The notes beneath the pieces were generated by a model. It saw only the letters and a list, made by a program, of their open reading frames with translations, was not told the DNA's origin and ran no database searches. A program made the position numbers and the translations under genes. Of a stretch of DNA of 64,000 nucleotides, positions 1 to 64,000 are shown in pieces (the first letter of the stretch is position 1; every line of letters begins with the position of its first letter). The stretch is from Methanoregulaceae archaeon (GTDB lineage: Archaea > Halobacteriota > Methanomicrobia > Methanomicrobiales > Methanospirillaceae). Location of the stretch: the NCBI GenBank assembly GCA_021371995.1, contig JAJFVA010000020.1, positions 1 to 64,000 of the forward strand, written 5' to 3'.

Positions 1-731
1 AGGTAGAGCGATTCCGGACGGGAAACGAGAATCTCTTCGGGAAGGGCGGTAAGCATCTTCTCTGCAATACCGGGGTCAAGAATCCCGGCAGAGTTCCTGA
101 TGCAGTTTCTTACCGTCTTTCTCCGGTAGGCAAAAAGTGCGCGGACAACATCGGCATACAGCGCTTCGTCCATGATGGGAAAGAGCGGTCCGCGGGGGAT
201 GATCTTCACCACCGTTGACCGGACCTGTGGTTTTGGCGAGAATGCCTGCGGGGGCAGGTCAAAACACCGCTCGACGCAGCAGTAGGTCTGGACCATGATC
301 GAGAGCCTCCCGCACTCCGGGGTTCCGGCAGGTGCGACCATCCGGCGGGCAAATTCTGCCTGGTACATAAGGACTGCCACCTCGAACCCGATTGCAAGCA
401 GCCGGAAGGTTATCTTAGATGAAGCAGAATACGGCAGGTTCGAGACCACCGCATCAAATGGCGGGAGATCGCAGCGGACGGCATCTCCATGGACTATCGC
501 GAGCCTTCCGGACTCGATTTCATCGGCAAAAAAAAGCGTCAGTTCTTCAACAAGGCCCGGATCAATCTCAACAGCATTGACACGGGCACCCCGGTCAAGC
601 AGTTCTCTTGTGAGGATCCCCTCTCCGGGGCCGATCTCGAGGACCAGCCGGTCCTTTAGTTCGATCAGCCCGGCAATCCGCCGGACCGCATTCTTGTCGG
701 TCAGGAAGTGCTGATCCTTAGGCGCTCTCAT
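1..731 (-). CDS. ksgA: 16S rRNA dimethyladenosine transferase KsgA/RsmA (3' end beyond window)
   Basis: Dimethylates two adjacent adenosines in the 3'-terminal helix of 16S rRNA using S-adenosylmethionine, late in small-subunit assembly. About 243 residues are visible. An HFLTD start is followed by the SAM-binding motif EIGPGEG (about residues 32-38), an acidic VEID motif, and the catalytic NLPY motif (about 98-101). The C-terminal part (PQAFSPKPQVRSTVVKI and the FAYRRKTVRN region) is typical of the family. The start is the ATG at 731-729, which overlaps the stop of the upstream DUF655 gene by 4 bases (ATGA), so the two are probably translationally coupled. The gene is cut by the window edge; nothing suggests it is broken. 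Confidence 0.96.
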   Translation of the reverse strand, partial: MRAPKDQHFLTDKNAVRRIAGLIELKDRLVLEIGPGEGILTRELLDRGARVNAVEIDPGLVEELTLFFADEIESGRLAIVHGDAVRCDLPPFDAVVSNLPYSASSKITFRLLAIGFEVAVLMYQAEFARRMVAPAGTPECGRLSIMVQTYCCVERCFDLPPQAFSPKPQVRSTVVKIIPRGPLFPIMDEALYADVVRALFAYRRKTVRNCIRNSAGILDPGIAEKMLTALPEEILVSRPESLY

Positions 732-1288
732 TTCGAGGTGAAGACGTGATACTTCACATTCGGGTCCTGGAGTTCCTCGAGTATTCGGTTCACTACCATC
801 TTTTCAGGATGGGGGATGGACTTTATCCTCTGGCTGATATCGGCAAAACTCTCAAAAGGCTTCTTTTCACGTTCGGCGAGAATCTCCCACATCAGTTTCT
901 TTCCTATCCCGGGAAGGAGGTGAAGCATGTGCAGTTTTGGCGTTATCGAGATAGACTTGTTGAAGAACTGTACGAATTCAGGCTCTTTCTCTTTCACCAG
1001 CTGCTCGACAACGAAGGGAAGTTCGACCTTTGCGGTCTGGGTCAGCTCGTCATAGCTGATCCGCCGCTTGACCCGCTCTATCTTCTCCCGCTCACCCTCC
1101 CCGATATACACCCGTTCATGGATCTGGATATTGAGTGATTTTGGTACCAGTTCAAGCAGTTTGAACTGTGAGATCCCGACCGCCTGCACGAGCGCTTCGC
1201 GTTTGAAGACCGGGCGGGGATCATCGGGATGCCCTCTCTGGAGTACATCGAGTACCAGGGCATTGATCTCTTTTTTTTCCGTCTTCAT
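728..1288 (-). CDS. DUF655 family protein with helix-hairpin-helix motif
   Basis: A 186-residue conserved archaeal protein of the DUF655 family, predicted to bind nucleic acid; its exact function is not known to me. The first ~90 residues resemble a small beta-rich, OB-like region. A helix-hairpin-helix signature LLPGIGKK lies at about 124-131, which usually contacts the DNA or RNA backbone non-specifically. It sits between rpoF and ksgA, an arrangement I associate with many euryarchaea, and overlaps ksgA by 4 bases. The context suggests a role in rRNA or translation-related nucleic-acid handling, but that is inference. Confidence 0.88.
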   Translation of the reverse strand: MKTEKKEINALVLDVLQRGHPDDPRPVFKREALVQAVGISQFKLLELVPKSLNIQIHERVYIGEGEREKIERVKRRISYDELTQTAKVELPFVVEQLVKEKEPEFVQFFNKSISITPKLHMLHLLPGIGKKLMWEILAEREKKPFESFADISQRIKSIPHPEKMVVNRILEELQDPNVKYHVFTSK

Positions 1289-1298
1289 GCGAAGGACC

Positions 1299-1658
1299 TC
1301 AGAGATATGCCTTCACGATGCCGACAATCGAGTCGAGCTCTTCACCAGTGAGGGAAAATTTTTCCTTTGCGTAAATCGCCCGGACCTCATCCCTGCTCCG
1401 GGGTGCGACATTGGCAATACGGTATGCTATATCGGGTTTCATCTTCTCAAGCGTGAGCAGTTCCTTCACGAGCTCCTCTGACTTTTCAGCCGGCATTTTC
1501 GAAGTCTGGTTGGCATGCTCGATGCTTTTGCGAAGCTCATATGACATCTCCTTTTCTGATGCGATCCGCTCGGCCTCAACCTGCAACAGGACCTCGCGGA
1601 CTTCCGATAGAGTAACCCTCTCTTCGCTAAGAACAGCCTTTACCTTCATGCCAGTCAC
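1299..1658 (-). CDS. rpoF: DNA-directed RNA polymerase subunit F (Rpo4/RpoF)
   Basis: The archaeal counterpart of eukaryotic Rpb4. With subunit E (Rpb7) it forms the polymerase stalk, which helps open-complex formation and binds nascent RNA. The protein is 119 residues, the usual family length, and mainly alpha-helical: an N-terminal EERVTLSEV segment and a C-terminal HRDC-like helical region including MKPDIAYRIANVAPRSRDEVRAI-type sequence (about 73-95). It lies 15 bases downstream of rpl21e and 10 bases upstream of DUF655 in the minus-strand translation convoy. No anomalies seen. Confidence 0.95.
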   Translation of the reverse strand: MTGMKVKAVLSEERVTLSEVREVLLQVEAERIASEKEMSYELRKSIEHANQTSKMPAEKSEELVKELLTLEKMKPDIAYRIANVAPRSRDEVRAIYAKEKFSLTGEELDSIVGIVKAYL

Positions 1659-1672
1659 CTGACTCCAGAGAT

Positions 1673-1963
1673 TTACTTTTGTGCTTTTAGATGTTGCGGT
1701 CTGGCAATCACGATCTTATCCTTGTCGCCATCCCTCACGGCAAGCAGCCAGGCACGTCCGCGCTGGCCGATTACCGTACCTGTCTTTCCATGGAACCTGC
1801 GGTGCGGCATTCCTTTCTGGATGCTCGGTTCGCAGACCACATGCACCTTCTGGCCCGGCTCAAACTTCTGGATGAGCGAGGTTACGGGCAGAATACCGCG
1901 CCGTCTTATCTCTTTTTTAAACTTGTATCGTGTCTTCTTTCTTGGTCCGTTGTGATGTGCCAT
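1673..1963 (-). CDS. rpl21e: 50S ribosomal protein L21e
   Basis: A 96-residue large-subunit protein found only in archaea and eukaryotes. It is very basic at the N-terminus (MAHHNGPRKKTRYKFKKEIR), has the central motif PSIQKGMPHRRFHGKTG that is the signature of the family, and ends in the expected basic tail. It follows pus10 by 6 bases and precedes rpoF by 14 bases, as in other euryarchaeal convoys. The start ATG at 1963 is unambiguous because the whole conserved N-terminus is present. Confidence 0.98.
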   Translation of the reverse strand: MAHHNGPRKKTRYKFKKEIRRRGILPVTSLIQKFEPGQKVHVVCEPSIQKGMPHRRFHGKTGTVIGQRGRAWLLAVRDGDKDKIVIARPQHLKAQK

Positions 1964-1969
1964 GATTTC

Positions 1970-3199
1970 TCACTCCTCCCTGGTGCTCTCTACCTGCACC
2001 ACATCGAGCCTAGAGACCCTTGCAGGCCTGCCAAGGATCTCGGTAAGACTTGGCCGGGTTCTGCCGTTATCCCCTGAAATGAGCTCCTTGATATAGAGAC
2101 CTGCTTCGCCGGTCACCTCAATAACATACCCCTCCTGTTCATTCCCAAGGTATGTTATCTCCGTGGCGTGTCGTTCACGTATCTTATCAGCCCTGCGGTG
2201 AGCGACCCTCTGCGGGGTGCGCTGGTATATTGTCACCCCTTTAAGGGCTTCCAGAGCGGATTGGAGCTCATGTAAGGACAACGGGTCTTGTATCTCGACC
2301 AGGATCCTGTATTTTTTATACCCTTTGTCCGATTTAATGGTTTCCACCTCACCGCGCCGGGTCCAGCGCTCAAGGGAGACTTCGACCCTGCCGGCAGCCG
2401 AGCGGTTGATCGTTTGTTCGAGGACCTGCAGATCAACTTTCCGGCGTAATGGTCCGACCATCTCCATCACAAAGGGGCGGCCGGAACCGATCATCCTGGC
2501 ATCGATGTCCTCACGCCCGGCGCCATGCAGCACTGCTCCCCTCGCAGAGAGCAGTTCCATGGCAGGCCTCCCTATCAGCTCCTCTACTGAGTCCTGATAC
2601 ATCTTGCCCGTGAAATTGCATCGCTCGCAGCCCGCCCCCCGGCAGATCCGGCAATCCCAGTGGGTCTGCGGGATACCCCGTTCAAGTTTCCTGTACCTTC
2701 CATAAAAGAAGACAGGATTCACCTGTATCCCGACCTCTCCTGATGAGAGGTCAAGGAGGGCCAGAACATCAGGGCTGGTAAGATCGGCTTCTTTCCCTGT
2801 CAGCAGGGCAACCGCTTTCCCTACCTCGCGATTCATCTCGGATTTGAGCGGTTCCGGAGACGGGAGAGAGAGATCGCTCCAGACCATCTCTTCGCTCTCT
2901 GCCATGAGGGGAGGTACACGGGTCCCGATAAGAAAAGTCGTAAATTCTATCCCCTCAACAGCATCTTCAACCTTTTCTGCCCATTCTCCAACCTTGTTAA
3001 AGGCATCCTGGCAGATCCAGCAGGTCCCCTGGTGCAAACGGAACGGTTCGTTTATAGCGAGGGCATGGCTCACCCGGAGGGCATAGCCGCGCTGGTCATT
3101 CGAGAGTCCGAAGGAACGCTTTCCTACCATCCGTCCGAGACAGTGGTCGCAGATCTCCCCGTATGCAAGAATTTCCCCTGTCATTTTTATAAGGTCCAT
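1970..3199 (-). CDS. pus10: tRNA pseudouridine synthase Pus10
   Basis: Forms pseudouridine at tRNA position 54 (and 55 in several archaea). The 409-residue protein has an N-terminal zinc-binding part (CDHC at 17-20, CWIC at 60-63) and a THUMP-like region. A second cysteine cluster, CRIC...CERC, lies near 183-194. The C-terminal catalytic domain carries the signature GREDIDARMIG (about 228-238), whose DID aspartate is the catalytic residue of the family. It overlaps the upstream trmY by 13 bases. TrmY methylates the pseudouridine at 54 to m1-pseudouridine, so the pair encodes two successive steps. Confidence 0.97.
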   Translation of the reverse strand: MDLIKMTGEILAYGEICDHCLGRMVGKRSFGLSNDQRGYALRVSHALAINEPFRLHQGTCWICQDAFNKVGEWAEKVEDAVEGIEFTTFLIGTRVPPLMAESEEMVWSDLSLPSPEPLKSEMNREVGKAVALLTGKEADLTSPDVLALLDLSSGEVGIQVNPVFFYGRYRKLERGIPQTHWDCRICRGAGCERCNFTGKMYQDSVEELIGRPAMELLSARGAVLHGAGREDIDARMIGSGRPFVMEMVGPLRRKVDLQVLEQTINRSAAGRVEVSLERWTRRGEVETIKSDKGYKKYRILVEIQDPLSLHELQSALEALKGVTIYQRTPQRVAHRRADKIRERHATEITYLGNEQEGYVIEVTGEAGLYIKELISGDNGRTRPSLTEILGRPARVSRLDVVQVESTREE

Positions 3200-3768
3200 C
3201 CTTCCGCCCTCCTGTCCAGCTCGTTGAGGAGCACGGTGATGGTATGATCGGCATGAAGCGCTCTCGGGCCGACCGAATATACCGGCAGATCACCGGTCTG
3301 CAGGATCTCTTCTTTTGTCAGGTTCATATGGTCGCTCAAAAGGTAGTTATCGGGAAGAGCAGATGCTTTCCGCACATCAGCTCCCGACTCTTCAAGGAGC
3401 ACGAATGGATATAGTGCAAGAAACTCCTGCAATCCACCTTTCCGCACATAAACCCCGGGAGTGGATTCACGGAATTCATCCCCTGCGTGAATCTCCAGCG
3501 CTTTTTTTATCAGCGAACCCGCGCTCCGCTCATCCGGGCTGAGATACCGAACCTTCTCTCCCGAGAAGAGTACCGTCCTTGGCGGGTTCGGGGGGCCGAG
3601 GAGGACAAGGTAGACCTCGACGTCACGCCTCATACCGTGAGACAGGAAAAGAGAGGTAGTTACGCACCGGCAGAGGACATCCATCCTCCCTGCACCTCCC
3701 GGCATATCATTCAGTGAGAAGTCCCCGGCAGTATGCGCCAGGTGACCAAGCACGGCAAACCGTATCAT
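3187..3768 (-). CDS. trmY: tRNA (pseudouridine(54)-N1)-methyltransferase TrmY
   Basis: A 193-residue SPOUT-fold methyltransferase (former DUF358). It uses S-adenosylmethionine to convert pseudouridine-54 of archaeal tRNA to N1-methylpseudouridine, which replaces the bacterial ribothymidine. The N-terminal DFSLNDMPGGAGRMDVLCRC segment and the C-terminal knot region LLSDHMNLTKEEILQT with the following SVGPRALHADHTITVL fit the family along its whole length. It lies directly upstream of and overlaps pus10, whose product is its substrate modification. The gap to srp54 upstream is 4 bases. Confidence 0.95.
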   Translation of the reverse strand: MIRFAVLGHLAHTAGDFSLNDMPGGAGRMDVLCRCVTTSLFLSHGMRRDVEVYLVLLGPPNPPRTVLFSGEKVRYLSPDERSAGSLIKKALEIHAGDEFRESTPGVYVRKGGLQEFLALYPFVLLEESGADVRKASALPDNYLLSDHMNLTKEEILQTGDLPVYSVGPRALHADHTITVLLNELDRRAEGWTL

Positions 3769-3772
3769 CCGG

Positions 3773-5092
3773 CTACATCCCGCCGAACCGCTTCATCATC
3801 CGCTGCATGTTGAACTTGCCGCCGGCACCCCGTACACCCTTGAGAGCCCGCTTCATATTCTTGTAATACTTGATGAGTTCGCGGACTTCCTCTGGAGAAG
3901 AACCCGAACCGGTTGCTATCCTCTGGATCCGTGAGCTGGAGAGAACAGACGGATCATCAAGCTCGGTGCCTGTCATCGAATCCATAATGTACCGGTACCT
4001 GGCCATCTTGGCGCTGGTGACATCGTATACTTCGCCAGGAACCTCGACATTTCCAAGCGGGATCATGCTCATGATCTGTTTCAGCGGCCCCATCTTGTTC
4101 AGGGCTTCGAGCTGCTTGTACATGTCCCGGAGCGTGAACTTTCCCCGCATCATGGCATTGACATCGATCTCTCCCTCGGTGACCGTCTCCTGGGCGCGCT
4201 CGACGAGAGCCTTGAGATCTCCCATACCAAGCAGCCGGGAGATGAAACTGTCAGGCTCAAACCGTTCCAGGTCCTCTATCGTCTCGCCACTCCCGATAAA
4301 GACAATCCCGGAACGGGTCTCCGTGACGGCCGAAAGGGCTCCGCCACCCTTTGCGGTACCATCCATCTTTGTGATGATGACCCCGTCGATACTGATGGCT
4401 TCGTGGAACCGTTTTGCCTGCTCCCGCGCCTGCTGCCCGAGGGCTGCATCGATCACGAGCCACCGGTGGGTCGCTTTCGTGAGGACATTCAGGTCAATGA
4501 TCTCCTGGATGAGATCCTCCTCAAGTGCATGTCTTCCCTGGGTATCAACGATGACTACTTCCGCATTCCCCAACTCTCTTAGCCCTTCTTTCACGATGAG
4601 CCGGGCATCCTTTTCCTTTGGGTCGCCGTAGCACGGGATGTTGATCTTTGCACAAAGAGTGCTGAGCTGGTCATAGGCACCGGGCCTGAACGTATCCGCG
4701 CAGATGACCGCCGTCTTCAGACCCTTTCTCTGGAAGTACCGTGCAAGCTTTGCCGTAGTGGTGGTCTTGCCGCTCCCCTGGAGCCCGGCCATCAGGATCC
4801 TCTGGGGTTCCAGCTTCACTTCTCCTGAAGCTCCGACCAGTCTGACCAGTTCCTGATACACAATCCGCAGCACATGCTCCCGGACCGACATTCCCTTCGG
4901 CGGCTCTTCTTCAAGTGACCGGGTCTTGATGGCCTGTGAAAGTTGCATTACCAGCTTCACGTTCACATCTGCCTGTAGGAGGGCACGCTGGAGATCCCTT
5001 ACGAGCTCCTCAACAGCCGCCCTGTCGACGACGGTCTTTCCTGCAAGCTTCTTCAGCGCGTCCTTGAGCGAAGTGCCGAGCCGGTCGATCAT
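3773..5092 (-). CDS. srp54: Signal recognition particle 54 kDa protein
   Basis: The GTPase and signal-peptide-binding subunit of archaeal SRP. With 7S RNA and SRP19 it delivers nascent membrane and secreted proteins to FtsY and the Sec translocon. The 439-residue protein has an N domain (about 1-95), a G domain with P-loop [10 protein letters not shown] (103-112), DTQGR and TKMDG motifs, and a methionine-rich M domain (about 300-439) ending in [12 protein letters not shown]. The start codon overlaps the stop of ftsY by one base (TGATG), so SRP54 and its receptor are translationally coupled. Confidence 0.98.
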
Positions 5093-6105
5093 CAGGTCTC
5101 CTCTGAAAGAAGATCCCCAACCACCTGGTCAGGAGAGAAAGGGGTCAGGTCATCATATCCCTGCCCGGTGCCGAGAAACATCAGGGGTTTTCCTATGGTA
5201 TGTGCTATCGATATCGCGGCACCGCCTTTCGGGTCCATATCTGCCTTTGTGAGGACCACGGCATCGGCACCCACCGCTTTTTCAAACTCGTGTGCCCGGA
5301 CCACGGCATCATTCCCTGCAACCGCTTCATCCACATACACGATAAGATCAGGTTTCATGACCCGGCGTATCTTGTCAAGCTGGTTCATGAGGTTCACCCG
5401 GTTATGGAATCTCCCTGCGGTATCAGCAAGAACGGCATCGATATGGTGCGACTCTGCATACTGGACGGCGTCATACAGGACTGCTGAAGGATCACCCCCG
5501 GCCTGGTGCTGGATAATTTTGATTCCAAGGCGTTGTGCGTGGACATCGATCTGTTCCAGTGCGCCGGCACGAAACGTATCTCCCGCCCCAATGACTACAG
5601 AAAAGCCGTTCTTCTTCAGGTACGATCCTACCTTGGCAACCGTGGTGGTCTTCCCCGTGCCATTCACTCCGGTGAAAAGTATCTTGACCGGCCTGTCGTG
5701 GGATCTGATGTAGGAGACCAGGTCGAAGCCTTCACCGAGAACATCGAGAAGTGCATCACGGAGCGCAGTGGTTACGATGGTATCGACAGGCTCGCCGATT
5801 TTCCTGCGGCTGCCCGCAAGATCCTTCCTGATGTGGCTGATGATCTCTTCGGTGACAGGGAGAGCTACATCATTTTCGAGAAGGACCATCTCGAGCTCAA
5901 AGAGCGGCTCTCTGATATCTTTTTCATCAATCAGGAATTCGCGGTCGGTGATGAGGACTTTTACTTTTCCAAGAATCGTTGCGCCCTTCTCTTTATCCGC
6001 AGCGGGCTCTGACTGAGGAATACCCTCTACATCGGATGCAGATTCGATGCTCTGGGAAAGCCCTTCCTGGATCTTATGGAGCTTCGCACGGAGCTCTTTA
6101 AACAT
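5092..6105 (-). CDS. ftsY: Signal recognition particle receptor FtsY
   Basis: The SRP receptor GTPase. It docks the SRP-ribosome complex at the membrane through a reciprocal GTPase interaction with SRP54. The 337-residue protein has a short charged N-terminal A region (about 1-60), an N domain, then a G domain with P-loop [10 protein letters not shown] (146-155), DTAGR and [11 protein letters not shown]. The start is the ATG at 6105, 18 bases after pfdA. Clustering with srp54, prefoldin and ribosomal genes matches the euryarchaeal superoperon. Confidence 0.98.
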
Positions 6106-6123
6106 ACCGATGATTCTCCCCGG

Positions 6124-6600
6124 TCACTCTTCCCCTGCTCTCGGACCAGGCACCGCCTGCACCTGCGCCATCTGTGCCTGCTGGTATCCAATCTCAATTC
6201 TTCGGGCGATCTCGTTCATCTGCCCGTGAAGACGGTCGAGTGTCTCAGCAACCTTCTTTGCCGAGGCCTCCATCTCGGTGATACGGTCTTTCAGGTAGTC
6301 CTGCGCAGCCGTATTTGATTTCTCCACGATGACTTCTGCCCCGATGTTGAGGAGAACGCGATCCGGGTCAAGGATGCGGGCACGGACACTTACCCCACCC
6401 CCGATCTGGAGAAGGACAACACTTTCGGGCGATGCTGCGGCACCTCCGAGTGCCTCGATTGCGGCAATCGCCTCCATCCTGCCCTGCTCGAGGAGCGAGA
6501 GCTGCTGGGTAAAGATCTCAGCCTGCTGCCGGTATTCGTTCAGGTACAGCTGAAGGGACTGGATCTCCCGCGGGTCCACGTGATCCACGTTATTCACCAT
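6124..6600 (-). CDS. pfdA: Prefoldin subunit alpha
   Basis: One of the two subunits of the hexameric archaeal prefoldin, which captures unfolded nascent chains and passes them to the thermosome. The 158-residue protein has the expected architecture: an N-terminal helix rich in Q and L (about 10-45), a beta hairpin region (GGAAASPESVVLLQIGGGVSVRARI), then a long C-terminal coiled-coil helix (about 100-150). It overlaps the L18a/LX gene by 11 bases. The C-terminal tail PGPRAGEE is a short low-complexity extension of no clear role. Confidence 0.95.
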   Translation of the reverse strand: MVNNVDHVDPREIQSLQLYLNEYRQQAEIFTQQLSLLEQGRMEAIAAIEALGGAAASPESVVLLQIGGGVSVRARILDPDRVLLNIGAEVIVEKSNTAAQDYLKDRITEMEASAKKVAETLDRLHGQMNEIARRIEIGYQQAQMAQVQAVPGPRAGEE

Positions 6601-6784
6601 TCACAGCATCAACGGCATTTACGGTAATATACCTTCGTTTCAGGCGGTGCTTGCTCCCGATTACCGCGAAGGTGCGCTCTTTTGCCTGTACCGCATTGGG
6701 CGCCTCGATCACCTTGCTGTAGGGATGCCATTCATCCCCAATCATGAAGGTTCCCTTTACTTCAAATTTCATGTTTTGCATCAT
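6590..6784 (-). CDS. rpl18a: 50S ribosomal protein L18Ae (LX)
   Basis: A 64-residue archaeal LX protein, the short homologue of eukaryotic L18a, at the large-subunit surface. The core reads FEVKGTFMIGDEWHPYSK and later RLKRRYITV, typical of the family. The first ATG (6784) shares its A with the TAA of eif6 (TAATG). A further ATG follows immediately and another lies at residue 5 (MKFEVKG); the latter matches most homologue starts better, so the true start may be 6772. It is part of the minus-strand translation convoy. Confidence 0.94.
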   Translation of the reverse strand: MMQNMKFEVKGTFMIGDEWHPYSKVIEAPNAVQAKERTFAVIGSKHRLKRRYITVNAVDAVNGE

Positions 6785-7449
6785 TATCTCTCCAGAAATC
6801 CAAATACATCCTCAATTCTTCCAAGTTCGAACCCGGTGGTTTCCAGCCCGGCCACATATCCGCGTGAGTTCGCAAGAAGGCCGGTCCCGACAAGACCGCT
6901 CCCCATGTTAACTGACCCGGTTCCAATAGGAAGGCTCGTCAGGCTTTCGAGCCGGGCCAGTTCATGGTGGGACGCGCGGGGATGAACCATGATTCCGCGG
7001 CTGGATGCAACCGCTGCCATTCCCACCGTCTTTATCCCGGCCAGGGTGGTCCTGTGCACGGGAGTCTTTAACACCTCACCAACATCCTTTGCCATCTGTT
7101 CAGGCATATCAGGGTGGACCAGGGCAAGGGAATCATTGGCAAGAATGATATTTCCTGCTGCATTCATCGTATGCTCAAGCAGAAAGATTTCACGGTATTC
7201 AGAAAGCCTTGCGATCTCATTCTCATCTGCAAAGCCGCTCACCACAAACCCGTGCCGGTTTCCTGCAAGAAGAGACCCGATGATCTCGCTCCCCTGAAGG
7301 GTGGTCTCAACTATCTCCACGCCAAGGATTCCGGCAAGTGCCTCACGGAAATCCTCATTCGCTGTGGGAGGGACCACGGCAATGTCATCAAAAACCCTGG
7401 CGAATACGCCGATATTTGAATCACCGCCAAACGAGACCGTTTTTTCCAT
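6784..7449 (-). CDS. eif6: Translation initiation factor 6 (aIF-6)
   Basis: The archaeal anti-association factor. It binds the 50S subunit and prevents premature joining with 30S. The pentein-fold sequence begins MEKTVSFGGDSNIGVFARV, the canonical start of the family, so the start is set at 7449 rather than at an upstream in-frame codon that would run into rpl31e. The length of 221 residues is usual. Repeated GNRHGFVVS, LANDSLALVHPDM and SRGIMVHP segments mark successive pentein repeats. Only one base separates it from the rpl31e stop. Confidence 0.97.
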   Translation of the reverse strand: MEKTVSFGGDSNIGVFARVFDDIAVVPPTANEDFREALAGILGVEIVETTLQGSEIIGSLLAGNRHGFVVSGFADENEIARLSEYREIFLLEHTMNAAGNIILANDSLALVHPDMPEQMAKDVGEVLKTPVHRTTLAGIKTVGMAAVASSRGIMVHPRASHHELARLESLTSLPIGTGSVNMGSGLVGTGLLANSRGYVAGLETTGFELGRIEDVFGFLER

Positions 7450-7450
7450 A

Positions 7451-7714
7451 TCATTCCTCGGCAAGTTCAGCCTGGACCTGCCCGTCGTCAAATTTCATGG
7501 CGCGGACACGCACACGGGATGGCGGGTTCTCTGCACCCCGGTCCCAGATCTTTTCATTGATGCTCCTGTCAAGCTTAACATCAGTACTCTTCAGGTGCCT
7601 CTCAAGGTACTTCCGGATATCCTTTATTGCCGTGTGGCTCCTCTTCCACCGCGGTGCACGACGTGCGTCGCGGAGAGGGATGATGTAAATCTGTTCCTTT
7701 GTCTTTTCCGCCAT
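7451..7714 (-). CDS. rpl31e: 50S ribosomal protein L31e
   Basis: An 87-residue large-subunit protein located near the polypeptide exit tunnel in archaea and eukaryotes. The family hallmarks are intact: [16 protein letters not shown], then [16 protein letters not shown] and the [19 protein letters not shown] segment. It lies 4 bases after rpl39e and one base before eif6. The L39e-L31e-eIF6-LX order is conserved across euryarchaea. Confidence 0.98.
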
Positions 7715-7718
7715 GTTC

Positions 7719-7871
7719 TTACACCTTCAGGGCGCTCCGTCTCCAGTTACGGCGCCGCGGATGGGCGACCACTGCACGCTTTGTGCGGAGCATCACCCAT
7801 TGCGGAACCCGCCTGTTCTGTTCACACGCCTTTGCGAGTCTCATCTTGAAACCTTTTGTGGATTTACTCAT
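7719..7871 (-). CDS. rpl39e: 50S ribosomal protein L39e
   Basis: A very short basic protein of 50 residues that lines the peptide exit tunnel. I translated it directly from the minus strand: it begins [20 protein letters not shown] and ends [11 protein letters not shown], with the family signature RVPQW followed by a basic tail containing HPRRRNWRR. The start ATG is at 7871 and the stop at 7719. It sits 4 bases before rpl31e and 2 bases after the PP-loop gene. Genes this short are easily missed in automatic annotation. Confidence 0.97.
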
Positions 7872-7873
7872 AC

Positions 7874-8479
7874 TTATTTCACCTCTGTTCCTGGTTCAGC
7901 CCGCGAGAGAACAAGTGACTGCTGGTGATCCTGTGGGAAAAATGCCCGGGGATCAAGACCCCTCTCTGCAATTCCGCCCCGGATCCCGCCTTCATAGTCA
8001 CCGTTCGCGATCTGCCCCGTCTGCCCATTGGCGATAATAAAGTGGCGGCGGGCAAGCCGGTCCACCTCTTTTCTCCCGTACCCGAGGAGAGGCCTGATGT
8101 AGGAGCACCCGGTCCTGTCCTGGAAGCTCTGTGCCTCGTCCCGTGAAAGCATCGGAACACGGTCATCCATGCGTGTCCCATCAGCCACGACCGGATAGTC
8201 ATGGCACACCATTTCCATCGCCTGGCGATGGACATGCTGTATCGCATCATTCGGGTATCCGCATGTAATGACCATTTCAACGACCTTTTCTAAAAAACCC
8301 TCTTCAAAGATCCTTCTCTTCCACGGGAGACCTGTGGCACGGGCCGCGTTTTCGACCGCATGGGTCTCGTCTCTGGCGGAGAAGACGAAGGTGTTCAGCT
8401 CGACTTCATAGTCACGGGAGAGAAGAAGCGCTGCAAGGGCACTGTCTTTTCCACCGGAAAAGAGCACCCCGGCCTTCAT
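7874..8479 (-). CDS. PP-loop ATPase-family protein (adenine nucleotide alpha-hydrolase fold)
   Basis: A 201-residue protein with a perfect N-terminal PP-loop SGGKDS (about 8-13), the pyrophosphate-binding motif of N-type ATP pyrophosphatases. That superfamily includes tRNA thiolases, diphthamide ligase and QueC. No CxxC cluster of the thiolase type is visible, so I do not assign a reaction. Conserved-looking segments are [13 protein letters not shown] and [14 protein letters not shown]. It is sandwiched between rpl39e (2 bases) and the PDCD5 gene (4-base overlap), so a role in ribosome or tRNA modification is plausible but inferred. Confidence 0.85.
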
Positions 8480-8817
8480 CCTTTCCTTCTGATATTGAAT
8501 TCCTTTTTGGCCGGCTGGATCTGCTGAAGCAGGGTTTTCAACTGCGTATCAGTGATCTTCTGTTTGAGACGACCGCTCTGTGCAAGGAGCACGAGCTGCT
8601 GCTCGACCGCCCGGGCAAAATCCGGCCGGGTCAGCCGGATGGCATTAAGCCGCTCCCGTGCTTCAGGTTCAAGAATCTGCAGGAGGATCATGTGCAGCTG
8701 GGCATCCGCCTGTTTCTGCCGCTCCATCTCATCCTGCATCATCTGCTGGTCTACTGCCTGCTGCTGCATCTGGGCCATCCTTTTCCGCCGGATTTCAGCA
8801 AGCTCGTCGTCTCCCAT
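8476..8817 (-). CDS. PDCD5-family DNA-binding protein
   Basis: The archaeal homologue of human programmed cell death protein 5, a small three-helix-bundle protein reported to bind DNA. Its cellular role in archaea is unsettled. The 113-residue sequence has a long Q- and M-rich N-terminal helix (about 1-45), then the conserved core LEPEARERLNAIRLTRPDFARAVEQQ-like region (about 52-78) and a basic tail ending RRKG. It lies between rps19e and the PP-loop gene, the usual euryarchaeal position. Confidence 0.95.
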   Translation of the reverse strand: MGDDELAEIRRKRMAQMQQQAVDQQMMQDEMERQKQADAQLHMILLQILEPEARERLNAIRLTRPDFARAVEQQLVLLAQSGRLKQKITDTQLKTLLQQIQPAKKEFNIRRKG

Positions 8818-8833
8818 ATTTGTCTCTCCGGGT

Positions 8834-9265
8834 TCAGGCTGTTTTTTCTGCCTGTTTTACCAGGCTCCGGGCAAGATTATCCATAAAGGACATCCCCTGG
8901 GCCGAGACCCTGCGTCCGGTCTTGTCATGGACGATGAGTCCCGCAGCCTCGAGCTGCTGGAGCGACTTGCGGAGAATCGATCCGCTTCCCTTCCGGAACT
9001 GGGTCGGGCGGGAACCACGGTCCTTGCCGCCGCCATAGAACGTTCTCATTCTCTCAACGCCGATTGGCCCGTCAATGTAGACCCGGCGCATAATGGATGC
9101 GACCCGGACAAACCACCATTCGGGGTTCTCCGGGGGCATCTCCTTGTGAACCCCTGTCTTGGCAAAAAGTGACCACTCGGGGGGGGTGATCTCCGGCTTT
9201 TTCTTCAGTTCCTCTGCGAGGGAACGTATGAAGCTATCAGCCGGGACATCGTATACCGTTGTCAT
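8834..9265 (-). CDS. rps19e: 30S ribosomal protein S19e
   Basis: A 143-residue small-subunit protein found in archaea and eukaryotes, with a winged-helix-like fold. Signature segments are TVYDVPADSFI at the N-terminus, then PPEWSLFAKTGVHKEMPP and WWFVRVASIMRRVYIDGPIG, ending in the LQQLEAAGLIV wing. It is the first gene of the minus-strand convoy. A TATA-like element lies about 60-75 bases upstream and a GAGGT sequence sits just before the ATG at 9265. Confidence 0.98.
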   Translation of the reverse strand: MTTVYDVPADSFIRSLAEELKKKPEITPPEWSLFAKTGVHKEMPPENPEWWFVRVASIMRRVYIDGPIGVERMRTFYGGGKDRGSRPTQFRKGSGSILRKSLQQLEAAGLIVHDKTGRRVSAQGMSFMDNLARSLVKQAEKTA

Positions 9266-9325
9266 CCTGGAAACCTCACTGTCACCGAATTGATATAACA
9301 GTCTTTACATATTGGTTCATAATAC

Positions 9326-9341
9326 TTTTATATATTTCGAG
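9326..9341 (-). promoter_or_regulatory. Promoter of the rps19e-ksgA convoy
   Basis: On the minus strand this AT-rich stretch reads CGAAATATATAAA, a good archaeal BRE-TATA combination. It is placed so that transcription would start near 9304, giving a leader of about 40 bases before rps19e. It is the most AT-rich stretch in the first 10 kb and the likely main promoter for the 16 genes down to ksgA, since no comparable gap occurs within the convoy. Confidence 0.6.
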
Positions 9342-9376
9342 CAGGTTACCGCCGCAGGAATAAAAAAAGACAGCCC

Positions 9377-9622
9377 TTATTTTTTCTGGCGCCGTGCAAG
9401 TACCATGGTCCTGCCCCTGACTTCAACAAGGAGAGCCCCGGCCCGCGCTGCTACCTCTGCAGGGTCAACCTCAATATTCTGGAGCCATTTTACTTTAACT
9501 ACGGTCCTCTTCTCCAGCTGGTCCGCAATCTCCTGGATAATGGTGTCGCTACATCCCTGCTTGCCAATCCAGACGGTCGGACGGAGATCCTGCATCAGAT
9601 TTTTATTCCTGTCTGCCTTCAT
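9377..9622 (-). CDS. YhbY/CRM-domain RNA-binding protein
   Basis: An 81-residue single-domain CRM (CRS1-YhbY) protein. This KH-like fold binds RNA and, in bacteria, associates with pre-50S ribosomes. The diagnostic WIGKQG (about 18-23, the GxxG-type loop) is present, followed by a KVKWLQNIE segment and the terminal RGRTMVLARR. It overlaps the upstream RNase P subunit gene by 20 bases, so the two form a small operon. The pairing suggests an rRNA or tRNA processing role. Confidence 0.93.
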   Translation of the reverse strand: MKADRNKNLMQDLRPTVWIGKQGCSDTIIQEIADQLEKRTVVKVKWLQNIEVDPAEVAARAGALLVEVRGRTMVLARRQKK

Positions 9623-9932
9623 GCCTCTTTTTCACCGGAATCCGCATCTGTCTTCCGCACGAGAGGCAGGTCATGATAACCTTACCCCGTGCAATCCTTA
9701 CCCTCACGTTCCGCCCCGGTACAAGAAACCGGTAGCAGTGCCGGCAGAACTGCTTCCGCAGGAGCGGATCAATCCTTACCCTGTGGCGCATTGAGATGTG
9801 CCGTGCCAGCGCAACGCACCGATCGCTCATCAGGGGATCTTCCGAAAAGAACTCCCTCGCCCTGCAAAAGAGGATTCCAATCCTCTCCCTCGCTATCTTT
9901 TTTGACTTAGGGGGCGGGGAGCGCACAATCAT
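9603..9932 (-). CDS. rnp4: Ribonuclease P protein component 4 (Rpp21/Rpr2)
   Basis: A protein subunit of archaeal RNase P, which removes 5' leaders from pre-tRNAs. The 109-residue protein has two N-terminal helices (about 10-50) and a zinc ribbon formed by CRHC (about 63-66) and CLSC (about 89-92), as expected for Rpp21. The segment MRHRVRIDPLLRKQFCRHC matches the family core. A strong Shine-Dalgarno GGAGG precedes the ATG at 9932. It is cotranscribed with the overlapping YhbY gene. Confidence 0.95.
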   Translation of the reverse strand: MIVRSPPPKSKKIARERIGILFCRAREFFSEDPLMSDRCVALARHISMRHRVRIDPLLRKQFCRHCYRFLVPGRNVRVRIARGKVIMTCLSCGRQMRIPVKKRHEGRQE

Positions 9933-10043
9933 ATCCTCCTGTTTTTCCTAAAATCCTGATGCTCCAGTAACTGTTGCTGTAAGGGTTTATCATGGTGATC
10001 CGCGGCAATGGGATCGGCTTTGGGGTATCACAGGAAAGGGTTT

Positions 10044-10679
10044 TTAGCGTTCAGGGGATGTCGCGCTGCCCGGGAGAATTCGTACCCTTCTCCCGTCAAT
10101 TATAAGCCGATCTTCGCAGAAGAGACGTATAGCTTCAGGGAGACAGCGGTGCTCTAATGCAAGGATGCGCGCGGAAAGAGTCTCTTCATCATCCTCCTCT
10201 TCCACACGGACACATGCCTGGATGATAACCGGCCCGGAGTCCATCCCTTCATCGACAAAATGCACAGTGCAGCCCGATACCTTGACACCGTATCCGAGTG
10301 CCTGCCGCTGGGCATGGAGCCCGGGAAAACCAGGGAGGAGGGCAGGATGGATATTCATGAGCTGCCCGTGAAAATGCTTCACGATCCCCCCCCCAAGGAT
10401 ACGCATATAGCCGGCAAGAATGTAGAGATCGGCGGATAGGTCCTTCATTACCCTGCATAATGCCTGTTCATATGCATCCTTTACAGGATATGCCCCGTAG
10501 TCCACGATATAGACCGGTATCCCTGCCTTTTTTGCCCGCTCTATCGCGTAAGCACCCGCGTTATCGGTGATGAGCCCGCAACAGGAGGCAGGTATCTCTC
10601 CCCTGGCGATGGCATCGATAACTGCCTGAAAATTAGATCCACGGCCTGAAGCAAGAACAGCAATACGTTTCACCGGCAT
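10044..10679 (-). CDS. purN: Phosphoribosylglycinamide formyltransferase PurN
   Basis: Transfers a formyl group from 10-formyl-tetrahydrofolate (or a tetrahydromethanopterin-type donor) to GAR in de novo purine synthesis. The 211-residue protein has the N-terminal VLASGRGSNFQA motif, the catalytic NIHPALLPGFPG block (Asn and His), and the DEGMDSGPVIIQ block with the third catalytic residue, Asp. Its ATG overlaps the stop of the CorC-like gene by one base, giving an unexpected purine-synthesis/ion-transport pairing. It could use formate through PurT instead in some methanogens, but the motifs here are PurN. Confidence 0.96.
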   Translation of the reverse strand: MPVKRIAVLASGRGSNFQAVIDAIARGEIPASCCGLITDNAGAYAIERAKKAGIPVYIVDYGAYPVKDAYEQALCRVMKDLSADLYILAGYMRILGGGIVKHFHGQLMNIHPALLPGFPGLHAQRQALGYGVKVSGCTVHFVDEGMDSGPVIIQACVRVEEEDDEETLSARILALEHRCLPEAIRLFCEDRLIIDGRRVRILPGSATSPER

Positions 10680-11965
10680 TACGAATCCCCGGCCTCTTTC
10701 CCGGCAGGAAGGGTATGGAGGATCAGCTTGACCTTCACAATGCGGCGTGATAGCATCTGCATGACCACCAGCGTAACATGGTTCTCGGTAAGATGTACGG
10801 TCTCCCCGGGATGAGGGATATGGCCAAGCCGCTCAATAAGCAGTCCGCCAATTGTCTCATATGATTCATGGACGGGCAGGTCGATATCAAGCTCTTTGTT
10901 CAGGTCTTCGACCCAGAGTTTTGCATCCACAAGGAAAACTCCCTCACCAATCTTTTGTATCTCAGGCTCTTCGCGGTCGAATTCATCCAGTATGTCCCCG
11001 ACCAGTTCCTCGAGAATATCTTCGACCGTGAGTATCCCGATAAAGCTCCCGTACTCGTCAAGGACTATTGCAATCTGCACCTTGCGCAGCTGGAGTTCCT
11101 TGAGCAGGTCATCGATCTTCTTTGTCTCGGGAACAAAATACGGGTCATACATCAGTTCCCTGATGGGTATGTCCTTTTTCATGGAGAATGCAGCCGAAAA
11201 AACATCCTTGATGTTCAGGATCCCGATGATATTGTCGACCGAATCATGGTACACGGGGAGACGTGAAAAACCGGTCTCGTTAAAAACCTGCATCGCTTCA
11301 TCGAGGGTCCGGGTATCTTCGATCAGAGCGACATCGACACGGGGGGTCATGATCTCGCGGGCATTGGTATCACCGAACTCCAGGACCGAGTACAGCATCT
11401 CCCGCTCTTCCTGTTCGATTGTCCCCTCCTCTTTTCCCACTTCGATCCACTCCTTGATCTCCTCTTCCGTGACACTCGGTTCACCCATCGCGGAGGGGGC
11501 TCCGAACTTCCCGGTAATCTTCTCGATTCCCCAGATGAGAGGGGTGAGGATACGGGTGAGATACAGGATGGGAGTGGCAACTGACAGGGCAAGCTTCTCA
11601 CTATTCCGTGCAGCATATACCTTCGGGCCTATCTCCCCGAAGAAGAGCAGGAGGATCACAACAACAAATGTCGCAATACCGACACCAATGTCCCCAAAGA
11701 TGCTGATAGTGACTGCAGTCGCGATGGATGCAGCAGCGACATTGACAATATTGTTCCCGACAAGGATGGAGATCAGGAAACGGTTAGGAGTCTCTTTGAG
11801 GGTGGCAAGAGATTCTGAACCTTTCCTGCCTTCATTTAAGAGCGTCCGGACCTTTGCACGGGTCAGGGAAATAAGTGCAATCTCTGAACTTGAGAAGAAT
11901 GCCGAGAGCGCAAGGCAGATGATGAAGAGCAGGACCGGCAGAAAATATTCAATCATTGAGGCCAC
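10679..11965 (-). CDS. CNNM/CorC (HlyC) family transporter
   Basis: A 428-residue integral membrane protein of the CNNM/CorC family, implicated in Mg2+ or Co2+ efflux; older annotations call it hemolysin. Order of parts: a DUF21 membrane domain with about four hydrophobic segments in the first ~175 residues, two CBS domains (about 200-320, including EIMTPRVDV and LTVEDILEELVGDI), and a C-terminal CorC_HlyC domain (about 335-415, with YETIGGLLIERLGHIP). It is the first gene of a two-gene operon with purN. The promoter region carries a palindrome (12010-12031) that could be an operator. Confidence 0.93.
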   Translation of the reverse strand: MASMIEYFLPVLLFIICLALSAFFSSSEIALISLTRAKVRTLLNEGRKGSESLATLKETPNRFLISILVGNNIVNVAAASIATAVTISIFGDIGVGIATFVVVILLLFFGEIGPKVYAARNSEKLALSVATPILYLTRILTPLIWGIEKITGKFGAPSAMGEPSVTEEEIKEWIEVGKEEGTIEQEEREMLYSVLEFGDTNAREIMTPRVDVALIEDTRTLDEAMQVFNETGFSRLPVYHDSVDNIIGILNIKDVFSAAFSMKKDIPIRELMYDPYFVPETKKIDDLLKELQLRKVQIAIVLDEYGSFIGILTVEDILEELVGDILDEFDREEPEIQKIGEGVFLVDAKLWVEDLNKELDIDLPVHESYETIGGLLIERLGHIPHPGETVHLTENHVTLVVMQMLSRRIVKVKLILHTLPAGKEAGDS

Positions 11966-12008
11966 GCCGCCCTTGCGGCCATTGATGCTCTATGGTTCAT
12001 AGATGAGA

Positions 12009-12044
12009 AAACTACTACAATAATAGTAGTTCCTTTAAATAAAC
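12009..12044 (-). promoter_or_regulatory. CorC-purN promoter with palindromic operator candidate
   Basis: On the minus strand a TATA-like TTTATTTAAA (about 12034-12043) is followed by an inverted repeat at 12010-12031 with 8-base arms AACTACTA and TAGTAGTT around a 6-base spacer. The palindrome therefore lies between the TATA box and the expected transcription start. That is a common place for archaeal repressor sites, where binding blocks polymerase recruitment. The regulator is unknown. Confidence 0.45.
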
Positions 12045-12051
12045 CCAGCGT

Positions 12052-12873
12052 TTATCCGAGACTTTCATGCACGAAGGCTGCCTGCCTTGCAAGGAGAAGG
12101 ATCTTCTCCTCGCTCGAGAGGTCGTGGTCAAAGGTGCGGTCCTCAATCTCAAACGTTATGACTCCCTTGTAACCAGCATCGGAAAGCCAGCAAAGAATGG
12201 TAGCAATTCCGGGGTCTTTATCAACCGGAAGGTGCATCGTCCCACCGTTTGCCCTCCCAAGGTGGACATTTACTATCCGATCTCCGCAGAGATCGATATA
12301 CGATTTAACCTCCCCTATGGACACCCCCATTGCATGTGAGATATCAAGGGTGAAAGAGAGCCATGGCTCGCGGTCGAGAATCTCCCTTACAGTCTCAGGG
12401 ATGCAGAGGAGCGAGTTCACCTTCTTCTCCATATTTTCTATCGCCACCTTCACCTGGCTTTTCCGGGCAGTATCTGCAAGAAGGGACAAGTAGTGGTCAA
12501 ACCGCCGGAAATCCGGACCACTCGGGGGTCGTTTTGCCGTCCTCCTTCCAGGGTGAACCGTGACAACTTCTGCACCGATGCGATCAGCCAGCATCACCGA
12601 TGCGAGGGTGTATTCAACAGAGACCGCCGCAACCTTAGGGTTGATTGAACAGGGGTTCAGGTCAAGGATAGGGGCATGTACGGTCAGTGGTGCCATTGCC
12701 GGGCGCTTCAGGATGCAGTCAAGGAGTTCAGGGACCGGTTGTTCCCGAAGCCAGAAATACGGGGTCTCGACCCAGAACTCTATCGTATCAAGACCTGCCT
12801 CGTCCACGAAATCAAAGATCTCATCGAGAGTATACTCATGGAAGAACATACTCGACACGGCAAGGCGTACCAT
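12052..12873 (-). CDS. Sugar phosphate isomerase/epimerase-like TIM-barrel protein
   Basis: A 273-residue member of the xylose-isomerase-like / AP-endonuclease-2 TIM-barrel superfamily. Likely metal ligands appear in order: TVHPG, AIENME, LDISHA, NVHLG and TFEIED. This fits an isomerase or epimerase acting on a sugar or sugar phosphate, or an endonuclease-IV-like enzyme. The substrate cannot be read from sequence. It is transcribed divergently from xseA with only 40 bases between the start codons, so their promoters must overlap. Confidence 0.85.
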   Translation of the reverse strand: MVRLAVSSMFFHEYTLDEIFDFVDEAGLDTIEFWVETPYFWLREQPVPELLDCILKRPAMAPLTVHAPILDLNPCSINPKVAAVSVEYTLASVMLADRIGAEVVTVHPGRRTAKRPPSGPDFRRFDHYLSLLADTARKSQVKVAIENMEKKVNSLLCIPETVREILDREPWLSFTLDISHAMGVSIGEVKSYIDLCGDRIVNVHLGRANGGTMHLPVDKDPGIATILCWLSDAGYKGVITFEIEDRTFDHDLSSEEKILLLARQAAFVHESLG

Positions 12874-12913
12874 GATCCTATTTCATATTCCGCCGGTGCA
12901 ATAATAGTTGTTG

Positions 12914-14167
12914 ATGGCATACGTGCAGAAGGGAACTCTCAATGAACGCGAAGAGCACGGTACCGGTGTCTTCTCCATTTCCGAGATTTCGTCAGTCATA
13001 TCATCGGTTCTTGACGATACCCGGCTGCAGGATATCTGGGTCAGGGGAGAAGTGACCAACTTCAGGCCGCATGTTTCAGGCCATCGCTACTTTTCTCTGA
13101 GTGAACGGGCACAGAACGGTGGTGCAGTGCTCCATTGCGTCATGTGGAGAAACGATGCCAGGAGAATTGGCGGTGAGTTCAGGGAAGGCATGGATGTCAT
13201 TGCTTTCGGGTCGATCACTCATTATGCACCGCAGGGAAAATACCAGTTTGTTGTTCGGGAACTGAAGCATACTGGTGAAGGTGAAAAACATCTCCTCGTT
13301 GAGCGCTGGAAAGCCGAACTTGCAGCGGAAGGTCTTTTTTCTGAAGAGAGAAAGAAACCCCTTCCCCGTTTCCCTATGAAAGTGGGGGTTGTAACCTCAG
13401 AAACCGGTGCTGTCCTCCAGGATATCCGCAATGTAATAGCGCGACGATATCCCCTGGAGATCGTTGTCTCTCCTACCGCAGTTCAGGGTGAATCCGCCCA
13501 TTGCGAGATCGCCGCCGCCCTGGCAAGGATTGACGGGTATACCGATGTGATTATTATTGGAAGAGGGGGGGGGAGTTTTGAGGATCTGTTCCCCTTCAAC
13601 CATCCCGAGGTCGTCCGTGCAATATCCCGGTGCAGGACCCCCGTAATAAGCGCAGTCGGGCACGAGGTCGATGTCACCCTGGCTGATTTTGCGGCAGATA
13701 TGCGGGCACCGACCCCGTCTGCAGCAGCCGAACTTGTGGTCCAGGACAGGGTAGTGATGAGGGAGACCCTTTTTCAGTATGCAAAGAAGCTGGGTGCGGA
13801 TCTTATCGGAAAAATGGACCGGGCCTCCCGCGAAATAGGAGAACTTAGGTCAAGGATAGCACCGGGAAGAATGGAGCGCCGGATATCGGAACGGCAGCAG
13901 GATGCGGCAGTCATGGCCGAGCGGCTAACCCGGGCGTTCTCTGCAAAGATTGCCATGCAGAGGCTGATCCTTCGTGGGATTGGAGAGAAGATTGAGGGGA
14001 GAAACCCGTTACGACTTCTCGAGCGCGGGTATGGAATCATCGAAAAAAACGGCCGGGCTATAAAAGATCTGAAAGCAATTACAGAAGGCGACCTTGTGCA
14101 GGTCAGGATGAAAGGGGGAAGACTGGAGCTGCTGGTAAGGAGCGTGACTCATGACAAAGACCTATGA
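12914..14167 (+). CDS. xseA: Exodeoxyribonuclease VII large subunit XseA
   Basis: The large subunit of exonuclease VII, which degrades single-stranded DNA processively from both ends into oligonucleotides. From the ATG at 12914 (two upstream TTG codons are also in frame) the protein has about 417 residues. It carries an N-terminal OB-fold (FSISEISSVISSVL through VMWRN), then the catalytic domain with GRGGGSFEDLFPFN and SAVGHEVDVTLADFAADMRA, and a long helical region that binds the small subunit. A run of nine G lies exactly in the GRGGGS codons (13565-13573). This system is bacterial in type, and the gene looks intact. Confidence 0.95.
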   Translation: MAYVQKGTLNEREEHGTGVFSISEISSVISSVLDDTRLQDIWVRGEVTNFRPHVSGHRYFSLSERAQNGGAVLHCVMWRNDARRIGGEFREGMDVIAFGSITHYAPQGKYQFVVRELKHTGEGEKHLLVERWKAELAAEGLFSEERKKPLPRFPMKVGVVTSETGAVLQDIRNVIARRYPLEIVVSPTAVQGESAHCEIAAALARIDGYTDVIIIGRGGGSFEDLFPFNHPEVVRAISRCRTPVISAVGHEVDVTLADFAADMRAPTPSAAAELVVQDRVVMRETLFQYAKKLGADLIGKMDRASREIGELRSRIAPGRMERRISERQQDAAVMAERLTRAFSAKIAMQRLILRGIGEKIEGRNPLRLLERGYGIIEKNGRAIKDLKAITEGDLVQVRMKGGRLELLVRSVTHDKDL

Positions 14168-14333
14168 AGAACTGTTGAATGAATTAAAAGAGATCATACA
14201 GAAGATCGAAGACAATGAGACAGGCCTCGATGAGAGTATCGCACTGTACGAACGTGGAGCTGTCATTATCAGGCAGTGTGAGGAACTTCTTGCTTCCGCA
14301 GAGCTGAAGATTACGATGCTTGGAAGGGATTAA
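14151..14333 (+). CDS. xseB: Exodeoxyribonuclease VII small subunit XseB
   Basis: A 60-residue helical protein. Several copies bind each XseA and are needed for activity. The family pattern is clear: TYEELLNELKEIIQKIEDNE, then LDESIALYERGA and a C-terminal LLASAELKI. It overlaps xseA by 17 bases, so expression is coupled. It ends 7 bases before the stop of the convergent DUF371 gene. Confidence 0.95.
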   Translation: MTKTYEELLNELKEIIQKIEDNETGLDESIALYERGAVIIRQCEELLASAELKITMLGRD

Positions 14334-14340
14334 AACCGGA

Positions 14341-14793
14341 TCACGGCCATGCTGATTCCGCTGCATGATCCCTGTCGGTCACGGTCATTTCCACAAGAAG
14401 TTCTCCGCCTTTTTTAAGGCAGGCGATCAACTCCCAGGGGAGGGTCCGCGCTGTCTGGTCCGAACCTATCCCGACGGTCCTGCCGCAGACATACCTGCTT
14501 CTCCGCCATACCATATCGGTCGGATGGTTGAGAACAAGACCTGCAGAACCCTGTGAAGTGACAACTACCGAGATATCCCCGCAGGTAAGCCTAGTAAAGA
14601 GAATTGCATCATCACGGGCAAGCGCGTCCCTGAATTCCTGTGAGAGATCAGAAGCACCCTTTTCTGCACCAACTGCAATGATGCAGTCTCCTTTGCAGGT
14701 GAGGTGCATCTCCTTTGTAATCTCGAAGGTTGTGGAGTGCCGGGAGATCACATTCGGGTGACCCCGGCACCGGACGGTCTCTGTTACCTCCAT
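14341..14793 (-). CDS. DUF371 family protein
   Basis: A conserved archaeal protein of about 150 residues with no established function. It starts MEVTETVRCRGHPNVISRHS and contains TTFEITKEMHLT, GDCIIAVGAEKGASDL and the RDALARDDAILFTRL stretch, which I recognise as the DUF371 pattern. The start is placed at 14793 because the conserved region begins there; further upstream codons add an unlike extension. It is convergent with xseAB and divergent from the zinc-finger gene at 14904. Confidence 0.88.
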   Translation of the reverse strand: MEVTETVRCRGHPNVISRHSTTFEITKEMHLTCKGDCIIAVGAEKGASDLSQEFRDALARDDAILFTRLTCGDISVVVTSQGSAGLVLNHPTDMVWRRSRYVCGRTVGIGSDQTARTLPWELIACLKKGGELLVEMTVTDRDHAAESAWP

Positions 14794-14903
14794 GCGGATC
14801 AGTTTTGTGATTATCTCAATGGAACCGGTCCCTGATAATGCCATTCGTTATCGAGCCAATGCTAATATTGGAGAAGGATTCACACTTACACCGGCTGTTG
14901 AAG

Positions 14904-15479
14904 ATGGAAATGAGAGTATATTGTCCGGAATGCCGGCGTGAACAGGAGCATGCAGTCCTTGCACAATCCCGCCAGACACGTGTCAGGTGCATGGTATGCG
15001 GTTCGGTCCACCAGGTAGCCCCGGCAAAAGAGCAGTCTCCGCTTCTCGTAAAGACCATTGTTTCGGAAGAGGATACATCGCGTATCTGCGGAATCGAGCT
15101 TTCCGCAGAAGAGCCCTGCCAGATCGGTGATCACCATGTCGCTGTCTGCGGGGAGGAGTACATAGGTATTGAAATAACGGCAATCGAACGGGGCCAGCAG
15201 CGGGTACGAAAAGCCCGGGCAAAGGATATCACTGCATTATGGAGCCGGAAGATCGAGGAGGTACTGGTCCGTGTCTCGGTTCATGACGGGAGGGCAACCG
15301 TACCACTCGTTCTCAGGGTCAGTGGAGAAGAGCCTTTTGTGGTGGGAGAAGTGTACCGGGTCGGGAATCGCCGGTTCCGCATTGCCCACATGAAAATGAG
15401 GGATGGTGCTGCATTGCGTCACGAAGGTCAGAAAGGGCTTGCCAGGAAGATAAGACGAATATACGGATACCCATTATAG
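14904..15479 (+). CDS. HVO_0476-family zinc finger protein
   Basis: About 191 residues beginning MEMRVYCPECRREQEHAVL, with a zinc ribbon made of CPEC (about 8-11) and CMVC (about 31-34). The remainder is beta-rich: GDHHVAVCGEEYIGIEITAI and VGEVYRVGNRRFRIAHMKM. This matches an archaeal family described only as a zinc-finger protein; a nucleic-acid-binding role is guessed from the ribbon. In-frame codons reach back to 14838, but the homology-like part starts at 14904. The 3' end overlaps the convergent thioredoxin gene by 6 bases. Confidence 0.85.
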   Translation: MEMRVYCPECRREQEHAVLAQSRQTRVRCMVCGSVHQVAPAKEQSPLLVKTIVSEEDTSRICGIELSAEEPCQIGDHHVAVCGEEYIGIEITAIERGQQRVRKARAKDITALWSRKIEEVLVRVSVHDGRATVPLVLRVSGEEPFVVGEVYRVGNRRFRIAHMKMRDGAALRHEGQKGLARKIRRIYGYPL

Positions 15480-15731
15480 ATATTTCCTGATAGCATCCTC
15501 AAGCTGTTCACGGTGAACAACACCTTCGAACCGCCCGACCGCCTTTCCATCTTTTATGATGATAATTGTCGGAGTCACCCTGAGATCGTATTCTTCAATG
15601 TATTTTCTCTCCTTCAGGGGGTTGATCGACTCAATGTGCACCTGGAGGGCAGCTTCCACCTCCCTGTTTATCGGATCCTGTTCCTCGCATGCCATGCAAC
15701 CATCCTGGAAGAACGCTATCACCTGAAGCAT
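15474..15731 (-). CDS. Thioredoxin-family protein
   Basis: A small 85-residue thioredoxin fold with active site CMAC (Cys-12 and Cys-15) and the cis-proline loop RVTPT (Pro-54) expected for disulfide exchange. The unusual CxxC dipeptide (Met-Ala rather than Gly-Pro) and short length resemble archaeal thioredoxin/glutaredoxin-like proteins. It would act as a cytoplasmic dithiol reductant; the partner is unknown. A TATA-like element directly upstream suggests its own nearly leaderless transcript, although a membrane-protein gene lies 45 bases upstream on the same strand. Confidence 0.9.
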   Translation of the reverse strand: MLQVIAFFQDGCMACEEQDPINREVEAALQVHIESINPLKERKYIEEYDLRVTPTIIIIKDGKAVGRFEGVVHREQLEDAIRKYL

Positions 15732-15754
15732 ACAGTAAAAAAGGGAGTAAGGGG

Positions 15755-15768
15755 GCTATAAATATACG
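15755..15768 (-). promoter_or_regulatory. TATA element of the thioredoxin gene
   Basis: The minus strand reads GTATATTTATAGCC, about 25-35 bases before the ATG at 15731. Transcription would then begin within a few bases of the start codon, implying a leaderless or very short-leader mRNA. Confidence 0.5.
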
Positions 15769-15776
15769 CCCTATTC

Positions 15777-16484
15777 TTAAGTGCTGCTTAACTGGAGGAT
15801 TGTAATATCAGCAGTATTGTAGCCATAATCGATTGTGATGGAATCATTGGTTTTATTTTTCAATACTACGGTTCTCAAAGCGTATTGAGGGGTAGTATTG
15901 CCATCAGCATCGACCATGGGACTCGTTGTGAAGCCAAAAATTATCTGCTGATCATCCATAGCCGTTGAAAAATTTCCACCCATTCCTTCGAAATCTTCCA
16001 CTTTTGCCTGCTGCTCAAATTGAGGATTTTCAATGAACTCGATGTGTTTTGTACTTTTATCCTTCATCCCCACCAGACTTTTGGTTATCTGGTTCATTTC
16101 GGGCCCTAAAAAGGCGAAATATTCCATTTCCTGACCTGAAATGGTAGCCGGAATTGGTTCGACGAGATCATCTGTTGTTCCGTTTACTGTCAATGTAAGA
16201 GAATTAGCCAGCCAGACTACCTGATTTTCCCCCACTGCCTGATTATAGATACGTTCGTTTGTCGTAAACACAGGTCGCCCCAATTCATCTTTCAGAGTAA
16301 CATCAACGACAACCTTGTCTCCGGTTTTTGCCGGTTTCATGGTCACGAGCCAGTTCGTACCAAGTGAGGTTATGATCATAACACCCGCGAATAAAATACA
16401 AACCATTACCAGCAATATCTTCGCCCATGATGAGGTCCATCCGCCTTTTTTTGAAGCGGGTTTCCCTTTTTTATCCGATTTCAT
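15777..16484 (-). CDS. Membrane-anchored protein, possibly FKBP-like
   Basis: A 235-residue protein with a lysine-rich cytoplasmic N-terminus, one membrane segment (about 24-46) and a ~185-residue outer domain. The outer domain opens with KTGDKVVVDVTLKDELGRPVFTT, like the start of SlyD/FKBP-type prolyl isomerases. It later has SLVGMKDKSTKHIEFIENPQF, like the FKBP segment in which a few residues follow the GM motif. Typical active-site aromatics are not obvious, so it may be a degenerate or binding-only FKBP fold. It lies upstream of the thioredoxin gene, hinting at extracytoplasmic folding, but this is weak. Confidence 0.6.
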   Translation of the reverse strand: MKSDKKGKPASKKGGWTSSWAKILLVMVCILFAGVMIITSLGTNWLVTMKPAKTGDKVVVDVTLKDELGRPVFTTNERIYNQAVGENQVVWLANSLTLTVNGTTDDLVEPIPATISGQEMEYFAFLGPEMNQITKSLVGMKDKSTKHIEFIENPQFEQQAKVEDFEGMGGNFSTAMDDQQIIFGFTTSPMVDADGNTTPQYALRTVVLKNKTNDSITIDYGYNTADITILQLSST

Positions 16485-16548
16485 TCATTTTAGATGGATT
16501 TTTCAGGAAGATAAACATTCCATTCTTTTCCCTGCAATAAACATAAAT

Positions 16549-16598
16549 ATTTTATATAATAAGCCTTAACTTAAAGATAGTCCACCCTATCAGGGTGG
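16549..16598 (+). promoter_or_regulatory. hsp20 promoter with perfect hairpin at the mRNA start
   Basis: A TATA box TTTATATA (16551-16558) would place the transcription start near 16580. A perfect inverted repeat follows at 16582-16598: arms CCACCCT and AGGGTGG around ATC. It is either an operator at the start site, as for heat-shock repressors, or a 5' RNA hairpin that controls stability or translation. A GAGGT ribosome-binding sequence lies just after it, before the ATG at 16618. Confidence 0.55.
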
Positions 16599-16617
16599 GT
16601 AAAGAGGTTTGCAAAAA

Positions 16618-17085
16618 ATGTATCGCAGGAGATATCCTTTCGGATGGACCTGGCGTGATTTTGATGAGATGATGAGCGAGATGGAAAACCGGTTCTGGGG
16701 TCCCTCAGGCCGTCTTCTTCCACCCGGGGGAATCACCGACCGCATGATGCCGGCGATCCGGGGCGAGTTCCGCGTCGATATCCGCGACCATGATGACGAG
16801 ATCATTGTGGTAGCTGATCTTCCGGGGGTGGAAAAGGGTGATGTTTCGGTCTCCCTCGTGAACCCCGGAATGCTCGAGATACGCTCAGAGCGAAAGGCAG
16901 AGAAGGAGGAGAAAGATGAAGGGTACTATATGCGGGAACGGATGAGTGGTACCATGAGCCGGATTGTATCCCTCCCCCATGAGGTAACCGATGCAGGGGC
17001 ATCTGCAACATTCAAAAACGGTGTGCTCGAGATACGATTGAAAAAGAGCACGACCGAACGCGGTTCTGCGATTAACGTGGAGTAA
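16618..17085 (+). CDS. Small heat-shock protein, Hsp20/alpha-crystallin family
   Basis: An ATP-independent chaperone that forms oligomers and holds unfolding proteins. From the ATG at 16618 it has 155 residues: an N-terminal W- and M-rich region, an alpha-crystallin domain (about 45-140) with VVADLPGVEKGDVSVSLV and the end motif FKNGVLEIRLKK, and a short C-terminal extension ending AINVE (an I-x-V-like anchor). It has its own strong promoter with a hairpin. Nearby genes give no further functional link. Confidence 0.95.
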   Translation: MYRRRYPFGWTWRDFDEMMSEMENRFWGPSGRLLPPGGITDRMMPAIRGEFRVDIRDHDDEIIVVADLPGVEKGDVSVSLVNPGMLEIRSERKAEKEEKDEGYYMRERMSGTMSRIVSLPHEVTDAGASATFKNGVLEIRLKKSTTERGSAINVE

Positions 17086-17147
17086 AAACACCGTATATTT
17101 CCTTTTTTCCGATGCCTTGAAGTCATCTGAACCGGAACCTAAGTGCG

Positions 17148-17933
17148 ATGGACAAGAAAAAGGTCAGGGACTACATGACCTACGATGTCGTCACCATCGA
17201 TGTGCACGCTACCACGCGCGAGGTTATGGAGAAGATCCAGAAAACCGGGCATGACGGGTTTCCTGTTATCAATGACAAAGAAGTAGTGGGATATGTCTCT
17301 GCCCGGGACCTGCTCTTTGTCTCTCCTGCCACGCCGGTTGAAAAGGTGATGTCCCAGCACCTGATTGTCGCAGACCCGGATATGAGCGTCAATGATGCCG
17401 CCCGGGTCATATTCAGGTCCGGGATCCAGAAGCTTCCGGTGGTCGACCAGAATAACCGGCTGCTCGGGATTATCTCAAACACTGACGTGATACGATCGCA
17501 GATCGAGCACGTATCCCCTGAAAAAGTCTTCAATTTCATGACCACCCTGAACAAGCTGCACGGCATCAATCCCGAACTGAAGCGTGAGGTGGTCCCAATC
17601 GATCAGCTCATCCCGACCCAGTCAAAGATTTACGAGGATGAACTGGAGGGTCGGATGTACGAGATACGAAAGGGGCTGGCCGAACCCCTGATCGTAATCC
17701 GCCGGCCGGGAAAACTGATTCTTGTCGATGGTCATCACCGTGCAATAGCAGCCAAAAAACTCGGGATAAAAACCCTTGATGCCTATGTTATTGAAGTAAA
17801 CGAGGATATCGAACTTGGCATGGAACGGACCGCAAAAGCGATGAGCTTAAAAAGTCTCGATGATATCCAGGTCCTTGATTATGCCCGCCATCCCCTTGTT
17901 GCCATCACGCACAGGCTGGTCCGGAGGGCTTAA
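17148..17933 (+). CDS. CBS-pair and ParB-like domain fusion protein
   Basis: A 261-residue fusion. Two CBS motifs occupy about 1-125 (VRDYMTYDVVTIDVH, then LPVVDQNNRLLGIISNTDVI) and would bind an adenine nucleotide. A ParB/Srx-like domain at about 145-235 carries VVPIDQLIPTQ and the signature VDGHHRAIAA (193-202). There is no helix-turn-helix or DNA-partner domain of the chromosome-partition ParB type. Since other ParB-fold proteins are metabolic (for example the archaeal free-serine kinase SerK), I infer a small-molecule kinase or sensor rather than a partition protein. Confidence 0.85.
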   Translation: MDKKKVRDYMTYDVVTIDVHATTREVMEKIQKTGHDGFPVINDKEVVGYVSARDLLFVSPATPVEKVMSQHLIVADPDMSVNDAARVIFRSGIQKLPVVDQNNRLLGIISNTDVIRSQIEHVSPEKVFNFMTTLNKLHGINPELKREVVPIDQLIPTQSKIYEDELEGRMYEIRKGLAEPLIVIRRPGKLILVDGHHRAIAAKKLGIKTLDAYVIEVNEDIELGMERTAKAMSLKSLDDIQVLDYARHPLVAITHRLVRRA

Positions 17934-17952
17934 AGACCGGAAAGAGGGGAGG

Positions 17953-17978
17953 CCGGGACATATATCGTCCGGTTTTTT
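17953..17978 (+). terminator. Hairpin-T terminator after the CBS-ParB gene
   Basis: A stem CCGGGAC / GTCCGG with one bulge around ATATATC is followed directly by six T (17973-17978). It lies 20 bases after the stop and before the convergent nucleotidyltransferase gene, so it probably ends transcription on the plus strand. Confidence 0.5.
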
Positions 17979-18003
17979 ATGATACTTTTTCTCATGCACC
18001 CTT

Positions 18004-19182
18004 TCAGGATCCCTCGCATTTGGCATCGAATTTCTCATTCAGCAGGTGCTCTTTTACGACACTATCATCAGGAACCACCACTTCCGGCCATAATCGTGTC
18101 TTTGAATGGATTACCGACCTGTTCCGGATTACCACTCTCGGCCCGATTACAGTATCATGTTCGAGACTGCATTCATCCCCGATTACCGTGTCATTGTCAA
18201 TGATGCTCCCGCTTATCGTGCTGTTTTTTCCGATGATGACATGATTATAAACTGATGAGGAGAAGATCTTTGCCCCTGGCCGGATAATGCAGTGCTCCCC
18301 GATACTGGTATACGGGCCGACAAGGACTTCATCCCCTATGGTTGTACCGGCTCCGATCGATGCCGGCCCTATAATATGGCAGTTCCTCCCAATCGAGATC
18401 GAGTCGCCAATCACGACCGGGCCGAGGATCTGCCCTCCCCTGATCGAGATATCCCCCCGGATGCTTGTGTAGGGTATCTCATCGAGTTTCCACCGCTCTG
18501 CCTGCCGGAGCGATGCAGGACTCCCGACATCGGTCCAGTGACCGCGGGCCAGCCACCCCTTCAGCACATACCCTTTTTCCATAAGGAGCGGAAAAAGGTC
18601 GCGGGCAAAATCGAATTTCGTTGATTCAGGAATCCATGAGAAGATCTCGGGCCTGCAGACATATATCCCGGTACTGGCGAGATTTGAGAAGATCTCCCCT
18701 GGTCCCGGTTTTTCCCGAAACCTCCGGATCTGGTAGTTGACATCTATCTCGGCGATACCGTACTCTGACGGTTCATCGATACTGATGAGGCCTATTGATA
18801 CCACCGGCCGCTCCCGCATATGCACCCGGTAGAATTCAAGCAGATTGATATCGGTCACGTGGTCGCCTCCCACCACAAGAAAATCCTGTCCGTCAAGGTA
18901 TTCCTGGGCGTTTTTCACGCTTCCCGCCGTCCCAAGCTTTGTCTTTTCATGCACGTAGGTGATATCGACCCCGAAAAGAGAGCCGTCACCAAGTGCTTCT
19001 TCGATCAGGCTGCCCATGTATCCCAGCGTGATCACGATGTCGGAAAAACCAAGGTTTGAGAGATGAGAGACAAGATGTTCGATAGATGGGCGGTTCACTA
19101 TCGGGATACAGGGTTTGGGCCGATCGAAGGTGAGGGGGCGAAGCCTGGTGCCTTCCCCCCCGCACATGATACACACCTTCAT
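18004..19182 (-). CDS. NDP-sugar pyrophosphorylase with left-handed beta-helix domain
   Basis: Synthesises a nucleotide sugar from NTP and a sugar 1-phosphate. The 392-residue protein has an N-terminal nucleotidyltransferase domain with MCGGEGTRLRPLT (about 6-18), KPCIPIVNRP, and GGDHVTDINL. From about 240 a series of hexapeptide repeats (IGDSISIGRNCHIIG, IGAGTTIGDEVLVG) forms a left-handed beta-helix. The substrate (mannose 1-phosphate with GTP, or glucose 1-phosphate with UTP/dTTP) cannot be decided by eye. It probably supplies sugars for surface glycans; no glycosyltransferases are adjacent. Confidence 0.92.
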   Translation of the reverse strand: MKVCIMCGGEGTRLRPLTFDRPKPCIPIVNRPSIEHLVSHLSNLGFSDIVITLGYMGSLIEEALGDGSLFGVDITYVHEKTKLGTAGSVKNAQEYLDGQDFLVVGGDHVTDINLLEFYRVHMRERPVVSIGLISIDEPSEYGIAEIDVNYQIRRFREKPGPGEIFSNLASTGIYVCRPEIFSWIPESTKFDFARDLFPLLMEKGYVLKGWLARGHWTDVGSPASLRQAERWKLDEIPYTSIRGDISIRGGQILGPVVIGDSISIGRNCHIIGPASIGAGTTIGDEVLVGPYTSIGEHCIIRPGAKIFSSSVYNHVIIGKNSTISGSIIDNDTVIGDECSLEHDTVIGPRVVIRNRSVIHSKTRLWPEVVVPDDSVVKEHLLNEKFDAKCEGS

Positions 19183-19293
19183 AAGAGTGTGTTTTACCCG
19201 ATCAGTTTTAACCGTATGGAGAGTGAGAAAGACAGGCTTTTGATTGAAACTAATTTATGGGTATCTCTCCAATAGTTTCCCGGACTCCTGACT

Positions 19294-20145
19294 ATGGAAC
19301 AGCATACCGGAAAAAAGAACGGCCTGAACCGTCTCGAAATTCTTCTCTCTGTGGCGATTCCCGCTCTTTGTTTTGGAGGGGCGGCACTCGGTATCCTTCT
19401 CTGGCAGAGGGGATATATCAGCGATGCGGGTTCTTTCTACTGGGGATGTATCGCAGGTTCCGTGCTGCTTGCCTACCTTGCCTGGTTGAAACCCAGGAAA
19501 GACATTGTATCACTCCTTGCCCCTCTGTATGCAGTCATCATCTTTCTACTTCCTCTCGAGAATAAGCCAACGGTTCTTCTGCAGCTCCTCTTTGGGGCAA
19601 GCCTGACCATCCTGGTCGTGAGACTGAACATACTTTTTAGTACTCCCCCGGTTAAAAAACACGGAGAGAATCCTATGGAAAAGTACCTGTATGACTACAT
19701 GCACCGCATCACCCCCCTGTACCGTGGCATCGACCGTGAGACAGCCCACGAGATAGCCTCTGCGGTGCTCTCATTCAAATTTGTGCTGTATACGAATACC
19801 ATGACCAGTGCCGAAAAGGCGATCTCCGGCATAACTGGAGAAGGCCCCCAGGCTGCACTGAAAAAAGCACTCCGCATCATCAGGGATCGGGCTTCCAGCC
19901 TCGATTCATCCGAAGTTAAAGTGTATTCCCCGGAGACCTTTTCTGACGCAGAGAAGACTTACCTTGCGGTTGCCCTCCCGAATGAAACTGTCGGAACCCG
20001 GGAGGATTTGGACCTTGATAACGCTCTCCTGCTTTGCTATGCAGTCGCATATCTCTATTCACCGGATGACGGACAGGTCCTTGACGAACACCAGAACTAC
20101 GTCATACAGATACTGAATACGTATAAAGAAGCGCTCGGACTCTGA
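19294..20145 (+). CDS. Unknown membrane protein with four N-terminal transmembrane segments
   Basis: A 283-residue protein I do not recognise. Hydrophobic segments lie at about 16-36, 49-65, 71-87 and 94-112. A soluble, mixed-charge C-terminal domain (about 125-283) contains TPLYRGIDRETAHEIASAV and LDNALLLCYAVAYLYSPDDG. No catalytic motif stands out. It is divergent from the nucleotidyltransferase gene and followed by a 265-base intergenic stretch with a strong hairpin. It is probably lineage-specific. Confidence 0.8.
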   Translation: MEQHTGKKNGLNRLEILLSVAIPALCFGGAALGILLWQRGYISDAGSFYWGCIAGSVLLAYLAWLKPRKDIVSLLAPLYAVIIFLLPLENKPTVLLQLLFGASLTILVVRLNILFSTPPVKKHGENPMEKYLYDYMHRITPLYRGIDRETAHEIASAVLSFKFVLYTNTMTSAEKAISGITGEGPQAALKKALRIIRDRASSLDSSEVKVYSPETFSDAEKTYLAVALPNETVGTREDLDLDNALLLCYAVAYLYSPDDGQVLDEHQNYVIQILNTYKEALGL

Positions 20146-20410
20146 ACCGGGCATTTCATTTTTGATTGATGGAGAAAACTTATTTCCGGGGACTCTGTGA
20201 ATATTCTGAAATACGGCAGGGAAAAATCATCTGCATTTCAAACGATCATACCAATGCCCACGATCATACAAGCGGAACAGACAGTTCATGATTCCTGACC
20301 GGGAACCTTTCCAAAAGGTTTCACCGGATTTTAATCATCCCTTTTAGAGCGGTTCTCAATTATCACTAAACACTGACGTGTTCTGCACGGAAAAAGAATA
20401 ATATCCAGAT
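20146..20410. other. Intergenic stretch with a strong hairpin
   Basis: No open frame here looks coding. The notable element is a hairpin at 20299-20327: inner arms AACCTTT (304-310) and AAAGGTT (314-320) with a 3-base loop, and outer CCGG (299-302) with CCGG (324-327). ATTTTAATC follows on the plus strand. It may be a distant terminator for the plus-strand gene ending at 20145 or for the minus-strand gene ending at 20411. Otherwise I see nothing. Confidence 0.4.
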
Positions 20411-20731
20411 TTACAGGGTATCCAGGCTGATGCCGTTAAAGTCCTGCATGACCTCGCCAATGGTTTTAATCCCGAAGGCAGTCTGGACCACGTTCAGGTC
20501 AAGCTGGATGGCTGCATCGCACATATAATCAAGGATGTCCACAGAAAGTTCGCGCTGCTGCTTGCTTTTCCGGATCTGGTCCACGAGAAACGATACCTTT
20601 TCCGGATTCTCCATGCGAAGCTTTGCAAGACTTATCACGCAAAGATAAATGCGTGTAAGGTTCCGGTCCGTGCCGGTGATGGTATCAAAGAAATTTTTGA
20701 TAACCTGGGCCTGAAAGACCTCTCCACCCAT
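20411..20731 (-). CDS. Hypothetical helical protein
   Basis: A 106-residue, mainly alpha-helical protein with no recognised motif: FFDTITGTDRNLTRIYLCVI, then FLVDQIRKSKQQRELSVDIL and LDLNVVQTAFGIKTIGEVM. Composition and codon use look coding. A TATA element stands at the right distance for a nearly leaderless mRNA, so I regard it as a real gene. It stands alone between two intergenic gaps. No membrane segment or signal peptide is seen. Confidence 0.75.
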   Translation of the reverse strand: MGGEVFQAQVIKNFFDTITGTDRNLTRIYLCVISLAKLRMENPEKVSFLVDQIRKSKQQRELSVDILDYMCDAAIQLDLNVVQTAFGIKTIGEVMQDFNGISLDTL

Positions 20732-20945
20732 ATTATATTGAGGTAATGAATATGAGTATATAAATCTATCTCAAAAAGCCGCAGATTTGCCCATAGATCC
20801 TGAAAAAAACATGTCTGACGCGAGTAATCCTTCCCATCCGCAGGGCATGAAAATTTATGCTATCCCTTTTCCTGAACATTCCATGACCATCGAAGAGAGA
20901 GGTCTTTTTGAGGAGGGTAACGGATAATCATGAACAGGAAAAAGT
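20732..20945. other. Intergenic stretch with a TATA element and a possible 38-codon ORF
   Basis: Minus-strand TTTATATA at about 20754-20763 is a likely promoter for the gene starting at 20731. On the plus strand an ATG at 20811 opens a 38-codon frame ending with TAA at 20925-20927 (peptide starting MSDASNPSHPQG, ending FEEGNG). It has no Shine-Dalgarno sequence. The same AT-rich block could act as its promoter (GTATATAAAT at about 20754-20763). Whether the frame is translated is unknown. Confidence 0.35.
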
Positions 20946-22115
20946 TCATTTTGCAGTGCTGACAATCCGGATCACATCCCCATCCTGGAGCTCGTGAGTA
21001 TCCTTTACCCGCATCTTGGTCCGGGCATCCACGGCATACAGGAACCCTTTACCGATGTCGGTGTGAACCATGAATGCGAGGTCGCGTGGGGTTGATCCCT
21101 TTTTCATCAGGAATGCATCAGGAAGGACCCTCCCCTTGCTGTCAGAGAACTTATGCTCGTCTTCCACCGGGAAGACAACGATCAGGCCAAGAAGCTGGCG
21201 TATGGTATGATCGATTGCCTGCTGCACCCCGGTGCCCCCATACCTCTGCATGACTTCGGCAATTTTTCCGAGTCCGGCCTTCTGGGGGGATGAGAGCGCC
21301 TGCTCATTGATGAGAGAGAAACCCTGATCCCCGGGAAGATACCTGATCAGCTTTGCCTGGGCAGCATTCCGGAGGGCAAGCTCCCCGGCCGCCGATGCAA
21401 AAAGGAACCCGTCACTTTTCAGGGCGGTGACAATCGAATCAGGGGCCTGATCAACCTTGTTCCCTACGTGGACCATCGGCTTGCTGATATTCGTTATCTC
21501 CCTGCAGAAACGGATGAGCGCATCAGCATCCGCATGGGCCAGTTCTATCCCTGCTGTCTCCTCAGCGTCCCTCACATCCTCCGGTGTAATACGAAGTCCG
21601 GTCAGTACTTCCGATATTCCCTTATGGATCGGGTAGGTCTTTGACTGCGCCTGTCGTTGGAGTTTTGCCCAGTGCTTCTCAACAATCCCATAAATCCACA
21701 TCGTCATCTCATGCTCGAGAAAGACCACGTCCTTTTTCGGGTCATGGCTACCGACCTCGACAGGATTTCCCTCACTGTCAGTCGAACCGCTTGCATCAAC
21801 AATATGGAGGATTGCATCTGCCTGCCGCAAATTATCGAGGAACTGGTTGCCAAGCCCCCTGCCTTTGTGTGCATCAGGGACAAGCCCGGCAACATCCACG
21901 AGATTGACCGGCACAAACCGGACCCCGTCATAGCAGCTCTCGCAGGGGATCTTCAGACTTCTACAAGGGCAGAGCGTTCTGGTAAAGGCTACCCCGAAAT
22001 TGGCATTGATCGTGGTGAACGGGTAGTTGCCGATCTCTGCCGGGGCAAGAGTCGCAGCCTTGAAAAACGTGGATTTCCCGCAGTTTGGCTTTCCCGCCAG
22101 CGCAAGCGTGATCAT
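20946..22115 (-). CDS. ychF: YchF-type Obg-family GTPase/ATPase
   Basis: A universally conserved P-loop NTPase (OLA1/YchF) linked to ribosomes and redox response; it prefers ATP in many species. The 389-residue protein has the P-loop GKPNCGKSTFF (about 7-17), DVAGLVPDAHKGRGLGNQFL, NKVD-type base-recognition sequence, and a C-terminal TGS-like domain (about 320-389) ending VKDTHELQDGDVIRIVS. It is divergent from the pyruvate-kinase-like gene with 42 bases between starts. Confidence 0.95.
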   Translation of the reverse strand: MITLALAGKPNCGKSTFFKAATLAPAEIGNYPFTTINANFGVAFTRTLCPCRSLKIPCESCYDGVRFVPVNLVDVAGLVPDAHKGRGLGNQFLDNLRQADAILHIVDASGSTDSEGNPVEVGSHDPKKDVVFLEHEMTMWIYGIVEKHWAKLQRQAQSKTYPIHKGISEVLTGLRITPEDVRDAEETAGIELAHADADALIRFCREITNISKPMVHVGNKVDQAPDSIVTALKSDGFLFASAAGELALRNAAQAKLIRYLPGDQGFSLINEQALSSPQKAGLGKIAEVMQRYGGTGVQQAIDHTIRQLLGLIVVFPVEDEHKFSDSKGRVLPDAFLMKKGSTPRDLAFMVHTDIGKGFLYAVDARTKMRVKDTHELQDGDVIRIVSTAK

Positions 22116-22157
22116 AGCAATTTCCTTTAAGTGATACTACCTAATTAATCTGTTATT

Positions 22158-22748
22158 ATGTCCTTTACCGCCCGAAACACGTATTATTTTGACGCTCCGG
22201 GACCGGCGAATACTTCTGACTGTGCACGATTTGCAGCGGGGAGGGCACTGGAACTCGGGCTTTCGAAGGTAGTGGTCGCAAGCACTTCGGGTGAGACGGC
22301 CAAGGTATTTCACTCAGCTCTGAAGGGAACAGGAATTTCGCTGATTGTTGTCACCCACGTCGTTGGATTCTCCCAGCCGGGAATCTGGGAATTCTCCCCG
22401 GAGATCGCAGCCGAACTCCAGGCCGGGGGAGTCAGGATCATCACCGGTACCCATGCCCTCTCGGGACTCGAAAGATCGTTTTCCCGCTCATCGAAAGTTG
22501 GGGGCGGATCCCGGACCGAGGCTGTTTCCGAAACATTGAGACGAATCATCGCAGTAGGGCTCAAAGTTGCTGTCGAATGCGTCCTGATTGCCGCTGACCA
22601 GGGGGCGGTAAATACCAGTGAGGAAGTAGTAGCTTGCGGGGGTACTTACAGCGGAGCCGATACGGTGTGCGTGATCAGGCCTTCCCATACCGCGTCATTT
22701 TTCGATCTTCAGGTCAGGGAGATTGTCGCAATGCCGAGGGTCCGGTAA
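22158..22748 (+). CDS. Pyruvate kinase C-terminal-like (alpha/beta) domain protein
   Basis: A 196-residue stand-alone protein resembling the C-terminal regulatory alpha/beta domain of pyruvate kinase; it lacks the catalytic barrel. Motifs include LGLSKVVVASTSGETAKVF (the phosphate-binding STSG loop), VVTHVVGFSQPG, and a C-terminal VACGGTYSGADTVCVIRPS. Such proteins are found in methanogens without assigned function. The STSG loop suggests binding of a phosphorylated effector. The membrane-protein gene at 22751 starts 2 bases after its stop, so they form an operon. Confidence 0.85.
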   Translation: MSFTARNTYYFDAPGPANTSDCARFAAGRALELGLSKVVVASTSGETAKVFHSALKGTGISLIVVTHVVGFSQPGIWEFSPEIAAELQAGGVRIITGTHALSGLERSFSRSSKVGGGSRTEAVSETLRRIIAVGLKVAVECVLIAADQGAVNTSEEVVACGGTYSGADTVCVIRPSHTASFFDLQVREIVAMPRVR

Positions 22749-22750
22749 CC

Positions 22751-23581
22751 ATGGTGACGGCATCTCTCCGTTCAGCAATCAGCCTTCTTCGTTCACCAGC
22801 AGCATGGCTCCCGGGTCTTGCCCTTGGCAGCATTGCGGCTTCGTTTGTCATCACGCAGTATTTCCTCGGGCTGTTCATTGCAGAACGCCTCCTGATCATA
22901 CTGCTCGTACTGATACCCTTCTTTATGGCAGGACTTCTCAGTCTGGTTAAAACAGGGGATACAGGTATCCGGTCGTTTGTATCCGGGGGGATAGCCGGGT
23001 ATTTCCGTGTGCTTCTTCCCTCACTGGTGATTCTCTTTGCCATCATCATCACCATCTTTCTCATCCTTATCCCCCTCATTGCCCTTGGCATTGGAGGACA
23101 GGTTCTTGTTTTCATGGTGCTGACCTGCGGACTCTCTATTCTCTTCTTCACAATCTTTTATGATACCGCGGCAGTATTTGAGGGGAAAAACGTGTTTGAA
23201 TCCATCAGGAGAAGCGTTGAATTTGTCCTCCGGACAACTCATTCCTGCGTGGTTTTTTACCTTACCTCTCTCGTAATAGGAGGTATCATCACCATTATAA
23301 CCCTGCTTTTCTGGACCGCTTCCCTTTATGACCGGCTCGTAACGATTTCCGGTCTCACACCGGAAGAGATGCAGTCCTTTACACTGGAACAGTTGAATGC
23401 GCTGCTTGGTCCGGACGGAATCCTCATCACGGCCTTGTTTTTCTTTGCCGGTATCGTACTCACCTTCTCGCTTTTGTATGCATTCAAGGCTTTCTTTTAC
23501 AGGGACTATGCGGGAAAGGAAGAGACCGGCAGCACGCCGCAGGGGGAATATGACAGCAAAGGCCGCTGGTATAAGTATTAA
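22751..23581 (+). CDS. Membrane protein of unknown function, about six transmembrane segments
   Basis: A 276-residue polytopic membrane protein starting MVTASLRSAISLLRSPAAWLP; the frame extends upstream, but that part is the wrong frame of the preceding gene. The conserved-looking block YDTAAVFEGKNVFESIRRSVEFVLR (about 136-160) resembles the DUF7847 and glycerophosphodiesterase-membrane-domain type proteins common in archaea, in which amphipathic helices alternate with TM hairpins. The function is unknown. It is cotranscribed with the pyruvate-kinase-like gene and convergent with DUF92, with stops overlapping by 4 bases. Confidence 0.8.
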   Translation: MVTASLRSAISLLRSPAAWLPGLALGSIAASFVITQYFLGLFIAERLLIILLVLIPFFMAGLLSLVKTGDTGIRSFVSGGIAGYFRVLLPSLVILFAIIITIFLILIPLIALGIGGQVLVFMVLTCGLSILFFTIFYDTAAVFEGKNVFESIRRSVEFVLRTTHSCVVFYLTSLVIGGIITIITLLFWTASLYDRLVTISGLTPEEMQSFTLEQLNALLGPDGILITALFFFAGIVLTFSLLYAFKAFFYRDYAGKEETGSTPQGEYDSKGRWYKY

Positions 23582-24801
23582 AGGAGCGCGACAAGGAGCA
23601 GGCCGGAAATCCCGCCCCCTGCCGTTGCTACAAGGTTTGTGCCGGCATTCCCGAATACCCCCTTGTTTTCGATAACCGCCCCGACAATGCTGTCAATATT
23701 GGTACCAATAAAACCGGCAATGGTCCCGGCTGCAACAACAGGGAGAGGAATAACCCCGAGCAGGAATGCAATTACCGAGATGATGAAGGCACCTGCAGCA
23801 GCGACAGTCTCTCCGAGAACCGTAACACCCCCGTTTGTCCCTGCCGGAACCCGGGAAAAAGTGGTGATCATATACGGCTCTCCTCCGGTAACTCCTATCT
23901 CGCTTGCCATTGTATCTGCTGCAGCTGTAGCAACGCTCCCGACAAACAGGACTGCACAGAGCGGATTGCCTGTTACCCCCCAGAGCACGGCTGCTGTCGC
24001 GGAAACACCCCCATTTGAAAAGACATTCAGATACCCCCTTGCACCACCATGGCTCTGTTCCACCCCCATCTCTTCCTTGTCATTATAGCGATACCGGGTG
24101 CTTACTGAACCGAGAATGAAGAACGCGAGCATGATGAGAAACCACCTGATGTCAGCAAATACGATCAGGATGATTCCGATCAGGGCTCCAGAAAAAAGAC
24201 CACTCACATCTGCAGTCCTTGTGCGGTACGAGAAATAGCCAAACCCGAATGCAATGATGACAGCCGCGATAATCAGGAGCATGTCTGCCTGGTAATTCAG
24301 TTCGGCAATAAGGTACATGGTCATCGCGATGCCCAGGGCCTCGATCATCAGGGCATCCTCCCGGCCGCGGAGTATCGCCTTCAACAGGACCGCAACAACC
24401 ACACCGAAAAGGATCACGAGAGGAACATACTGTTGCAGGTACAGCATCACAAGGATACAACCGGTAAATGCAGCAAGGATATATGCGATATAGGAAGGGA
24501 GCTCGCCAGTCCCCCAGCGGAATGCCAGTTCCCCCATGACCATGATGGTGATGGTACAGCAGAAAACAAGGAGGGGGAGGAGGGATAGTCCGTAAAGGGC
24601 AGCAATAGGAATAAGGGCGATTGCAAGGTAGCGGGTTTTCCTGATCAGGTAGAGCGTTAACGAGAACAGTACGATCATGATGGTAAGCACCCAGGGTGGC
24701 TGGATATAGGGTGCAATAAGGACAAAGGAGAGTGCCAGGATTGCAGCAAGCTTGTCCCCGAACTGTTCGGACATCCCGTGTAAGGTTGGTGCCTTATACA
24801 C
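23578..24801 (-). CDS. DUF92 family membrane protein (VTE6/TMEM19-like)
   Basis: A 407-residue integral membrane protein with about ten hydrophobic segments. The second half carries the DUF92 signature: [20 protein letters not shown], then [13 protein letters not shown] and [10 protein letters not shown], and the glycine-rich end [15 protein letters not shown]. Characterised plant relatives (VTE6) phosphorylate phytyl phosphate to phytyl diphosphate, so a polyprenyl-phosphate kinase role in archaeal lipid metabolism is plausible but unproven. It is divergent from valS, which is probably transcribed leaderless. Confidence 0.9.
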
Positions 24802-24898
24802 AAGAGGTTTTTCAAGAACACCGGGAGGGAAATGAGACTTTCATATACGCTGAATACTGCTCATAGAAAGCCTGTCCGGGGAGCATTCCCTTATTCGA

Positions 24899-24908
24899 AC
24901 AATATATT
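24899..24908 (+). promoter_or_regulatory. TATA element of valS
   Basis: ACAATATATTTC around 24899-24910 lies about 20-25 bases before the ATG at 24925. The transcript would start at or next to this ATG, which supports the shorter valS start and a leaderless mRNA. Confidence 0.5.
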
Positions 24909-24924
24909 TCATTCCAGAACAAAT

Positions 24925-27528
24925 ATGAGAAAAATGTCTCTCCCAAAGGATCTGCCCAAGAACTATAATTTTGCAGAAGTGGAGCCCCGCTGGCAGGGTA
25001 TCTGGCGTGACGAGGACCATTATTTTGACCGGACATCTCCGCTCCCGCAGTTTGTCATTGATACACCCCCTCCTTACCCGACCGGGACCTTCCACATCGG
25101 AAATGCCTTCAACTGGTGTTATATCGATTTTATTGCCCGGTATAAGCGGATGAGGGGATACAATGTGATGTTTCCCCAGGGATGGGACTGCCACGGCCTG
25201 CCGACCGAAGTGAAGGTGGAAGAGATTCATGGCATCACAAAGAACGATGTCCCGAGGGAGAAGTTCAGGGAGATGTGCCGGGAGCTCACCCTTTCAAATA
25301 TCGGAAAGATGCGCCTTACCCTACGGAAACTGGGATTTTCGGTTGACTGGTCCAACGAGTATATCACGATGCTCCCGGAATATTATAAAAAGACCCAGAT
25401 CTCTTTTTTAAAAATGCTCGCATCAGGGTATATTTATCAGAGCGAACACCCGGTGAATTTCTGCACCCGCTGCGAGACTGCGATTGCTTTTGCCGAGGTT
25501 GTGTATGAACCGCGGGAGACCCTGTTGAATTATTTTGATTTTAACGGGGTCGAGATTGCGACCACCCGCCCCGAGCTGCTTGCCGCCTGCGTGGCAGTTG
25601 CTGTCCATCCTGCTGATGAAAGATACAAAGGTATTTCCGGACTGCACCTGAAGGTGCCGATCTTTGGTCATGAAGTCCCTGTCATCGCTGATGAAGCAGT
25701 TGATCCTGCATTCGGCTCCGGGGCGGTGATGATCTGCACATTCGGGGATAAGCAGGACGTTTTCTGGTGGAAACAGCATCACCTCGAGCTTCGGAAAGCC
25801 ATCGACCGGACGGGGCGTATGACTTCGGTTGCCGGCAAATACCAGAACATCAAATCGGGCGACTGCAGGGAGGCAATCCTTTCAGATATGAAGGATCTCG
25901 GCATCCTTCTGCGGCAGGAGCCTCTTGAGCAGCGGGTCGGGACCTGCTGGCGGTGCAAGACTCCGATAGAGATCATGAGCGAGAGGCAGTGGTTCGTAAA
26001 GATTGTCCCTGACGAGATTATGGAAGCTGCAAGAGAGGTGAAATGGACCCCGGGGCATATGTTCCTGCGGATGGAGAACTGGATTTCGCAGATGGAATGG
26101 GACTGGTGTATCTCGCGGCAAAGGATCTTTGCCACCCCGATTCCGGTCTGGTTCTGTGCCGGCTGTGGCGAGATGATACTTCCCGCTGAGGCTGACCTCC
26201 CTCTTGATCCCACGGTCAGAAAACCTGATCGTCCCTGTGAAAAATGCGGTTCAACCGATGTAATAGGAGAGGAGGATGTCCTTGATACCTGGATGGATTC
26301 ATCAATCTCTGTGCTGAATGTGACGGGCTGGGACGGGACCCGTACTCCGGAGATATTCCCTGCCCAGATCCGGCCCCAGGGACACGATATTATCAGGACC
26401 TGGGCATTTTACACCATCCTCCGGGCAGTGGCCCTTACCGGGAGGAAGCCCTGGGACGAGATCCTTGTCAACGGGATGGTGCTTGGCGAAGACGGGTTCA
26501 AGATGAGTAAAAGCCGGGGCAACATCATATCCCCGGAAGAGATCATCGAGACGTACGGCTCCGATGCCTTCCGCCAGTGGGCTGCCGCCGGTGCCGCAAC
26601 CGGATCAGACATCATGTTCAACTGGAATGATGTGATCGCTGCGTCCCGGTTCCAGACCAAACTCTGGAACGTCGCGCGTTTTATCCTCCTCCAGCTCGAA
26701 AAGAAAGAGTTTGATCACAAGAAAGCAGTGACGGCCCCTGTCGACCGATGGCTGCTTGCAAAACTCGCTGAGACAACGGAGGAAGTGACCGATGCTGTGG
26801 AACAGTACCAGTTCGATCGCGGATTAAAAGCGCTCCGTGAATTCTCATGGAACGTCCTTGCCGATAATTACATTGAGCTCGTGAAGGGAAGACTTTATTC
26901 CGATGACCCTTCCCGGGATGCTGCCTGCCGCGTTCTCTGGGAAACCCTTGATTCACTCTGCCGCATGATGGCCCCTTATGCCCCCCATTTTTCAGAAGAG
27001 ATCTATTCACATCTCAATAAGGGCAGTGTTCATACGAAGAGCTGGCCTGAAAAAACTCCCTTGGATCAGGAAGCACGGGATAAAGGAGACCTTCTCGTCA
27101 GGCTCGTTTCCGATATCCGGAGATTCAAGCATGAAAAGGGCCTCGCCCTCAATGCCCCGATGGGGAGGGTCACCCTCTTTACCTCCCATATCAGCGATGA
27201 TGGGGGAGATATGGCACGGGCACTGAATGCCAAAGTGGAGTGGCGGACTGATACCAGTACCCTTGAGAAGAAGCCTGGAGAGATTACGTTCGACATGGCA
27301 GTGATAGGGCCTGCACTGAGGAAGGACGCAAAAGCATTCATGGACGCTGTCAGGGCACTTCCGGGAGAAATTCTCGCAAATCCTCCGGCCATGATCAGCA
27401 TTGGAGGAAAACAGGTTGAAGTGCCCGCCGGGTCATTCTCGCAGCAGAGCACCTACATGGTCGGTGGAGAGAGTGTGGATCTGATCATGGTTGATGATGT
27501 GATCGTGACCGTGCAAAAGAATCCCTGA
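24925..27528 (+). CDS. valS: Valine--tRNA ligase
   Basis: A class I aminoacyl-tRNA synthetase charging tRNA-Val, with an editing domain against threonine. From the ATG at 24925 it has about 867 residues. Motifs include [15 protein letters not shown] (HIGH-type, HIGN), an editing CP1 domain (about 190-330), zinc-binding cysteine pairs (CWRCKTP; CAGC...CEKCGS), and KMSKSRGN (KMSKS). An anticodon-binding domain and a short C-terminal region follow. The upstream frame start at 24832 is disfavoured because a TATA box sits between the two. The 3' end overlaps convergent tmk by 44 bases. Confidence 0.97.
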
Positions 27529-28102
27529 TAACCCCGGCAACAAATTCAGATATCTCTCCTTCTTCTTTCAAACCGTCGATAATCACGAAACGGGACAGAT
27601 CTCCTCCCGCAAGATCGAGGTAATGCTCCTGCACCCTCAAGAGGAGATTATGGTTCTCAAAATGTTCCTTCATCCGCTTGTCTCCGATCCTTGAAAGGGC
27701 TTCTTCAACAGGCAGAACAATGAGAAAGGTGAGGTCAGGACGAATGGTCCATCCGGAATGGAGTGCCTGGAGCCATTCGAGCGGTTCGGGAATATATCCT
27801 CTGAGCGTCTCCTGCTGGTAGGCATACCGGCTGTCAGAATAACGGTCAGAGATAATGAGCCGGCCGCTCCGGAGCGAGGGGCGTACCAGGGTTGACAGGT
27901 GAGCAGCGTGATCTGCCGCAAAGAGGAGTGCCTCCGTAACAGGGTCCATCCTCTCGGCAACAGCTCTCCGTACCTGGTCGCCTACCCATGTTGATCCCGG
28001 TTCGCGGGTAATGACAGGGGAGAGATCAGAAAGAAGTGTTTCCAGAGAGGAGACAAGGGAACTCTTGCCACTTCCGTCGATTCCCTCAATGGTTACGAGC
28101 AC
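27485..28102 (-). CDS. tmk: Thymidylate kinase
   Basis: Phosphorylates dTMP to dTDP with ATP. The 205-residue protein has the P-loop [10 protein letters not shown] (about 7-16), the [14 protein letters not shown] block (DRE-like substrate loop), and [12 protein letters not shown]. The C-terminal 14 codons overlap the end of valS on the other strand by 44 bases, an unusually long convergent overlap. The stop codons and reading frames of both genes look normal. It overlaps the HisA-like gene upstream by 10 bases. Confidence 0.95.
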
Positions 28103-28764
28103 CAGAACCCTCTCCTGATCATTTCATGAGGAATTGCTCTCCTGTGTACAGCAGTTGCCACGACAGCGCCGTCAAACCCTGCGGATGCGAGACGATCGAG
28201 ATCCCCTGTATCACGAATCCCTCCGCCATAAAAGAGTTTTTTGCGGTATGCTTTACGTAAATTCCTCAGGATGGAGAGAGAAAGCCCCTCTTCTGTCCCG
28301 ACTGCGCTGATATTAAGGATGAGGCAGCAGTCGAACGGGAGATCCTCTGCCTCGCAAAGAACATCCGCAGGCTTATGTTTCCCGGGAATAACAAGCCCAT
28401 CCCTGATATCAATTGAGAGCATTCCATCCTGATATCCCGAGAGGTCTCCGGCAGTCTCGGTCCCGATGACATTCACAATATGCTCCCCGGTAAGGATATC
28501 ATCAGGGAACCGGCAGCCGCGATCGACATAGCACCGTTCAACCATCCGGGCACAGGAGAGGACCCGCGAATCATGGGAACCGATGCCTGATATCCGGTCC
28601 AGATCAGCAATATAAAGAAACCGTGGTTGCATTGCCCTAATATATCCTTCAGGGTCTGCAGCGCGAGAGAGCCCCCAGGTGAGGGGGCTGTAACTCTCCC
28701 GGTCTCCTTTTTTTCCGTGGACAACGAACCCCCCCTTCAGGTCCATCGCGAGAACCAGATCCAT
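28093..28764 (-). CDS. HisA/HisF-family protein (proFAR isomerase-related)
   Basis: A 223-residue (beta/alpha)8-barrel of the HisA/HisF-related family seen in methanogens. It begins LVLAMDLKGGFVVHGKKG (like the first strand of HisA) and ends KKLFYGGGIRDTGDLDRL, a phosphate-binding GGGI loop like HisA/HisF. It lacks clear family residues for a true histidine-pathway isomerase. Location is suggestive: tmk downstream, and mfnB 43 bases away in divergent orientation. That hints at a role in methanofuran or another cofactor pathway, but this is inference. Confidence 0.82.
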   Translation of the reverse strand: MDLVLAMDLKGGFVVHGKKGDRESYSPLTWGLSRAADPEGYIRAMQPRFLYIADLDRISGIGSHDSRVLSCARMVERCYVDRGCRFPDDILTGEHIVNVIGTETAGDLSGYQDGMLSIDIRDGLVIPGKHKPADVLCEAEDLPFDCCLILNISAVGTEEGLSLSILRNLRKAYRKKLFYGGGIRDTGDLDRLASAGFDGAVVATAVHRRAIPHEMIRRGFWCS

Positions 28765-28807
28765 GGTATAGCGTAATCACTATTAGCATGCAGGATCATT
28801 AAATCCT

Positions 28808-29494
28808 ATGCGATTGCTGGTCAGCCCGAGGGATATTGAAGAGGCAAAGCGATCCTGTGCCGCTGATATTATCGATGTGAAACGGCCAGCAGAGGGATCA
28901 CTTGGCGCGAATTTCCCATGGATTATCAGGGCAGTCAGGAACCTCTCCGAAAAGCCGGTCAGTGCTGCCATCGGGGATTTTGATTTCAAACCGGGGGGTG
29001 CTTCTCTCGCTGCGTATGGAGCAGCCCATGCCGGTGCAGACTACATCAAGATCGGCCTGATGTTTGACGGCGTAAAAAGGGCGGAGGAGGTCATCAGGGC
29101 AGTCGTGAAGGCGGTCAAGGATGAGTTCCCTGATAAGTATGTCGTGATCGCGGCCTATTCCGATTATATCCGGCTGGGTGCGATCTCTCCTTTCACGATG
29201 TCCCCGATCGCTGCCGCGGCCGGAGCCGATGTGGCGATGGTGGACACCGGCATTAAAGACGGGAAAAGCACCTTTGATTTCATGAACGAAGAATCGCTCA
29301 TGGAGTTCATCGGTCTGAACCATGATGGAGGGATGCAGACTGCACTTGCCGGGTCCCTCAGTTTTGATCACCTCCCGGCTCTCCGGAGGATCAACCCTGA
29401 TATTATCGGTGTCCGGGGAATGGTCTGCGGAGGAAACAGGAATGCCACGATCAAGGAAGACCTGGTTATCAGGCTGGCACGGATGGTGGGGTGA
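28808..29494 (+). CDS. mfnB: (5-formylfuran-3-yl)methyl phosphate synthase MfnB
   Basis: Condenses two molecules of glyceraldehyde 3-phosphate to 4-(hydroxymethyl)-2-furaldehyde phosphate, the furan ring precursor of methanofuran. The 228-residue aldolase-like barrel (former DUF556) has the Schiff-base-region lysine in IIDVKRPAEGSLGANFPW (Lys-25) and the second active lysine in DTGIKDGKSTFDF (Lys-150/153), as in the Methanocaldococcus enzyme. It is 3 bases upstream of guaB, so they form an operon. It is a strong methanogen marker. Confidence 0.95.
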   Translation: MRLLVSPRDIEEAKRSCAADIIDVKRPAEGSLGANFPWIIRAVRNLSEKPVSAAIGDFDFKPGGASLAAYGAAHAGADYIKIGLMFDGVKRAEEVIRAVVKAVKDEFPDKYVVIAAYSDYIRLGAISPFTMSPIAAAAGADVAMVDTGIKDGKSTFDFMNEESLMEFIGLNHDGGMQTALAGSLSFDHLPALRRINPDIIGVRGMVCGGNRNATIKEDLVIRLARMVG

Positions 29495-29497
29495 CGT

Positions 29498-30964
29498 ATG
29501 TATCTTTCGAAGCTGGATGCCCCGCTTGCGCTGACCTTTGATGATGTCCTGCTCCTTCCCGCAGAATCACATGTAGAGCCAAACGAAACTGACACAAAAA
29601 CCCGTTTTTCAAAAAATATATCGTTAAATATTCCGCTCGTGTCTTCTGCTATGGATACCGTCACAGAATCGGCCATGGCAATCGCCCTTGCCAGGAATGG
29701 GGGGATCGGGGTCATCCATCGGAATATGAGTGCAGACGAAGAGGCAACCGAACTCCGTTTCGTAAAGCAGGCTGCGGAACTGATCGAGCGGAAGGTCCTC
29801 TCGGTCTCTCCCGAAACAAGCGTCGCAGAAGTTGAGCGGCTCATGAACGAGCATGGAATCGGCGGGGTCCCGGTTCTTGAAAACGGCATTGTCGTGGGGA
29901 TAGTCAGCCGGCGGGATGTGCGGGGCATTTCAAGCCGGCGCGGGGCCGAGAGCGTCCGGGCAATCATGACACGAAAACCGATCACGACCGGGGAAGACAT
30001 CACCATGGAGCAGGCGCTTGAGGTGATGTATACCCACAAAGTTGAACGTCTCCCCGTGATCAACAAGGATGGAGGCCTGGCAGGAATCATCACAATGCAG
30101 GATATCCTTGAGAAACGCCAGTACCCGAATGCTACACGGGGTAACCAGGGAAAACTCAGGGTCGCAACTGCTGTGGGTCCTTTCGATTTCGAGCGGGCAA
30201 TGCTCCTTGACGAGGAAGGTACGGATGCACTCGTTGTCGATTGTGCTCATGGTCACAATATGAACGTTGTCAAATCGGTAAGAAACATCAAAGGGAGCGC
30301 CCGGGCGGATGTGATTGCCGGAAATATTGCAACTGCAAAGGCTGCCGAGGATCTGATGGATACGGTAGACGGGCTGAAAGTAGGTATCGGCCCGGGATCC
30401 ATCTGCACAACCCGGATCGTAGCCGGTGTCGGAGTTCCCCAGATCACCGCGGTCGCGAATGTCGCCGATGTTGTAAAGGACGCAGGCATCCCCGTCATTG
30501 CTGATGGGGGGGTGCGATTCTCAGGTGATGTGGCAAAAGCAATCGCTGCCGGAGCTGACAGCGTGATGATCGGGAGTCTCTTTGCAGGCAGCGATGAGTC
30601 TCCGGGACGGATCATCACCATGAAGGGACGCCGCTACAAGCAATACCGCGGGATGGGGTCTTTAGGCGCGATGAGTAGCGGTGCTTCAAGTGACCGTTAC
30701 TTCCAGAAGAAGGAGATCGGCCGAACCAAGTTCGTCCCGGAAGGCGTCGAGGGAGTGACCCCCTATGTCGGGAGCGTCTCTGATGTGCTCTATCAGCTGG
30801 TAGGAGGGCTCAAGTCAGCGATGGGATACACCGGTTCACGGACGATTGAAGAGATGCATACCAAGACCCGCTTCATCAGGATTACCAGTGCGGGACAGAC
30901 TGAGAGCCATCCCCATAATATCCTTATCACCGATGAAGCTCCAAATTACCGGATCTCAGATTAA
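29498..30964 (+). CDS. guaB: Inosine-5'-monophosphate dehydrogenase
   Basis: Oxidises IMP to XMP with NAD+, the committed step to GMP. The full-length 488-residue protein has the N-terminal LTFDDVLLLPAES, a CBS pair inserted at about 95-205, and the catalytic loop GPGSICTTRIV with Cys-303. GADSVMIGSLFAG (phosphate binding) and the mobile flap YRGMGSLGAM follow. It follows mfnB by 3 bases. Downstream T-rich sequence would terminate transcription. Confidence 0.98.
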   Translation: MYLSKLDAPLALTFDDVLLLPAESHVEPNETDTKTRFSKNISLNIPLVSSAMDTVTESAMAIALARNGGIGVIHRNMSADEEATELRFVKQAAELIERKVLSVSPETSVAEVERLMNEHGIGGVPVLENGIVVGIVSRRDVRGISSRRGAESVRAIMTRKPITTGEDITMEQALEVMYTHKVERLPVINKDGGLAGIITMQDILEKRQYPNATRGNQGKLRVATAVGPFDFERAMLLDEEGTDALVVDCAHGHNMNVVKSVRNIKGSARADVIAGNIATAKAAEDLMDTVDGLKVGIGPGSICTTRIVAGVGVPQITAVANVADVVKDAGIPVIADGGVRFSGDVAKAIAAGADSVMIGSLFAGSDESPGRIITMKGRRYKQYRGMGSLGAMSSGASSDRYFQKKEIGRTKFVPEGVEGVTPYVGSVSDVLYQLVGGLKSAMGYTGSRTIEEMHTKTRFIRITSAGQTESHPHNILITDEAPNYRISD

Positions 30965-31209
30965 TCCTTTTTCCCGGGTTTTCCCCGTTTTTTATGTTTT
31001 TTTCTTCGATTTTTAGACAACCGACCGGCTGCAACTCTGTTTTCCGGAAGAATTCCTGCTGCCATATGCAGATAAAAAGTATGATTTACCTGATACTACG
31101 TGAACGGGCTCCTGTACCATCCCTTGACCCACCCCTATCCTGCCATAACGGTCTTACCAGCCGAGCTCCCGCGTGAGGTTTTTTACAGCTATCTGTAATA
31201 TAGTCCTGT
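30965..31209 (+). terminator. Poly-T termination region after guaB and 245-base gap
   Basis: Repeated T runs (at 30968-30972, 30979-30982, 30990-30995, 30999-31005 and beyond) right after the guaB stop are typical archaeal oligo-T terminators. The remaining gap to 31209 contains no frame I can support. The 5' region of the MFS gene lies near 31180-31209, where an AT-rich TGTAATATAG precedes the ATG. Confidence 0.5.
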
Positions 31210-32604
31210 ATGTATTCGGCGGCGAGCAAACGGCTCGTCCAGGTCATTGCAGCGCTCGGATCTGCAATAGCCCCATTCATGGTCGCCTCACTTATCGTTG
31301 CAACCCCCGTCATAGGAGAAGAATTTTCTGCCGATATCGCCATGCTCGGCTGGATCACTGCGTCCTTCTTCCTTGTTGCAGGAGCGTTTCTTGTTCCTTT
31401 CGGAAGGATCGCGGACATCAGAGGGTCAAAAAAGGTCTTCACCGCAGGGATGGGATTCTACCTGGTTGCGGCACTTGTCTGTATGTTCGCACCCGGTATG
31501 GAGGTCCTAATTGCAGGGAGGGTTCTCACCGGGATTGGTGCTGCCATGGTGTTTGGCACATCAATCGCCCTTCTTTCCCTTGTTTTTCCTGAGGAGGAGC
31601 GTGGAGCGGCGATCGGGATCAATATCGCCGCAATGTTTACAGGATTCGGGGCCGGGCTTCTTGCCGGGGGAGCCATCACGTATTATGTAAGCTGGAGAGG
31701 GATCTTTGCCATCGTTGCCATCATCGCCGCGGCAAACCTTGTCCTTATCCTCTCAAGAGTAAGGGGGGAGTGTGAGCTTGCCCGGACCTCCGAATATGAT
31801 CCGTATGGGATGTTCCTATTTATCTCCGGGGTCCTGCTGTTCATGTACGGGCTTTCGGAAATCAGCACCCTGCAGGGCTTAGTAATTCTCGTTGCAGGTT
31901 CAGGAGCGCTGGCCGGATTCTGTCTCTGGGAACGGCGTTGCTCGCACCCGCTCATTCCCCCTGCTTTTTTCTCTTCAGGCAGCCTTGCCCTCGCCCTCGG
32001 CACAAACATTATCTTCCAGGCAAGTGGTTTTGGGATCGCCCTGATCCTCTCCCTCTATCTCCAGTACGTATACGGGATGGATTCCCTGACGGCCGGAATC
32101 GTCCTCCTCATCTCCCAGCTGCTGCTGATCGTGCTCGGTCCCTACAGCGGACGTCTTTCTGACCGGTATCCTCCTCACCGGGTTGCTGCAGCCGGATGCC
32201 TGGCCAATGGAATCGGGATGCTCCTGCTCGTCAGTATCGGCCAGACCACTCCCCTGCCGCTCATTGTCCTGTCGCTTGCCCTGAACGGCCTTGGGTTTGC
32301 CCTGTTCATGCCATCAGTGGTAAAATGGGCGCTTCTCGGTGTCCCAAAAGAACATTACGGGATTCTTTCCGGTGGAACGGAAACTGCAAGGCTGGTCGGG
32401 ATTGGCCTTTCTAACGGGGTCATCATCATTACGTTTAGCTTCATCATGGGAGATACACCGGTAAGCCCGGAAAATGTCCCCCTGTTCCTGTCGGCAGCCC
32501 GGTGGGCAATCGTACTTTACTCTGGGATGGCATTTGCTGCAATGGTATTTGCGCTCAGGGCATCTTCATACCGTGATGCAGGGATGGCACCCCATACCCC
32601 CTGA
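31210..32604 (+). CDS. MFS transporter, DHA2-like (EmrB/QacA type)
   Basis: A 464-residue polytopic membrane protein with about 14 hydrophobic segments, matching the DHA2 family of drug:H+ antiporters. The motif-A equivalent GRIADIRGSKKVF lies near residue 61, in the loop after TM2. GRVLTGIGAAMVFG resembles motif B/C on TM4-5. The end is amphipathic without a conserved partner. It is probably a small-molecule exporter of unknown substrate. It lies upstream of a wHTH regulator with its own promoter, so regulation by that protein is possible but not shown. Confidence 0.9.
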   Translation: MYSAASKRLVQVIAALGSAIAPFMVASLIVATPVIGEEFSADIAMLGWITASFFLVAGAFLVPFGRIADIRGSKKVFTAGMGFYLVAALVCMFAPGMEVLIAGRVLTGIGAAMVFGTSIALLSLVFPEEERGAAIGINIAAMFTGFGAGLLAGGAITYYVSWRGIFAIVAIIAAANLVLILSRVRGECELARTSEYDPYGMFLFISGVLLFMYGLSEISTLQGLVILVAGSGALAGFCLWERRCSHPLIPPAFFSSGSLALALGTNIIFQASGFGIALILSLYLQYVYGMDSLTAGIVLLISQLLLIVLGPYSGRLSDRYPPHRVAAAGCLANGIGMLLLVSIGQTTPLPLIVLSLALNGLGFALFMPSVVKWALLGVPKEHYGILSGGTETARLVGIGLSNGVIIITFSFIMGDTPVSPENVPLFLSAARWAIVLYSGMAFAAMVFALRASSYRDAGMAPHTP

Positions 32605-32666
32605 TGAGGGGTTGCTCCTGAATATCGAAAGTTTCCACTGGAAATATTCCCTCCTCCATACAAATA

Positions 32667-32678
32667 ACTATATATATT
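32667..32678 (+). promoter_or_regulatory. TATA element of the wHTH/Hsp20-like operon
   Basis: AACTATATATAT at 32667-32678 is centred about 30 bases before the ATG at 32703. It predicts a transcript starting at or near the start codon, that is, leaderless. No Shine-Dalgarno sequence precedes the ATG, in agreement. Confidence 0.55.
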
Positions 32679-32702
32679 GAAATCCCTAACATCAAGTAAT
32701 CA

Positions 32703-33320
32703 ATGCTCGACCATGTTGAGGTCGCCAGGATCCTCGATATACTCGGAAACAGAAACCGCCGCCGCATCATTGAACTACTCAGGCAGAAACCCTGTTTTGT
32801 CACCGAAATTTCCGATCGTCTTTTGCTCTCTCCAAAAGCCGTCATCGAGCATCTCCAGCTGATGGAACGGGAAGAGATACTGTCGTTCCGGCATGATGAG
32901 CGCAGACGGAAGTACTACTACCTTGCCAACGACATCAGTGTCATGGTGAGCCTCCGCCGGCTTGAGGAGAGCCTGACGGCTTCCGGAGACCGGAATATCA
33001 GATTGAGGAAGTCGCTCGGGCAGCTAAGGAAACTTGTCGATGCACGCGAAGAACTCACTGTGAGTCTCCGTAACCTTGAGAAGGATATCGATATCCAGAT
33101 ACGGGAGATTGTGCAGCAGGGGAGGGAAGTACTCAGTGACGATACCGAGATCGATCTTGTGATTGCTCTCGCCCACTGCAACCTCACAGGGGATGAGCTA
33201 TCAGAACTGACAGGACTGCCTATGCAGAACCTCACTGCAGGACTTGCAGAGCTGCGTGAAAAACATATCGTTGAGCAGGAAGGCCCGACATTCAGGTTGT
33301 GTGGAATCAATGCCGAATAG
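32703..33320 (+). CDS. Transcriptional regulator with two winged-helix segments
   Basis: A 205-residue protein. The N-terminal part (about 1-75) is an ArsR-like winged helix: ILGNRNRRRIIELLRQKP, then VTEISDRLLLSPKAVIEHL. A long charged helical linker (about 85-150) is likely coiled coil. The C-terminal end (about 155-205) looks like a second helix-turn-helix, NLTGDELSELTGLPMQNLTAGLAELREK. No metal-binding cysteine cluster is seen. It overlaps the following Hsp20-like gene by 11 bases, so the pair is coupled, suggesting that the small protein is a partner or a regulated output. Confidence 0.85.
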   Translation: MLDHVEVARILDILGNRNRRRIIELLRQKPCFVTEISDRLLLSPKAVIEHLQLMEREEILSFRHDERRRKYYYLANDISVMVSLRRLEESLTASGDRNIRLRKSLGQLRKLVDAREELTVSLRNLEKDIDIQIREIVQQGREVLSDDTEIDLVIALAHCNLTGDELSELTGLPMQNLTAGLAELREKHIVEQEGPTFRLCGINAE

Positions 33321-33714
33321 CCCGTATGATGATTTCCTGAAGAATCTGGCGCGAATGGTCGAGGATATCGTCAGGAACATGCCTGAAGGGGAAGGCGCCC
33401 GGTTTGTCGGATATACCATCATTGCAGGGAACAACGGAGAGGCTCCCCAGATCATCCATATCGGAAAAACCCCGCGTGAGGAGATCGAGTATGAAGTGAT
33501 AGAAGATGAGAATTATCTGTTCATCACGGGAAGTCTGCCCCCGGCATCGCAGTTTGCCGCGTATGCCGATATCTCAACCGATGCGGTCACCATCGTGGTT
33601 GGTGAGAAGCGTGCATTAATCCACCTCGATACAAAAATCGATGTTATCCACAGCTTTTACCAAGTCCGGCACGGGGTTATTGACATCATATTAAAAAAGA
33701 AAAAGCCGGCCTGA
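33310..33714 (+). CDS. Hsp20/alpha-crystallin-like small protein
   Basis: A 134-residue protein from the ATG at 33310 (codons upstream belong to the overlapping regulator in another frame). It has an N-terminal helix LARMVEDIVRNM, then a beta-sandwich: GYTIIAGNNGEAPQIIHIG, YLFITGSLPPAS, and a C-terminal HGVIDIILKKKK resembling the end of the alpha-crystallin domain. It may be a divergent small heat-shock protein. Its 3' end shares a hairpin terminator with convergent nrdD. Confidence 0.75.
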   Translation: MPNSPYDDFLKNLARMVEDIVRNMPEGEGARFVGYTIIAGNNGEAPQIIHIGKTPREEIEYEVIEDENYLFITGSLPPASQFAAYADISTDAVTIVVGEKRALIHLDTKIDVIHSFYQVRHGVIDIILKKKKPA

Positions 33715-33733
33715 ACGGTTCCGCTGGAACCGT
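33715..33733. terminator. Perfect bidirectional hairpin between convergent genes
   Basis: ACGGTTCC (33715-33722), loop GCT, GGAACCGT (33726-33733): a perfect 8-base inverted repeat that exactly fills the space between the Hsp20-like stop and the nrdD stop. It probably protects or terminates both transcripts. No T run follows on either strand. Confidence 0.55.
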
Positions 33734-33734
33734 C

Positions 33735-35918
33735 TCATGCCTGGATCCTTGTTTCAGAGGAGACCCAGTCTGAGATTCTCTTGTTATCAGGTCTGAACTC
33801 CCGGAACTGCCTGAGAGAGACAGTCAGATCTCTTGTAAAGGCAAAATATCCTATCTGGGTACTCCGGCAGAGCTTCATCGCCATGTCCATCAATCCGCCC
33901 GGGTCAGGCCGCTGCTCCCCAAGCCAGATATGGAAAATATTACCCCCATCAACAATAGGGAAGAAAACGTGTTCAATCTCCATCCGTCTGGCAAGCGGAA
34001 TATTGGCAGAGGGAGCGACATGAGTGCCGTTTGTGTAGTATATGGGAAGATCCCTGCTCTTCCCAAGCATCTCAAGGCCTTGTTCGAGATCGCCTTTGAT
34101 GACCTTCCGGGCAGAGTCGCGATACTCCTTTGAGAGGAGATCGGCAACCGCAAACCGCTGACCCGTGGTCTCTGCAGGTGTCCTGGCGAGCGCGATGGTC
34201 ATGTTGTTCCTGGCTGATAACTCCTTTGCGTAGAGTTCCATCTCTGTCATCGCCCTGATGGCAAGTGCCCATGCCTCATGTGATTCATGAAGCTGGTGGC
34301 CTGTATGGTGCTGCACCATCTCGTTGACACCGACAACACCGATGGTATACACAAGCCCGTCAAGATCGACTGCGATTGCTCCCCGCTCCCCGGTTACCGG
34401 ATCCTTGGGCCGCTGCATTGCAAACGGCATCCGCCCGTTGGCACGGATGATTTCAAGCCAGCGCCGCTTGATCTTGAACACCTCGACGCAGACATCCATC
34501 AGTGCCCTCAATTCGGCATAAAGGCGCTTGTCATCCCCTCCCGCCTCGTAACCAGCGCGGGGACAATTGAGAGACACCACCTGCCAGGAGCCCATCGAAA
34601 AGTGCTTCCCGTCACGGAAAACAAGCTTGTCCTCAAACTGGGTATCTTCATCTGCGACTGCAGAGAACTGGTAGGCACAGCACTGGTAGCAGGAGATCCC
34701 CTTCCCGGCGCCACGATAATCCGGTATCTGGTTATCGTAGTAGGGTGTCCCGAACTTGGATGCAAGCTCAAAAGTGAGCAGGTAGAGGTCCCTGTAGGTA
34801 GGAAGATCAGGGTGGTTCTGGTTAAACTCCTGATCTTCCTCCATGAAGTCAGGTTCGATGCTTATCTCCGGTTTGGGGAAACTGAACGGCTTACCCCAGT
34901 AATCACCTTCGAGCATCACCTCCATAAGCGCTTTGAAGAGGAGGCGCACCTCGCGTTCGAACTGCCCATAAGTACGGAGCGGGGCAGAGCTTCCGTCCCA
35001 TATCTTCCCCTTGTAGACACAGGGCTTGTCCTTCCAGAGCATCGGTACCCCTGGTGAGAGTTGCACAGAAGAGAACACGAGCTGTCCACCCCTGGCAACC
35101 ATCATCTGCGTCATCTCGTACACGAACATCTGCATGTGCTGGCGGATCTCAGCATAGGGCATCCCATCAAAGAACGGCGCGATGAACGTCAGAAAATTAT
35201 AATACCCCTGCCCGCCGGCAAAATTGGTCTGGGCGCTTCCAAGTGCCTTGACGGCATGAAGGATCGCGACTTCCGGGCGTTTTGCCGGTCCTGCCACTGA
35301 TGCTTTCGTCCCGTTCCCGTCAGGCATCAGGCCATAATAGAGGAAATAGCGGAGATCCCAGTCCTGACAGAACGGTCGCGTTCCAAAGTATTCCAGATCA
35401 TGGATGTGGATATCTCCAAACAGGTGATGATCGGCAAGGTGGGGAGGGAGCTGGAGCAGGTACTGCTCCTTGCTGATCTTGTCTGCCTTCTTTTTATGTG
35501 AGGTTTCCGCATTTTCCTGGAGATTTGCATTATCCTTGGCTTCAAATCCCCGTCCCACGTCGATAAGGTGTGCATCAAAAACCGGGGTCCCTACCCGGGT
35601 GCAGACATTGCGGTACTGTACCATTCCCTGTTCAAGGAGTGTGATATTCACGATCTCCCTGATCAGGGGCCCGGAGAGCGCTTTTAGCCGGAGCGAACAG
35701 ATCCGCTCCTCAACAAGCCGGGCAATCTCCTGGGCAGTATCCTCATTCGCGCTCTCGTAGCCATAGAAAGTCTCCACCAGCTTGGTCTCTTCAATGATCT
35801 GGCGGACGATTCTCTGCCTGTCCCATTCAACGATGTGGCCGTCCGATGTACGGACAGGCGGCATCTGTGGAACAAAAATGCCATCAAGAGTGGTCTGCAG
35901 GCTCTTTCTGTCCAGCAT
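33735..35918 (-). CDS. nrdD: Anaerobic ribonucleoside-triphosphate reductase NrdD homologue lacking the glycyl-radical end
   Basis: Class III ribonucleotide reductases make dNTPs under anoxia. The 727-residue protein has an N-terminal ATP-cone (about 23-110) and the barrel with HIHDLEYFGTRPFCQDW (about 171-187). CYQCCAYQFS (410-419) holds the likely thiyl-radical cysteine region, followed by SLNCPRAGY and VGVNEMVQHHTG. After YFAFTRDLTV (691-700) only 27 residues remain. They contain no Cys, whereas family members there carry a CxxC...CxxC zinc site and an R-x-x-G-Y glycyl-radical motif. The neighbouring frames do not restore it. NrdG is not in the window. Confidence 0.9.
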   Translation of the reverse strand: MLDRKSLQTTLDGIFVPQMPPVRTSDGHIVEWDRQRIVRQIIEETKLVETFYGYESANEDTAQEIARLVEERICSLRLKALSGPLIREIVNITLLEQGMVQYRNVCTRVGTPVFDAHLIDVGRGFEAKDNANLQENAETSHKKKADKISKEQYLLQLPPHLADHHLFGDIHIHDLEYFGTRPFCQDWDLRYFLYYGLMPDGNGTKASVAGPAKRPEVAILHAVKALGSAQTNFAGGQGYYNFLTFIAPFFDGMPYAEIRQHMQMFVYEMTQMMVARGGQLVFSSVQLSPGVPMLWKDKPCVYKGKIWDGSSAPLRTYGQFEREVRLLFKALMEVMLEGDYWGKPFSFPKPEISIEPDFMEEDQEFNQNHPDLPTYRDLYLLTFELASKFGTPYYDNQIPDYRGAGKGISCYQCCAYQFSAVADEDTQFEDKLVFRDGKHFSMGSWQVVSLNCPRAGYEAGGDDKRLYAELRALMDVCVEVFKIKRRWLEIIRANGRMPFAMQRPKDPVTGERGAIAVDLDGLVYTIGVVGVNEMVQHHTGHQLHESHEAWALAIRAMTEMELYAKELSARNNMTIALARTPAETTGQRFAVADLLSKEYRDSARKVIKGDLEQGLEMLGKSRDLPIYYTNGTHVAPSANIPLARRMEIEHVFFPIVDGGNIFHIWLGEQRPDPGGLMDMAMKLCRSTQIGYFAFTRDLTVSLRQFREFRPDNKRISDWVSSETRIQA

Positions 35919-36187
35919 CAGGAGCCCTCTGATAATTTCTGCACACGCTCTTCCCGAAGAGCCCCCCCGGAAAAGAGATCCCGGGACGTAAGAAACCCTC
36001 CCGCACCACGGAGTACCGGGGCTTCATTGACGAATACGCCGTTAATGCGGAGTTCAGTGAGAGATTCGGCCGTTGACATATCCTTTTCGTTAAAAGGGAT
36101 ATGGTTACGGATCAGATATTCCTTCAGTAGTTCACAGTTCGGACAATATTCAAGCGTATAAACAACCAGCTTTGTTGTATCTGCCAA
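35918..36187 (-). CDS. Glutaredoxin/NrdH-like redox protein
   Basis: An 89-residue thioredoxin-fold protein upstream of and overlapping nrdD. It has the active site YCPNC (Cys-15 and Cys-18) and the cis-proline segment EAPVLRG. The start is set at a TTG (36187-36185): a G-rich GGGGGGG run (36192-36198) stands at Shine-Dalgarno distance, while the long upstream frame is unlike the family. In class III reductases of methanogens a NrdH-type redoxin can supply electrons instead of formate, so it is probably the reductant of the adjacent NrdD. Confidence 0.82.
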   Translation of the reverse strand: MADTTKLVVYTLEYCPNCELLKEYLIRNHIPFNEKDMSTAESLTELRINGVFVNEAPVLRGAGGFLTSRDLFSGGALREERVQKLSEGS

Positions 36188-36254
36188 TTTTACCCCCCCG
36201 CTTGTAATCAGACCAGTAATTGTTTTTGGTGAAAAAATATTTGTTGATCTGTCG

Positions 36255-36343
36255 TGATTATACATTAAAAAGAGCATATATAGTCTGATGCGGCGTGGCA
36301 GCCCGGATTTTTCCATCCGGCTTCCGAGCCGGACAGGAATGGC
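36255..36343 (+). promoter_or_regulatory. Divergent promoters and structured leader of thpR-cca
   Basis: For the plus strand, CATATATA at 36275-36282 is a TATA box with transcription predicted near 36303. The leader then folds as hairpin A, CCGGAT (36303-36308) with ATCCGG (36315-36320), or as hairpin B, CCGGCT (36317-36322) with AGCCGG (36327-36332). The two share CCGG at 36317-36320 and cannot form together. For the minus strand, TTAATGTATAAT around 36258-36270 could serve the redoxin-nrdD operon. The arrangement resembles an attenuator-type switch; the ligand is unknown. Confidence 0.5.
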
Positions 36344-36364
36344 GTCATCAAGGAGCGTGGATGT

Positions 36365-36907
36365 GTGGTTCGTCTTTTTGTGGCAATAGATCTCCCTGAA
36401 GATATCCGGGAGCGCCTGGGTGGTCCGCAGGATTATCTGAAAAAAAGCAGTGCACGGCTGAACCTTGTTGATCCAGCGCTTATCCATATGACCCTGAAAT
36501 TCATCGGAGAGGTAGATAACGATGCCGTCGGGAAAATCAGTTCTGTGCTTTCCAGCATCACATTTTCACCCTATATCCTCCATATTACGGGAATAGGCAC
36601 CAACAACCCGCGGCAGCCCCGGGTAATATGGTGTGAAATTGCTGATGGCGGCGGGAGCGCCGCGCTCCACGCAACGGTGGAAAACGCCCTTGCACCGCTT
36701 GGCATTCCCCGTGATGACCGCCCCTTCAGGCCCCATGCCACCCTTGCAAGGGTAAAGCAGTCCGATTCTTCCCTTCCAGGTTGGATCCTGGCAATCCCTC
36801 CAGGAAATTTAGGTATGTGCACAGTAACGGAGTTCAGGCTTAAGAAAAGTACGCTCACTCCCCGCGGACCTGTCTATGAGACGCTGCTGGAGGTCCCGGC
36901 ATCATGA
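36365..36907 (+). CDS. thpR: RNA 2',3'-cyclic 3'-phosphodiesterase ThpR (LigT)
   Basis: A 2H-superfamily phosphoesterase opening 2',3'-cyclic phosphates, or ligating 2'-5' bonds, on RNA ends. The 180-residue protein has both active motifs: HMTLKF (His-41, Thr-43) and HATLAR (His-124, Thr-126). The start is a GTG at 36365 preceded by AAGGAG. Its stop overlaps the ATG of cca (ATGA), so the two tRNA 3'-end enzymes are coupled. Confidence 0.95.
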   Translation: MVRLFVAIDLPEDIRERLGGPQDYLKKSSARLNLVDPALIHMTLKFIGEVDNDAVGKISSVLSSITFSPYILHITGIGTNNPRQPRVIWCEIADGGGSAALHATVENALAPLGIPRDDRPFRPHATLARVKQSDSSLPGWILAIPPGNLGMCTVTEFRLKKSTLTPRGPVYETLLEVPAS

Positions 36908-38289
36908 GGAGTCCGCTCGAGGAGTCCGTGCTCTCGGTAATCAGGCCGGCCCGTGAAGAAAAGGATCACATCGCACGTGTCGCTGAAAAGATCATAAAAA
37001 CCACAGTCATACAAGGCGGAGCAGATCCAATGATAGTCGGGTCTGTCGCCCGGGGAACCTTCATCCACGGGGACAGAGACCTGGACATCTTCCTTCTCTT
37101 TGATCCCGCTCTCTCGCGTGAAGAGCTTGAGGAGGAAGGACTCCGGCTTGCCCGAAGCATTGCCGAGGAATTGTCAGACGGTTATTTCGAGAAGTATGCC
37201 GAGCACCCTTATATCAGTGCCACCATTGAAGGGTTCGATGTGGACCTTGTCCCCTGTTTCCGGGTGGAATCTGCATCAGCAATCCGGTCATCTGTCGATC
37301 GCACCCCGTTTCATACCCGCTATATCGGGACAAAGATCAGCCCGCTCGTAGATGATGTGCTTCTCGTTAAGCAGTTTACCAAAGCAGGAGGGGTTTATGG
37401 CTCTGACCAGATGACGGAAGGTTTTTCAGGATATCTCTGCGAGCTGCTCATCCTCTATTATGGAGGGTTTTCTGCCCTTGTCGAAGCGGCAGCAGAGTGG
37501 AAGCCCGGGACCCTCATCGATCTGGAAGAGCATAGGACAAAGGAGTTTACCGAACCCCTCATAGTCATTGACCCGGTGGACCCGGGGAGAAACGTTTCAG
37601 CATCCGTATCACTCGACCGGATGTATGAATTTGTAGAGCTTGCACGGGGTTATCTCAACGCCCCTTCACGCTTGTTCTTTTTCCCTCCCGGAGAACCCGT
37701 ACTTACTTGCGAAGAACTCATCTCAAGGATCAATTTGAAGGGTACCTACCTGTATGCGATAACTTTTGCCACCCCGCCGTATATCCCGGACGTGGTTGTC
37801 CCGCAGCTCAGGAGAAGCCTGGACTCTATTAAGGGGCTTTTGGAGAGAAACGGATTTAGTGTCAACAGCACCGGCTGCGAGATGTTTGATGCCCGCTGTA
37901 TTCTCCTCTTTGAACTGGATGCCGAGCAGGTTCCGCGTACCCACAGGCATATCGGGCCTCCTCTATGGAACAGGACCAATGCCGACAGGTTCTTTGAGAA
38001 ATACATGACCGGGAGCAGTCCGGGCATCTCTGGCGGCCCGTACATTCAAAACGGCCGTTATGTCGTGGAGATACAGCGCAGATATACCCATGCTGCCGAT
38101 CTCCTCGGTTCCTCTGAAGTGCTGGAAGTAGGGCTTGGGCGGCACGTACGCCAGTCCATGATCGGGCACTGGGAGGTATGTTCCGGTGGAGAGTGCTGGT
38201 CTTCCGAATTCGCCCCGTTCCTGTCGCGGTTTATCGGGCGGCAGTCACCGGTAGCAAGGATATTGGGAAATGAAGGGAACCTAGGATAG
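36904..38289 (+). CDS. cca: CCA tRNA nucleotidyltransferase (archaeal class I)
   Basis: Adds or repairs the 3'-terminal CCA of tRNAs without a template. The 461-residue protein is of usual archaeal length. It has the polymerase beta motif VGSVARGTFIHGDRDLDIF (Gly-46, Ser-47, Asp-59, Asp-61), a third carboxylate in GFDVDLVPCF, and archaeal-type body and tail domains. The tRNA-Leu in this window lacks encoded CCA, so the enzyme is required. It is translationally coupled to thpR. Confidence 0.97.
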   Translation: MRSPLEESVLSVIRPAREEKDHIARVAEKIIKTTVIQGGADPMIVGSVARGTFIHGDRDLDIFLLFDPALSREELEEEGLRLARSIAEELSDGYFEKYAEHPYISATIEGFDVDLVPCFRVESASAIRSSVDRTPFHTRYIGTKISPLVDDVLLVKQFTKAGGVYGSDQMTEGFSGYLCELLILYYGGFSALVEAAAEWKPGTLIDLEEHRTKEFTEPLIVIDPVDPGRNVSASVSLDRMYEFVELARGYLNAPSRLFFFPPGEPVLTCEELISRINLKGTYLYAITFATPPYIPDVVVPQLRRSLDSIKGLLERNGFSVNSTGCEMFDARCILLFELDAEQVPRTHRHIGPPLWNRTNADRFFEKYMTGSSPGISGGPYIQNGRYVVEIQRRYTHAADLLGSSEVLEVGLGRHVRQSMIGHWEVCSGGECWSSEFAPFLSRFIGRQSPVARILGNEGNLG

Positions 38290-38384
38290 ATTGATATAAA
38301 TTAAGTGCAATTTGAAAATAATCGGGAAAATTTGCCCTTTTTGGCATTTAATACCCTGATCCAAACCATCGGTAAGGTGAGTTG

Positions 38385-39926
38385 ATGGAGAAAGAATCTG
38401 GACTTTCAGGAAATATTCTTCTTGCATTGATACTGTCAGTTGTCATCATTTTTATAGCGGTGATCATAGTTTTCTTTGTATTTCCCCCCGTCCCTGATGT
38501 GATTCCTGCGTTCAGTGCAAATATCGAGCGATCTGGAAATGTTGTCTATCTGTATCATGATGGGGGAGATCCTCTCCAGAAGGGTAAAACAGCCTTTCGT
38601 ATCAACAATCATGAGATCCCTGCAAATTCCGTGACGTTCCTGCATGGGCAGGACTGGCCATGGACAACAGGAGAGACGATTCGGATCCAGTCATCAGATT
38701 CCGCCCCGGGACTGGTAGAGATCCTATACCTGGATGATGAGACACCGGTAATTTTATTCTCCTCACTCCCGGATGAGCCTGCGGTTCCTTTGACTCCCAC
38801 CGCCAATGCGACCATATCGGTAACCGGGTCGCCTGTCGTAACTGTGACGACAATTCCCTCAGTGGCTGCAACACAGACCGTCACAACATCCGCTACCACA
38901 CCGGAAGGCACAGGAGGGTCCGTCATCGCGCAACCCCCTCTTGCCTCATTCATAGCAGATCCTGTTCAGGGTGAAATCCCTCTCACTGTCCGCTTCACTG
39001 ATCGCTCATCGGGAACACCCACGGGATGGTTCTGGAACTTTGGTGACGGGGGAACCGCATCTGTCGAAAACCCGGTTCACGAGTATGGGGTTGCAGGGGT
39101 CTACACGGTAAGTCTCACTGTCCAGAACCAGTATGGAACCAGTACAAAAACAGAGACAGGCAGGATCTCAGCAGGGATGCTCCCGGCTGCCGGATTTTCC
39201 GGTACACCAAGAGAAGGCTCGGCGCCTCTCTCCGTCCAGTTCACGGACCTCTCTACGGGATCCCCTGCATCCTGGTCATGGAACTTCGGCGATGGATACG
39301 GTTCATCAGATAAAAATCCGGTGCACATGTATCTTCAGCCCGGGGAATACTCGGTGTCCCTTATGGCATCAAACAGTTATGGATCGAATACCAGGATACA
39401 GAGCAGTTATATCAGGGTTAGTGAACCGCAGACCACCGAGATCTACCTGTCCGGGAGCAGAGCAGGGTACCTCCTACCAGACGGATACCTCCAGTTCATC
39501 GTGACTGGGCCGGGAGGAACGATAAAAATTGCCGGGACTGAATATAATTTTGCGACAGGGGATCTTGTCCAGCTCTTCCCGGGTGATGTATCATCCGGTG
39601 AGATTGATGTGAACGGCAACGGGATCACCCGGTTCTCATTCTCTGATGTCCGGATGTATGTGAACGGGGAATTGAAAAGGACGGGGATTGTATCGGATAT
39701 CAGTATACCGCAGATAAGCGGCCTCAAGTCCACATTCACCCTTATCATCCCTGCTGGCGATACCAATACAGTACTATTTGCCGATGGAAAGAAGGTCCTT
39801 ACCCCTGAGGTTGGTCAGGTCGTCATCGGCGGACTGGCCCCTGATGCCTCAAGTTCGATGTACCTTTTCAAAAAGACACAGGACCTTACGTTCCGTGGGA
39901 GCGCAGAAAGGTATACCGTTGAATAG
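38385..39926 (+). CDS. Type IV pilin-like N-terminus with two PKD domains, surface protein
   Basis: About 513 residues. The start MEKESGLSGNILLALILSVV contains a hydrophobic H-domain (about 12-35) of the archaeal type IV pilin-like (DUF1628) kind. A ~95-residue DUF1628-like region, a Thr/Val/Pro-rich linker, and two PKD domains follow (about 185-265 and 270-350; each with an NFGDG core). The ~150-residue C-terminal beta-rich domain is unknown to me. It is likely an extracellular filament-linked or adhesion protein. The ATG at 38385 follows an AAGGTGAG Shine-Dalgarno sequence. Confidence 0.88.
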   Translation: MEKESGLSGNILLALILSVVIIFIAVIIVFFVFPPVPDVIPAFSANIERSGNVVYLYHDGGDPLQKGKTAFRINNHEIPANSVTFLHGQDWPWTTGETIRIQSSDSAPGLVEILYLDDETPVILFSSLPDEPAVPLTPTANATISVTGSPVVTVTTIPSVAATQTVTTSATTPEGTGGSVIAQPPLASFIADPVQGEIPLTVRFTDRSSGTPTGWFWNFGDGGTASVENPVHEYGVAGVYTVSLTVQNQYGTSTKTETGRISAGMLPAAGFSGTPREGSAPLSVQFTDLSTGSPASWSWNFGDGYGSSDKNPVHMYLQPGEYSVSLMASNSYGSNTRIQSSYIRVSEPQTTEIYLSGSRAGYLLPDGYLQFIVTGPGGTIKIAGTEYNFATGDLVQLFPGDVSSGEIDVNGNGITRFSFSDVRMYVNGELKRTGIVSDISIPQISGLKSTFTLIIPAGDTNTVLFADGKKVLTPEVGQVVIGGLAPDASSSMYLFKKTQDLTFRGSAERYTVE

Positions 39927-40142
39927 TTACCCTCCACACAGAAAATTACCTTTTTTATCACTGTGAGTATTGTAAACCTGTGTGTTTTCGCTTCCTGACC
40001 ATTGGTCCGAGTCCCTTTCCTGACACCCGGCCAGCTGTCTGATGTGGTGTGGTCACCACCTCATTCCGGCCTTCGAGCCCGAATCAGACGGGAAAGGCTT
40101 TATTCCATAAAATACGAAGATTGTTCTTCCTGAGGTGCCGTT
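39927..40142 (+). other. Intergenic region with a structured element (40037-40098)
   Basis: The 216-base gap contains a foldable block: GTCTGA (40037-40042) pairs with TCAGAC (40084-40089). Inside is a GTGGT/ACCAC hairpin (40049-40059), and TTCCGGC (40064-40070) pairs with GCCCGAA (40077-40083) with one mismatch. Together these make a three-way-junction-like shape. The block shares GTCTGATG-GG-GTGG and CCGGC..TTC..GAGCC with the thpR leader at 36283. After it, CATAAAATAC (about 40104-40113) is a candidate TATA box for the gene at 40143. Confidence 0.45.
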
Positions 40143-41030
40143 GTGCCAAGAATTCCGTTATTTTGGTTCTCAATTCTTTTCCTCGCTGCCGTGCTTATTA
40201 CGCTGCCGGTGTCAGCCGAACAGGAGAAGATTGTTATCTATTCATCTGATTTTTCAAAAGACCCGGGGTTTACGACAAATAACCCGTCACGATATTACTG
40301 GGATGTCACAAATGAACAATACCACTTTGAGACCGAGGGGGGCACAAACGGGTATGCTTTTATTCCACTTGAATTCGATGATGATTCTTTTACACTGGAA
40401 TATGATATCACCATCAGTTCAATTGAAAAAGAAGGGGCTGTCAGGTTTGGTGTGACCAGTACTGAGATGGACATCTCAAAAGCGGCCAATATTCTTGGGA
40501 TATTTGAAAACGGACAGTATGGGAGGCTGATGGGCCTCCAGGTCATTGACCAGAACAACCATTTATACGAGACCTACAGTCTGTACAGCGTTTACTGCGG
40601 AGAGCAGCGCGACTGTGAGACAAAACTGTATGAAGAGAATGTCACCTACCATGTTGAGATCCGGTACAACAAACAGCTCATGCAGGCCGATATCAAGGTC
40701 ACCGAAAAGAAATCCGGCGGGCTTGTCTGGGGATTCTATGTCCCGCTTGGCAAGGACCTTCACTCTCTCAACAGACTTGCCATCACAACAAAGGGGGATT
40801 ATGTACTGGACAATAATGCTGTCGGATTCCTCGACAATGTGGAGCTATATACCTACCGTGATGTAGTCCCCACGGTTGAAACGACCATCCCGACCACGGT
40901 CCCTACAACAGTTCCGACAACCGCACCGACTCCCACACCCACAGAATCGCCTGTCAGCCTCCACCTCGCCTGGGGTGCTTTTATGATTGCTGCACTGCTG
41001 ATCGCATATAGAAAAACCGGAGGTACATAG
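40143..41030 (+). CDS. Secreted, C-terminally membrane-anchored protein with Thr/Pro stalk
   Basis: A 295-residue protein starting at a GTG (40143), with a signal peptide (hydrophobic about 6-22, ending VSAEQ). An extracellular beta-rich domain follows (about 30-240), including GYAFIPLEFDDDSFTLEYDI and NNAVGFLDNVELYTYR, which resembles concanavalin-like jelly rolls. A Thr/Pro repeat stalk lies at about 245-270 (units TVPT and TPTP). A final transmembrane segment ends in basic YRKTGGT. The stalk is probably O-glycosylated. Function unknown; a surface sensor or binder is likely. Confidence 0.82.
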   Translation: MPRIPLFWFSILFLAAVLITLPVSAEQEKIVIYSSDFSKDPGFTTNNPSRYYWDVTNEQYHFETEGGTNGYAFIPLEFDDDSFTLEYDITISSIEKEGAVRFGVTSTEMDISKAANILGIFENGQYGRLMGLQVIDQNNHLYETYSLYSVYCGEQRDCETKLYEENVTYHVEIRYNKQLMQADIKVTEKKSGGLVWGFYVPLGKDLHSLNRLAITTKGDYVLDNNAVGFLDNVELYTYRDVVPTVETTIPTTVPTTVPTTAPTPTPTESPVSLHLAWGAFMIAALLIAYRKTGGT

Positions 41031-41072
41031 TACTCCCTCCCTTTTATGGATAATCTAGGGTGATAGAGCAGC

Positions 41073-41933
41073 GTGACCAACGATTCAGATGAGCATGTGA
41101 TTGAGGCGATAGGAAAGTGCAGGATTGTCATCAGAAATGGTTCGGTGGTGGAAGTAGGCCCCCCTCTCATTCGCGAGTGCCCGCTTGCCCGCCGGTTCGC
41201 ACGATCGGTTGATCCGATAACTTCGGAAGCAGTGCAGGAGAACATCAGCCACCGGATTCAGGCATTCGGGATGTGCACCTCCCGTCGAAAGGTCCTGATG
41301 TCCGGTGATTTTGTTGGCTTCGGAGCATCGGAGCTGATCAGCTATGGTATCTCTGCAGGAATGTTCGATTCCGCGGTTATTGCCTGTGATGGCGCGGGAA
41401 CCGTCATTGCCACCACACCTGAACTTGTCCAGGGCATCGGCGGGAGAATGTCCGGACTCGTGCAGACATCTCCCCTCCCCGGAGTAATTGCAGCGATTGA
41501 ACAGAATGGCGGGATTGTCCCGTTCAGGGAGACCGCCGGAATTGACCAGCCTGGTGGCGTCGGTATTGCCTTTGCTTCCGGGTATTCGAATGTCGCGGTC
41601 ACCATAACAGCCCCGTCAGATGCCCGCTCTATCCGGACACACTTTTCTGATGTATTCATCATTGCCGTGCATACCACGGGGATCACTCCTGATGAAGCCC
41701 GGGTGCTGGCTGACCATGCTGATATTGTTACGTCATGCGCCTCCCGGGCAGTCAGGGATGTTGCCGGGAAAAAAGCGCTCATGCAGGCAGGGTCATCCAT
41801 CCCTGTCTTCGCAATGACACAGAAGGCAAAAGATCTCATTCTGCAGAAAGTCGCGGTCACCCGGGATCAGTTTCTGGTAACCGGGACAGATCTCCCGTTT
41901 GATGCAGATTCAGGGCCAAAACCGCTGGTGTGA
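41073..41933 (+). CDS. Methanogenesis marker protein 8 (DUF2099)
   Basis: A 286-residue protein of a family confined to methanogens (marker 8) whose biochemical role is not established. Recognised by the N-terminal IRNGSVVEVGPPLIRECPLA, the FGMCTSRRKVLMSGDFVGFGASE block, and the central ATTPELVQGIGGRMSGLV. The frame opens at a GTG (41073) with GGGTGAT upstream. It is in line with the surface-protein genes but separated by 42 bases. It is a strong indicator of a methanogen. Confidence 0.92.
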   Translation: MTNDSDEHVIEAIGKCRIVIRNGSVVEVGPPLIRECPLARRFARSVDPITSEAVQENISHRIQAFGMCTSRRKVLMSGDFVGFGASELISYGISAGMFDSAVIACDGAGTVIATTPELVQGIGGRMSGLVQTSPLPGVIAAIEQNGGIVPFRETAGIDQPGGVGIAFASGYSNVAVTITAPSDARSIRTHFSDVFIIAVHTTGITPDEARVLADHADIVTSCASRAVRDVAGKKALMQAGSSIPVFAMTQKAKDLILQKVAVTRDQFLVTGTDLPFDADSGPKPLV

Positions 41934-42090
41934 GAGGATTGTCTTTGGATTTCAATCGAAAGTCGTATTTTTTAAGTGTCCTTCAGGCCTGATTACCTCA
42001 TTCTGCATGTATGAGAGAATATTCCAATTTAGGAAATTCATACGGGGGGCATTGAAGAATACCAGGTAATATATGGAAAACAGGAATGAA

Positions 42091-42175
42091 TGCGAGGGAA
42101 GGGATTTGAACCCTAGAACTCCTACGAGACGGACCCCTCAAGCCCGCGCCTTTGACCTGGCTCGGCAACCCTCGC
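42091..42175 (-). tRNA. tRNA-Leu (anticodon GAG)
   Basis: On the minus strand the gene starts GCGAGGG (42175 downward) and closes with CCCTCGC (7-base acceptor stem) plus discriminator A at 42091. The D arm contains GCCGAGCCAGGTCAAAGGC, and the anticodon stem CGGGC/GTCCG encloses loop TTGAGGG, so the anticodon is GAG. The long variable arm is typical of Leu. The T arm carries GGTTCAAATCC. CCA is not encoded. There is no intron. Confidence 0.95.
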
Positions 42176-42197
42176 ACATGCCATAATACAAACAACG

Positions 42198-42251
42198 TTT
42201 ATCTAAAAAAGGATATCCATCCAAATCAGGAGACTTAAGAGGACTTAAGAG
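42198..42251 (-). promoter_or_regulatory. tRNA promoter candidate and 10-base tandem repeat
   Basis: The minus strand TTTAGATAAAC (about 42201-42211) is a plausible TATA box, about 30 bases before the tRNA 5' end. Next to it, GACTTAAGAG is repeated exactly in tandem at 42232-42251, each copy holding the palindrome CTTAAG. The repeat could be a binding site for a regulator of the tRNA or of the ACT-domain gene at 42370. Confidence 0.35.
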
Positions 42252-42369
42252 ATTCCTACGGGGAACTCCCAAGGAACACCTGACAGCCAACCCCTGTTCT
42301 GTTACTGTTCACTGATGCTGTTTTCATAGCAGCGATGTATAAGAACCGGCAGACCAAACATCTTTTTAT

Positions 42370-42870
42370 ATGTGGTCTGATATCATCAGGGAGTTTTCAG
42401 AATCTCCCTCTCAGAGCAAGGTGGCAGGATTCCTTCTCGAGAACGGATTCGGGGTAAATGCAGAAGGAAGGGTCGTCTGCAATGATATCGAGATATCTGC
42501 AACGAAGGTTGCAAAGGCTATTGGTACCGACCGGAGAGTGGTGGATGCCACAGCCCGGCACATTCTCGAGTCTGCATCCCTGAGAGAGATCTTCACCAAC
42601 ATGAGAGCAACCCCGGACCTGTCCCTGCTTGCCGGGCCACTCGGACTCTCCGTAATCACCATCATCCCGAAAGATGCCCGGGAGAAGGGAATCATCGGGG
42701 CGGCAATGGAGGTGGTGACCGGTCACAATCTGAATATTCGCCAGATCTTCGTGACCGACCCCGTCCTATCGGAAGAGCCAAAACTGGTGATAATTATTGA
42801 TGGTAATATCCCCGGAATCGTAATTGAGGAAATTAAAAAACTCCCGCAGGTAAAACAGGTCATCCTTTAA
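42370..42870 (+). CDS. ACT-domain regulatory protein with N-terminal helix-turn-helix-like region
   Basis: A 166-residue protein. The first ~75 residues look like a helix-turn-helix (SQSKVAGFLLENGFGVN, ATKVAKAIGTDRRVVDATARHIL). The C-terminal half is an ACT-type ligand domain (about 90-166; LGLSVITIIPKDAREKGIIGAAMEVVTG, then PKLVIIIDGNIPG). Such archaeal proteins are predicted amino-acid-responsive regulators; no target is known. The TTTTTATATG immediately at its ATG suggests no long leader. Confidence 0.85.
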   Translation: MWSDIIREFSESPSQSKVAGFLLENGFGVNAEGRVVCNDIEISATKVAKAIGTDRRVVDATARHILESASLREIFTNMRATPDLSLLAGPLGLSVITIIPKDAREKGIIGAAMEVVTGHNLNIRQIFVTDPVLSEEPKLVIIIDGNIPGIVIEEIKKLPQVKQVIL

Positions 42871-42902
42871 GAAAGGGGAGAATGGGGGAGCACTCAAATT
42901 TC

Positions 42903-43409
42903 TCAGGCGGGTGAGCGCCGGACCTGCTCTCCAAACAGCCATAAGCGGTAGATCCGATACTTGATCCTCCTGTTGAGAGATAATGCCGATTCCAGGCGCC
43001 CGTAGATACTGACTTCCACATTCCCTTTTACGAGGTTGTCAGCATTGGCAACCAGCTTCTCTTCCCCGGTCTGTGGCATACAGTTGATTGGCAGAAGCCG
43101 GAGCAGGGTGCATTCATCCGATGTAAGGCCGGCCCCGGTATGGCGCTCGACAATAAGGGCAACCGCAGGGGGCATCCCGGCATTCCGGCAATATTCCGCA
43201 CCTGCCTGTGCATGATGAAGCGAATGGGTGACCCCCCTTCCGATATCATGGAGGAGGGCCCCGGCGTTTACCAGATCGCGATCAAACACCCCTGACCCGT
43301 CGGCATAAGCAAGGGACAGGTCGCGGACGGCATGGCAGTGTGCGATTACCCGCCCGCTGCACCCTGCCTCTTTGAGAATAGCATCGTAATACGAATCGTC
43401 CTTATGCAT
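42903..43409 (-). CDS. HD-domain phosphohydrolase-like protein
   Basis: A 168-residue protein with HDIGRG (54-59), an upstream His (HCHAVRD, about 24-30) and a later SLHHAQAGAEYCRNAGMP segment. These complete an HD metal site, so it is probably a phosphohydrolase or nucleotide phosphodiesterase of an archaeal HDIG family with unknown substrate. It is the last gene of the trm56-tfe operon, starting 8 bases before the tfe stop, and is convergent with the ACT gene. Confidence 0.88.
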   Translation of the reverse strand: MHKDDSYYDAILKEAGCSGRVIAHCHAVRDLSLAYADGSGVFDRDLVNAGALLHDIGRGVTHSLHHAQAGAEYCRNAGMPPAVALIVERHTGAGLTSDECTLLRLLPINCMPQTGEEKLVANADNLVKGNVEVSIYGRLESALSLNRRIKYRIYRLWLFGEQVRRSPA

Positions 43410-43914
43410 GCCCGAGGGTCTCTTGAATCTCTTCGATCCTCTTTTTCAGGGCACGGAGGAGCATCTCGTTATCATAATGCTCCATCTGCAGGTCACATGC
43501 AGGGCAGATAAACGAGACATCAAAGGCCTGGTTGAAGGTGACGATGACCCCGCAGGACTTGCAGATGTAAAAATCGTTCTCTTCCTCGAATTTTTCCCTC
43601 ATCTTCAGCTTCTCCAGGATATCTTCGAGGTCCTCACGAATTATATCATAAATCGAGTCAATGCGCAGGTGCCAGAGATACGTAAGCCAGCCCGTTTCAT
43701 TATTCTTGATTCGCCTATACTCTGCGAGCCGCTTCTCGTACAGAGTATAAAGAGTATGGCGGACCGAATTCAGGTTGATCCCTGTCTGTGCGGCGAGTTG
43801 TTCATCGCTCCACTCCCCTTCTTCGGGGAATTTTTCAAGGAGTGCCATTCCCTCTTCGCCGATAAGCCGTAAAAGGTACGCCTTTACTGCTGGTTGTTCC
43901 AGGACCTCATCCAT
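43402..43914 (-). CDS. tfe: Transcription factor E (TFE, TFIIE-alpha-like)
   Basis: A general archaeal transcription factor that stabilises the open complex. The 170-residue protein has an N-terminal extended winged helix (about 1-90; [19 protein letters not shown]) and a zinc ribbon with CKSC (118-121) and CPAC (137-140). A C-terminal helix follows. Start 43914 is chosen over an upstream in-frame codon because the conserved sequence and a GGAAGG Shine-Dalgarno sequence agree. It overlaps the ATP-grasp gene upstream and the HD gene downstream by 8 bases each. Confidence 0.95.
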   Translation of the reverse strand: MDEVLEQPAVKAYLLRLIGEEGMALLEKFPEEGEWSDEQLAAQTGINLNSVRHTLYTLYEKRLAEYRRIKNNETGWLTYLWHLRIDSIYDIIREDLEDILEKLKMREKFEEENDFYICKSCGVIVTFNQAFDVSFICPACDLQMEHYDNEMLLRALKKRIEEIQETLGHA

Positions 43915-44992
43915 AGAGCCTTCCACCCATATATTGTTGTACTGTTCTAATATGCTTATCCAGCATTGCCATCGCTTCTGTATACCCGGCCCCCCACCCA
44001 TACACGCTCATGATAGCCTGGCCTTCCTCAAAATGCGTTCCAGGCCAGGGAATATCGGCAACCAGCGGTGAGAACCGTATCATGTTTCGATTCACGACTA
44101 TATCCCTTTCGGCAAAGAGAATCGTCCGTGCGGCAACCTGCCGGCATACCGGCCTTCCTGCCGGAAGACTCCCGTGACATGCGTCCATATGCGCTGAAAA
44201 GAGGTTGAAACCCGTAGCGATTTCTATGGTATCAAGTGTTGCCTGGAAGCGGGGGTTGACTTCGATCGCATGGATCCTGTCACCGGCAACAAAATCGACG
44301 CCTATCGTACCGGTACACCCGCTCTCTGCAGCAATATGCTCGGCATACCCTATCATCCGGGGCGCGGCACTGCTTTGGAAGGGAGTCACAGACCCGGAGA
44401 AACCAAATGCGGCATCCCCGGTCCCGCGGAGAATCTGGCGGTTCACTGCCACAGCAATGGCCGATGAACCTGTTGCAAGACAGCAGACCGAAGAGGGGAC
44501 TCCATGCACAACTTCTTCAGAGAGAGATGGGAGATCCCCGTATTTCTCCATCCACCTTAAAAATTCAGGATCATTGTGAACGATGGCATTCCTCCATCCT
44601 CCCGAACCCTTCCTGGGCTTGAGCATCGCAGGATATTCTCCCAAAGAGAGAAGTCCGGGTGTGGGAATTCCTGTCTCTTCGAAGAACTGGTGAGTTGACA
44701 ACTTGTCAAGGAACCGCTCGACCTTTTCCGGGGGAGTGCCGCAGAGATCTCTGCTGGCAATGGCTTCAGCTCCCGATGCCGGGACGATAAAATCCGGACG
44801 ATGTCGTTCGCACATTTCCGCGACAGCCCCGAAAAGATCGCCTAGTTCATCAAACGCCATGGCTTCCTGTGCGTAAAACCCGAGATCCTGGTCACAGAAA
44901 TGATCGACTGCAAATACTTCGTATCCTGCAGCATGCGCTGACTGCGCAATATGGCGGGTGGCAAACCCGGCAACAAGGACCCTGCCTTTCAT
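43907..44992 (-). CDS. ATP-grasp carboligase-like protein of unknown substrate
   Basis: About 361 residues starting [25 protein letters not shown] (Rossmann-like pre-ATP-grasp domain). The ATP-grasp core has [36 protein letters not shown] and the metal-binding [17 protein letters not shown]. Family members join a carboxylate to an amine or thiol with ATP; methanogens use related proteins for methanofuran and F420 tails. The start at 44992 has a perfect GAGGAG Shine-Dalgarno sequence and an ATGA overlap with trm56. Substrate unknown. Confidence 0.85.
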
Positions 44993-45513
44993 AACTCCTC
45001 GGTGCGCTTCCCTTCCGGGGAGGGTATAATACGAATCTTTGCTCCCGGAAATTCGCATCCAAGCTCCGATCCTGAAAAAAAATGGTCAAGAAAGACTGCA
45101 AGACTTGATATTTCGGAATGGGGCTGCCCTGTCACCCCGATATTGTAATCGGCAAGGCCATACAGTTCCCCCGGCACCTTCTCTGCTCCAACCACGACAA
45201 GGATTCTTGATCGCCGGCGTATTTCCTCCTCCCTGTCCTGGAGCCGCTCACCATACATCGTCAGGTGGACCACACAACCTCCTGAGTCCTTCCAGTCCCT
45301 GATACAACGCTTCCATGGAGTTTTATGTTCGATGAAAAAGTCACCTCCCCAGCGCTGGACGACGTCTGATATACTCTGCACCACCCCCTTGTCATCAGCG
45401 GCAAGATACATACCCGTCGCACCAAGAGCCCTTGCTGCAAGCCCCACATGGGTAGTGACCCGCTGGTCCCTTTCAGGCCTGTGCCCGACCCGGAGGATCA
45501 CGATCTCTGGCAT
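44989..45513 (-). CDS. trm56: tRNA (cytidine(56)-2'-O)-methyltransferase
   Basis: An archaeal SPOUT enzyme methylating the 2'-O of C56 in the tRNA T-loop. The 174-residue protein begins [20 protein letters not shown]. It has [22 protein letters not shown] (the SAM-binding knot) and [19 protein letters not shown], all family hallmarks. It follows the wHTH gene by 2 bases and overlaps the ATP-grasp gene by 4. Together with Pus10 and TrmY elsewhere in the window it covers T-loop positions 54-56. Confidence 0.95.
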
Positions 45514-45515
45514 GG

Positions 45516-45794
45516 TTATTCCGGCCTTTTCCTCTCCTTTATGATCCCATTCTCAATGATGAATGATGAGGTATCATCATACCTGGACAGGCAGGAAAGG
45601 AGCATCCCCTGAATTGAGCGGATCCTGTTACCTTTCTCAAAGCGTTCGATGAGAAGGAGCTTTTCAAGACGGTCAAGAGAAGATGCAACCTCACCAGTAC
45701 TGCAACCGGTCTTTCCGGACAGTGTTATAATATCCTGATCCGGCTCACCTGCCAGCAGATGATAAATCCACCAGTCAAGATCCTCTTCCTTCAC
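45516..45794 (-). CDS. Small winged-helix protein upstream of trm56
   Basis: A 92-residue protein resembling a winged helix: [41 protein letters not shown] has the helix-turn-helix and wing pattern. It may be a local regulator of the operon or a nucleic-acid-binding partner. It is the first gene of five overlapping or nearly touching genes (wHTH, trm56, ATP-grasp, tfe, HD). I do not recognise a specific family. Confidence 0.75.
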
Positions 45795-45891
45795 CTGTAC
45801 ACATTCCGCGGGTCCCAGATTATAGGTTTTTGTCCCTTCAGGATCGGGAAAGGGGATAGTTTATACCCGGACAATCCGATATGATGGCTGA

Positions 45892-46299
45892 GTGAACGAT
45901 AAGGATCCCATACCCTACAGCGAACTCAGCCGCGTTGCCGACCAGATTCTTGAGAATGGTGAAGATCAACCGGAAATACTGGCGAGGGAACTCGAACGGC
46001 TTCCTCCTGAAATCCGAGATGAGCTGCTTACTTCGGATCTCCTGAATGCCTTTCAGGTTTTCTACTACTTTTTCAGGGAGGACCCAGGAGACCTTGAACG
46101 GGACCGGCTCACTCTCCAGCCTGCCTCTGCACTCCTTACCGGTGTGCTGGTGACAGAGATCGACCTTTTCGATATACTCTTTTCAATTGATGCCGGTGAG
46201 CCTGTCTTATCCGTAAGCGATGGGGATCAGGTCATTGCACGATACCGGGGGGTTGATGCCTTCAGAAAAGCCATCCGGTTCCTCGATGAATCTCTCTGA
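45892..46299 (+). CDS. Hypothetical acidic protein
   Basis: A 135-residue, strongly acidic, mostly helical protein that I do not recognise. It starts at GTG (45892); nearby ATGs are out of frame. Segments: LSRVADQILENGEDQPEILAREL, LLTSDLLNAFQVFYYFFRED, and a C-terminal beta-rich part with VLSVSDGDQVIARYRG. It ends 13 bases before the convergent UPF0280 stop. Codon use looks coding. Confidence 0.72.
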   Translation: MNDKDPIPYSELSRVADQILENGEDQPEILARELERLPPEIRDELLTSDLLNAFQVFYYFFREDPGDLERDRLTLQPASALLTGVLVTEIDLFDILFSIDAGEPVLSVSDGDQVIARYRGVDAFRKAIRFLDESL

Positions 46300-46312
46300 T
46301 TCGGGATCCAAC

Positions 46313-47023
46313 TCAGAACAATCCACCCGTAATACGATCGCGCCGCACGCGGGCTTTCACTACCTGGGGGAGTGTTCCCTTCCGGTAATACCAGTCCCCT
46401 ATAATCACACATACCCCGTCACTTCCGCCAAGGAGCGCTTCATCGACAACAGAAGTATCGTCCTTCCTCACTCTGTTGCAGACCGCAGTCGCCCAGGCAT
46501 CAGCAAGCGCGGGATTGTGTGAAAAGACAGTAACTGCATCTGCCAATCCAAGTGAAATGGAAGGGCCTACGGTTGCTGACGATGTACATATCCCAAAGAT
46601 TCCCTCAAGGGGCCCGGTCACAAAGGCATAACGGTCCGACATTCCTGATGTGCCTGCATGGATCCCAATGGTTATCTCGCGGTCAGAAAGAAGGGCGATA
46701 TCACCGCCATTGTCAACTACCCCGAAGGTTGCTCCTGCCTCCTCCATTGCATCCACCCCTGCCCAGGCAATTGCTCCTGCAACCGCAGCCATAGGCCCGA
46801 CCCCGGCTGCAACTGAAGCACCAGACATGCGATCGACAACGGTTATTCCTGTAGCAACACGATAGGGTTCAAAGGTGGTGAGGAAAAAGGGATCACCGGA
46901 AATATAGTGCTCAATCTCCTGGCGGGCACGGGTCATCGCCTCCCTGGCAGCACCGATATGACAGTCCTCATCCGCGAGAATGGTTGCAATCGTCTCCCTG
47001 AGATGGAACCGGCGCCTGATCAT
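46313..47023 (-). CDS. UPF0280 family protein
   Basis: About 236 residues from MIRRRFHLRETIATILADE (an AAGGT Shine-Dalgarno sequence stands 7 bases before). The sequence contains GVGPMAAVAGAIAWAGVDAM and VVDNGGDIALLSDREITIGIH, a family hallmark with ApbE-like flavin-transferase fold similarity. Its function is not established. It occurs in methanogens and other archaea, often near methanogenesis genes. It is divergent from the 2H-phosphatase fusion gene with 122 bases between starts. Confidence 0.88.
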   Translation of the reverse strand: MIRRRFHLRETIATILADEDCHIGAAREAMTRARQEIEHYISGDPFFLTTFEPYRVATGITVVDRMSGASVAAGVGPMAAVAGAIAWAGVDAMEEAGATFGVVDNGGDIALLSDREITIGIHAGTSGMSDRYAFVTGPLEGIFGICTSSATVGPSISLGLADAVTVFSHNPALADAWATAVCNRVRKDDTSVVDEALLGGSDGVCVIIGDWYYRKGTLPQVVKARVRRDRITGGLF

Positions 47024-47145
47024 ATACGTACCTTCTCTGGTGTCACGGGGACAAATACCCGTTGGATGGGAAGTGTCACTATGAGACTGGTTCACAAACA
47101 GGGAGCTATTTATCGGATCATGATTGAGCCTCTCATGAAAGAAGC

Positions 47146-48462
47146 ATGAAAGGAGGAGGGATCAGGGACCGTAAATCATGGCGGGTCGGTACCCGAAAAG
47201 CTGCTGATTATCTGATCATGGCACGGGTTCATGACCAGGCATTGAGTTCGCTGATCACCTCTTTTCCCACGATCGTGGGAATGTCTTCCGGTGAGGCCCG
47301 CGAACCCCATATTACCCTCTTTGGCCCATTCCGGTCCCTTGCCCGCGGGGACGCCATTTTAATGAGGGTGCGGGACGCCGCTTCCGGCCTCAACAGGGTC
47401 TCCTGCACCATTGGAGATCTGGTCCGGCTGAAGGGGATGCGGGGGGGAGCGATTGCACTCTGTTTATCCCCAGGGCCTGATCTTACCAGGTTTTACCGAC
47501 AGCTGGTATCAGGGCTTCCCTTTATTGCCAGCCGTTGCACCTGGATCGACAGTCCCCCGGGCCAGCGGATCTTCCATATTTCCCTCCGTTTCAATATTCC
47601 GTTCCGCGAGTTTGATGAGTTCTGGAAAAGGGTCACAGGGCTCCCCCCTTCCGGGGATTATGAGCAGAGAGACGAAAAGAAATCCCCCATATCACTGCGG
47701 ACCTACCTGCGTGCCTGTGATTCTCCTCTCGATATATTCAGAATCGCGGTGCTTCGAAGGGGATCCCTCTGGAAAGAGTTCGACCTTCCCCGAAGGATGT
47801 GGCTCTCAAGAAAAGAATCAGCAGATAGCGAGGAGTGGAGGAGAACCTACCAATACCATAGGAAAAATGAAGGTATGGAACTTGACGAGCACGCGCAGGG
47901 CGGATCCCCGCAGCAGTTCGTAATCTCTGATCTCCATCTCGGACACCGGAATATTATCCACTACTGCCGCCGCCCTTTTTCATCTCCAGGTGAGATGGAC
48001 GATGTGCTGATACGCAACTGGAATTACAGGGTTGCAACCCGGGACGAGGTTTTCTACCTTGGTGACCTCTGCCATGGAAAAAATGCGGCGCCGGCATCAG
48101 AATACCTTTCCCGGCTCAACGGTCGGATCCAGATCATTTCAGGGAACCATGATGAAGAAATTGAAGGGGTTGTCCCAAACCTTCGTCTGCATTATGGCAC
48201 CATGGAATTTTTCCTGATCCATGATCCAGAGAAGGCACCTTGCGATACTCCCGGATGGGTTATCCATGGTCACTTCCACAACAACGATATGAGTAGGTAT
48301 CCTTTCATCAATGCCGGTACACGGACCATCAATGTGAGTGCAGAACTGCTTGACTATATCCCTGTCAGTATCCCTGAACTCTGCAGATATTTGTCACGGA
48401 TACGACCGGGAGAGAAGATTGGATCCCTGAAAGAGGCAAGGGCACGGTATTCTTCCCAATAA
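47146..48462 (+). CDS. 2H RNA phosphoesterase fused to metallophosphoesterase
   Basis: A 438-residue two-domain protein. Residues about 20-215 form a 2H cyclic-phosphodiesterase / 2'-5' RNA-ligase domain with HITLFG (His-55, Thr-57) and HISLRF (His-144, Ser-146). Residues about 255-400 form a calcineurin-type metallophosphoesterase with DLHLGH (262-267), GDLCHG (306-311), GNHDE (333-337) and HGHFH (374-378). The combination could open 2',3'-cyclic phosphates on RNA and then remove the phosphate. Both active sites look intact. The start is the ATG at 47146, with no better Shine-Dalgarno-linked alternative. Confidence 0.9.
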   Translation: MKGGGIRDRKSWRVGTRKAADYLIMARVHDQALSSLITSFPTIVGMSSGEAREPHITLFGPFRSLARGDAILMRVRDAASGLNRVSCTIGDLVRLKGMRGGAIALCLSPGPDLTRFYRQLVSGLPFIASRCTWIDSPPGQRIFHISLRFNIPFREFDEFWKRVTGLPPSGDYEQRDEKKSPISLRTYLRACDSPLDIFRIAVLRRGSLWKEFDLPRRMWLSRKESADSEEWRRTYQYHRKNEGMELDEHAQGGSPQQFVISDLHLGHRNIIHYCRRPFSSPGEMDDVLIRNWNYRVATRDEVFYLGDLCHGKNAAPASEYLSRLNGRIQIISGNHDEEIEGVVPNLRLHYGTMEFFLIHDPEKAPCDTPGWVIHGHFHNNDMSRYPFINAGTRTINVSAELLDYIPVSIPELCRYLSRIRPGEKIGSLKEARARYSSQ

Positions 48463-48571
48463 TTGTCACCCCTGCAAAACCGCTTGGAACGTGCTGCTCC
48501 CCGGTTTTTTATACGCATGCTCCGGTTCCCCTCATATGATTCCCGGATGTCTGGAAAAAAGACCGGCCCGC

Positions 48572-48964
48572 TCAACCTTCTCCCTTGTGCGAAAGAGCCC
48601 GGTGCGGACAGATCTCGATACAACGGCCACACATGACACACTTTTTCTCATCCATCCTGAGTTTCCATTCGTCATCAAAAGAGAAAACATCCTGCGGGCA
48701 TATGCTGATGCAGGCACCACAATCAACGCACCGGCTCTCGTCAAGAGTTATAATATCCTCGAGAACCCGGACCGCCGCACCGAGATCTGCAAGACGCTCC
48801 TTCACCATCGTACAGGATTCATCAGGGATATCAATCAGCGCCTCGCCTTCTGATGAATCGATCAATGCCCTCTCAACATTGATGAGCACCCCGGTATCGC
48901 GGACCACCTGTGCAATGATAGGTTTTTTTCCGGCCTTCCGTGAAAATGTGACGACGAGTTTCAT
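48572..48964 (-). CDS. NIL-domain ferredoxin (homocysteine synthesis partner)
   Basis: A 130-residue protein with an N-terminal NIL domain (about 1-70) followed by two [4Fe-4S] motifs, CVDCGACISICPQDVF and CVMCGRCIEICPHRAL. In methanogens the homologous pair (DUF39 protein plus NIL-ferredoxin; MA1821/MA1822 in Methanosarcina) converts aspartate semialdehyde and sulfide to homocysteine. It overlaps the DUF39 gene by 4 bases (ATGA) and so forms that operon here. Confidence 0.94.
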   Translation of the reverse strand: MKLVVTFSRKAGKKPIIAQVVRDTGVLINVERALIDSSEGEALIDIPDESCTMVKERLADLGAAVRVLEDIITLDESRCVDCGACISICPQDVFSFDDEWKLRMDEKKCVMCGRCIEICPHRALSHKGEG

Positions 48965-50475
48965 TTAAGCCACCTCCCTCCGAAAAGCTTACCCAGGTTC
49001 ATTGCCGTGAGCATCCCGATGACACGCTCTTCGCTATCAATGACAGGGAGTGCACTGATGTTGTGCTGCTCAAGTTTCCTTACAGCAATATCAACCGCCT
49101 CATCAGGCTTGGTAGTGATTACTTTTTTCTTCATAATATCCCTGACAAGAGATGCTTTCCCAGGGTTGACTACCGCTTTTGAGACATCATACGTTGTGAC
49201 AATTCCGACCAGCTTCCCTGAAACCCCGATTACAGGGAGGTGATTCGTTTCACCTTTCAGGAGCTTCTGGGCGGCAGTCCGGATCTCCTCATCCTGCCCG
49301 ATGGCAATCACCTTCCGGTCCATGATGTCAAGAACACGCGGACCCCTGACCGTCTCCCGCAGCGGCATAGCACTCTTGGACGAATCGATCGCCCGTGTTG
49401 GCAGCACAGGAGAAAGTTTTCCCTCCTCTACCCATTCCTTGACGATACATGCTATCTCCCTGGCTTTCCGGAAACTGGAGAGTGAGGAGGTCCGCACCTC
49501 TTCCCCGTTCAGATCTACAAAACCACTCTTGAGTTCTGCATAGCTGACTTTACGGAGAGCCGGACGGGATCGGGAGGGGACTCCGTAATCGATTACTTCA
49601 ACAAATATATCCTCATCCCGAATCGCTGTACTTCTGACCGCTTCAATATCGAGGATGGGAATAGGGATTCCAAGACCCATATACAAAGTGACACCATACC
49701 CGGTCATTGTTGCTGCCCTGAGGTAATCGCGGGACATCGATTTCATATCAGCAGTTACCATGAGAGTCCCAAAACCCCCTGCAGGAGAATGCTGGGTACC
49801 TTCACCGACCACTATTCCTGCGGCTCCCCCGAGGAATATTGGAACACCGCTTCCAATCATGCGAAAATGGGGATCATTTGCCAGTGGGTTTAAAACCCCG
49901 GCTCCTGAATACGTGATATTCCCGCAGTTCGGGAGCAGCATCCCCATGTAGGTGTAAAGGCTCCTGTCAGTAGAATTCGATGCCGCATTATAGCGTTGGT
50001 ACCCATTCCGGGGATTCACCATGATGGCCTGGTTCAGGTTTTCCAAAAGGAGTTCTGTGGTAATCGTGCGCCGCGGATAACAATCAGTCCCCGTTGAAAG
50101 AGCCCGGAGTTCAATTGTCTTTCCTGCGACGAAGTCTTCAATCACATGGGCACCCCCATAGCTCTCTTCCCGGGTCGCTGATTTCTGCGTCGCTCCGATA
50201 TATGCATCGACCGCTGCGATCCCGCCGTACGCTTCCACATCGTTGAGCCAGACCCGTTCCATCTTGATGGGGGGGTCAGCATGCCCGAAATTTAAGAAAG
50301 CGCCGGATGAGCACATCGCTCCAAAGGTCCCCGTGGTGACGACATCGACTTCACGTAACGCTCCCTCCTCTCCAAGCTCAGAAACGATCGCGGGCATCTC
50401 CTCTGCCGTGACCACCCGTGCATTCCCGTCCCTGATCCTCTCCCTGATCAGGCTGATGGTCTTATCCATAGCCAT
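48961..50475 (-). CDS. Homocysteine biosynthesis protein, DUF39 with CBS pair (L-aspartate semialdehyde sulfurtransferase)
   Basis: A 504-residue protein with an N-terminal DUF39 domain (about 1-370) and a C-terminal CBS pair (about 380-500; MKKKVITTKPDEAVDIAVRK). Conserved cysteines lie in GAMCSSGAF (Cys-55) and GTDCYPRR (Cys-132), placed like the two studied in the Methanosarcina protein. With the NIL-ferredoxin it forms homocysteine from aspartate semialdehyde without O-acyl homoserine. The CBS pair may add nucleotide control. A TATA box close upstream suggests a nearly leaderless mRNA. Confidence 0.94.
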   Translation of the reverse strand: MAMDKTISLIRERIRDGNARVVTAEEMPAIVSELGEEGALREVDVVTTGTFGAMCSSGAFLNFGHADPPIKMERVWLNDVEAYGGIAAVDAYIGATQKSATREESYGGAHVIEDFVAGKTIELRALSTGTDCYPRRTITTELLLENLNQAIMVNPRNGYQRYNAASNSTDRSLYTYMGMLLPNCGNITYSGAGVLNPLANDPHFRMIGSGVPIFLGGAAGIVVGEGTQHSPAGGFGTLMVTADMKSMSRDYLRAATMTGYGVTLYMGLGIPIPILDIEAVRSTAIRDEDIFVEVIDYGVPSRSRPALRKVSYAELKSGFVDLNGEEVRTSSLSSFRKAREIACIVKEWVEEGKLSPVLPTRAIDSSKSAMPLRETVRGPRVLDIMDRKVIAIGQDEEIRTAAQKLLKGETNHLPVIGVSGKLVGIVTTYDVSKAVVNPGKASLVRDIMKKKVITTKPDEAVDIAVRKLEQHNISALPVIDSEERVIGMLTAMNLGKLFGGRWLK

Positions 50476-50488
50476 AATGTTTTTTTAA

Positions 50489-50502
50489 GAATATTTATAG
50501 CT
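50489..50502 (-). promoter_or_regulatory. TATA element of the homocysteine operon
   Basis: The minus strand reads CTATAAATAT (50500-50491). It is about 20-25 bases from the ATG pair at 50475/50469, so the transcript is likely to begin at or just before the start codon. The second ATG (residue 3) is also compatible. Confidence 0.5.
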
Positions 50503-50561
50503 GTTGTTTATTACTATCAGTAATTACCTACTTTTAAACCCAGCGGGACCGATATCTTCCC

Positions 50562-51269
50562 ATGGATATCAGCGCGGTAATCCGGAACCTTGAGGAGATT
50601 GCTCCCCCCGCGGGAGCCGAGGTGATGGATGCTGGGAGAATCGGGCTCATTATCGAGGGAAAACCTGAAATCGGGCGAGTGGTATGTGCCCTTGATGCAA
50701 CACCAGCGGTCGTCAGTGAGGCTCTCAGGATTGATGCTGATATGCTTATCGTGCATCACACCCCTCTCTGGTCACCTGTCACTTCGGTCTCCAGGCCGCT
50801 GGGTTCCTTTCTGAAACAGGTGCTGGGATCGGATCTGAACATATACGTGATGCATACCAATTTCGACCATGCAAAGGGTGGAATCAACGATACCCTGGCA
50901 GATCTCCTCGGGCTCGCTTCAGTCGCAGGGATGACTCTTGGGGTCTGCGGTAACTGCAGCCTTGATATACCGGGACTCGTCAGCCGTCTTGGCTCTCCGC
51001 TGCGCACCTGGGGATTGGTGCAACTGCCGTGCAGGATCGGAGTAGCAGGAGGGAGCGGGTTTGACCTGAACCTTATCCGGGAGGCTGCCTCACTTGGAGC
51101 CAGGGCCTATCTCTCATCCGAGCTGAAGCTTTCCGTAGCACGGAGTTCCCCGCTTCCCCTTATCGAATCCACGCATTATGCCCTTGAAGCCCCGGGAATG
51201 CGACGGCTTGCGGAGCGGATGGGCTGGCAGTTTATCGATGATCCCCCGGTAATGGCAACATGGATGTAG
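50562..51269 (+). CDS. Nif3-like dinuclear metal centre protein
   Basis: A 235-residue member of the NIF3/YbgI (DUF34) family, which binds two metal ions; its reaction is unsettled. Motifs include MDISAVIRNLEEIAPP, LIVHHTPLW (metal ligands), YVMHTNFDHAKGGINDTLA, and the C-terminal LPLIESTHYALEAPGMR. Starting near 50562 the protein is a compact version. It overlaps the SWIM gene by 10 bases. Confidence 0.93.
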   Translation: MDISAVIRNLEEIAPPAGAEVMDAGRIGLIIEGKPEIGRVVCALDATPAVVSEALRIDADMLIVHHTPLWSPVTSVSRPLGSFLKQVLGSDLNIYVMHTNFDHAKGGINDTLADLLGLASVAGMTLGVCGNCSLDIPGLVSRLGSPLRTWGLVQLPCRIGVAGGSGFDLNLIREAASLGARAYLSSELKLSVARSSPLPLIESTHYALEAPGMRRLAERMGWQFIDDPPVMATWM

Positions 51270-51613
51270 AACACCTTTTCGAACTCCTGGCGGAGAGAAA
51301 ATCTCTCACCCCGGAACTGTGCGATGAGATCATCCGCATATACGGAGAGAGAGGAAGGAAAGCCCTGCAGGCAATTGATGAGAGGCGGATCAAGAAATAT
51401 CGTGATTTTTTTATTGTGGTCGGAGCATCAGATGAGTATATTGTCGATGAGGATTTTTGCACCTGCAGGGACTTTATCTTCCGGAAAGGCCGCTGCTGGC
51501 ATGAGCTCGCTGTTAAGATCGCAGCCGCTATCGGATCGTTTGATGAGATAGAACTCTGGTATCAGGATACCTGGATTGGGGACGACCCGCCGGACAAACA
51601 ATATTTATCGTAA
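51260..51613 (+). CDS. Small SWIM zinc-finger protein
   Basis: A 117-residue protein with the SWIM pattern CxCx(n)CxH: Cys-67, Cys-69, Cys-79 and His-81 in FCTCRDFIFRKGRCWHE. SWIM domains bind DNA or protein partners in recombination and other processes. An N-terminal helical part (about 5-45) precedes it. It is coupled to Nif3 by a 10-base overlap. The alaS promoter appears to lie inside its 3' end. Function unknown. Confidence 0.85.
   Translation: MDVEHLFELLAERKSLTPELCDEIIRIYGERGRKALQAIDERRIKKYRDFFIVVGASDEYIVDEDFCTCRDFIFRKGRCWHELAVKIAAAIGSFDEIELWYQDTWIGDDPPDKQYLS
51598..51608 (+). promoter_or_regulatory. TATA element of alaS inside the SWIM gene
   Basis: CAATATTTATCG around 51598-51609 gives a predicted start near 51628 and a leader of about 20 bases to the alaS ATG at 51648. 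The promoter is embedded in the last codons and stop region of the preceding gene. Confidence 0.45.
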
Positions 51614-51647
51614 AAAATCCAAAATAAAGGGTACAACGTGGTTTTCT

Positions 51648-54389
51648 ATGCTCGAGGATGAATACCAGCTCGAATATTTTAAAAACCAGGGGCTGACCCG
51701 GAAGATATGCAGGAAATGTGGTGCAGCATTCTGGACCCGGAACCCGGACCTGGAGATCTGCGGGGATGCCCCCTGTGAAACCTACAATTTCATCAGCAAT
51801 CCAGTCTTCCGGCGCCACACTGTGGACGAGATGAGGGAAGCCTACCTCTCGTTCTTCGAGCAGAACCACCATACCCGAATCGAACGATACCCTGTTGTTG
51901 CCCGGTGGAGGGATGACATCTACCTCACTATCGCTTCCATCGCTGATTTCCAGCCCTGGGTGACCGGCGGCGTTGTCCCGCCCCCGGCAAACCCGCTTAC
52001 CATATCCCAGCCCTGCATACGCTTAAACGACCTTGATTCGGTAGGACGTTCAGGGAGACACCTGACGCTGTTTGAGATGATGGCGCACCATGCGTTCAAC
52101 TCCGATTTTGAAGAGGTCTACTGGAAGGACCGGACATTAGAACTCTGCGAGCAGTTCCTTTCATCAATCGGGGGAAACCTTGATCAGGTAACCTACAAAG
52201 AGCATCCATGGATCGGGGGCGGGAATGCAGGTCCGAGCCTCGAAGTGCTGATTGGAGGACTCGAGGTCGCCACCCTCGTTTTCATGAACCTTGGCCGCCA
52301 GAAGACTGAAAAACCACCTGTCGATCTTGACGGGCAGCTCTATTACCCGATGAAGAACTGGATCGTTGATACCGGGTACGGCCTTGAACGGCTTGTCTGG
52401 GCGTCAAGGGGATCACCTACCATTTATGATGCCGTGTTCCCGGAGATGGTCAGCAGGGTGATGGAATCGGCGGGTCTCGAGCATTTCCTTGACAACCAGG
52501 AATATACAAAGATCCTCTCTCTCAATGCCAAATTTGCCGGCGTGATGGATATATCAGGGACCAATCTGTATCAGCTCAGGAAGAAAGTTGCCACTGCTAT
52601 CGATGTCCCTATCGAGAAGCTTGATCGGATGATTACCCCCATCGAGAAGGTATACGCCATCGTGGATCATTCCCGCTGCCTTGCCTATATGCTCGGGGAC
52701 TGCATTGTGCCTTCGAATGTGCGGGAGGGATACCTCGCACGCCTTGTACTGAGGCGGACTCTCCGCATGATGAATGATCTTGGGATCAAGGACAACCTCG
52801 CCGACCTTATTGAACAGCAGATGAGGATTGTGGGGACAGGATCATTCGAGCAGGATATCCTCATCGTGAGGGAAATCGTCGAACGTGAGGTCGAAAAGTA
52901 CAATACCACACTCTCCCGTGGGACAAAGATTGTCCAGAAAGTCGCCCGCACGTATAAGGCAAAGAGAGAGCGCCTCCCCCTTAAGGAGATAATCACCCTT
53001 TATGACTCCCATGGTATCCCTCCCGATATGTCCCGGGATATTGCTGTTGCCGAGGGAGCCGTGGTGGAACTCCCCGATAATTTCTACTCGCTCATTGCCG
53101 ATATGCATTCGGAGTCCGGGGATGAAGGCGGGCAGGACCCGTATGCACGGTTTAAAGACAGGATCGGTGGTCTTCCCCTGACCCGCAAGCTCTTCTATGA
53201 GCAGCCCTGCAGCATGGAGTTCGATGCGATGGTCATCGACTTTTTTGACGGGTATGTGGTCATGGACCAGACACTCTTCTATCCTGAAGGGGGAGGACAG
53301 CCTGCCGATACCGGGATGCTGATCGGAGCAGAGAGCATGGTAAGGGTTGACGATGTCCAGAAGATTGGCGATGTCATCATTCACCATATTTCAGGAGGTA
53401 TTCTCCGAAGGGGTGACAGGGTCAAGGGAATCATCGACGAGGAAAGACGCTGGTCGCTGATGCGCCACCATACGGCAACCCACCTGCTGTTACACGCTTC
53501 AAAAGAGGTGCTCGGGGCCCATATCCACCAGGCCGGGGCCCAGAAAGGGGTGGAGAGTGCACGGCTTGATATCAGGCATTACAAGCATATCACCCCTGAT
53601 GAACTCAGAAGGATCGAGATTGCAGCTAACAGGATGGTCATGGCAGACCAGAAGGTCGATATCATGCACGAAGAGCGGACCAGGGCCGAGCAGATGTTTG
53701 GCTTTGCGCTCTATCAGGGAGGGGTTCCCCCGGGCAAGGATATCCGGATCGTGCAGGTAGCCGGCGATGTGGAAGCATGTGCCGGGACCCACTGCAGGGG
53801 GACAGGGGATATCGGCATGATCAAGATCATCCGTGTTGAGCATATTCAGGACGGGATAGAGCGCCTGGAATTCGCCGCAGGCATGGCTGCTGTTGAGTAT
53901 ATGCAACGAATGGAGCGGATCGTTGCGGATTCTGCCGCAGTTCTCTCCGTCCAGCAGGATATACTGCCTTCATCAGTTACACGGTTTTTTACCGAATGGA
54001 AGGAGCAGCGAAAAGAGATCGAACGTCTCTCCCAGCAGATGGTGGAGATGGAGATCCGGAACCTGTCAACCGAAACGATAAAAGGTGTTCCCCTTATCAT
54101 CCGGCAGATCGATCTGCCGCCAAAGGATCTTGCATCAATTGCATCCCATGTGGCTGATAAGGGAGGAGTGGCGCTGCTTGCCAGTGCAAAAGAACGGGCA
54201 CATGTTGTACTGATGTCCGGAACCGACATGGTAAACGCCGGAGAGATCATCGGGCAGGTCTGTGTGCTTCTCGGCGGAAAGGGTGGTGGTTCGAAATCCA
54301 TGGCGCAGGGAGGCGGCCCAACGGTGGACCAGGTCGGGCTTGCCCTGAAAGTAGGAAAGGAGCGCATCCTGGCGGCACTCAATGACTGA
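51648..54389 (+). CDS. alaS: Alanine--tRNA ligase (archaeal type)
   Basis: A class II synthetase for tRNA-Ala, with editing of mis-charged Ser/Gly. From MLEDEYQLEYFKNQG (51648; the frame upstream is unlike the family) it has about 913 residues. It has an archaeal N-terminal zinc-like CRKCG segment, a catalytic core with VARWRDDIYLTIASIADFQPW, and an editing domain with HHTATHLLLHA and CAGTHC (metal ligands). The C-terminal oligomerisation domain ends GGGPTVDQVG. Its stop overlaps the following regulator gene by 8 bases. Confidence 0.97.
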   Translation: MLEDEYQLEYFKNQGLTRKICRKCGAAFWTRNPDLEICGDAPCETYNFISNPVFRRHTVDEMREAYLSFFEQNHHTRIERYPVVARWRDDIYLTIASIADFQPWVTGGVVPPPANPLTISQPCIRLNDLDSVGRSGRHLTLFEMMAHHAFNSDFEEVYWKDRTLELCEQFLSSIGGNLDQVTYKEHPWIGGGNAGPSLEVLIGGLEVATLVFMNLGRQKTEKPPVDLDGQLYYPMKNWIVDTGYGLERLVWASRGSPTIYDAVFPEMVSRVMESAGLEHFLDNQEYTKILSLNAKFAGVMDISGTNLYQLRKKVATAIDVPIEKLDRMITPIEKVYAIVDHSRCLAYMLGDCIVPSNVREGYLARLVLRRTLRMMNDLGIKDNLADLIEQQMRIVGTGSFEQDILIVREIVEREVEKYNTTLSRGTKIVQKVARTYKAKRERLPLKEIITLYDSHGIPPDMSRDIAVAEGAVVELPDNFYSLIADMHSESGDEGGQDPYARFKDRIGGLPLTRKLFYEQPCSMEFDAMVIDFFDGYVVMDQTLFYPEGGGQPADTGMLIGAESMVRVDDVQKIGDVIIHHISGGILRRGDRVKGIIDEERRWSLMRHHTATHLLLHASKEVLGAHIHQAGAQKGVESARLDIRHYKHITPDELRRIEIAANRMVMADQKVDIMHEERTRAEQMFGFALYQGGVPPGKDIRIVQVAGDVEACAGTHCRGTGDIGMIKIIRVEHIQDGIERLEFAAGMAAVEYMQRMERIVADSAAVLSVQQDILPSSVTRFFTEWKEQRKEIERLSQQMVEMEIRNLSTETIKGVPLIIRQIDLPPKDLASIASHVADKGGVALLASAKERAHVVLMSGTDMVNAGEIIGQVCVLLGGKGGGSKSMAQGGGPTVDQVGLALKVGKERILAALND

Positions 54390-54981
54390 AGAAGTTATTG
54401 TTCTTGAGCCCGGAGACGAGCGGGCACAGAAGATCGGCAAAGCAATGGCGAGCCCGACGGCAAACGAGATCCTTCACATCCTTGCCGGAGGCCCGAAGAC
54501 TGCATCGGATCTGACGGAACTCCTGAATATCCCGATGGGGACCCTGAAATATCATATCGAGAACCTGCTCGAAGCCGGCCTAATCGAGATTACCGAGACA
54601 CGGTACAGTGTGAAAGGGCGGGAGGTCAAGGTATATGCGCTGCGTGACCAGCTTCTTATTGTCGCTCCGAAGGTCACCAGCATAAGGTCAATCCTGCTCA
54701 AATATGCCTCGCTCTTTGTAATTGTTATTGTCGCCTCAATGGCGATGCTCGCAATCCTCCCCCTCGTTCAGTATGCGCCCCCGGTAGCCGGCCCATCAGC
54801 ATTCCAGACTGATGGTGGAGGAGGAGCTGGCATGCTCGCAGAAAAGGCGCCGGCTGATACCGGACGGTCGCTCCCGTCATCTGCTGCCCCGGTTCTGGCA
54901 TTCTTCATGGGAGGGTGCCTGGTGCTCCTGATCCTCCTCCTGTATGAAGCTTACCGGTGGCAGAAAGCCTCGTATCCATAA
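54382..54981 (+). CDS. Membrane-tethered winged-helix regulator
   Basis: A 199-residue protein. The ArsR-like winged helix is at about 15-90 (MASPTANEILHILAGGPKTASDLTELL, then GTLKYHIENLLEAGLIEITE). It is followed by two hydrophobic segments at about 110-132 and 168-190, enclosing a glycine- and proline-rich outer loop. This suggests a DNA-binding protein held at the membrane. It overlaps alaS by 8 bases and is probably coexpressed with it. The signal sensed is unknown. Confidence 0.83.
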   Translation: MTEEVIVLEPGDERAQKIGKAMASPTANEILHILAGGPKTASDLTELLNIPMGTLKYHIENLLEAGLIEITETRYSVKGREVKVYALRDQLLIVAPKVTSIRSILLKYASLFVIVIVASMAMLAILPLVQYAPPVAGPSAFQTDGGGGAGMLAEKAPADTGRSLPSSAAPVLAFFMGGCLVLLILLLYEAYRWQKASYP

Positions 54982-55168
54982 TTTTTTTACGTTATGTACG
55001 ATTTTTCTGTGAATTACCCGTTCGCCAGATGCAAGGAGTCATACCCAGCCTGCCGCGGTGCAATGCAGGATGGATCAGAATAACTGAAGGAAGTCCGTTT
55101 CCATAACGCATGACTGCTGTATCTGGAATAAAATCCATTTTCCGGAAGATTCTCCCCCAGAAAAAGAG

Positions 55169-55966
55169 TTATTTCCTTTTCCAGGAGACAATAGCGGCAG
55201 CCGCAGCAAGTCCCGCGATCATGCCTGCAACTGGTGCAGCAAGACCTGGACTTGGCGGCAGGGTTGTGGCCGGCATTCCGGTTTTTTCCGGGGTGGTCGC
55301 TGTAACTGCCGGTGACTCCGACACCGTATACCGTAACTGCGTGATAAATCCTTTTGAATCATAGATATTCACGTAATAATTGCCTGGGTCGGTCACATCT
55401 ACCTTCTTTGAAAAATAACCGTCCTTGGAGCCAAGCGTGGTTGTCGTCCTGACATTCTGATCGGGGAGGGAATACCCCTTCGGGCCATCGATCTTCATGG
55501 TAATTGTCGCAACCCCGATATCGGGGATGTATCCCTCGATGACAAGTGCATCATCCAGGTCCTGGTCTTTCGGAACAGTCAGGACAATCTCTCCGGACCT
55601 GTCGATAAGATTTACCAGTTTTAGGGTTACCGATGAGGAACCCAGGCTTGAACCGGGATCCTGCAGGAACTGAACCTCGACCTTGTACTGACCGGCCGGA
55701 AGGTTCGTGGTCGGGAACGAAGCATCAAAGGACTTACTCTCGTCCACGACAATCATCCTCCTGTCAACCAGCTCGGGTGTGGTAAACTGGGTCCTGTAGA
55801 GGATGAGGTCAAACTGGGTGCCGGCAGGAAAGGTGGTAGTCCCGGTCACTTCAAGAGGGGCCCCTGCCTGGAGCTCTGCAGGCGCATCGATAGTGATAAC
55901 ATATGCCTGGACAGAGCCGAAAAGAAGAGCCAGGGTGATGAGGGATAGGATGATGCGCTTTTTCAT
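55169..55966 (-). CDS. Secreted surface protein with C-terminal membrane anchor
   Basis: About 265 residues starting MKKRIILSLITLALLFGSVQAYV (signal peptide, cleavage probably near residue 21). Two or more beta-sandwich-like repeats follow (VITIDAPAELQAGAPLEVTG; later IVLTVPKDQDLDDALVIEG). A Thr/Pro-rich stalk comes next, then a C-terminal hydrophobic anchor ending SWKRK. This resembles S-layer-associated or adhesin-like proteins of methanogens. The start at 55966 is preferred because the signal peptide begins there. Confidence 0.82.
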   Translation of the reverse strand: MKKRIILSLITLALLFGSVQAYVITIDAPAELQAGAPLEVTGTTTFPAGTQFDLILYRTQFTTPELVDRRMIVVDESKSFDASFPTTNLPAGQYKVEVQFLQDPGSSLGSSSVTLKLVNLIDRSGEIVLTVPKDQDLDDALVIEGYIPDIGVATITMKIDGPKGYSLPDQNVRTTTTLGSKDGYFSKKVDVTDPGNYYVNIYDSKGFITQLRYTVSESPAVTATTPEKTGMPATTLPPSPGLAAPVAGMIAGLAAAAAIVSWKRK

Positions 55967-56051
55967 ATCCAGCTCTTTGCAAGAGGGATAATAATTAGTT
56001 TCTGCTTTATGAGGGATATTTGGGGGTCTGCCCAAGGTTTTTCCCTAATGT

Positions 56052-56657
56052 TCAGATAAGCCCGATAAAATTTTTCAGGATACGGAGGCCAATTGCCCCG
56101 CTCTTTTCAGGGTGGAACTGCACACCATGGACGTTCCCGCTTGTGACCGATGATGCAAAGGGCCGGATGTAATCGGTCGAAGTAAGAGTGTGATCAGGGG
56201 TTGTATCGGCATAATAGGAATGGACAAAGTACACGAACGCTCCTTTCCTGATCCCTGACATCAGAGGGTGGTCAGTCATAACAGGATCCAGTGAATTCCA
56301 TCCCATATGAGGAATTTTACAGCCCGGAGATCTCTGGAAACGCCGCACCGTGCCCGGGATAATGCCGAGCCCTGCATGGAGACCATGCTCTTCGCTCCAT
56401 TCGAGCAGCATCTGCATACCAAGGCAGATCCCAAGCATGGGAACCGAATCGGCTGCTTCGGTCAGTACCTGCTGCATCTCGCCGATCTGCTCCATCCCGT
56501 CCCTGAAAGCTCCCACTCCGGGGAGGACGATGGCATCAGCTGCAGATATCTCTTCAATATCAGGGGTGATGACCGGGTGCGCTCCTGATTTTTCGAGGCC
56601 TCGGTAAACACTCCGGAGGTTTCCGAGCCCGTAATCAACAATCACTATACGTTTCAT
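56052..56657 (-). CDS. hisH: Imidazole glycerol phosphate synthase subunit HisH
   Basis: The glutaminase subunit that supplies ammonia to HisF in histidine synthesis. The 201-residue protein has the nucleophile Cys-78 in GICLGMQ and the His/Glu of the triad in VHGVQFHPEKSG. PGVGAFRDGM is the glutamine pocket. It overlaps the PAPS-reductase-like gene by 23 bases; no other his gene is adjacent. Confidence 0.96.
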   Translation of the reverse strand: MKRIVIVDYGLGNLRSVYRGLEKSGAHPVITPDIEEISAADAIVLPGVGAFRDGMEQIGEMQQVLTEAADSVPMLGICLGMQMLLEWSEEHGLHAGLGIIPGTVRRFQRSPGCKIPHMGWNSLDPVMTDHPLMSGIRKGAFVYFVHSYYADTTPDHTLTSTDYIRPFASSVTSGNVHGVQFHPEKSGAIGLRILKNFIGLI

Positions 56658-58044
56658 CGGCTTCCTTCCCCTGCAGCCTCCAGCTCATCTCATCCATCCA
56701 TCTGGAAGGCAGTCCGTGTTCCTCACACCATTCCGAGAGATGCAATTCCCACCCGATCCATAACTCCGGGTATTTTTCACGGATGACTTCTAATATTGCC
56801 ACATCGCTTGAGGGACACATATAGCATCCGATTCGATCGAGACGTTCGGCATATAGGGGATTAAACGGGGCATTTTCCCTAAAAAGATACAGCCATACGT
56901 GGAGAGCTGTCCAGTTCTGGATGGGGGCAGCGGAAACCTGGTTCTTAACAATCCCGTTTTTAAAAACCCGGCTGCTCTCCTTTCGCCTGAATGATTCGTA
57001 CCTGCGCTGCCCGATAAACGAGAGACACTCTCCCCATCGTCCTAAAATGGCGTCATACAAGGGGAGGAGCTTGCATGCACTGCAGCACCAGCGGCGATTT
57101 ACCGCAGGGGGACCATTACGGGCAAACGCCTCCCAGAACCGGCTCCCCCCATCAGATCGGACCACTTCCAGCTCGTACAGTGCTGCCACATCTTCGACAT
57201 TCTGGTACGTTTCGGGAAACTCAAGGCCTGTATCGGCAAACAGCAGGGGTACTCTTCCGATGGCCTTCATCACGAGCAGGAGGGTAGCCAGGCTGTCTTT
57301 TCCCCCTGAATAGGATACAGTAGCCTGCCTGGTATAATTTGAAGACACATTCCGTATGAACCTTATCGCCTCGGCTTCTGCTTCTTCAAGTACCCGTGCA
57401 TTGGCCAAAACCGCGTCATCCCATGTTGATGGAGCGGGAATGCAGGATGACCGGACATTCTTCCGCGTCCTTACCACTGAACCCCGGGTCATCCCAACCG
57501 CTTCCGCTGCATCCGCACGGGCCCTGCCGACTCCTGCATAATCCCCACTGGGATCGAGGATGAACACTTCATCACCTGCCCTGACTGAAGGATGAATTGT
57601 GACCAGCCCGGGAGCAAGCACACTGGCACCTTCGTCCCGTATTGATGCAACTGCCCCGGGATCGACGACAACAAAACGCAGGGAAGGGTGGAGATACAGG
57701 GCTGCCTCAGGTCGTGGCAATGGCTCCCAGCGTTTTTCACCCGGGATATAGCGAATTGCTCCCACGACAGCGCCCCCCATCATTATCTCTTCCATCCGGT
57801 CATTATCGGGGACCTTGTTCAGGAGTGCAATGTGCCCGGGAGGTATAAGAGGAGCACCGAAATGGGCAGTATAGATACTGTTGATCAGGCTGACGTCCGC
57901 GGGAAAAGCAGGCCGGATATCACCCGGAGGAGTAACCGGAACCTTTCGTGCCCCGGCACCGCAGGCACACGAGTCTGACAGGACCGGTACGTGACAAGTA
58001 TCACACCAGTGAAGGAGCATCTTTCCCAGAAACGATGGGCGCAT
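56635..58044 (-). CDS. PAPS reductase-like PP-loop protein with Zn ribbon and PUA domain
   Basis: A 469-residue multidomain protein. Cys-14, Cys-17, Cys-26 and Cys-28 form an N-terminal zinc ribbon. A PUA RNA-binding domain lies at about 123-195. The catalytic PP-loop SGGKDS is at 246-251 in a phosphoadenosine-phosphosulfate-reductase-like fold, and CCSAC (320-324) and CYMC (407-410) could hold an iron-sulfur or zinc site. The PUA domain and cysteines point to RNA-linked sulfur chemistry (thiolation) rather than assimilatory sulfate reduction. Substrate unknown. Confidence 0.9.
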   Translation of the reverse strand: MRPSFLGKMLLHWCDTCHVPVLSDSCACGAGARKVPVTPPGDIRPAFPADVSLINSIYTAHFGAPLIPPGHIALLNKVPDNDRMEEIMMGGAVVGAIRYIPGEKRWEPLPRPEAALYLHPSLRFVVVDPGAVASIRDEGASVLAPGLVTIHPSVRAGDEVFILDPSGDYAGVGRARADAAEAVGMTRGSVVRTRKNVRSSCIPAPSTWDDAVLANARVLEEAEAEAIRFIRNVSSNYTRQATVSYSGGKDSLATLLLVMKAIGRVPLLFADTGLEFPETYQNVEDVAALYELEVVRSDGGSRFWEAFARNGPPAVNRRWCCSACKLLPLYDAILGRWGECLSFIGQRRYESFRRKESSRVFKNGIVKNQVSAAPIQNWTALHVWLYLFRENAPFNPLYAERLDRIGCYMCPSSDVAILEVIREKYPELWIGWELHLSEWCEEHGLPSRWMDEMSWRLQGKEADETYSDC

Positions 58045-58360
58045 TCATCCTTACGTTTGGAGATAAAACGATAAATACCCAGGGATTCGTTCTTGTATGG
58101 GTTTCCAGTATCGCTGGACATCCAGCCGGGCCCGATTAACGAAAAAACCATGAATATTACGTATTTTTCACCCAAAATGATAAATTGAGTTTTTTTCTCC
58201 AGAACAAATAGCATTGTTTAAGATTCGCGGTACCAATATCCTTATTATAGTATTGTAATGCCGAATGCAGTTTTTTTACGGATGGGAAAAACTGAATTCA
58301 GGCATGTGCACCGGATAATTCCGGAGATTGCGTGATAACCATGAATGGAACGTGTTTGGC
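58045..58360 (+). other. Intergenic region upstream of mbh
   Basis: A gap of 316 bases between divergent genes. It contains the minus-strand TATA near 58078 and a weakly structured block (CCAGTATCGCTGG, about 58111-58123). AT-rich tracts (58141-58215) follow, and a candidate plus-strand TATA TTATTATA (58242-58249) that could drive the mbh operon with a leader of about 90 bases. A TTG at 58328 opens an in-frame extension of mbhA, but no ribosome-binding sequence is well placed. No other gene is visible. Confidence 0.45.
58072..58084 (-). promoter_or_regulatory. TATA element of the PAPS-reductase-like/hisH operon
   Basis: The minus strand GTATTTATCG (about 58073-58083) lies about 30 bases before the ATG at 58044. 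It predicts a transcript starting close to the start codon, after the AAGGATGA sequence. Confidence 0.45.
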
Positions 58361-58921
58361 ATGCACACACCACGACCGGCCAGGGGCGATCCCGTGATCG
58401 CCTTTTTCCTCACATTTTTCCTCTCCCTTTTTGTTTACCTCATCCTGACAGCAGGGAGCGGAAACGTTGGGTTCTGGTCAGTCTCTGAACTCACCGCAGG
58501 AGTCGCTCTGAGCCTTATGACCGCTGCGATTGCCCGGAAGTTTCTCTGCCGGGCTGGAAATTACCGGATGGCAAATCCCCTGCGTTTCCTGCTGATTCCG
58601 GTATACGTGATCGGGCCTTTCTTCCTCGAAGTGATTAAGGCAAACCTCGATGTGGCCTACAGGGTGATTACCATGCGTATCCGGCCGGGAATCATCAGGG
58701 TCTCTTCAGACCTGAAATCTGATTTGGGGATTTTCATGCTTGCAAACTCTATCACTCTCACCCCGGGAACAATCACGGTCGACATTGACGAGAAGACCCA
58801 TGACCTGTATATCCATAACATTAACGTCGGAGCTGGTGACGAGGATAAGCCGGTCATACCGGACTATGAGCTTTTTTCAATTTCGGATCTACCAAAATGG
58901 ATCAGGAGGATTGCAGAATGA
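58361..58921 (+). CDS. mbhA: Mbh subunit A (MrpE-like)
   Basis: First subunit of the membrane-bound hydrogenase, homologous to MrpE of Na+/H+ antiporters. About 186 residues with two or three N-terminal hydrophobic segments (VIAFFLTFFLSLFVYLILT; later FLLIPVYVIGPFFLEVI) and the MrpE-like LGIFMLANSITLTPGTITVDI block. The start is uncertain: ATG 58361 is given, with TTG 58328 or GTG 58394 as alternatives. It overlaps mbhB by 4 bases and so begins the 12-gene operon visible here. Confidence 0.88.
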   Translation: MHTPRPARGDPVIAFFLTFFLSLFVYLILTAGSGNVGFWSVSELTAGVALSLMTAAIARKFLCRAGNYRMANPLRFLLIPVYVIGPFFLEVIKANLDVAYRVITMRIRPGIIRVSSDLKSDLGIFMLANSITLTPGTITVDIDEKTHDLYIHNINVGAGDEDKPVIPDYELFSISDLPKWIRRIAE

Positions 58922-59175
58922 TTGACCCCTGGTACCCGGCAGTGCTGATACTGATTATCCTCATCTGTCTCTGTTTTGCCCGCCTTATCCTCGGTCCCAC
59001 TCCCGCAGACCGTGTCGTGGCAGTTGATACGGTCAATACCCTCACCGTTGCCTCGCTTGTCATCCTCGGACTCATCTACAGGGAGGTCATTTTTATCGAT
59101 GTTGCTATTGTCTATGCCCTCCTCTCCTTTGTGAGTACCCTGTTTATTGCGAAGTACATCGGGGGGGAACTCTGA
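58918..59175 (+). CDS. mbhB: Mbh subunit B (MrpF-like)
   Basis: An 85-residue protein with three transmembrane helices of the MrpF/PhaF family. The signature LILGPTPADRVVAVDTVNTL lies after the first helix. In Mrp and Mbh complexes it is part of the ion-translocating membrane arm. The ATG at 58918 overlaps the mbhA stop, and the mbhC ATG overlaps its stop. Confidence 0.93.
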   Translation: MIDPWYPAVLILIILICLCFARLILGPTPADRVVAVDTVNTLTVASLVILGLIYREVIFIDVAIVYALLSFVSTLFIAKYIGGEL

Positions 59176-59531
59176 TGATCTCCGAATGGATTATCGTTGC
59201 CTTCCTGTCAATCGGGATCACCTTCAATGCGCTCGGTGTGATCGGGCTTCTCCGTTTCCCGGATCTATATACGAGGATGCATGCCACAACGAAGGCAACG
59301 ACCTTCGGATCGGTATTCACATCGCTTGCGGTCATCGTATATGCTATCTCTCTCTATCTCAACACGATCGATCCCCAGTTCATTGTCCTCGGGATTCACT
59401 CACTGGTTGCCGCAATGGCCCTCGCATTCACGAATGCCGTCGGTTCCCACGCGATCGCCCGGGCTGCACACCGGAGCGGAATCCTGCCGGCACCAGCCGT
59501 TATTGACAGGCTGAAGGAGGCAGGACAATGA
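59175..59531 (+). CDS. mbhC: Mbh subunit C (MrpG-like)
   Basis: A 118-residue protein of the MrpG/PhaG family with about three hydrophobic segments. It contains NALGVIGLLRFPDLYTRMHA, the best conserved part of the family. It is part of the antiporter-like membrane arm, overlapping neighbours on both sides by 1-4 bases. Confidence 0.93.
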   Translation: MISEWIIVAFLSIGITFNALGVIGLLRFPDLYTRMHATTKATTFGSVFTSLAVIVYAISLYLNTIDPQFIVLGIHSLVAAMALAFTNAVGSHAIARAAHRSGILPAPAVIDRLKEAGQ

Positions 59532-59782
59532 TCGAGACCATCATCCATGTACTGGTTATAGCAGGTCTTGTTGTCTCTGCGATCCTTGTGTTCCATTTCA
59601 GGGATCTGCTTGCAGCCGCCCTTGCATCAGCGCTCTTCAGTTTCCTGATCTCACTTGAATTTTACATCCTCCAGGCTCCGGATGTTGCGATCTCACAGGC
59701 AGCCATTGGGGCGGGGCTCACCACAGCCATATTTATTCTCGCTATCAGGTCCACAAAACGCTACGAGGAGGATATTCCATGA
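59528..59782 (+). CDS. mbhD: Mbh subunit D (MrpA C-terminal/DUF4040-like)
   Basis: An 84-residue protein with about three transmembrane helices. It corresponds to the small DUF4040-like subunit that in Mrp is the C-terminal piece of Mrp[38 protein letters not shown] is the conserved core, including the acidic residue of the putative ion path. Coupled by overlaps to mbhC and mbhE. Confidence 0.9.
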
Positions 59783-60063
59783 GAAAGGAACTCTCGATCC
59801 TGATCATCGTTATCCTCGGGGTCTTCCTGGCCCTGATTGCCGTTGACCTCACCTTCGGGGCACCTGACAATTCCGCCATGGACGACTATTTCATCAGGAA
59901 CGGTCAGGAGCAGGCAGCCACGAACAATATCGTGACCACTGTCGTCTTTGACTATCGTGGCTTTGACACTCTTGGTGAGTCCACCGTTCTGTTCACCGCG
60001 GTTATCGGTGTTGCGCTGATGTACCGGAAACTGGTAAAGGGGGATGCCGATGAGAATGAGTAA
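59779..60063 (+). CDS. mbhE: Mbh subunit E (MrpA/B-like)
   Basis: A 94-residue membrane protein with two hydrophobic segments (about 5-24 and 65-85) and the conserved [20 protein letters not shown] between them, a pattern of the MrpA C-terminal/MbhE family. It overlaps mbhF by about 20 bases. Confidence 0.9.
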
Positions 60064-60520
60064 GATCGTCCGTTTCTCAGCGGACGTGCTTTTCGGCGCG
60101 ATCCTGATCTTTGGGTTCTATATTATATTGCACGGACATCTCACCCCGGGTGGAGGATTCCAGGGCGGAGCCGTGGTTGCCACAGGTGCAGCCCTGGTCA
60201 TTGTTGCCTATTCCTACGAAGAGGTGCTCCACATGATAAAAAAAGCCGGACTTATGCTCCAGGAGTCTGCGGGGCTCGTGATGTTTGCAGGCGTCGCCCT
60301 GATTGCTCTTGGTCTTGGGACAACCTTCTTCTTCAATTACCTTGCCAACAGCGGATTGCTCTTTGGCATGTCAGTTCCCTTTGGACCCAACCCGGGTGAG
60401 CTGAATACTGGAGGAGTCCTGCCCCTTATGAATATCGCTGTCGGCATCGAAGTCTGGGGCGGGCTTGCCATCGTCATCCTTTACATGCTCTCCGGGATTA
60501 GTAAAGCGGAGGAGGCCTGA
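60044..60520 (+). CDS. mbhF: Mbh subunit F (MrpB-like)
   Basis: A 158-residue polytopic protein of the MrpB/MnhB family: [25 protein letters not shown] is the family signature. About four membrane segments. The start is one of three ATGs at 60044, 60050 and 60056, all within the end of mbhE. It forms part of the Na+/H+ antiporter module. Confidence 0.94.
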
Positions 60521-60522
60521 CC

Positions 60523-60867
60523 ATGTTCTGGAACCTTCCTTATGTGGCCGTGGTGCTCCTGACCGTGATAGGGCTTGCCACCATCCTCCTGAAAAGGAAT
60601 CTCATCAAGATATTCTTCGGAGTAGGCATCCTCACTTCCGCAGTAAATCTTTTCATCATCGCACTTGGATACCGGGAGGGGGGGATTGCCCCGATCTATA
60701 CCTATGCAGCTTCGGAAAATATGGTGATGGCGACCCCCCAGGCACTTACCCTTACATCGATTGTAATCGGGGTTGCAACAACGGCACTGATGCTCTCGTT
60801 TGCTGTCATTATCTACAAGACGTACGGAACCGTGAATGTTGACGAGATCAGGGAGCTGAAGGAATGA
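60523..60867 (+). CDS. mbhG: Mbh subunit G (MrpC/NuoK-like)
   Basis: A 114-residue protein with three transmembrane helices, homologous to MrpC and NuoK. TILLKRNLIKIFFGVGILTSAVNLFIIALGYR contains the helix-2 region. PQALTLTSIVIGVATTALMLSF matches the MrpC/NuoK signature around helix 3. It lies in the ion-conducting arm, 2 bases after mbhF and overlapping mbhH by 4. Confidence 0.94.
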   Translation: MFWNLPYVAVVLLTVIGLATILLKRNLIKIFFGVGILTSAVNLFIIALGYREGGIAPIYTYAASENMVMATPQALTLTSIVIGVATTALMLSFAVIIYKTYGTVNVDEIRELKE

Positions 60868-62438
60868 TTCCTGGATTTATTGCCACCAATGCTCCGGCAC
60901 TGCTTATTGCCGTGCCGCTTCTTGGCGCTTTTCTCTCTCCCGTAATCGGCATAATTTCGAGGGATGCCAGGGCACTCTGGGTGCTTGCCATAATCACACT
61001 GACTGCCATTATCGGTTATTTTGTTGCATTTCTCGTCTATACCGAAGGCACTGTGCTGTACGTATTTGGAGCTGCTGAAACCGCTCTCACCGTTCCCCCC
61101 GATTCGGGAGGCATTCCCATCCGAATCATCTTCGCTATCGATGCTATGAGCGCCCTGATGGTGATCATAGCGGTGACGGTGGGTTTTGCCGTTATCCTTT
61201 ACTCTCTCTCGAGTGATTCACGAAGGTCAGGACTCGAGGCATACTACACGATATTCCTCCTTATGATCGGCGCAGTGCTCGGGATGGTATCAACAGGGGA
61301 TCTCTTCAATTTCTTCGTGTTCCTTGAGATCTCCTCACTGGCTTCTGCAGGGCTTGTGGCATATAAAGTGGAGAGAGGCCTTGCGGTCGAAGCGGGTCTC
61401 AAATACCTGCTGGTGAGTACCATCGGGGGCATATTCTTCCTTTTCGCTATCGGTATCCTGTACGGCCAGTATAATGCACTGAACATCGCAATGCTTGCTG
61501 AAGTAATCCAGTGGACCCCGCTCGACAAACTTGCTCTCGTTCTGATTATCGCCGCTCTCGCTGCAAAGTGCGGGGCGGTACCGATGCACTTCTGGACACC
61601 TGATGCCTATTCCATGGCACCATCTGCCGTGACAGCAATGCTGGTTGTGGCAAGCCAGGCAAGCCTTTATGGGCTGTTCCGGATTTGTTTCACCCTTTAT
61701 GGAATGACACTCTCATATGTTACAATCGGCTGGGTGATCATCATCCTCGGATTGCTCTCGATGATTGTTGGTGTCACAATGGCCATACCGCAGAAGGATA
61801 TCAAGCGGCTGATGGCCTACCATGCTGTCTCCCAGACCGGATACATGCTTCTAGGGGTCGGTGTCGGGCTCGCGGTCCTCGGTGACCAGGCACTGCTCAG
61901 TTCCTACGGGACGACCGCAATGGAAGGGGGAATCTTCCACATCTTCAACCATGCAATGTATAAGGGTCTCCTCTTCCTGACTGCAGGAGCTATCATTTAC
62001 CAGGTCGGGACAAGTGACCTGAACAGGATGGGCGGTCTCGGGCACAAAATGAAATGGACGATGATCTTCTTTATTATCGGGGCCCTCGCCATTGCCGGGA
62101 TCCCACCCTTTAATGGTTTTGCATCGAAATTCCTGATATACGAGTCTGTGTTCGCCTTCAGCCCCATCCTCTCGATCATTGCAATGGTGGTAAGTATCCT
62201 TACTCTGGCCTCGTTTGTTAAGGTATTCCATTCAGTCTTCATGGGCCCACCACTTCCGGAACATGAAAACGTGAAGGAAGCGCCGCACACGATGCTGATC
62301 GGGATGACAATCCTTGCTGCACTCGTGATAATATCCGGCATCTTTCCGGAGTTCTTTATACAGAACCTGATTGCCCCTGCCGCCAATGCACTCATTGACC
62401 AGGCCGGCTATATCGCCACAGTGCTGGGAGGTGCATGA
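60864..62438 (+). CDS. mbhH: Mbh subunit H (MrpD/NuoN-like antiporter)
   Basis: A 524-residue antiporter-like subunit with about 14 transmembrane segments, the largest of the membrane arm. LLVSTIGGIFFLFAIGILYG and PDAYSMAPSAVTAMLVVASQAS (central Lys/His helix region) show the MrpD/NuoN family. It carries the ion exchange that couples hydrogen evolution to a sodium or proton gradient. It overlaps mbhG and mbhI by 4 bases. Confidence 0.96.
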   Translation: MIPGFIATNAPALLIAVPLLGAFLSPVIGIISRDARALWVLAIITLTAIIGYFVAFLVYTEGTVLYVFGAAETALTVPPDSGGIPIRIIFAIDAMSALMVIIAVTVGFAVILYSLSSDSRRSGLEAYYTIFLLMIGAVLGMVSTGDLFNFFVFLEISSLASAGLVAYKVERGLAVEAGLKYLLVSTIGGIFFLFAIGILYGQYNALNIAMLAEVIQWTPLDKLALVLIIAALAAKCGAVPMHFWTPDAYSMAPSAVTAMLVVASQASLYGLFRICFTLYGMTLSYVTIGWVIIILGLLSMIVGVTMAIPQKDIKRLMAYHAVSQTGYMLLGVGVGLAVLGDQALLSSYGTTAMEGGIFHIFNHAMYKGLLFLTAGAIIYQVGTSDLNRMGGLGHKMKWTMIFFIIGALAIAGIPPFNGFASKFLIYESVFAFSPILSIIAMVVSILTLASFVKVFHSVFMGPPLPEHENVKEAPHTMLIGMTILAALVIISGIFPEFFIQNLIAPAANALIDQAGYIATVLGGA

Positions 62439-62785
62439 TCATGGCATTACCAACCGTCCTCTCCAGCGGATACGGATTATGGGACCCGATCCTGTGGGTA
62501 ATCGCCTTTATCATCGGCATTGTCATCGCCTGGATGCTTTGGAAGTCCGGTGTCTCCTCATACAAGAAGGGATCCGAGCAGGGCCGGCCCTACCTTTCCG
62601 GAAATGCCGAACCAGCCAAAGGGGAGGTTCATATCCGGGCAAGTAACCTCTACTGGGGCTTTACAGAGGGAATAAAAGGATACTACCAGCGGGTCGTTCC
62701 GCTGCATACCGGGATTGCGACAGATTACCTTCTCTGGATATTCTGGGTCACAGGCATCCTCCTCATCATCGTGATGGTGGTCTGA
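62435..62785 (+). CDS. mbhI: Mbh subunit I
   Basis: A 116-residue small subunit with an N-terminal (about 18-38) and a C-terminal (about 96-115) hydrophobic segment. The soluble stretch between them includes SSYKKGSEQGRPYLSGNA and LYWGFTEGIKGYYQRVVPLHTG. In Pyrococcus Mbh this subunit bridges the antiporter-like and hydrogenase modules. It lies at exactly the expected point in the operon. Confidence 0.88.
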   Translation: MIMALPTVLSSGYGLWDPILWVIAFIIGIVIAWMLWKSGVSSYKKGSEQGRPYLSGNAEPAKGEVHIRASNLYWGFTEGIKGYYQRVVPLHTGIATDYLLWIFWVTGILLIIVMVV

Positions 62786-62786
62786 A

Positions 62787-63218
62787 ATGAAGATACCCCG
62801 ATCATTCAACCGGTCACTCTGGGTCTTCCACCTGAATACAGGGTCCTGTAACGGGTGCGAGATCGAAATAGTAGCTACGATAACGCCACGTTATGATCCG
62901 GAACGGTTCGGGATGCGTCTTGTCGGATCACCAAAGCATGCCGATGTGCTTCTTGTCACCGGTCCGGTCACAAAGAAGATGGCTCCGCGGGCACGAAGGG
63001 TGTACGAGCAGATGGCGAATCCGAAAGTGGTGATGTGCATCGGCACCTGCGGCCAGTCCGGCGGTGTCTTCTATGACTCTTACAACCTTGACGGACCGAT
63101 CGACCAGGTGCTTCCTGTCGATGTTTATGTACCGGGATGCCCGCCCCGCCCCGAGGCAATCATTTACGGGGTAGTAAAGGCGCTTGAAAAACTGGAACGC
63201 CTGGAGGCGGAACAATGA
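62787..63218 (+). CDS. mbhJ: Mbh subunit J ([NiFe]-hydrogenase small subunit)
   Basis: A 143-residue small subunit, homologous to NuoB. It carries the proximal [4Fe-4S] cluster with ligands Cys-21 and Cys-24 in SCNGCE, Cys-88 in GTCGQ and Cys-118 in GCPPRP; Cys-84 is extra. It passes electrons from the ferredoxin-side clusters to the Ni-Fe site in MbhL. It overlaps mbhK by 4 bases. Confidence 0.95.
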   Translation: MKIPRSFNRSLWVFHLNTGSCNGCEIEIVATITPRYDPERFGMRLVGSPKHADVLLVTGPVTKKMAPRARRVYEQMANPKVVMCIGTCGQSGGVFYDSYNLDGPIDQVLPVDVYVPGCPPRPEAIIYGVVKALEKLERLEAEQ

Positions 63219-63832
63219 ACGCAACACCCCATCTCATCCCCCAGCAGGTCATCGATCGCTTCAAGGAAAAATTCGGCAACGGGATAAGGGACGCAAAAGT
63301 TACGGAACGGGGCGAAGGAACCAAAAAGGTAAAGGCATACAACATCTGGATCAGAGTCGACCGTGAACTGTTCAGGCCTGCAATACAGGAACTAATCGGG
63401 ATACGGTTCCCCCACCTTGCGGTTATCGCGGGCAATGACCTCGGGAGCGAGATCGAGCTTCTCTACATCTTCTCGGTCTTCTACGGACAGAAATTTGGTG
63501 AGTATATGGTTACTATAGGAGTCCGGCTGCCAAAGAGCGATCTCACAATCCCCACTATCACCGACCTGATTCCGGGAGCCCTCTTTTCAGAGCGGGAGAA
63601 ACAGGAATTCTTCGGAATCACCGTGATAGATATCCCTGACGGGAGGAGACTCTTCCTTCCCGAAGACTTCCCGCAGGGGGTCTACCCCTGGAGAAAAGAT
63701 GAGACAGGGGTCCCTCCGGAGATGATCAAGAATCTCTGGGAAGTGGATCGGCCATCAGATCGTCCGGCACCACCAGTCCCTGAAAAGACACCAGTTGCAG
63801 AAGAGAAGAAGGATGGTGGGGGATCCCAATGA
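63215..63832 (+). CDS. mbhK: Mbh subunit K (NuoC-like)
   Basis: A 205-residue homologue of the NuoC/30 kDa subunit. VRLPKSDLTIPTITDLIPGALFSEREKQEFFGI is the core signature (about 107-139), and DGRRLFLPEDFPQGVYPWRKDE is typical. The C-terminal ~30 residues are a charged, low-complexity tail. It is an accessory part of the hydrogenase module and overlaps mbhL by 4 bases. Confidence 0.94.
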   Translation: MNATPHLIPQQVIDRFKEKFGNGIRDAKVTERGEGTKKVKAYNIWIRVDRELFRPAIQELIGIRFPHLAVIAGNDLGSEIELLYIFSVFYGQKFGEYMVTIGVRLPKSDLTIPTITDLIPGALFSEREKQEFFGITVIDIPDGRRLFLPEDFPQGVYPWRKDETGVPPEMIKNLWEVDRPSDRPAPPVPEKTPVAEEKKDGGGSQ

Positions 63833-64000
63833 GTGCTGAAAAGACTAAAAAAACAGTCCCCTACACGGTCCCGATCGGACCGGTTCACCCGGCTCTTAAG
63901 GAACCGGTGATGTTCACTTTCGGGATGGAGGGCGAGATCGTCCGGACCGTGGACTTTGCCCCTGGCCAGACTCACCGGGGTATTGAGTGGATGGGGATGA
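63829..64000 (+). CDS. mbhL: Mbh subunit L ([NiFe]-hydrogenase large subunit, N-terminal part)
   Basis: The first ~57 residues of the catalytic subunit. The VPIGPVHPALKEPVMFTFGMEGEIV and PGQTHRGIEWMGM segments match NuoD/[NiFe] large subunits; the HRGIEW region is conserved throughout. The CxxC pairs that would prove a Ni-Fe site lie beyond the window edge. They would also distinguish Mbh from the related Mbx/Mbs sulfur-reducing complexes. The order A to L is exactly that of mbh. Confidence 0.9.
   Translation, partial: MSAEKTKKTVPYTVPIGPVHPALKEPVMFTFGMEGEIVRTVDFAPGQTHRGIEWMGM

Follow-up and report, generated by a model that had tools for sequence, protein, structure and literature searches.

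The nrdD gene analysed here very probably encodes the catalytic subunit of a two-chain class III ribonucleotide reductase (RNR), an oxygen-sensitive type of enzyme that makes DNA building blocks, with the radical-bearing end residing on a separate protein of 120 residues. The gene lies in a 64,000-nucleotide stretch of a Methanoregulaceae archaeon genome (contig JAJFVA010000020.1, positions 1 to 64,000, hereafter the window), and the genome is available as a 43-contig assembly. The features discussed below are collected in Table 1.

Table 1. Location of the genes, protein regions and motifs of the split NrdD system. Coordinates are those of the window unless another contig (C28) or a viral record (L221) is named.
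Feature	Position	Strand	Remarks
nrdD catalytic subunit without radical domain, 727 aa	33735..35918	-	ATP-cone-like region and ten-stranded barrel; Pfam, TIGR02487, AF2
ATP-cone region, residues 22-102	35613..35855	-	PF03477 match below cut-off
Cys184, ten residues past the HIHD motif	35367..35369	-	matches T. maritima Cys125 position; alignment-invariant
SCYQCC motif, residues 409-414	34677..34694	-	candidate finger-loop radical cysteine(s); common to complete NrdDs of 64-71% identity
NCPR, residues 451-454	34557..34568	-	possible extra active-site cysteine; also in seven fused archaeal NrdDs
Short tail, residues 701-727	33735..33818	-	at the site of the zinc and glycyl-radical domain in complete NrdD
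nrdH-type glutaredoxin, CPNC	35918..36187	-	likely TTG start; overlaps nrdD
Small radical protein, 120 aa	C28:17243-17605	+	several cysteine pairs/knuckles and an intact SRVTGY
L221 small protein	5484-5780		first in overlapping operon
L221 glutaredoxin	5777-5998		second in overlapping operon
L221 tail-less NrdD	5992-8007		third in overlapping operon; ends in FAFTKDFTVCNNAYRKY

The product of the window gene was identified as the class III RNR NrdD and has the C-terminus GYFAFTRDLTVSLRQFREFRPDNKRISDWVSSETRIQA. It scores 464.6 bits against TIGR02487, above the cut-off, and its match to the Pfam NRDD family (E-value 3e-133) begins at position 1 of the profile and stops at 510, short of the full 562. 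The ATP-cone family (PF03477) is matched at 23.3 bits (E-value 9e-5), just below the curated cut-off of 25.8. An AF2 model of the protein has a pTM of 0.74, and its 36 best PDB matches are class III RNRs; confidence falls past the strand at residues 691-695, with pLDDT below 50 at residues 707-727. The chain ends about 30 residues past the last barrel strand with neither a zinc site nor R-x-x-G-Y, and the motif R-[VIL]-[TSV]-G-Y is absent from all six frames of the whole window. A preliminary description, made from the sequence alone, had noted an ATP-cone and a catalytic barrel, an end devoid of the zinc pair and of the radical motif, and no other frame that restores the motif; the profile and motif searches bear these observations out.

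The barrel is 64-71% identical to those of complete archaeal NrdDs, with which it has Cys184, SCYQCC and NCPR in common (T. maritima numbering in Table 1 after PMC4493059), and C410, C413 and C414 are invariant across 37 aligned sequences. The NrdD3 subtype has a third active-site cysteine and is without the NrdD2 glutamate (PMC4493059); the cysteine of NCPR, placed by alignment, is a candidate for this third residue. Genome G001 encodes, besides its split NrdD, a distant complete NrdD of another type (565 aa, L179:389-2086, 18% identical), which reads NLPK in place of NCPR. The window protein has the NRDD barrel and active-site cysteines that mark a class III RNR, and the zinc and glycyl-radical domain otherwise present on the same chain is found on a separate protein.

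For comparison of NrdD ends, eighty related loci were retrieved. Every Methanomicrobiales NrdD with a readable end (106 read) is tail-less, so that the short end is kept in related genomes, a point that the preliminary description had proposed to check. Five Methanothrix-type NrdDs with 72-73% identity keep the full tail (for example, ISRITGYLQAVSGWNAAKQQELRDRKRY). Past FTRD, 29-37 residues follow in the split genes measured versus 58-62 in 14 fused genes. In 15 of the 106 split genes a cysteine still comes after LTV (LTVC), at the site of the first zinc ligand in fused NrdDs, and is likely a trace of the lost domain. The last 20 or so residues of split NrdDs vary freely among relatives; the proposed resemblance of RISDWVSSE to a remnant of the normal NrdD end is a chance likeness. 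A sequencing error that conceals an ordinary tail, or an internal deletion, had also been raised; errors of assembly or frame would have the same effect, and the assembly is indeed in pieces. However, the whole order has the short end, more than 100 independent genomes agree, single-contig ones included, and R-x-x-G-Y occurs in no frame of the window. We give such an error practically no credence.

An NRDD search of the window's own genome returned two matches: the window gene, which is the only barrel-type NrdD there, and a separate ORF on another contig (C28) that covers profile positions 517-562. No second complete NrdD was found by this search. The tail of the small protein is of the NrdD type, matched by the tail of Pfam NRDD and by TIGR02487 at positions 540-581, and the PFL-type Gly_radical family has no Pfam match in it. 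Its N-terminal cysteine module shows weak Pfam likeness to the double zinc ribbon and TerY-C only. On the solved structure of NrdD from Prevotella copri (8p23), the barrel profile aligns to residues 6-680 and the small-protein profile, which was built from viral homologues, to residues 697-736; judged by these profiles, barrel and small protein together span nearly the whole known NrdD enzyme. When a viral homologue of the small protein was modelled with AF2 from four sequences, the model was of moderate confidence (pLDDT 72) and gave no significant fold match in a Foldseek search against the PDB. The genome also encodes an NrdG-type radical-SAM activase (C21:9456-10031; TIGR02495, 141.3 bits, cut-off 131.15). 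The earlier proposal to look for another nrdD, an nrdG and a small glycyl-radical protein therefore yielded the latter two and no other barrel. The idea that the radical chemistry differs finds no support: the barrel retains its catalytic cysteines, and the genome encodes an ordinary SRVTGY as well as an activase. A radical domain provided by another protein is instead strongly supported by the C28 protein, together with the co-occurrence and the viral operon described below.

NRDD matches were obtained in 126 of 150 genomes of the order, and the co-occurrence count was limited to the 109 genomes that are at least 90% complete. The barrel is present in 97 of these, and the small protein, at high score, in all but one of the 97, a genome of 93% completeness. 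The remaining 12 genomes, all of genus g24, have neither barrel nor small protein (Fisher p 4e-15, which overstates independence, the co-loss being probably in essence one event in one genus). The NrdG-type activase was looked for in eight genomes with a split or fused NrdD and in two barrel-less g24 genomes; all eight have it and neither of the two does. A class I/II-type RNR, on which genus g24 (e.g., G042 and G054) relies, occurs in nearly all of its genomes. In about ten genomes of at least 90% completeness, one of them a single contig, split NrdD and the small gene are present and no class I/II RNR was found; the split enzyme thus seems to be their only RNR and should be functional. A class II-type RNR is additionally encoded in the genome of the window, so NrdD need not be essential there.

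Strong purifying selection acts on the barrel: pairwise comparisons of close relatives give dN/dS values of about 0.03-0.07, and of about 0.07-0.11 for the small gene. These data bear on the reading of the window gene as a decayed paralogue or a pseudogene in progress, which had been put forward at the outset. The essential motif missing from the chain and the additional class II-type RNR in the genome would fit decay, but the short end is fixed order-wide, the catalytic residues are kept, no other barrel-type NrdD is encoded in the genome and the split NrdD is apparently the sole RNR of some ten good genomes. We consider decay very unlikely; by every available sequence test, the split NrdD is functional.

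A search of IMG/VR identified a 135 kb viral record (L221, IMGVR_UViG_3300044712_001062) that carries the split set, and its operon is the strongest evidence linking the small protein with tail-less NrdD. The small protein was also seen on three more viral contigs (L212:3010-3315, L213:2404-2727 and L214:2932-3333); no NrdD barrel was found on these records, which may be fragments, and their small protein is possibly supplied to the host enzyme. The other viral NrdDs (L218-L220, L222 and L223) are fused. In the cellular genomes seen, the small gene never adjoins nrdD. In most loci (36-38 of 44) it is flanked by what we take to be pyrF and a cbiZ-like gene, names that are our reading of the sequences with no database match behind them. 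The lack of linkage in cells, and the coexistence in some relatives of a complete NrdD with a stand-alone homologue, would suit a small protein that is a spare part or regulator of another glycyl radical enzyme, with a tail-less NrdD that works differently or not at all. Nevertheless, its tail is of the NrdD type rather than the PFL type, its loss went together with that of NrdD and NrdG, and in the viral operon it stands beside NrdH and tail-less NrdD, which makes such a role improbable.

Long insertions that keep the reading frame occur around profile positions 53 and 263 in many Methanomicrobiales nrdD genes (e.g., G004, G040 and G052), resulting in open frames of 1,200-2,000 aa; these insertions are probably inteins, and the window gene is free of them. 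Since inteins appear common in nrdD of the order, the two chains could conceivably be joined after translation by protein trans-splicing. Yet an intein domain is matched in neither chain, the barrel ends in a variable tail of 27 residues and the small protein begins with a cysteine-knuckle region, while the viral barrel of L221 stops about nine residues past FTVC. Joining of this kind is thus hardly to be expected, and we retain two separate chains as the preferred reading.

The coupling of nrdD to a glutaredoxin gene, proposed from the window alone, holds: the stop codon of the glutaredoxin gene, which is the upstream gene, overlaps the nrdD start (TGATG). The 189-aa glutaredoxin ORF as listed is over-long, and the likely TTG start at 36187 gives a protein of about 90 aa. 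Matches of this NrdH-type protein to glutaredoxin families are weak and below curated cut-offs. In Methanomicrobiales, 72 loci extend far enough upstream to show the neighbouring gene, and in all 72 an nrdH-type homologue immediately precedes nrdD; the NrdH-like redoxin in the operon that goes with NrdD3 is therefore present throughout these loci. Beside nrdH in the window, positions 36365-38289 hold divergent genes for a LigT-type RNA ligase/phosphoesterase and a CCA-adding enzyme.

We infer the physical assembly of the two chains, the location of the radical and the activity of the complex from sequence. In the proposed mechanism, the NrdG-type radical-SAM activase (C21) would place the glycyl radical on the small protein, whose C-terminal loop would dock into the barrel like the covalent tail of an ordinary NrdD. 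The docked loop would then make the thiyl radical on the finger-loop cysteine, and NrdH, encoded just upstream, would re-reduce the active site. A possible advantage of this arrangement is that only the small chain would have to be discarded after oxygen damage.

In the barrel tree, the split genes lie on one side of a single branch (support 100), so one tail loss is enough to explain them. The viral split barrel forms a long branch, and in a quick tree that included the long-branched viral rows the split barrels did not group; constraining them to a single group nonetheless gave a better-scoring tree (p-AU 0.94) than the unconstrained one. Several relatives from outside the order (family f8, genera g60 and g45, and family f24) have a complete fused NrdD and, in addition, a stand-alone homologue, roughly 118 residues long or longer, with an intact SRVTGY or SRITGY and the same compact CPxC-x4-CPxC knuckle. 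Family f8 is presumably of the Methanosarcinaceae type. One f8 genome (G203, L170:1434-1763) has a stand-alone homologue with RVTGY and a divergent, shortened end, which may be decaying. In trees of the tails, the stand-alone sequences part from the fused ones, with support of 100/100 when all columns are used and of 91/99 for the 44 shared columns. The Methanomicrobiales small proteins form no single clade in the 44-column tree, and the single ancestry of the stand-alone tails is not firmly placed. The trees fit a stand-alone gene that predates the tail loss, with horizontal transfer as a possible alternative. Because fused NrdD and stand-alone homologue coexist in the Methanosarcinaceae-type relatives, the stand-alone gene may, by analogy with GrcA for pyruvate formate-lyase, have begun as a spare part. 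A tentative history, plausible without being the likelier outcome, would start with a spare part for a complete NrdD in the ancestor of Methanomicrobiales and Methanosarcinaceae. Tail loss in Methanomicrobiales would have made the enzyme dependent on this part, which would have become an exchangeable radical subunit, and viruses would carry either the whole split set or just the radical subunit in order to supply or mend the enzyme of their host.

Methanosarcina barkeri reportedly has a class III RNR of the NrdD3 type that goes with NrdH. The window system shares with archaeal NrdD3/NrdDa a similar barrel, the same catalytic cysteines, the upstream NrdH-like gene and the NrdG-type activase; the archaeal enzymes are one chain, whereas here the zinc and glycyl-radical domain is on an unlinked separate gene. 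Validated spare-part glycyl radical proteins are known for pyruvate formate-lyase only (GrcA/YfiD and phage T4 Y06I; PMC8683613, PMC12338860), and the authors of a 2021 paper on GrcA suggest that others may exist (PMC8683613). Like these, the small protein is a stand-alone carrier of the glycyl-radical loop of a larger enzyme and has viral copies. It differs in its cysteine-knuckle N-terminal part and in its tail, which matches NRDD instead of the PFL-type Gly_radical domain. Moreover, the large enzyme of Methanomicrobiales is without a radical domain of its own, which would make the small protein an obligate subunit and not a repair part; genes arranged as for GrcA, with a partner enzyme that keeps its own radical domain, are those of the f8 and f24 relatives. 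In class II NrdJa+b a C-terminal zinc/cysteine domain is likewise encoded by its own gene (PMC5704485), but that enzyme is B12-dependent and the separate part serves re-reduction and holds no radical. RNR chains encoded in pieces are also found in phages (nrdA-a/nrdA-b of Aeh1 and interrupted nrdD genes; PMC3653736), mostly through introns, inteins and homing endonucleases in single phages, unlike the order-wide, fixed split between barrel and radical domain. In the open-access literature searched, we found no report of a split or tail-less NrdD, and the NrdDs described there always have the glycyl radical on the catalytic chain. It seems that an enzyme known until now as a single chain exists here in two parts.

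Annotation pipelines built on one chain will label the catalytic gene as truncated and may miss the small gene. The questions raised here are directly testable, since nature provides a two-chain NrdD, a virus offers an operon that could be expressed as it stands, and some relatives have both forms. If the two-chain reading is true, activation would be separated from catalysis in a class III RNR, which would offer a handle on the oxygen sensitivity of methanogens.
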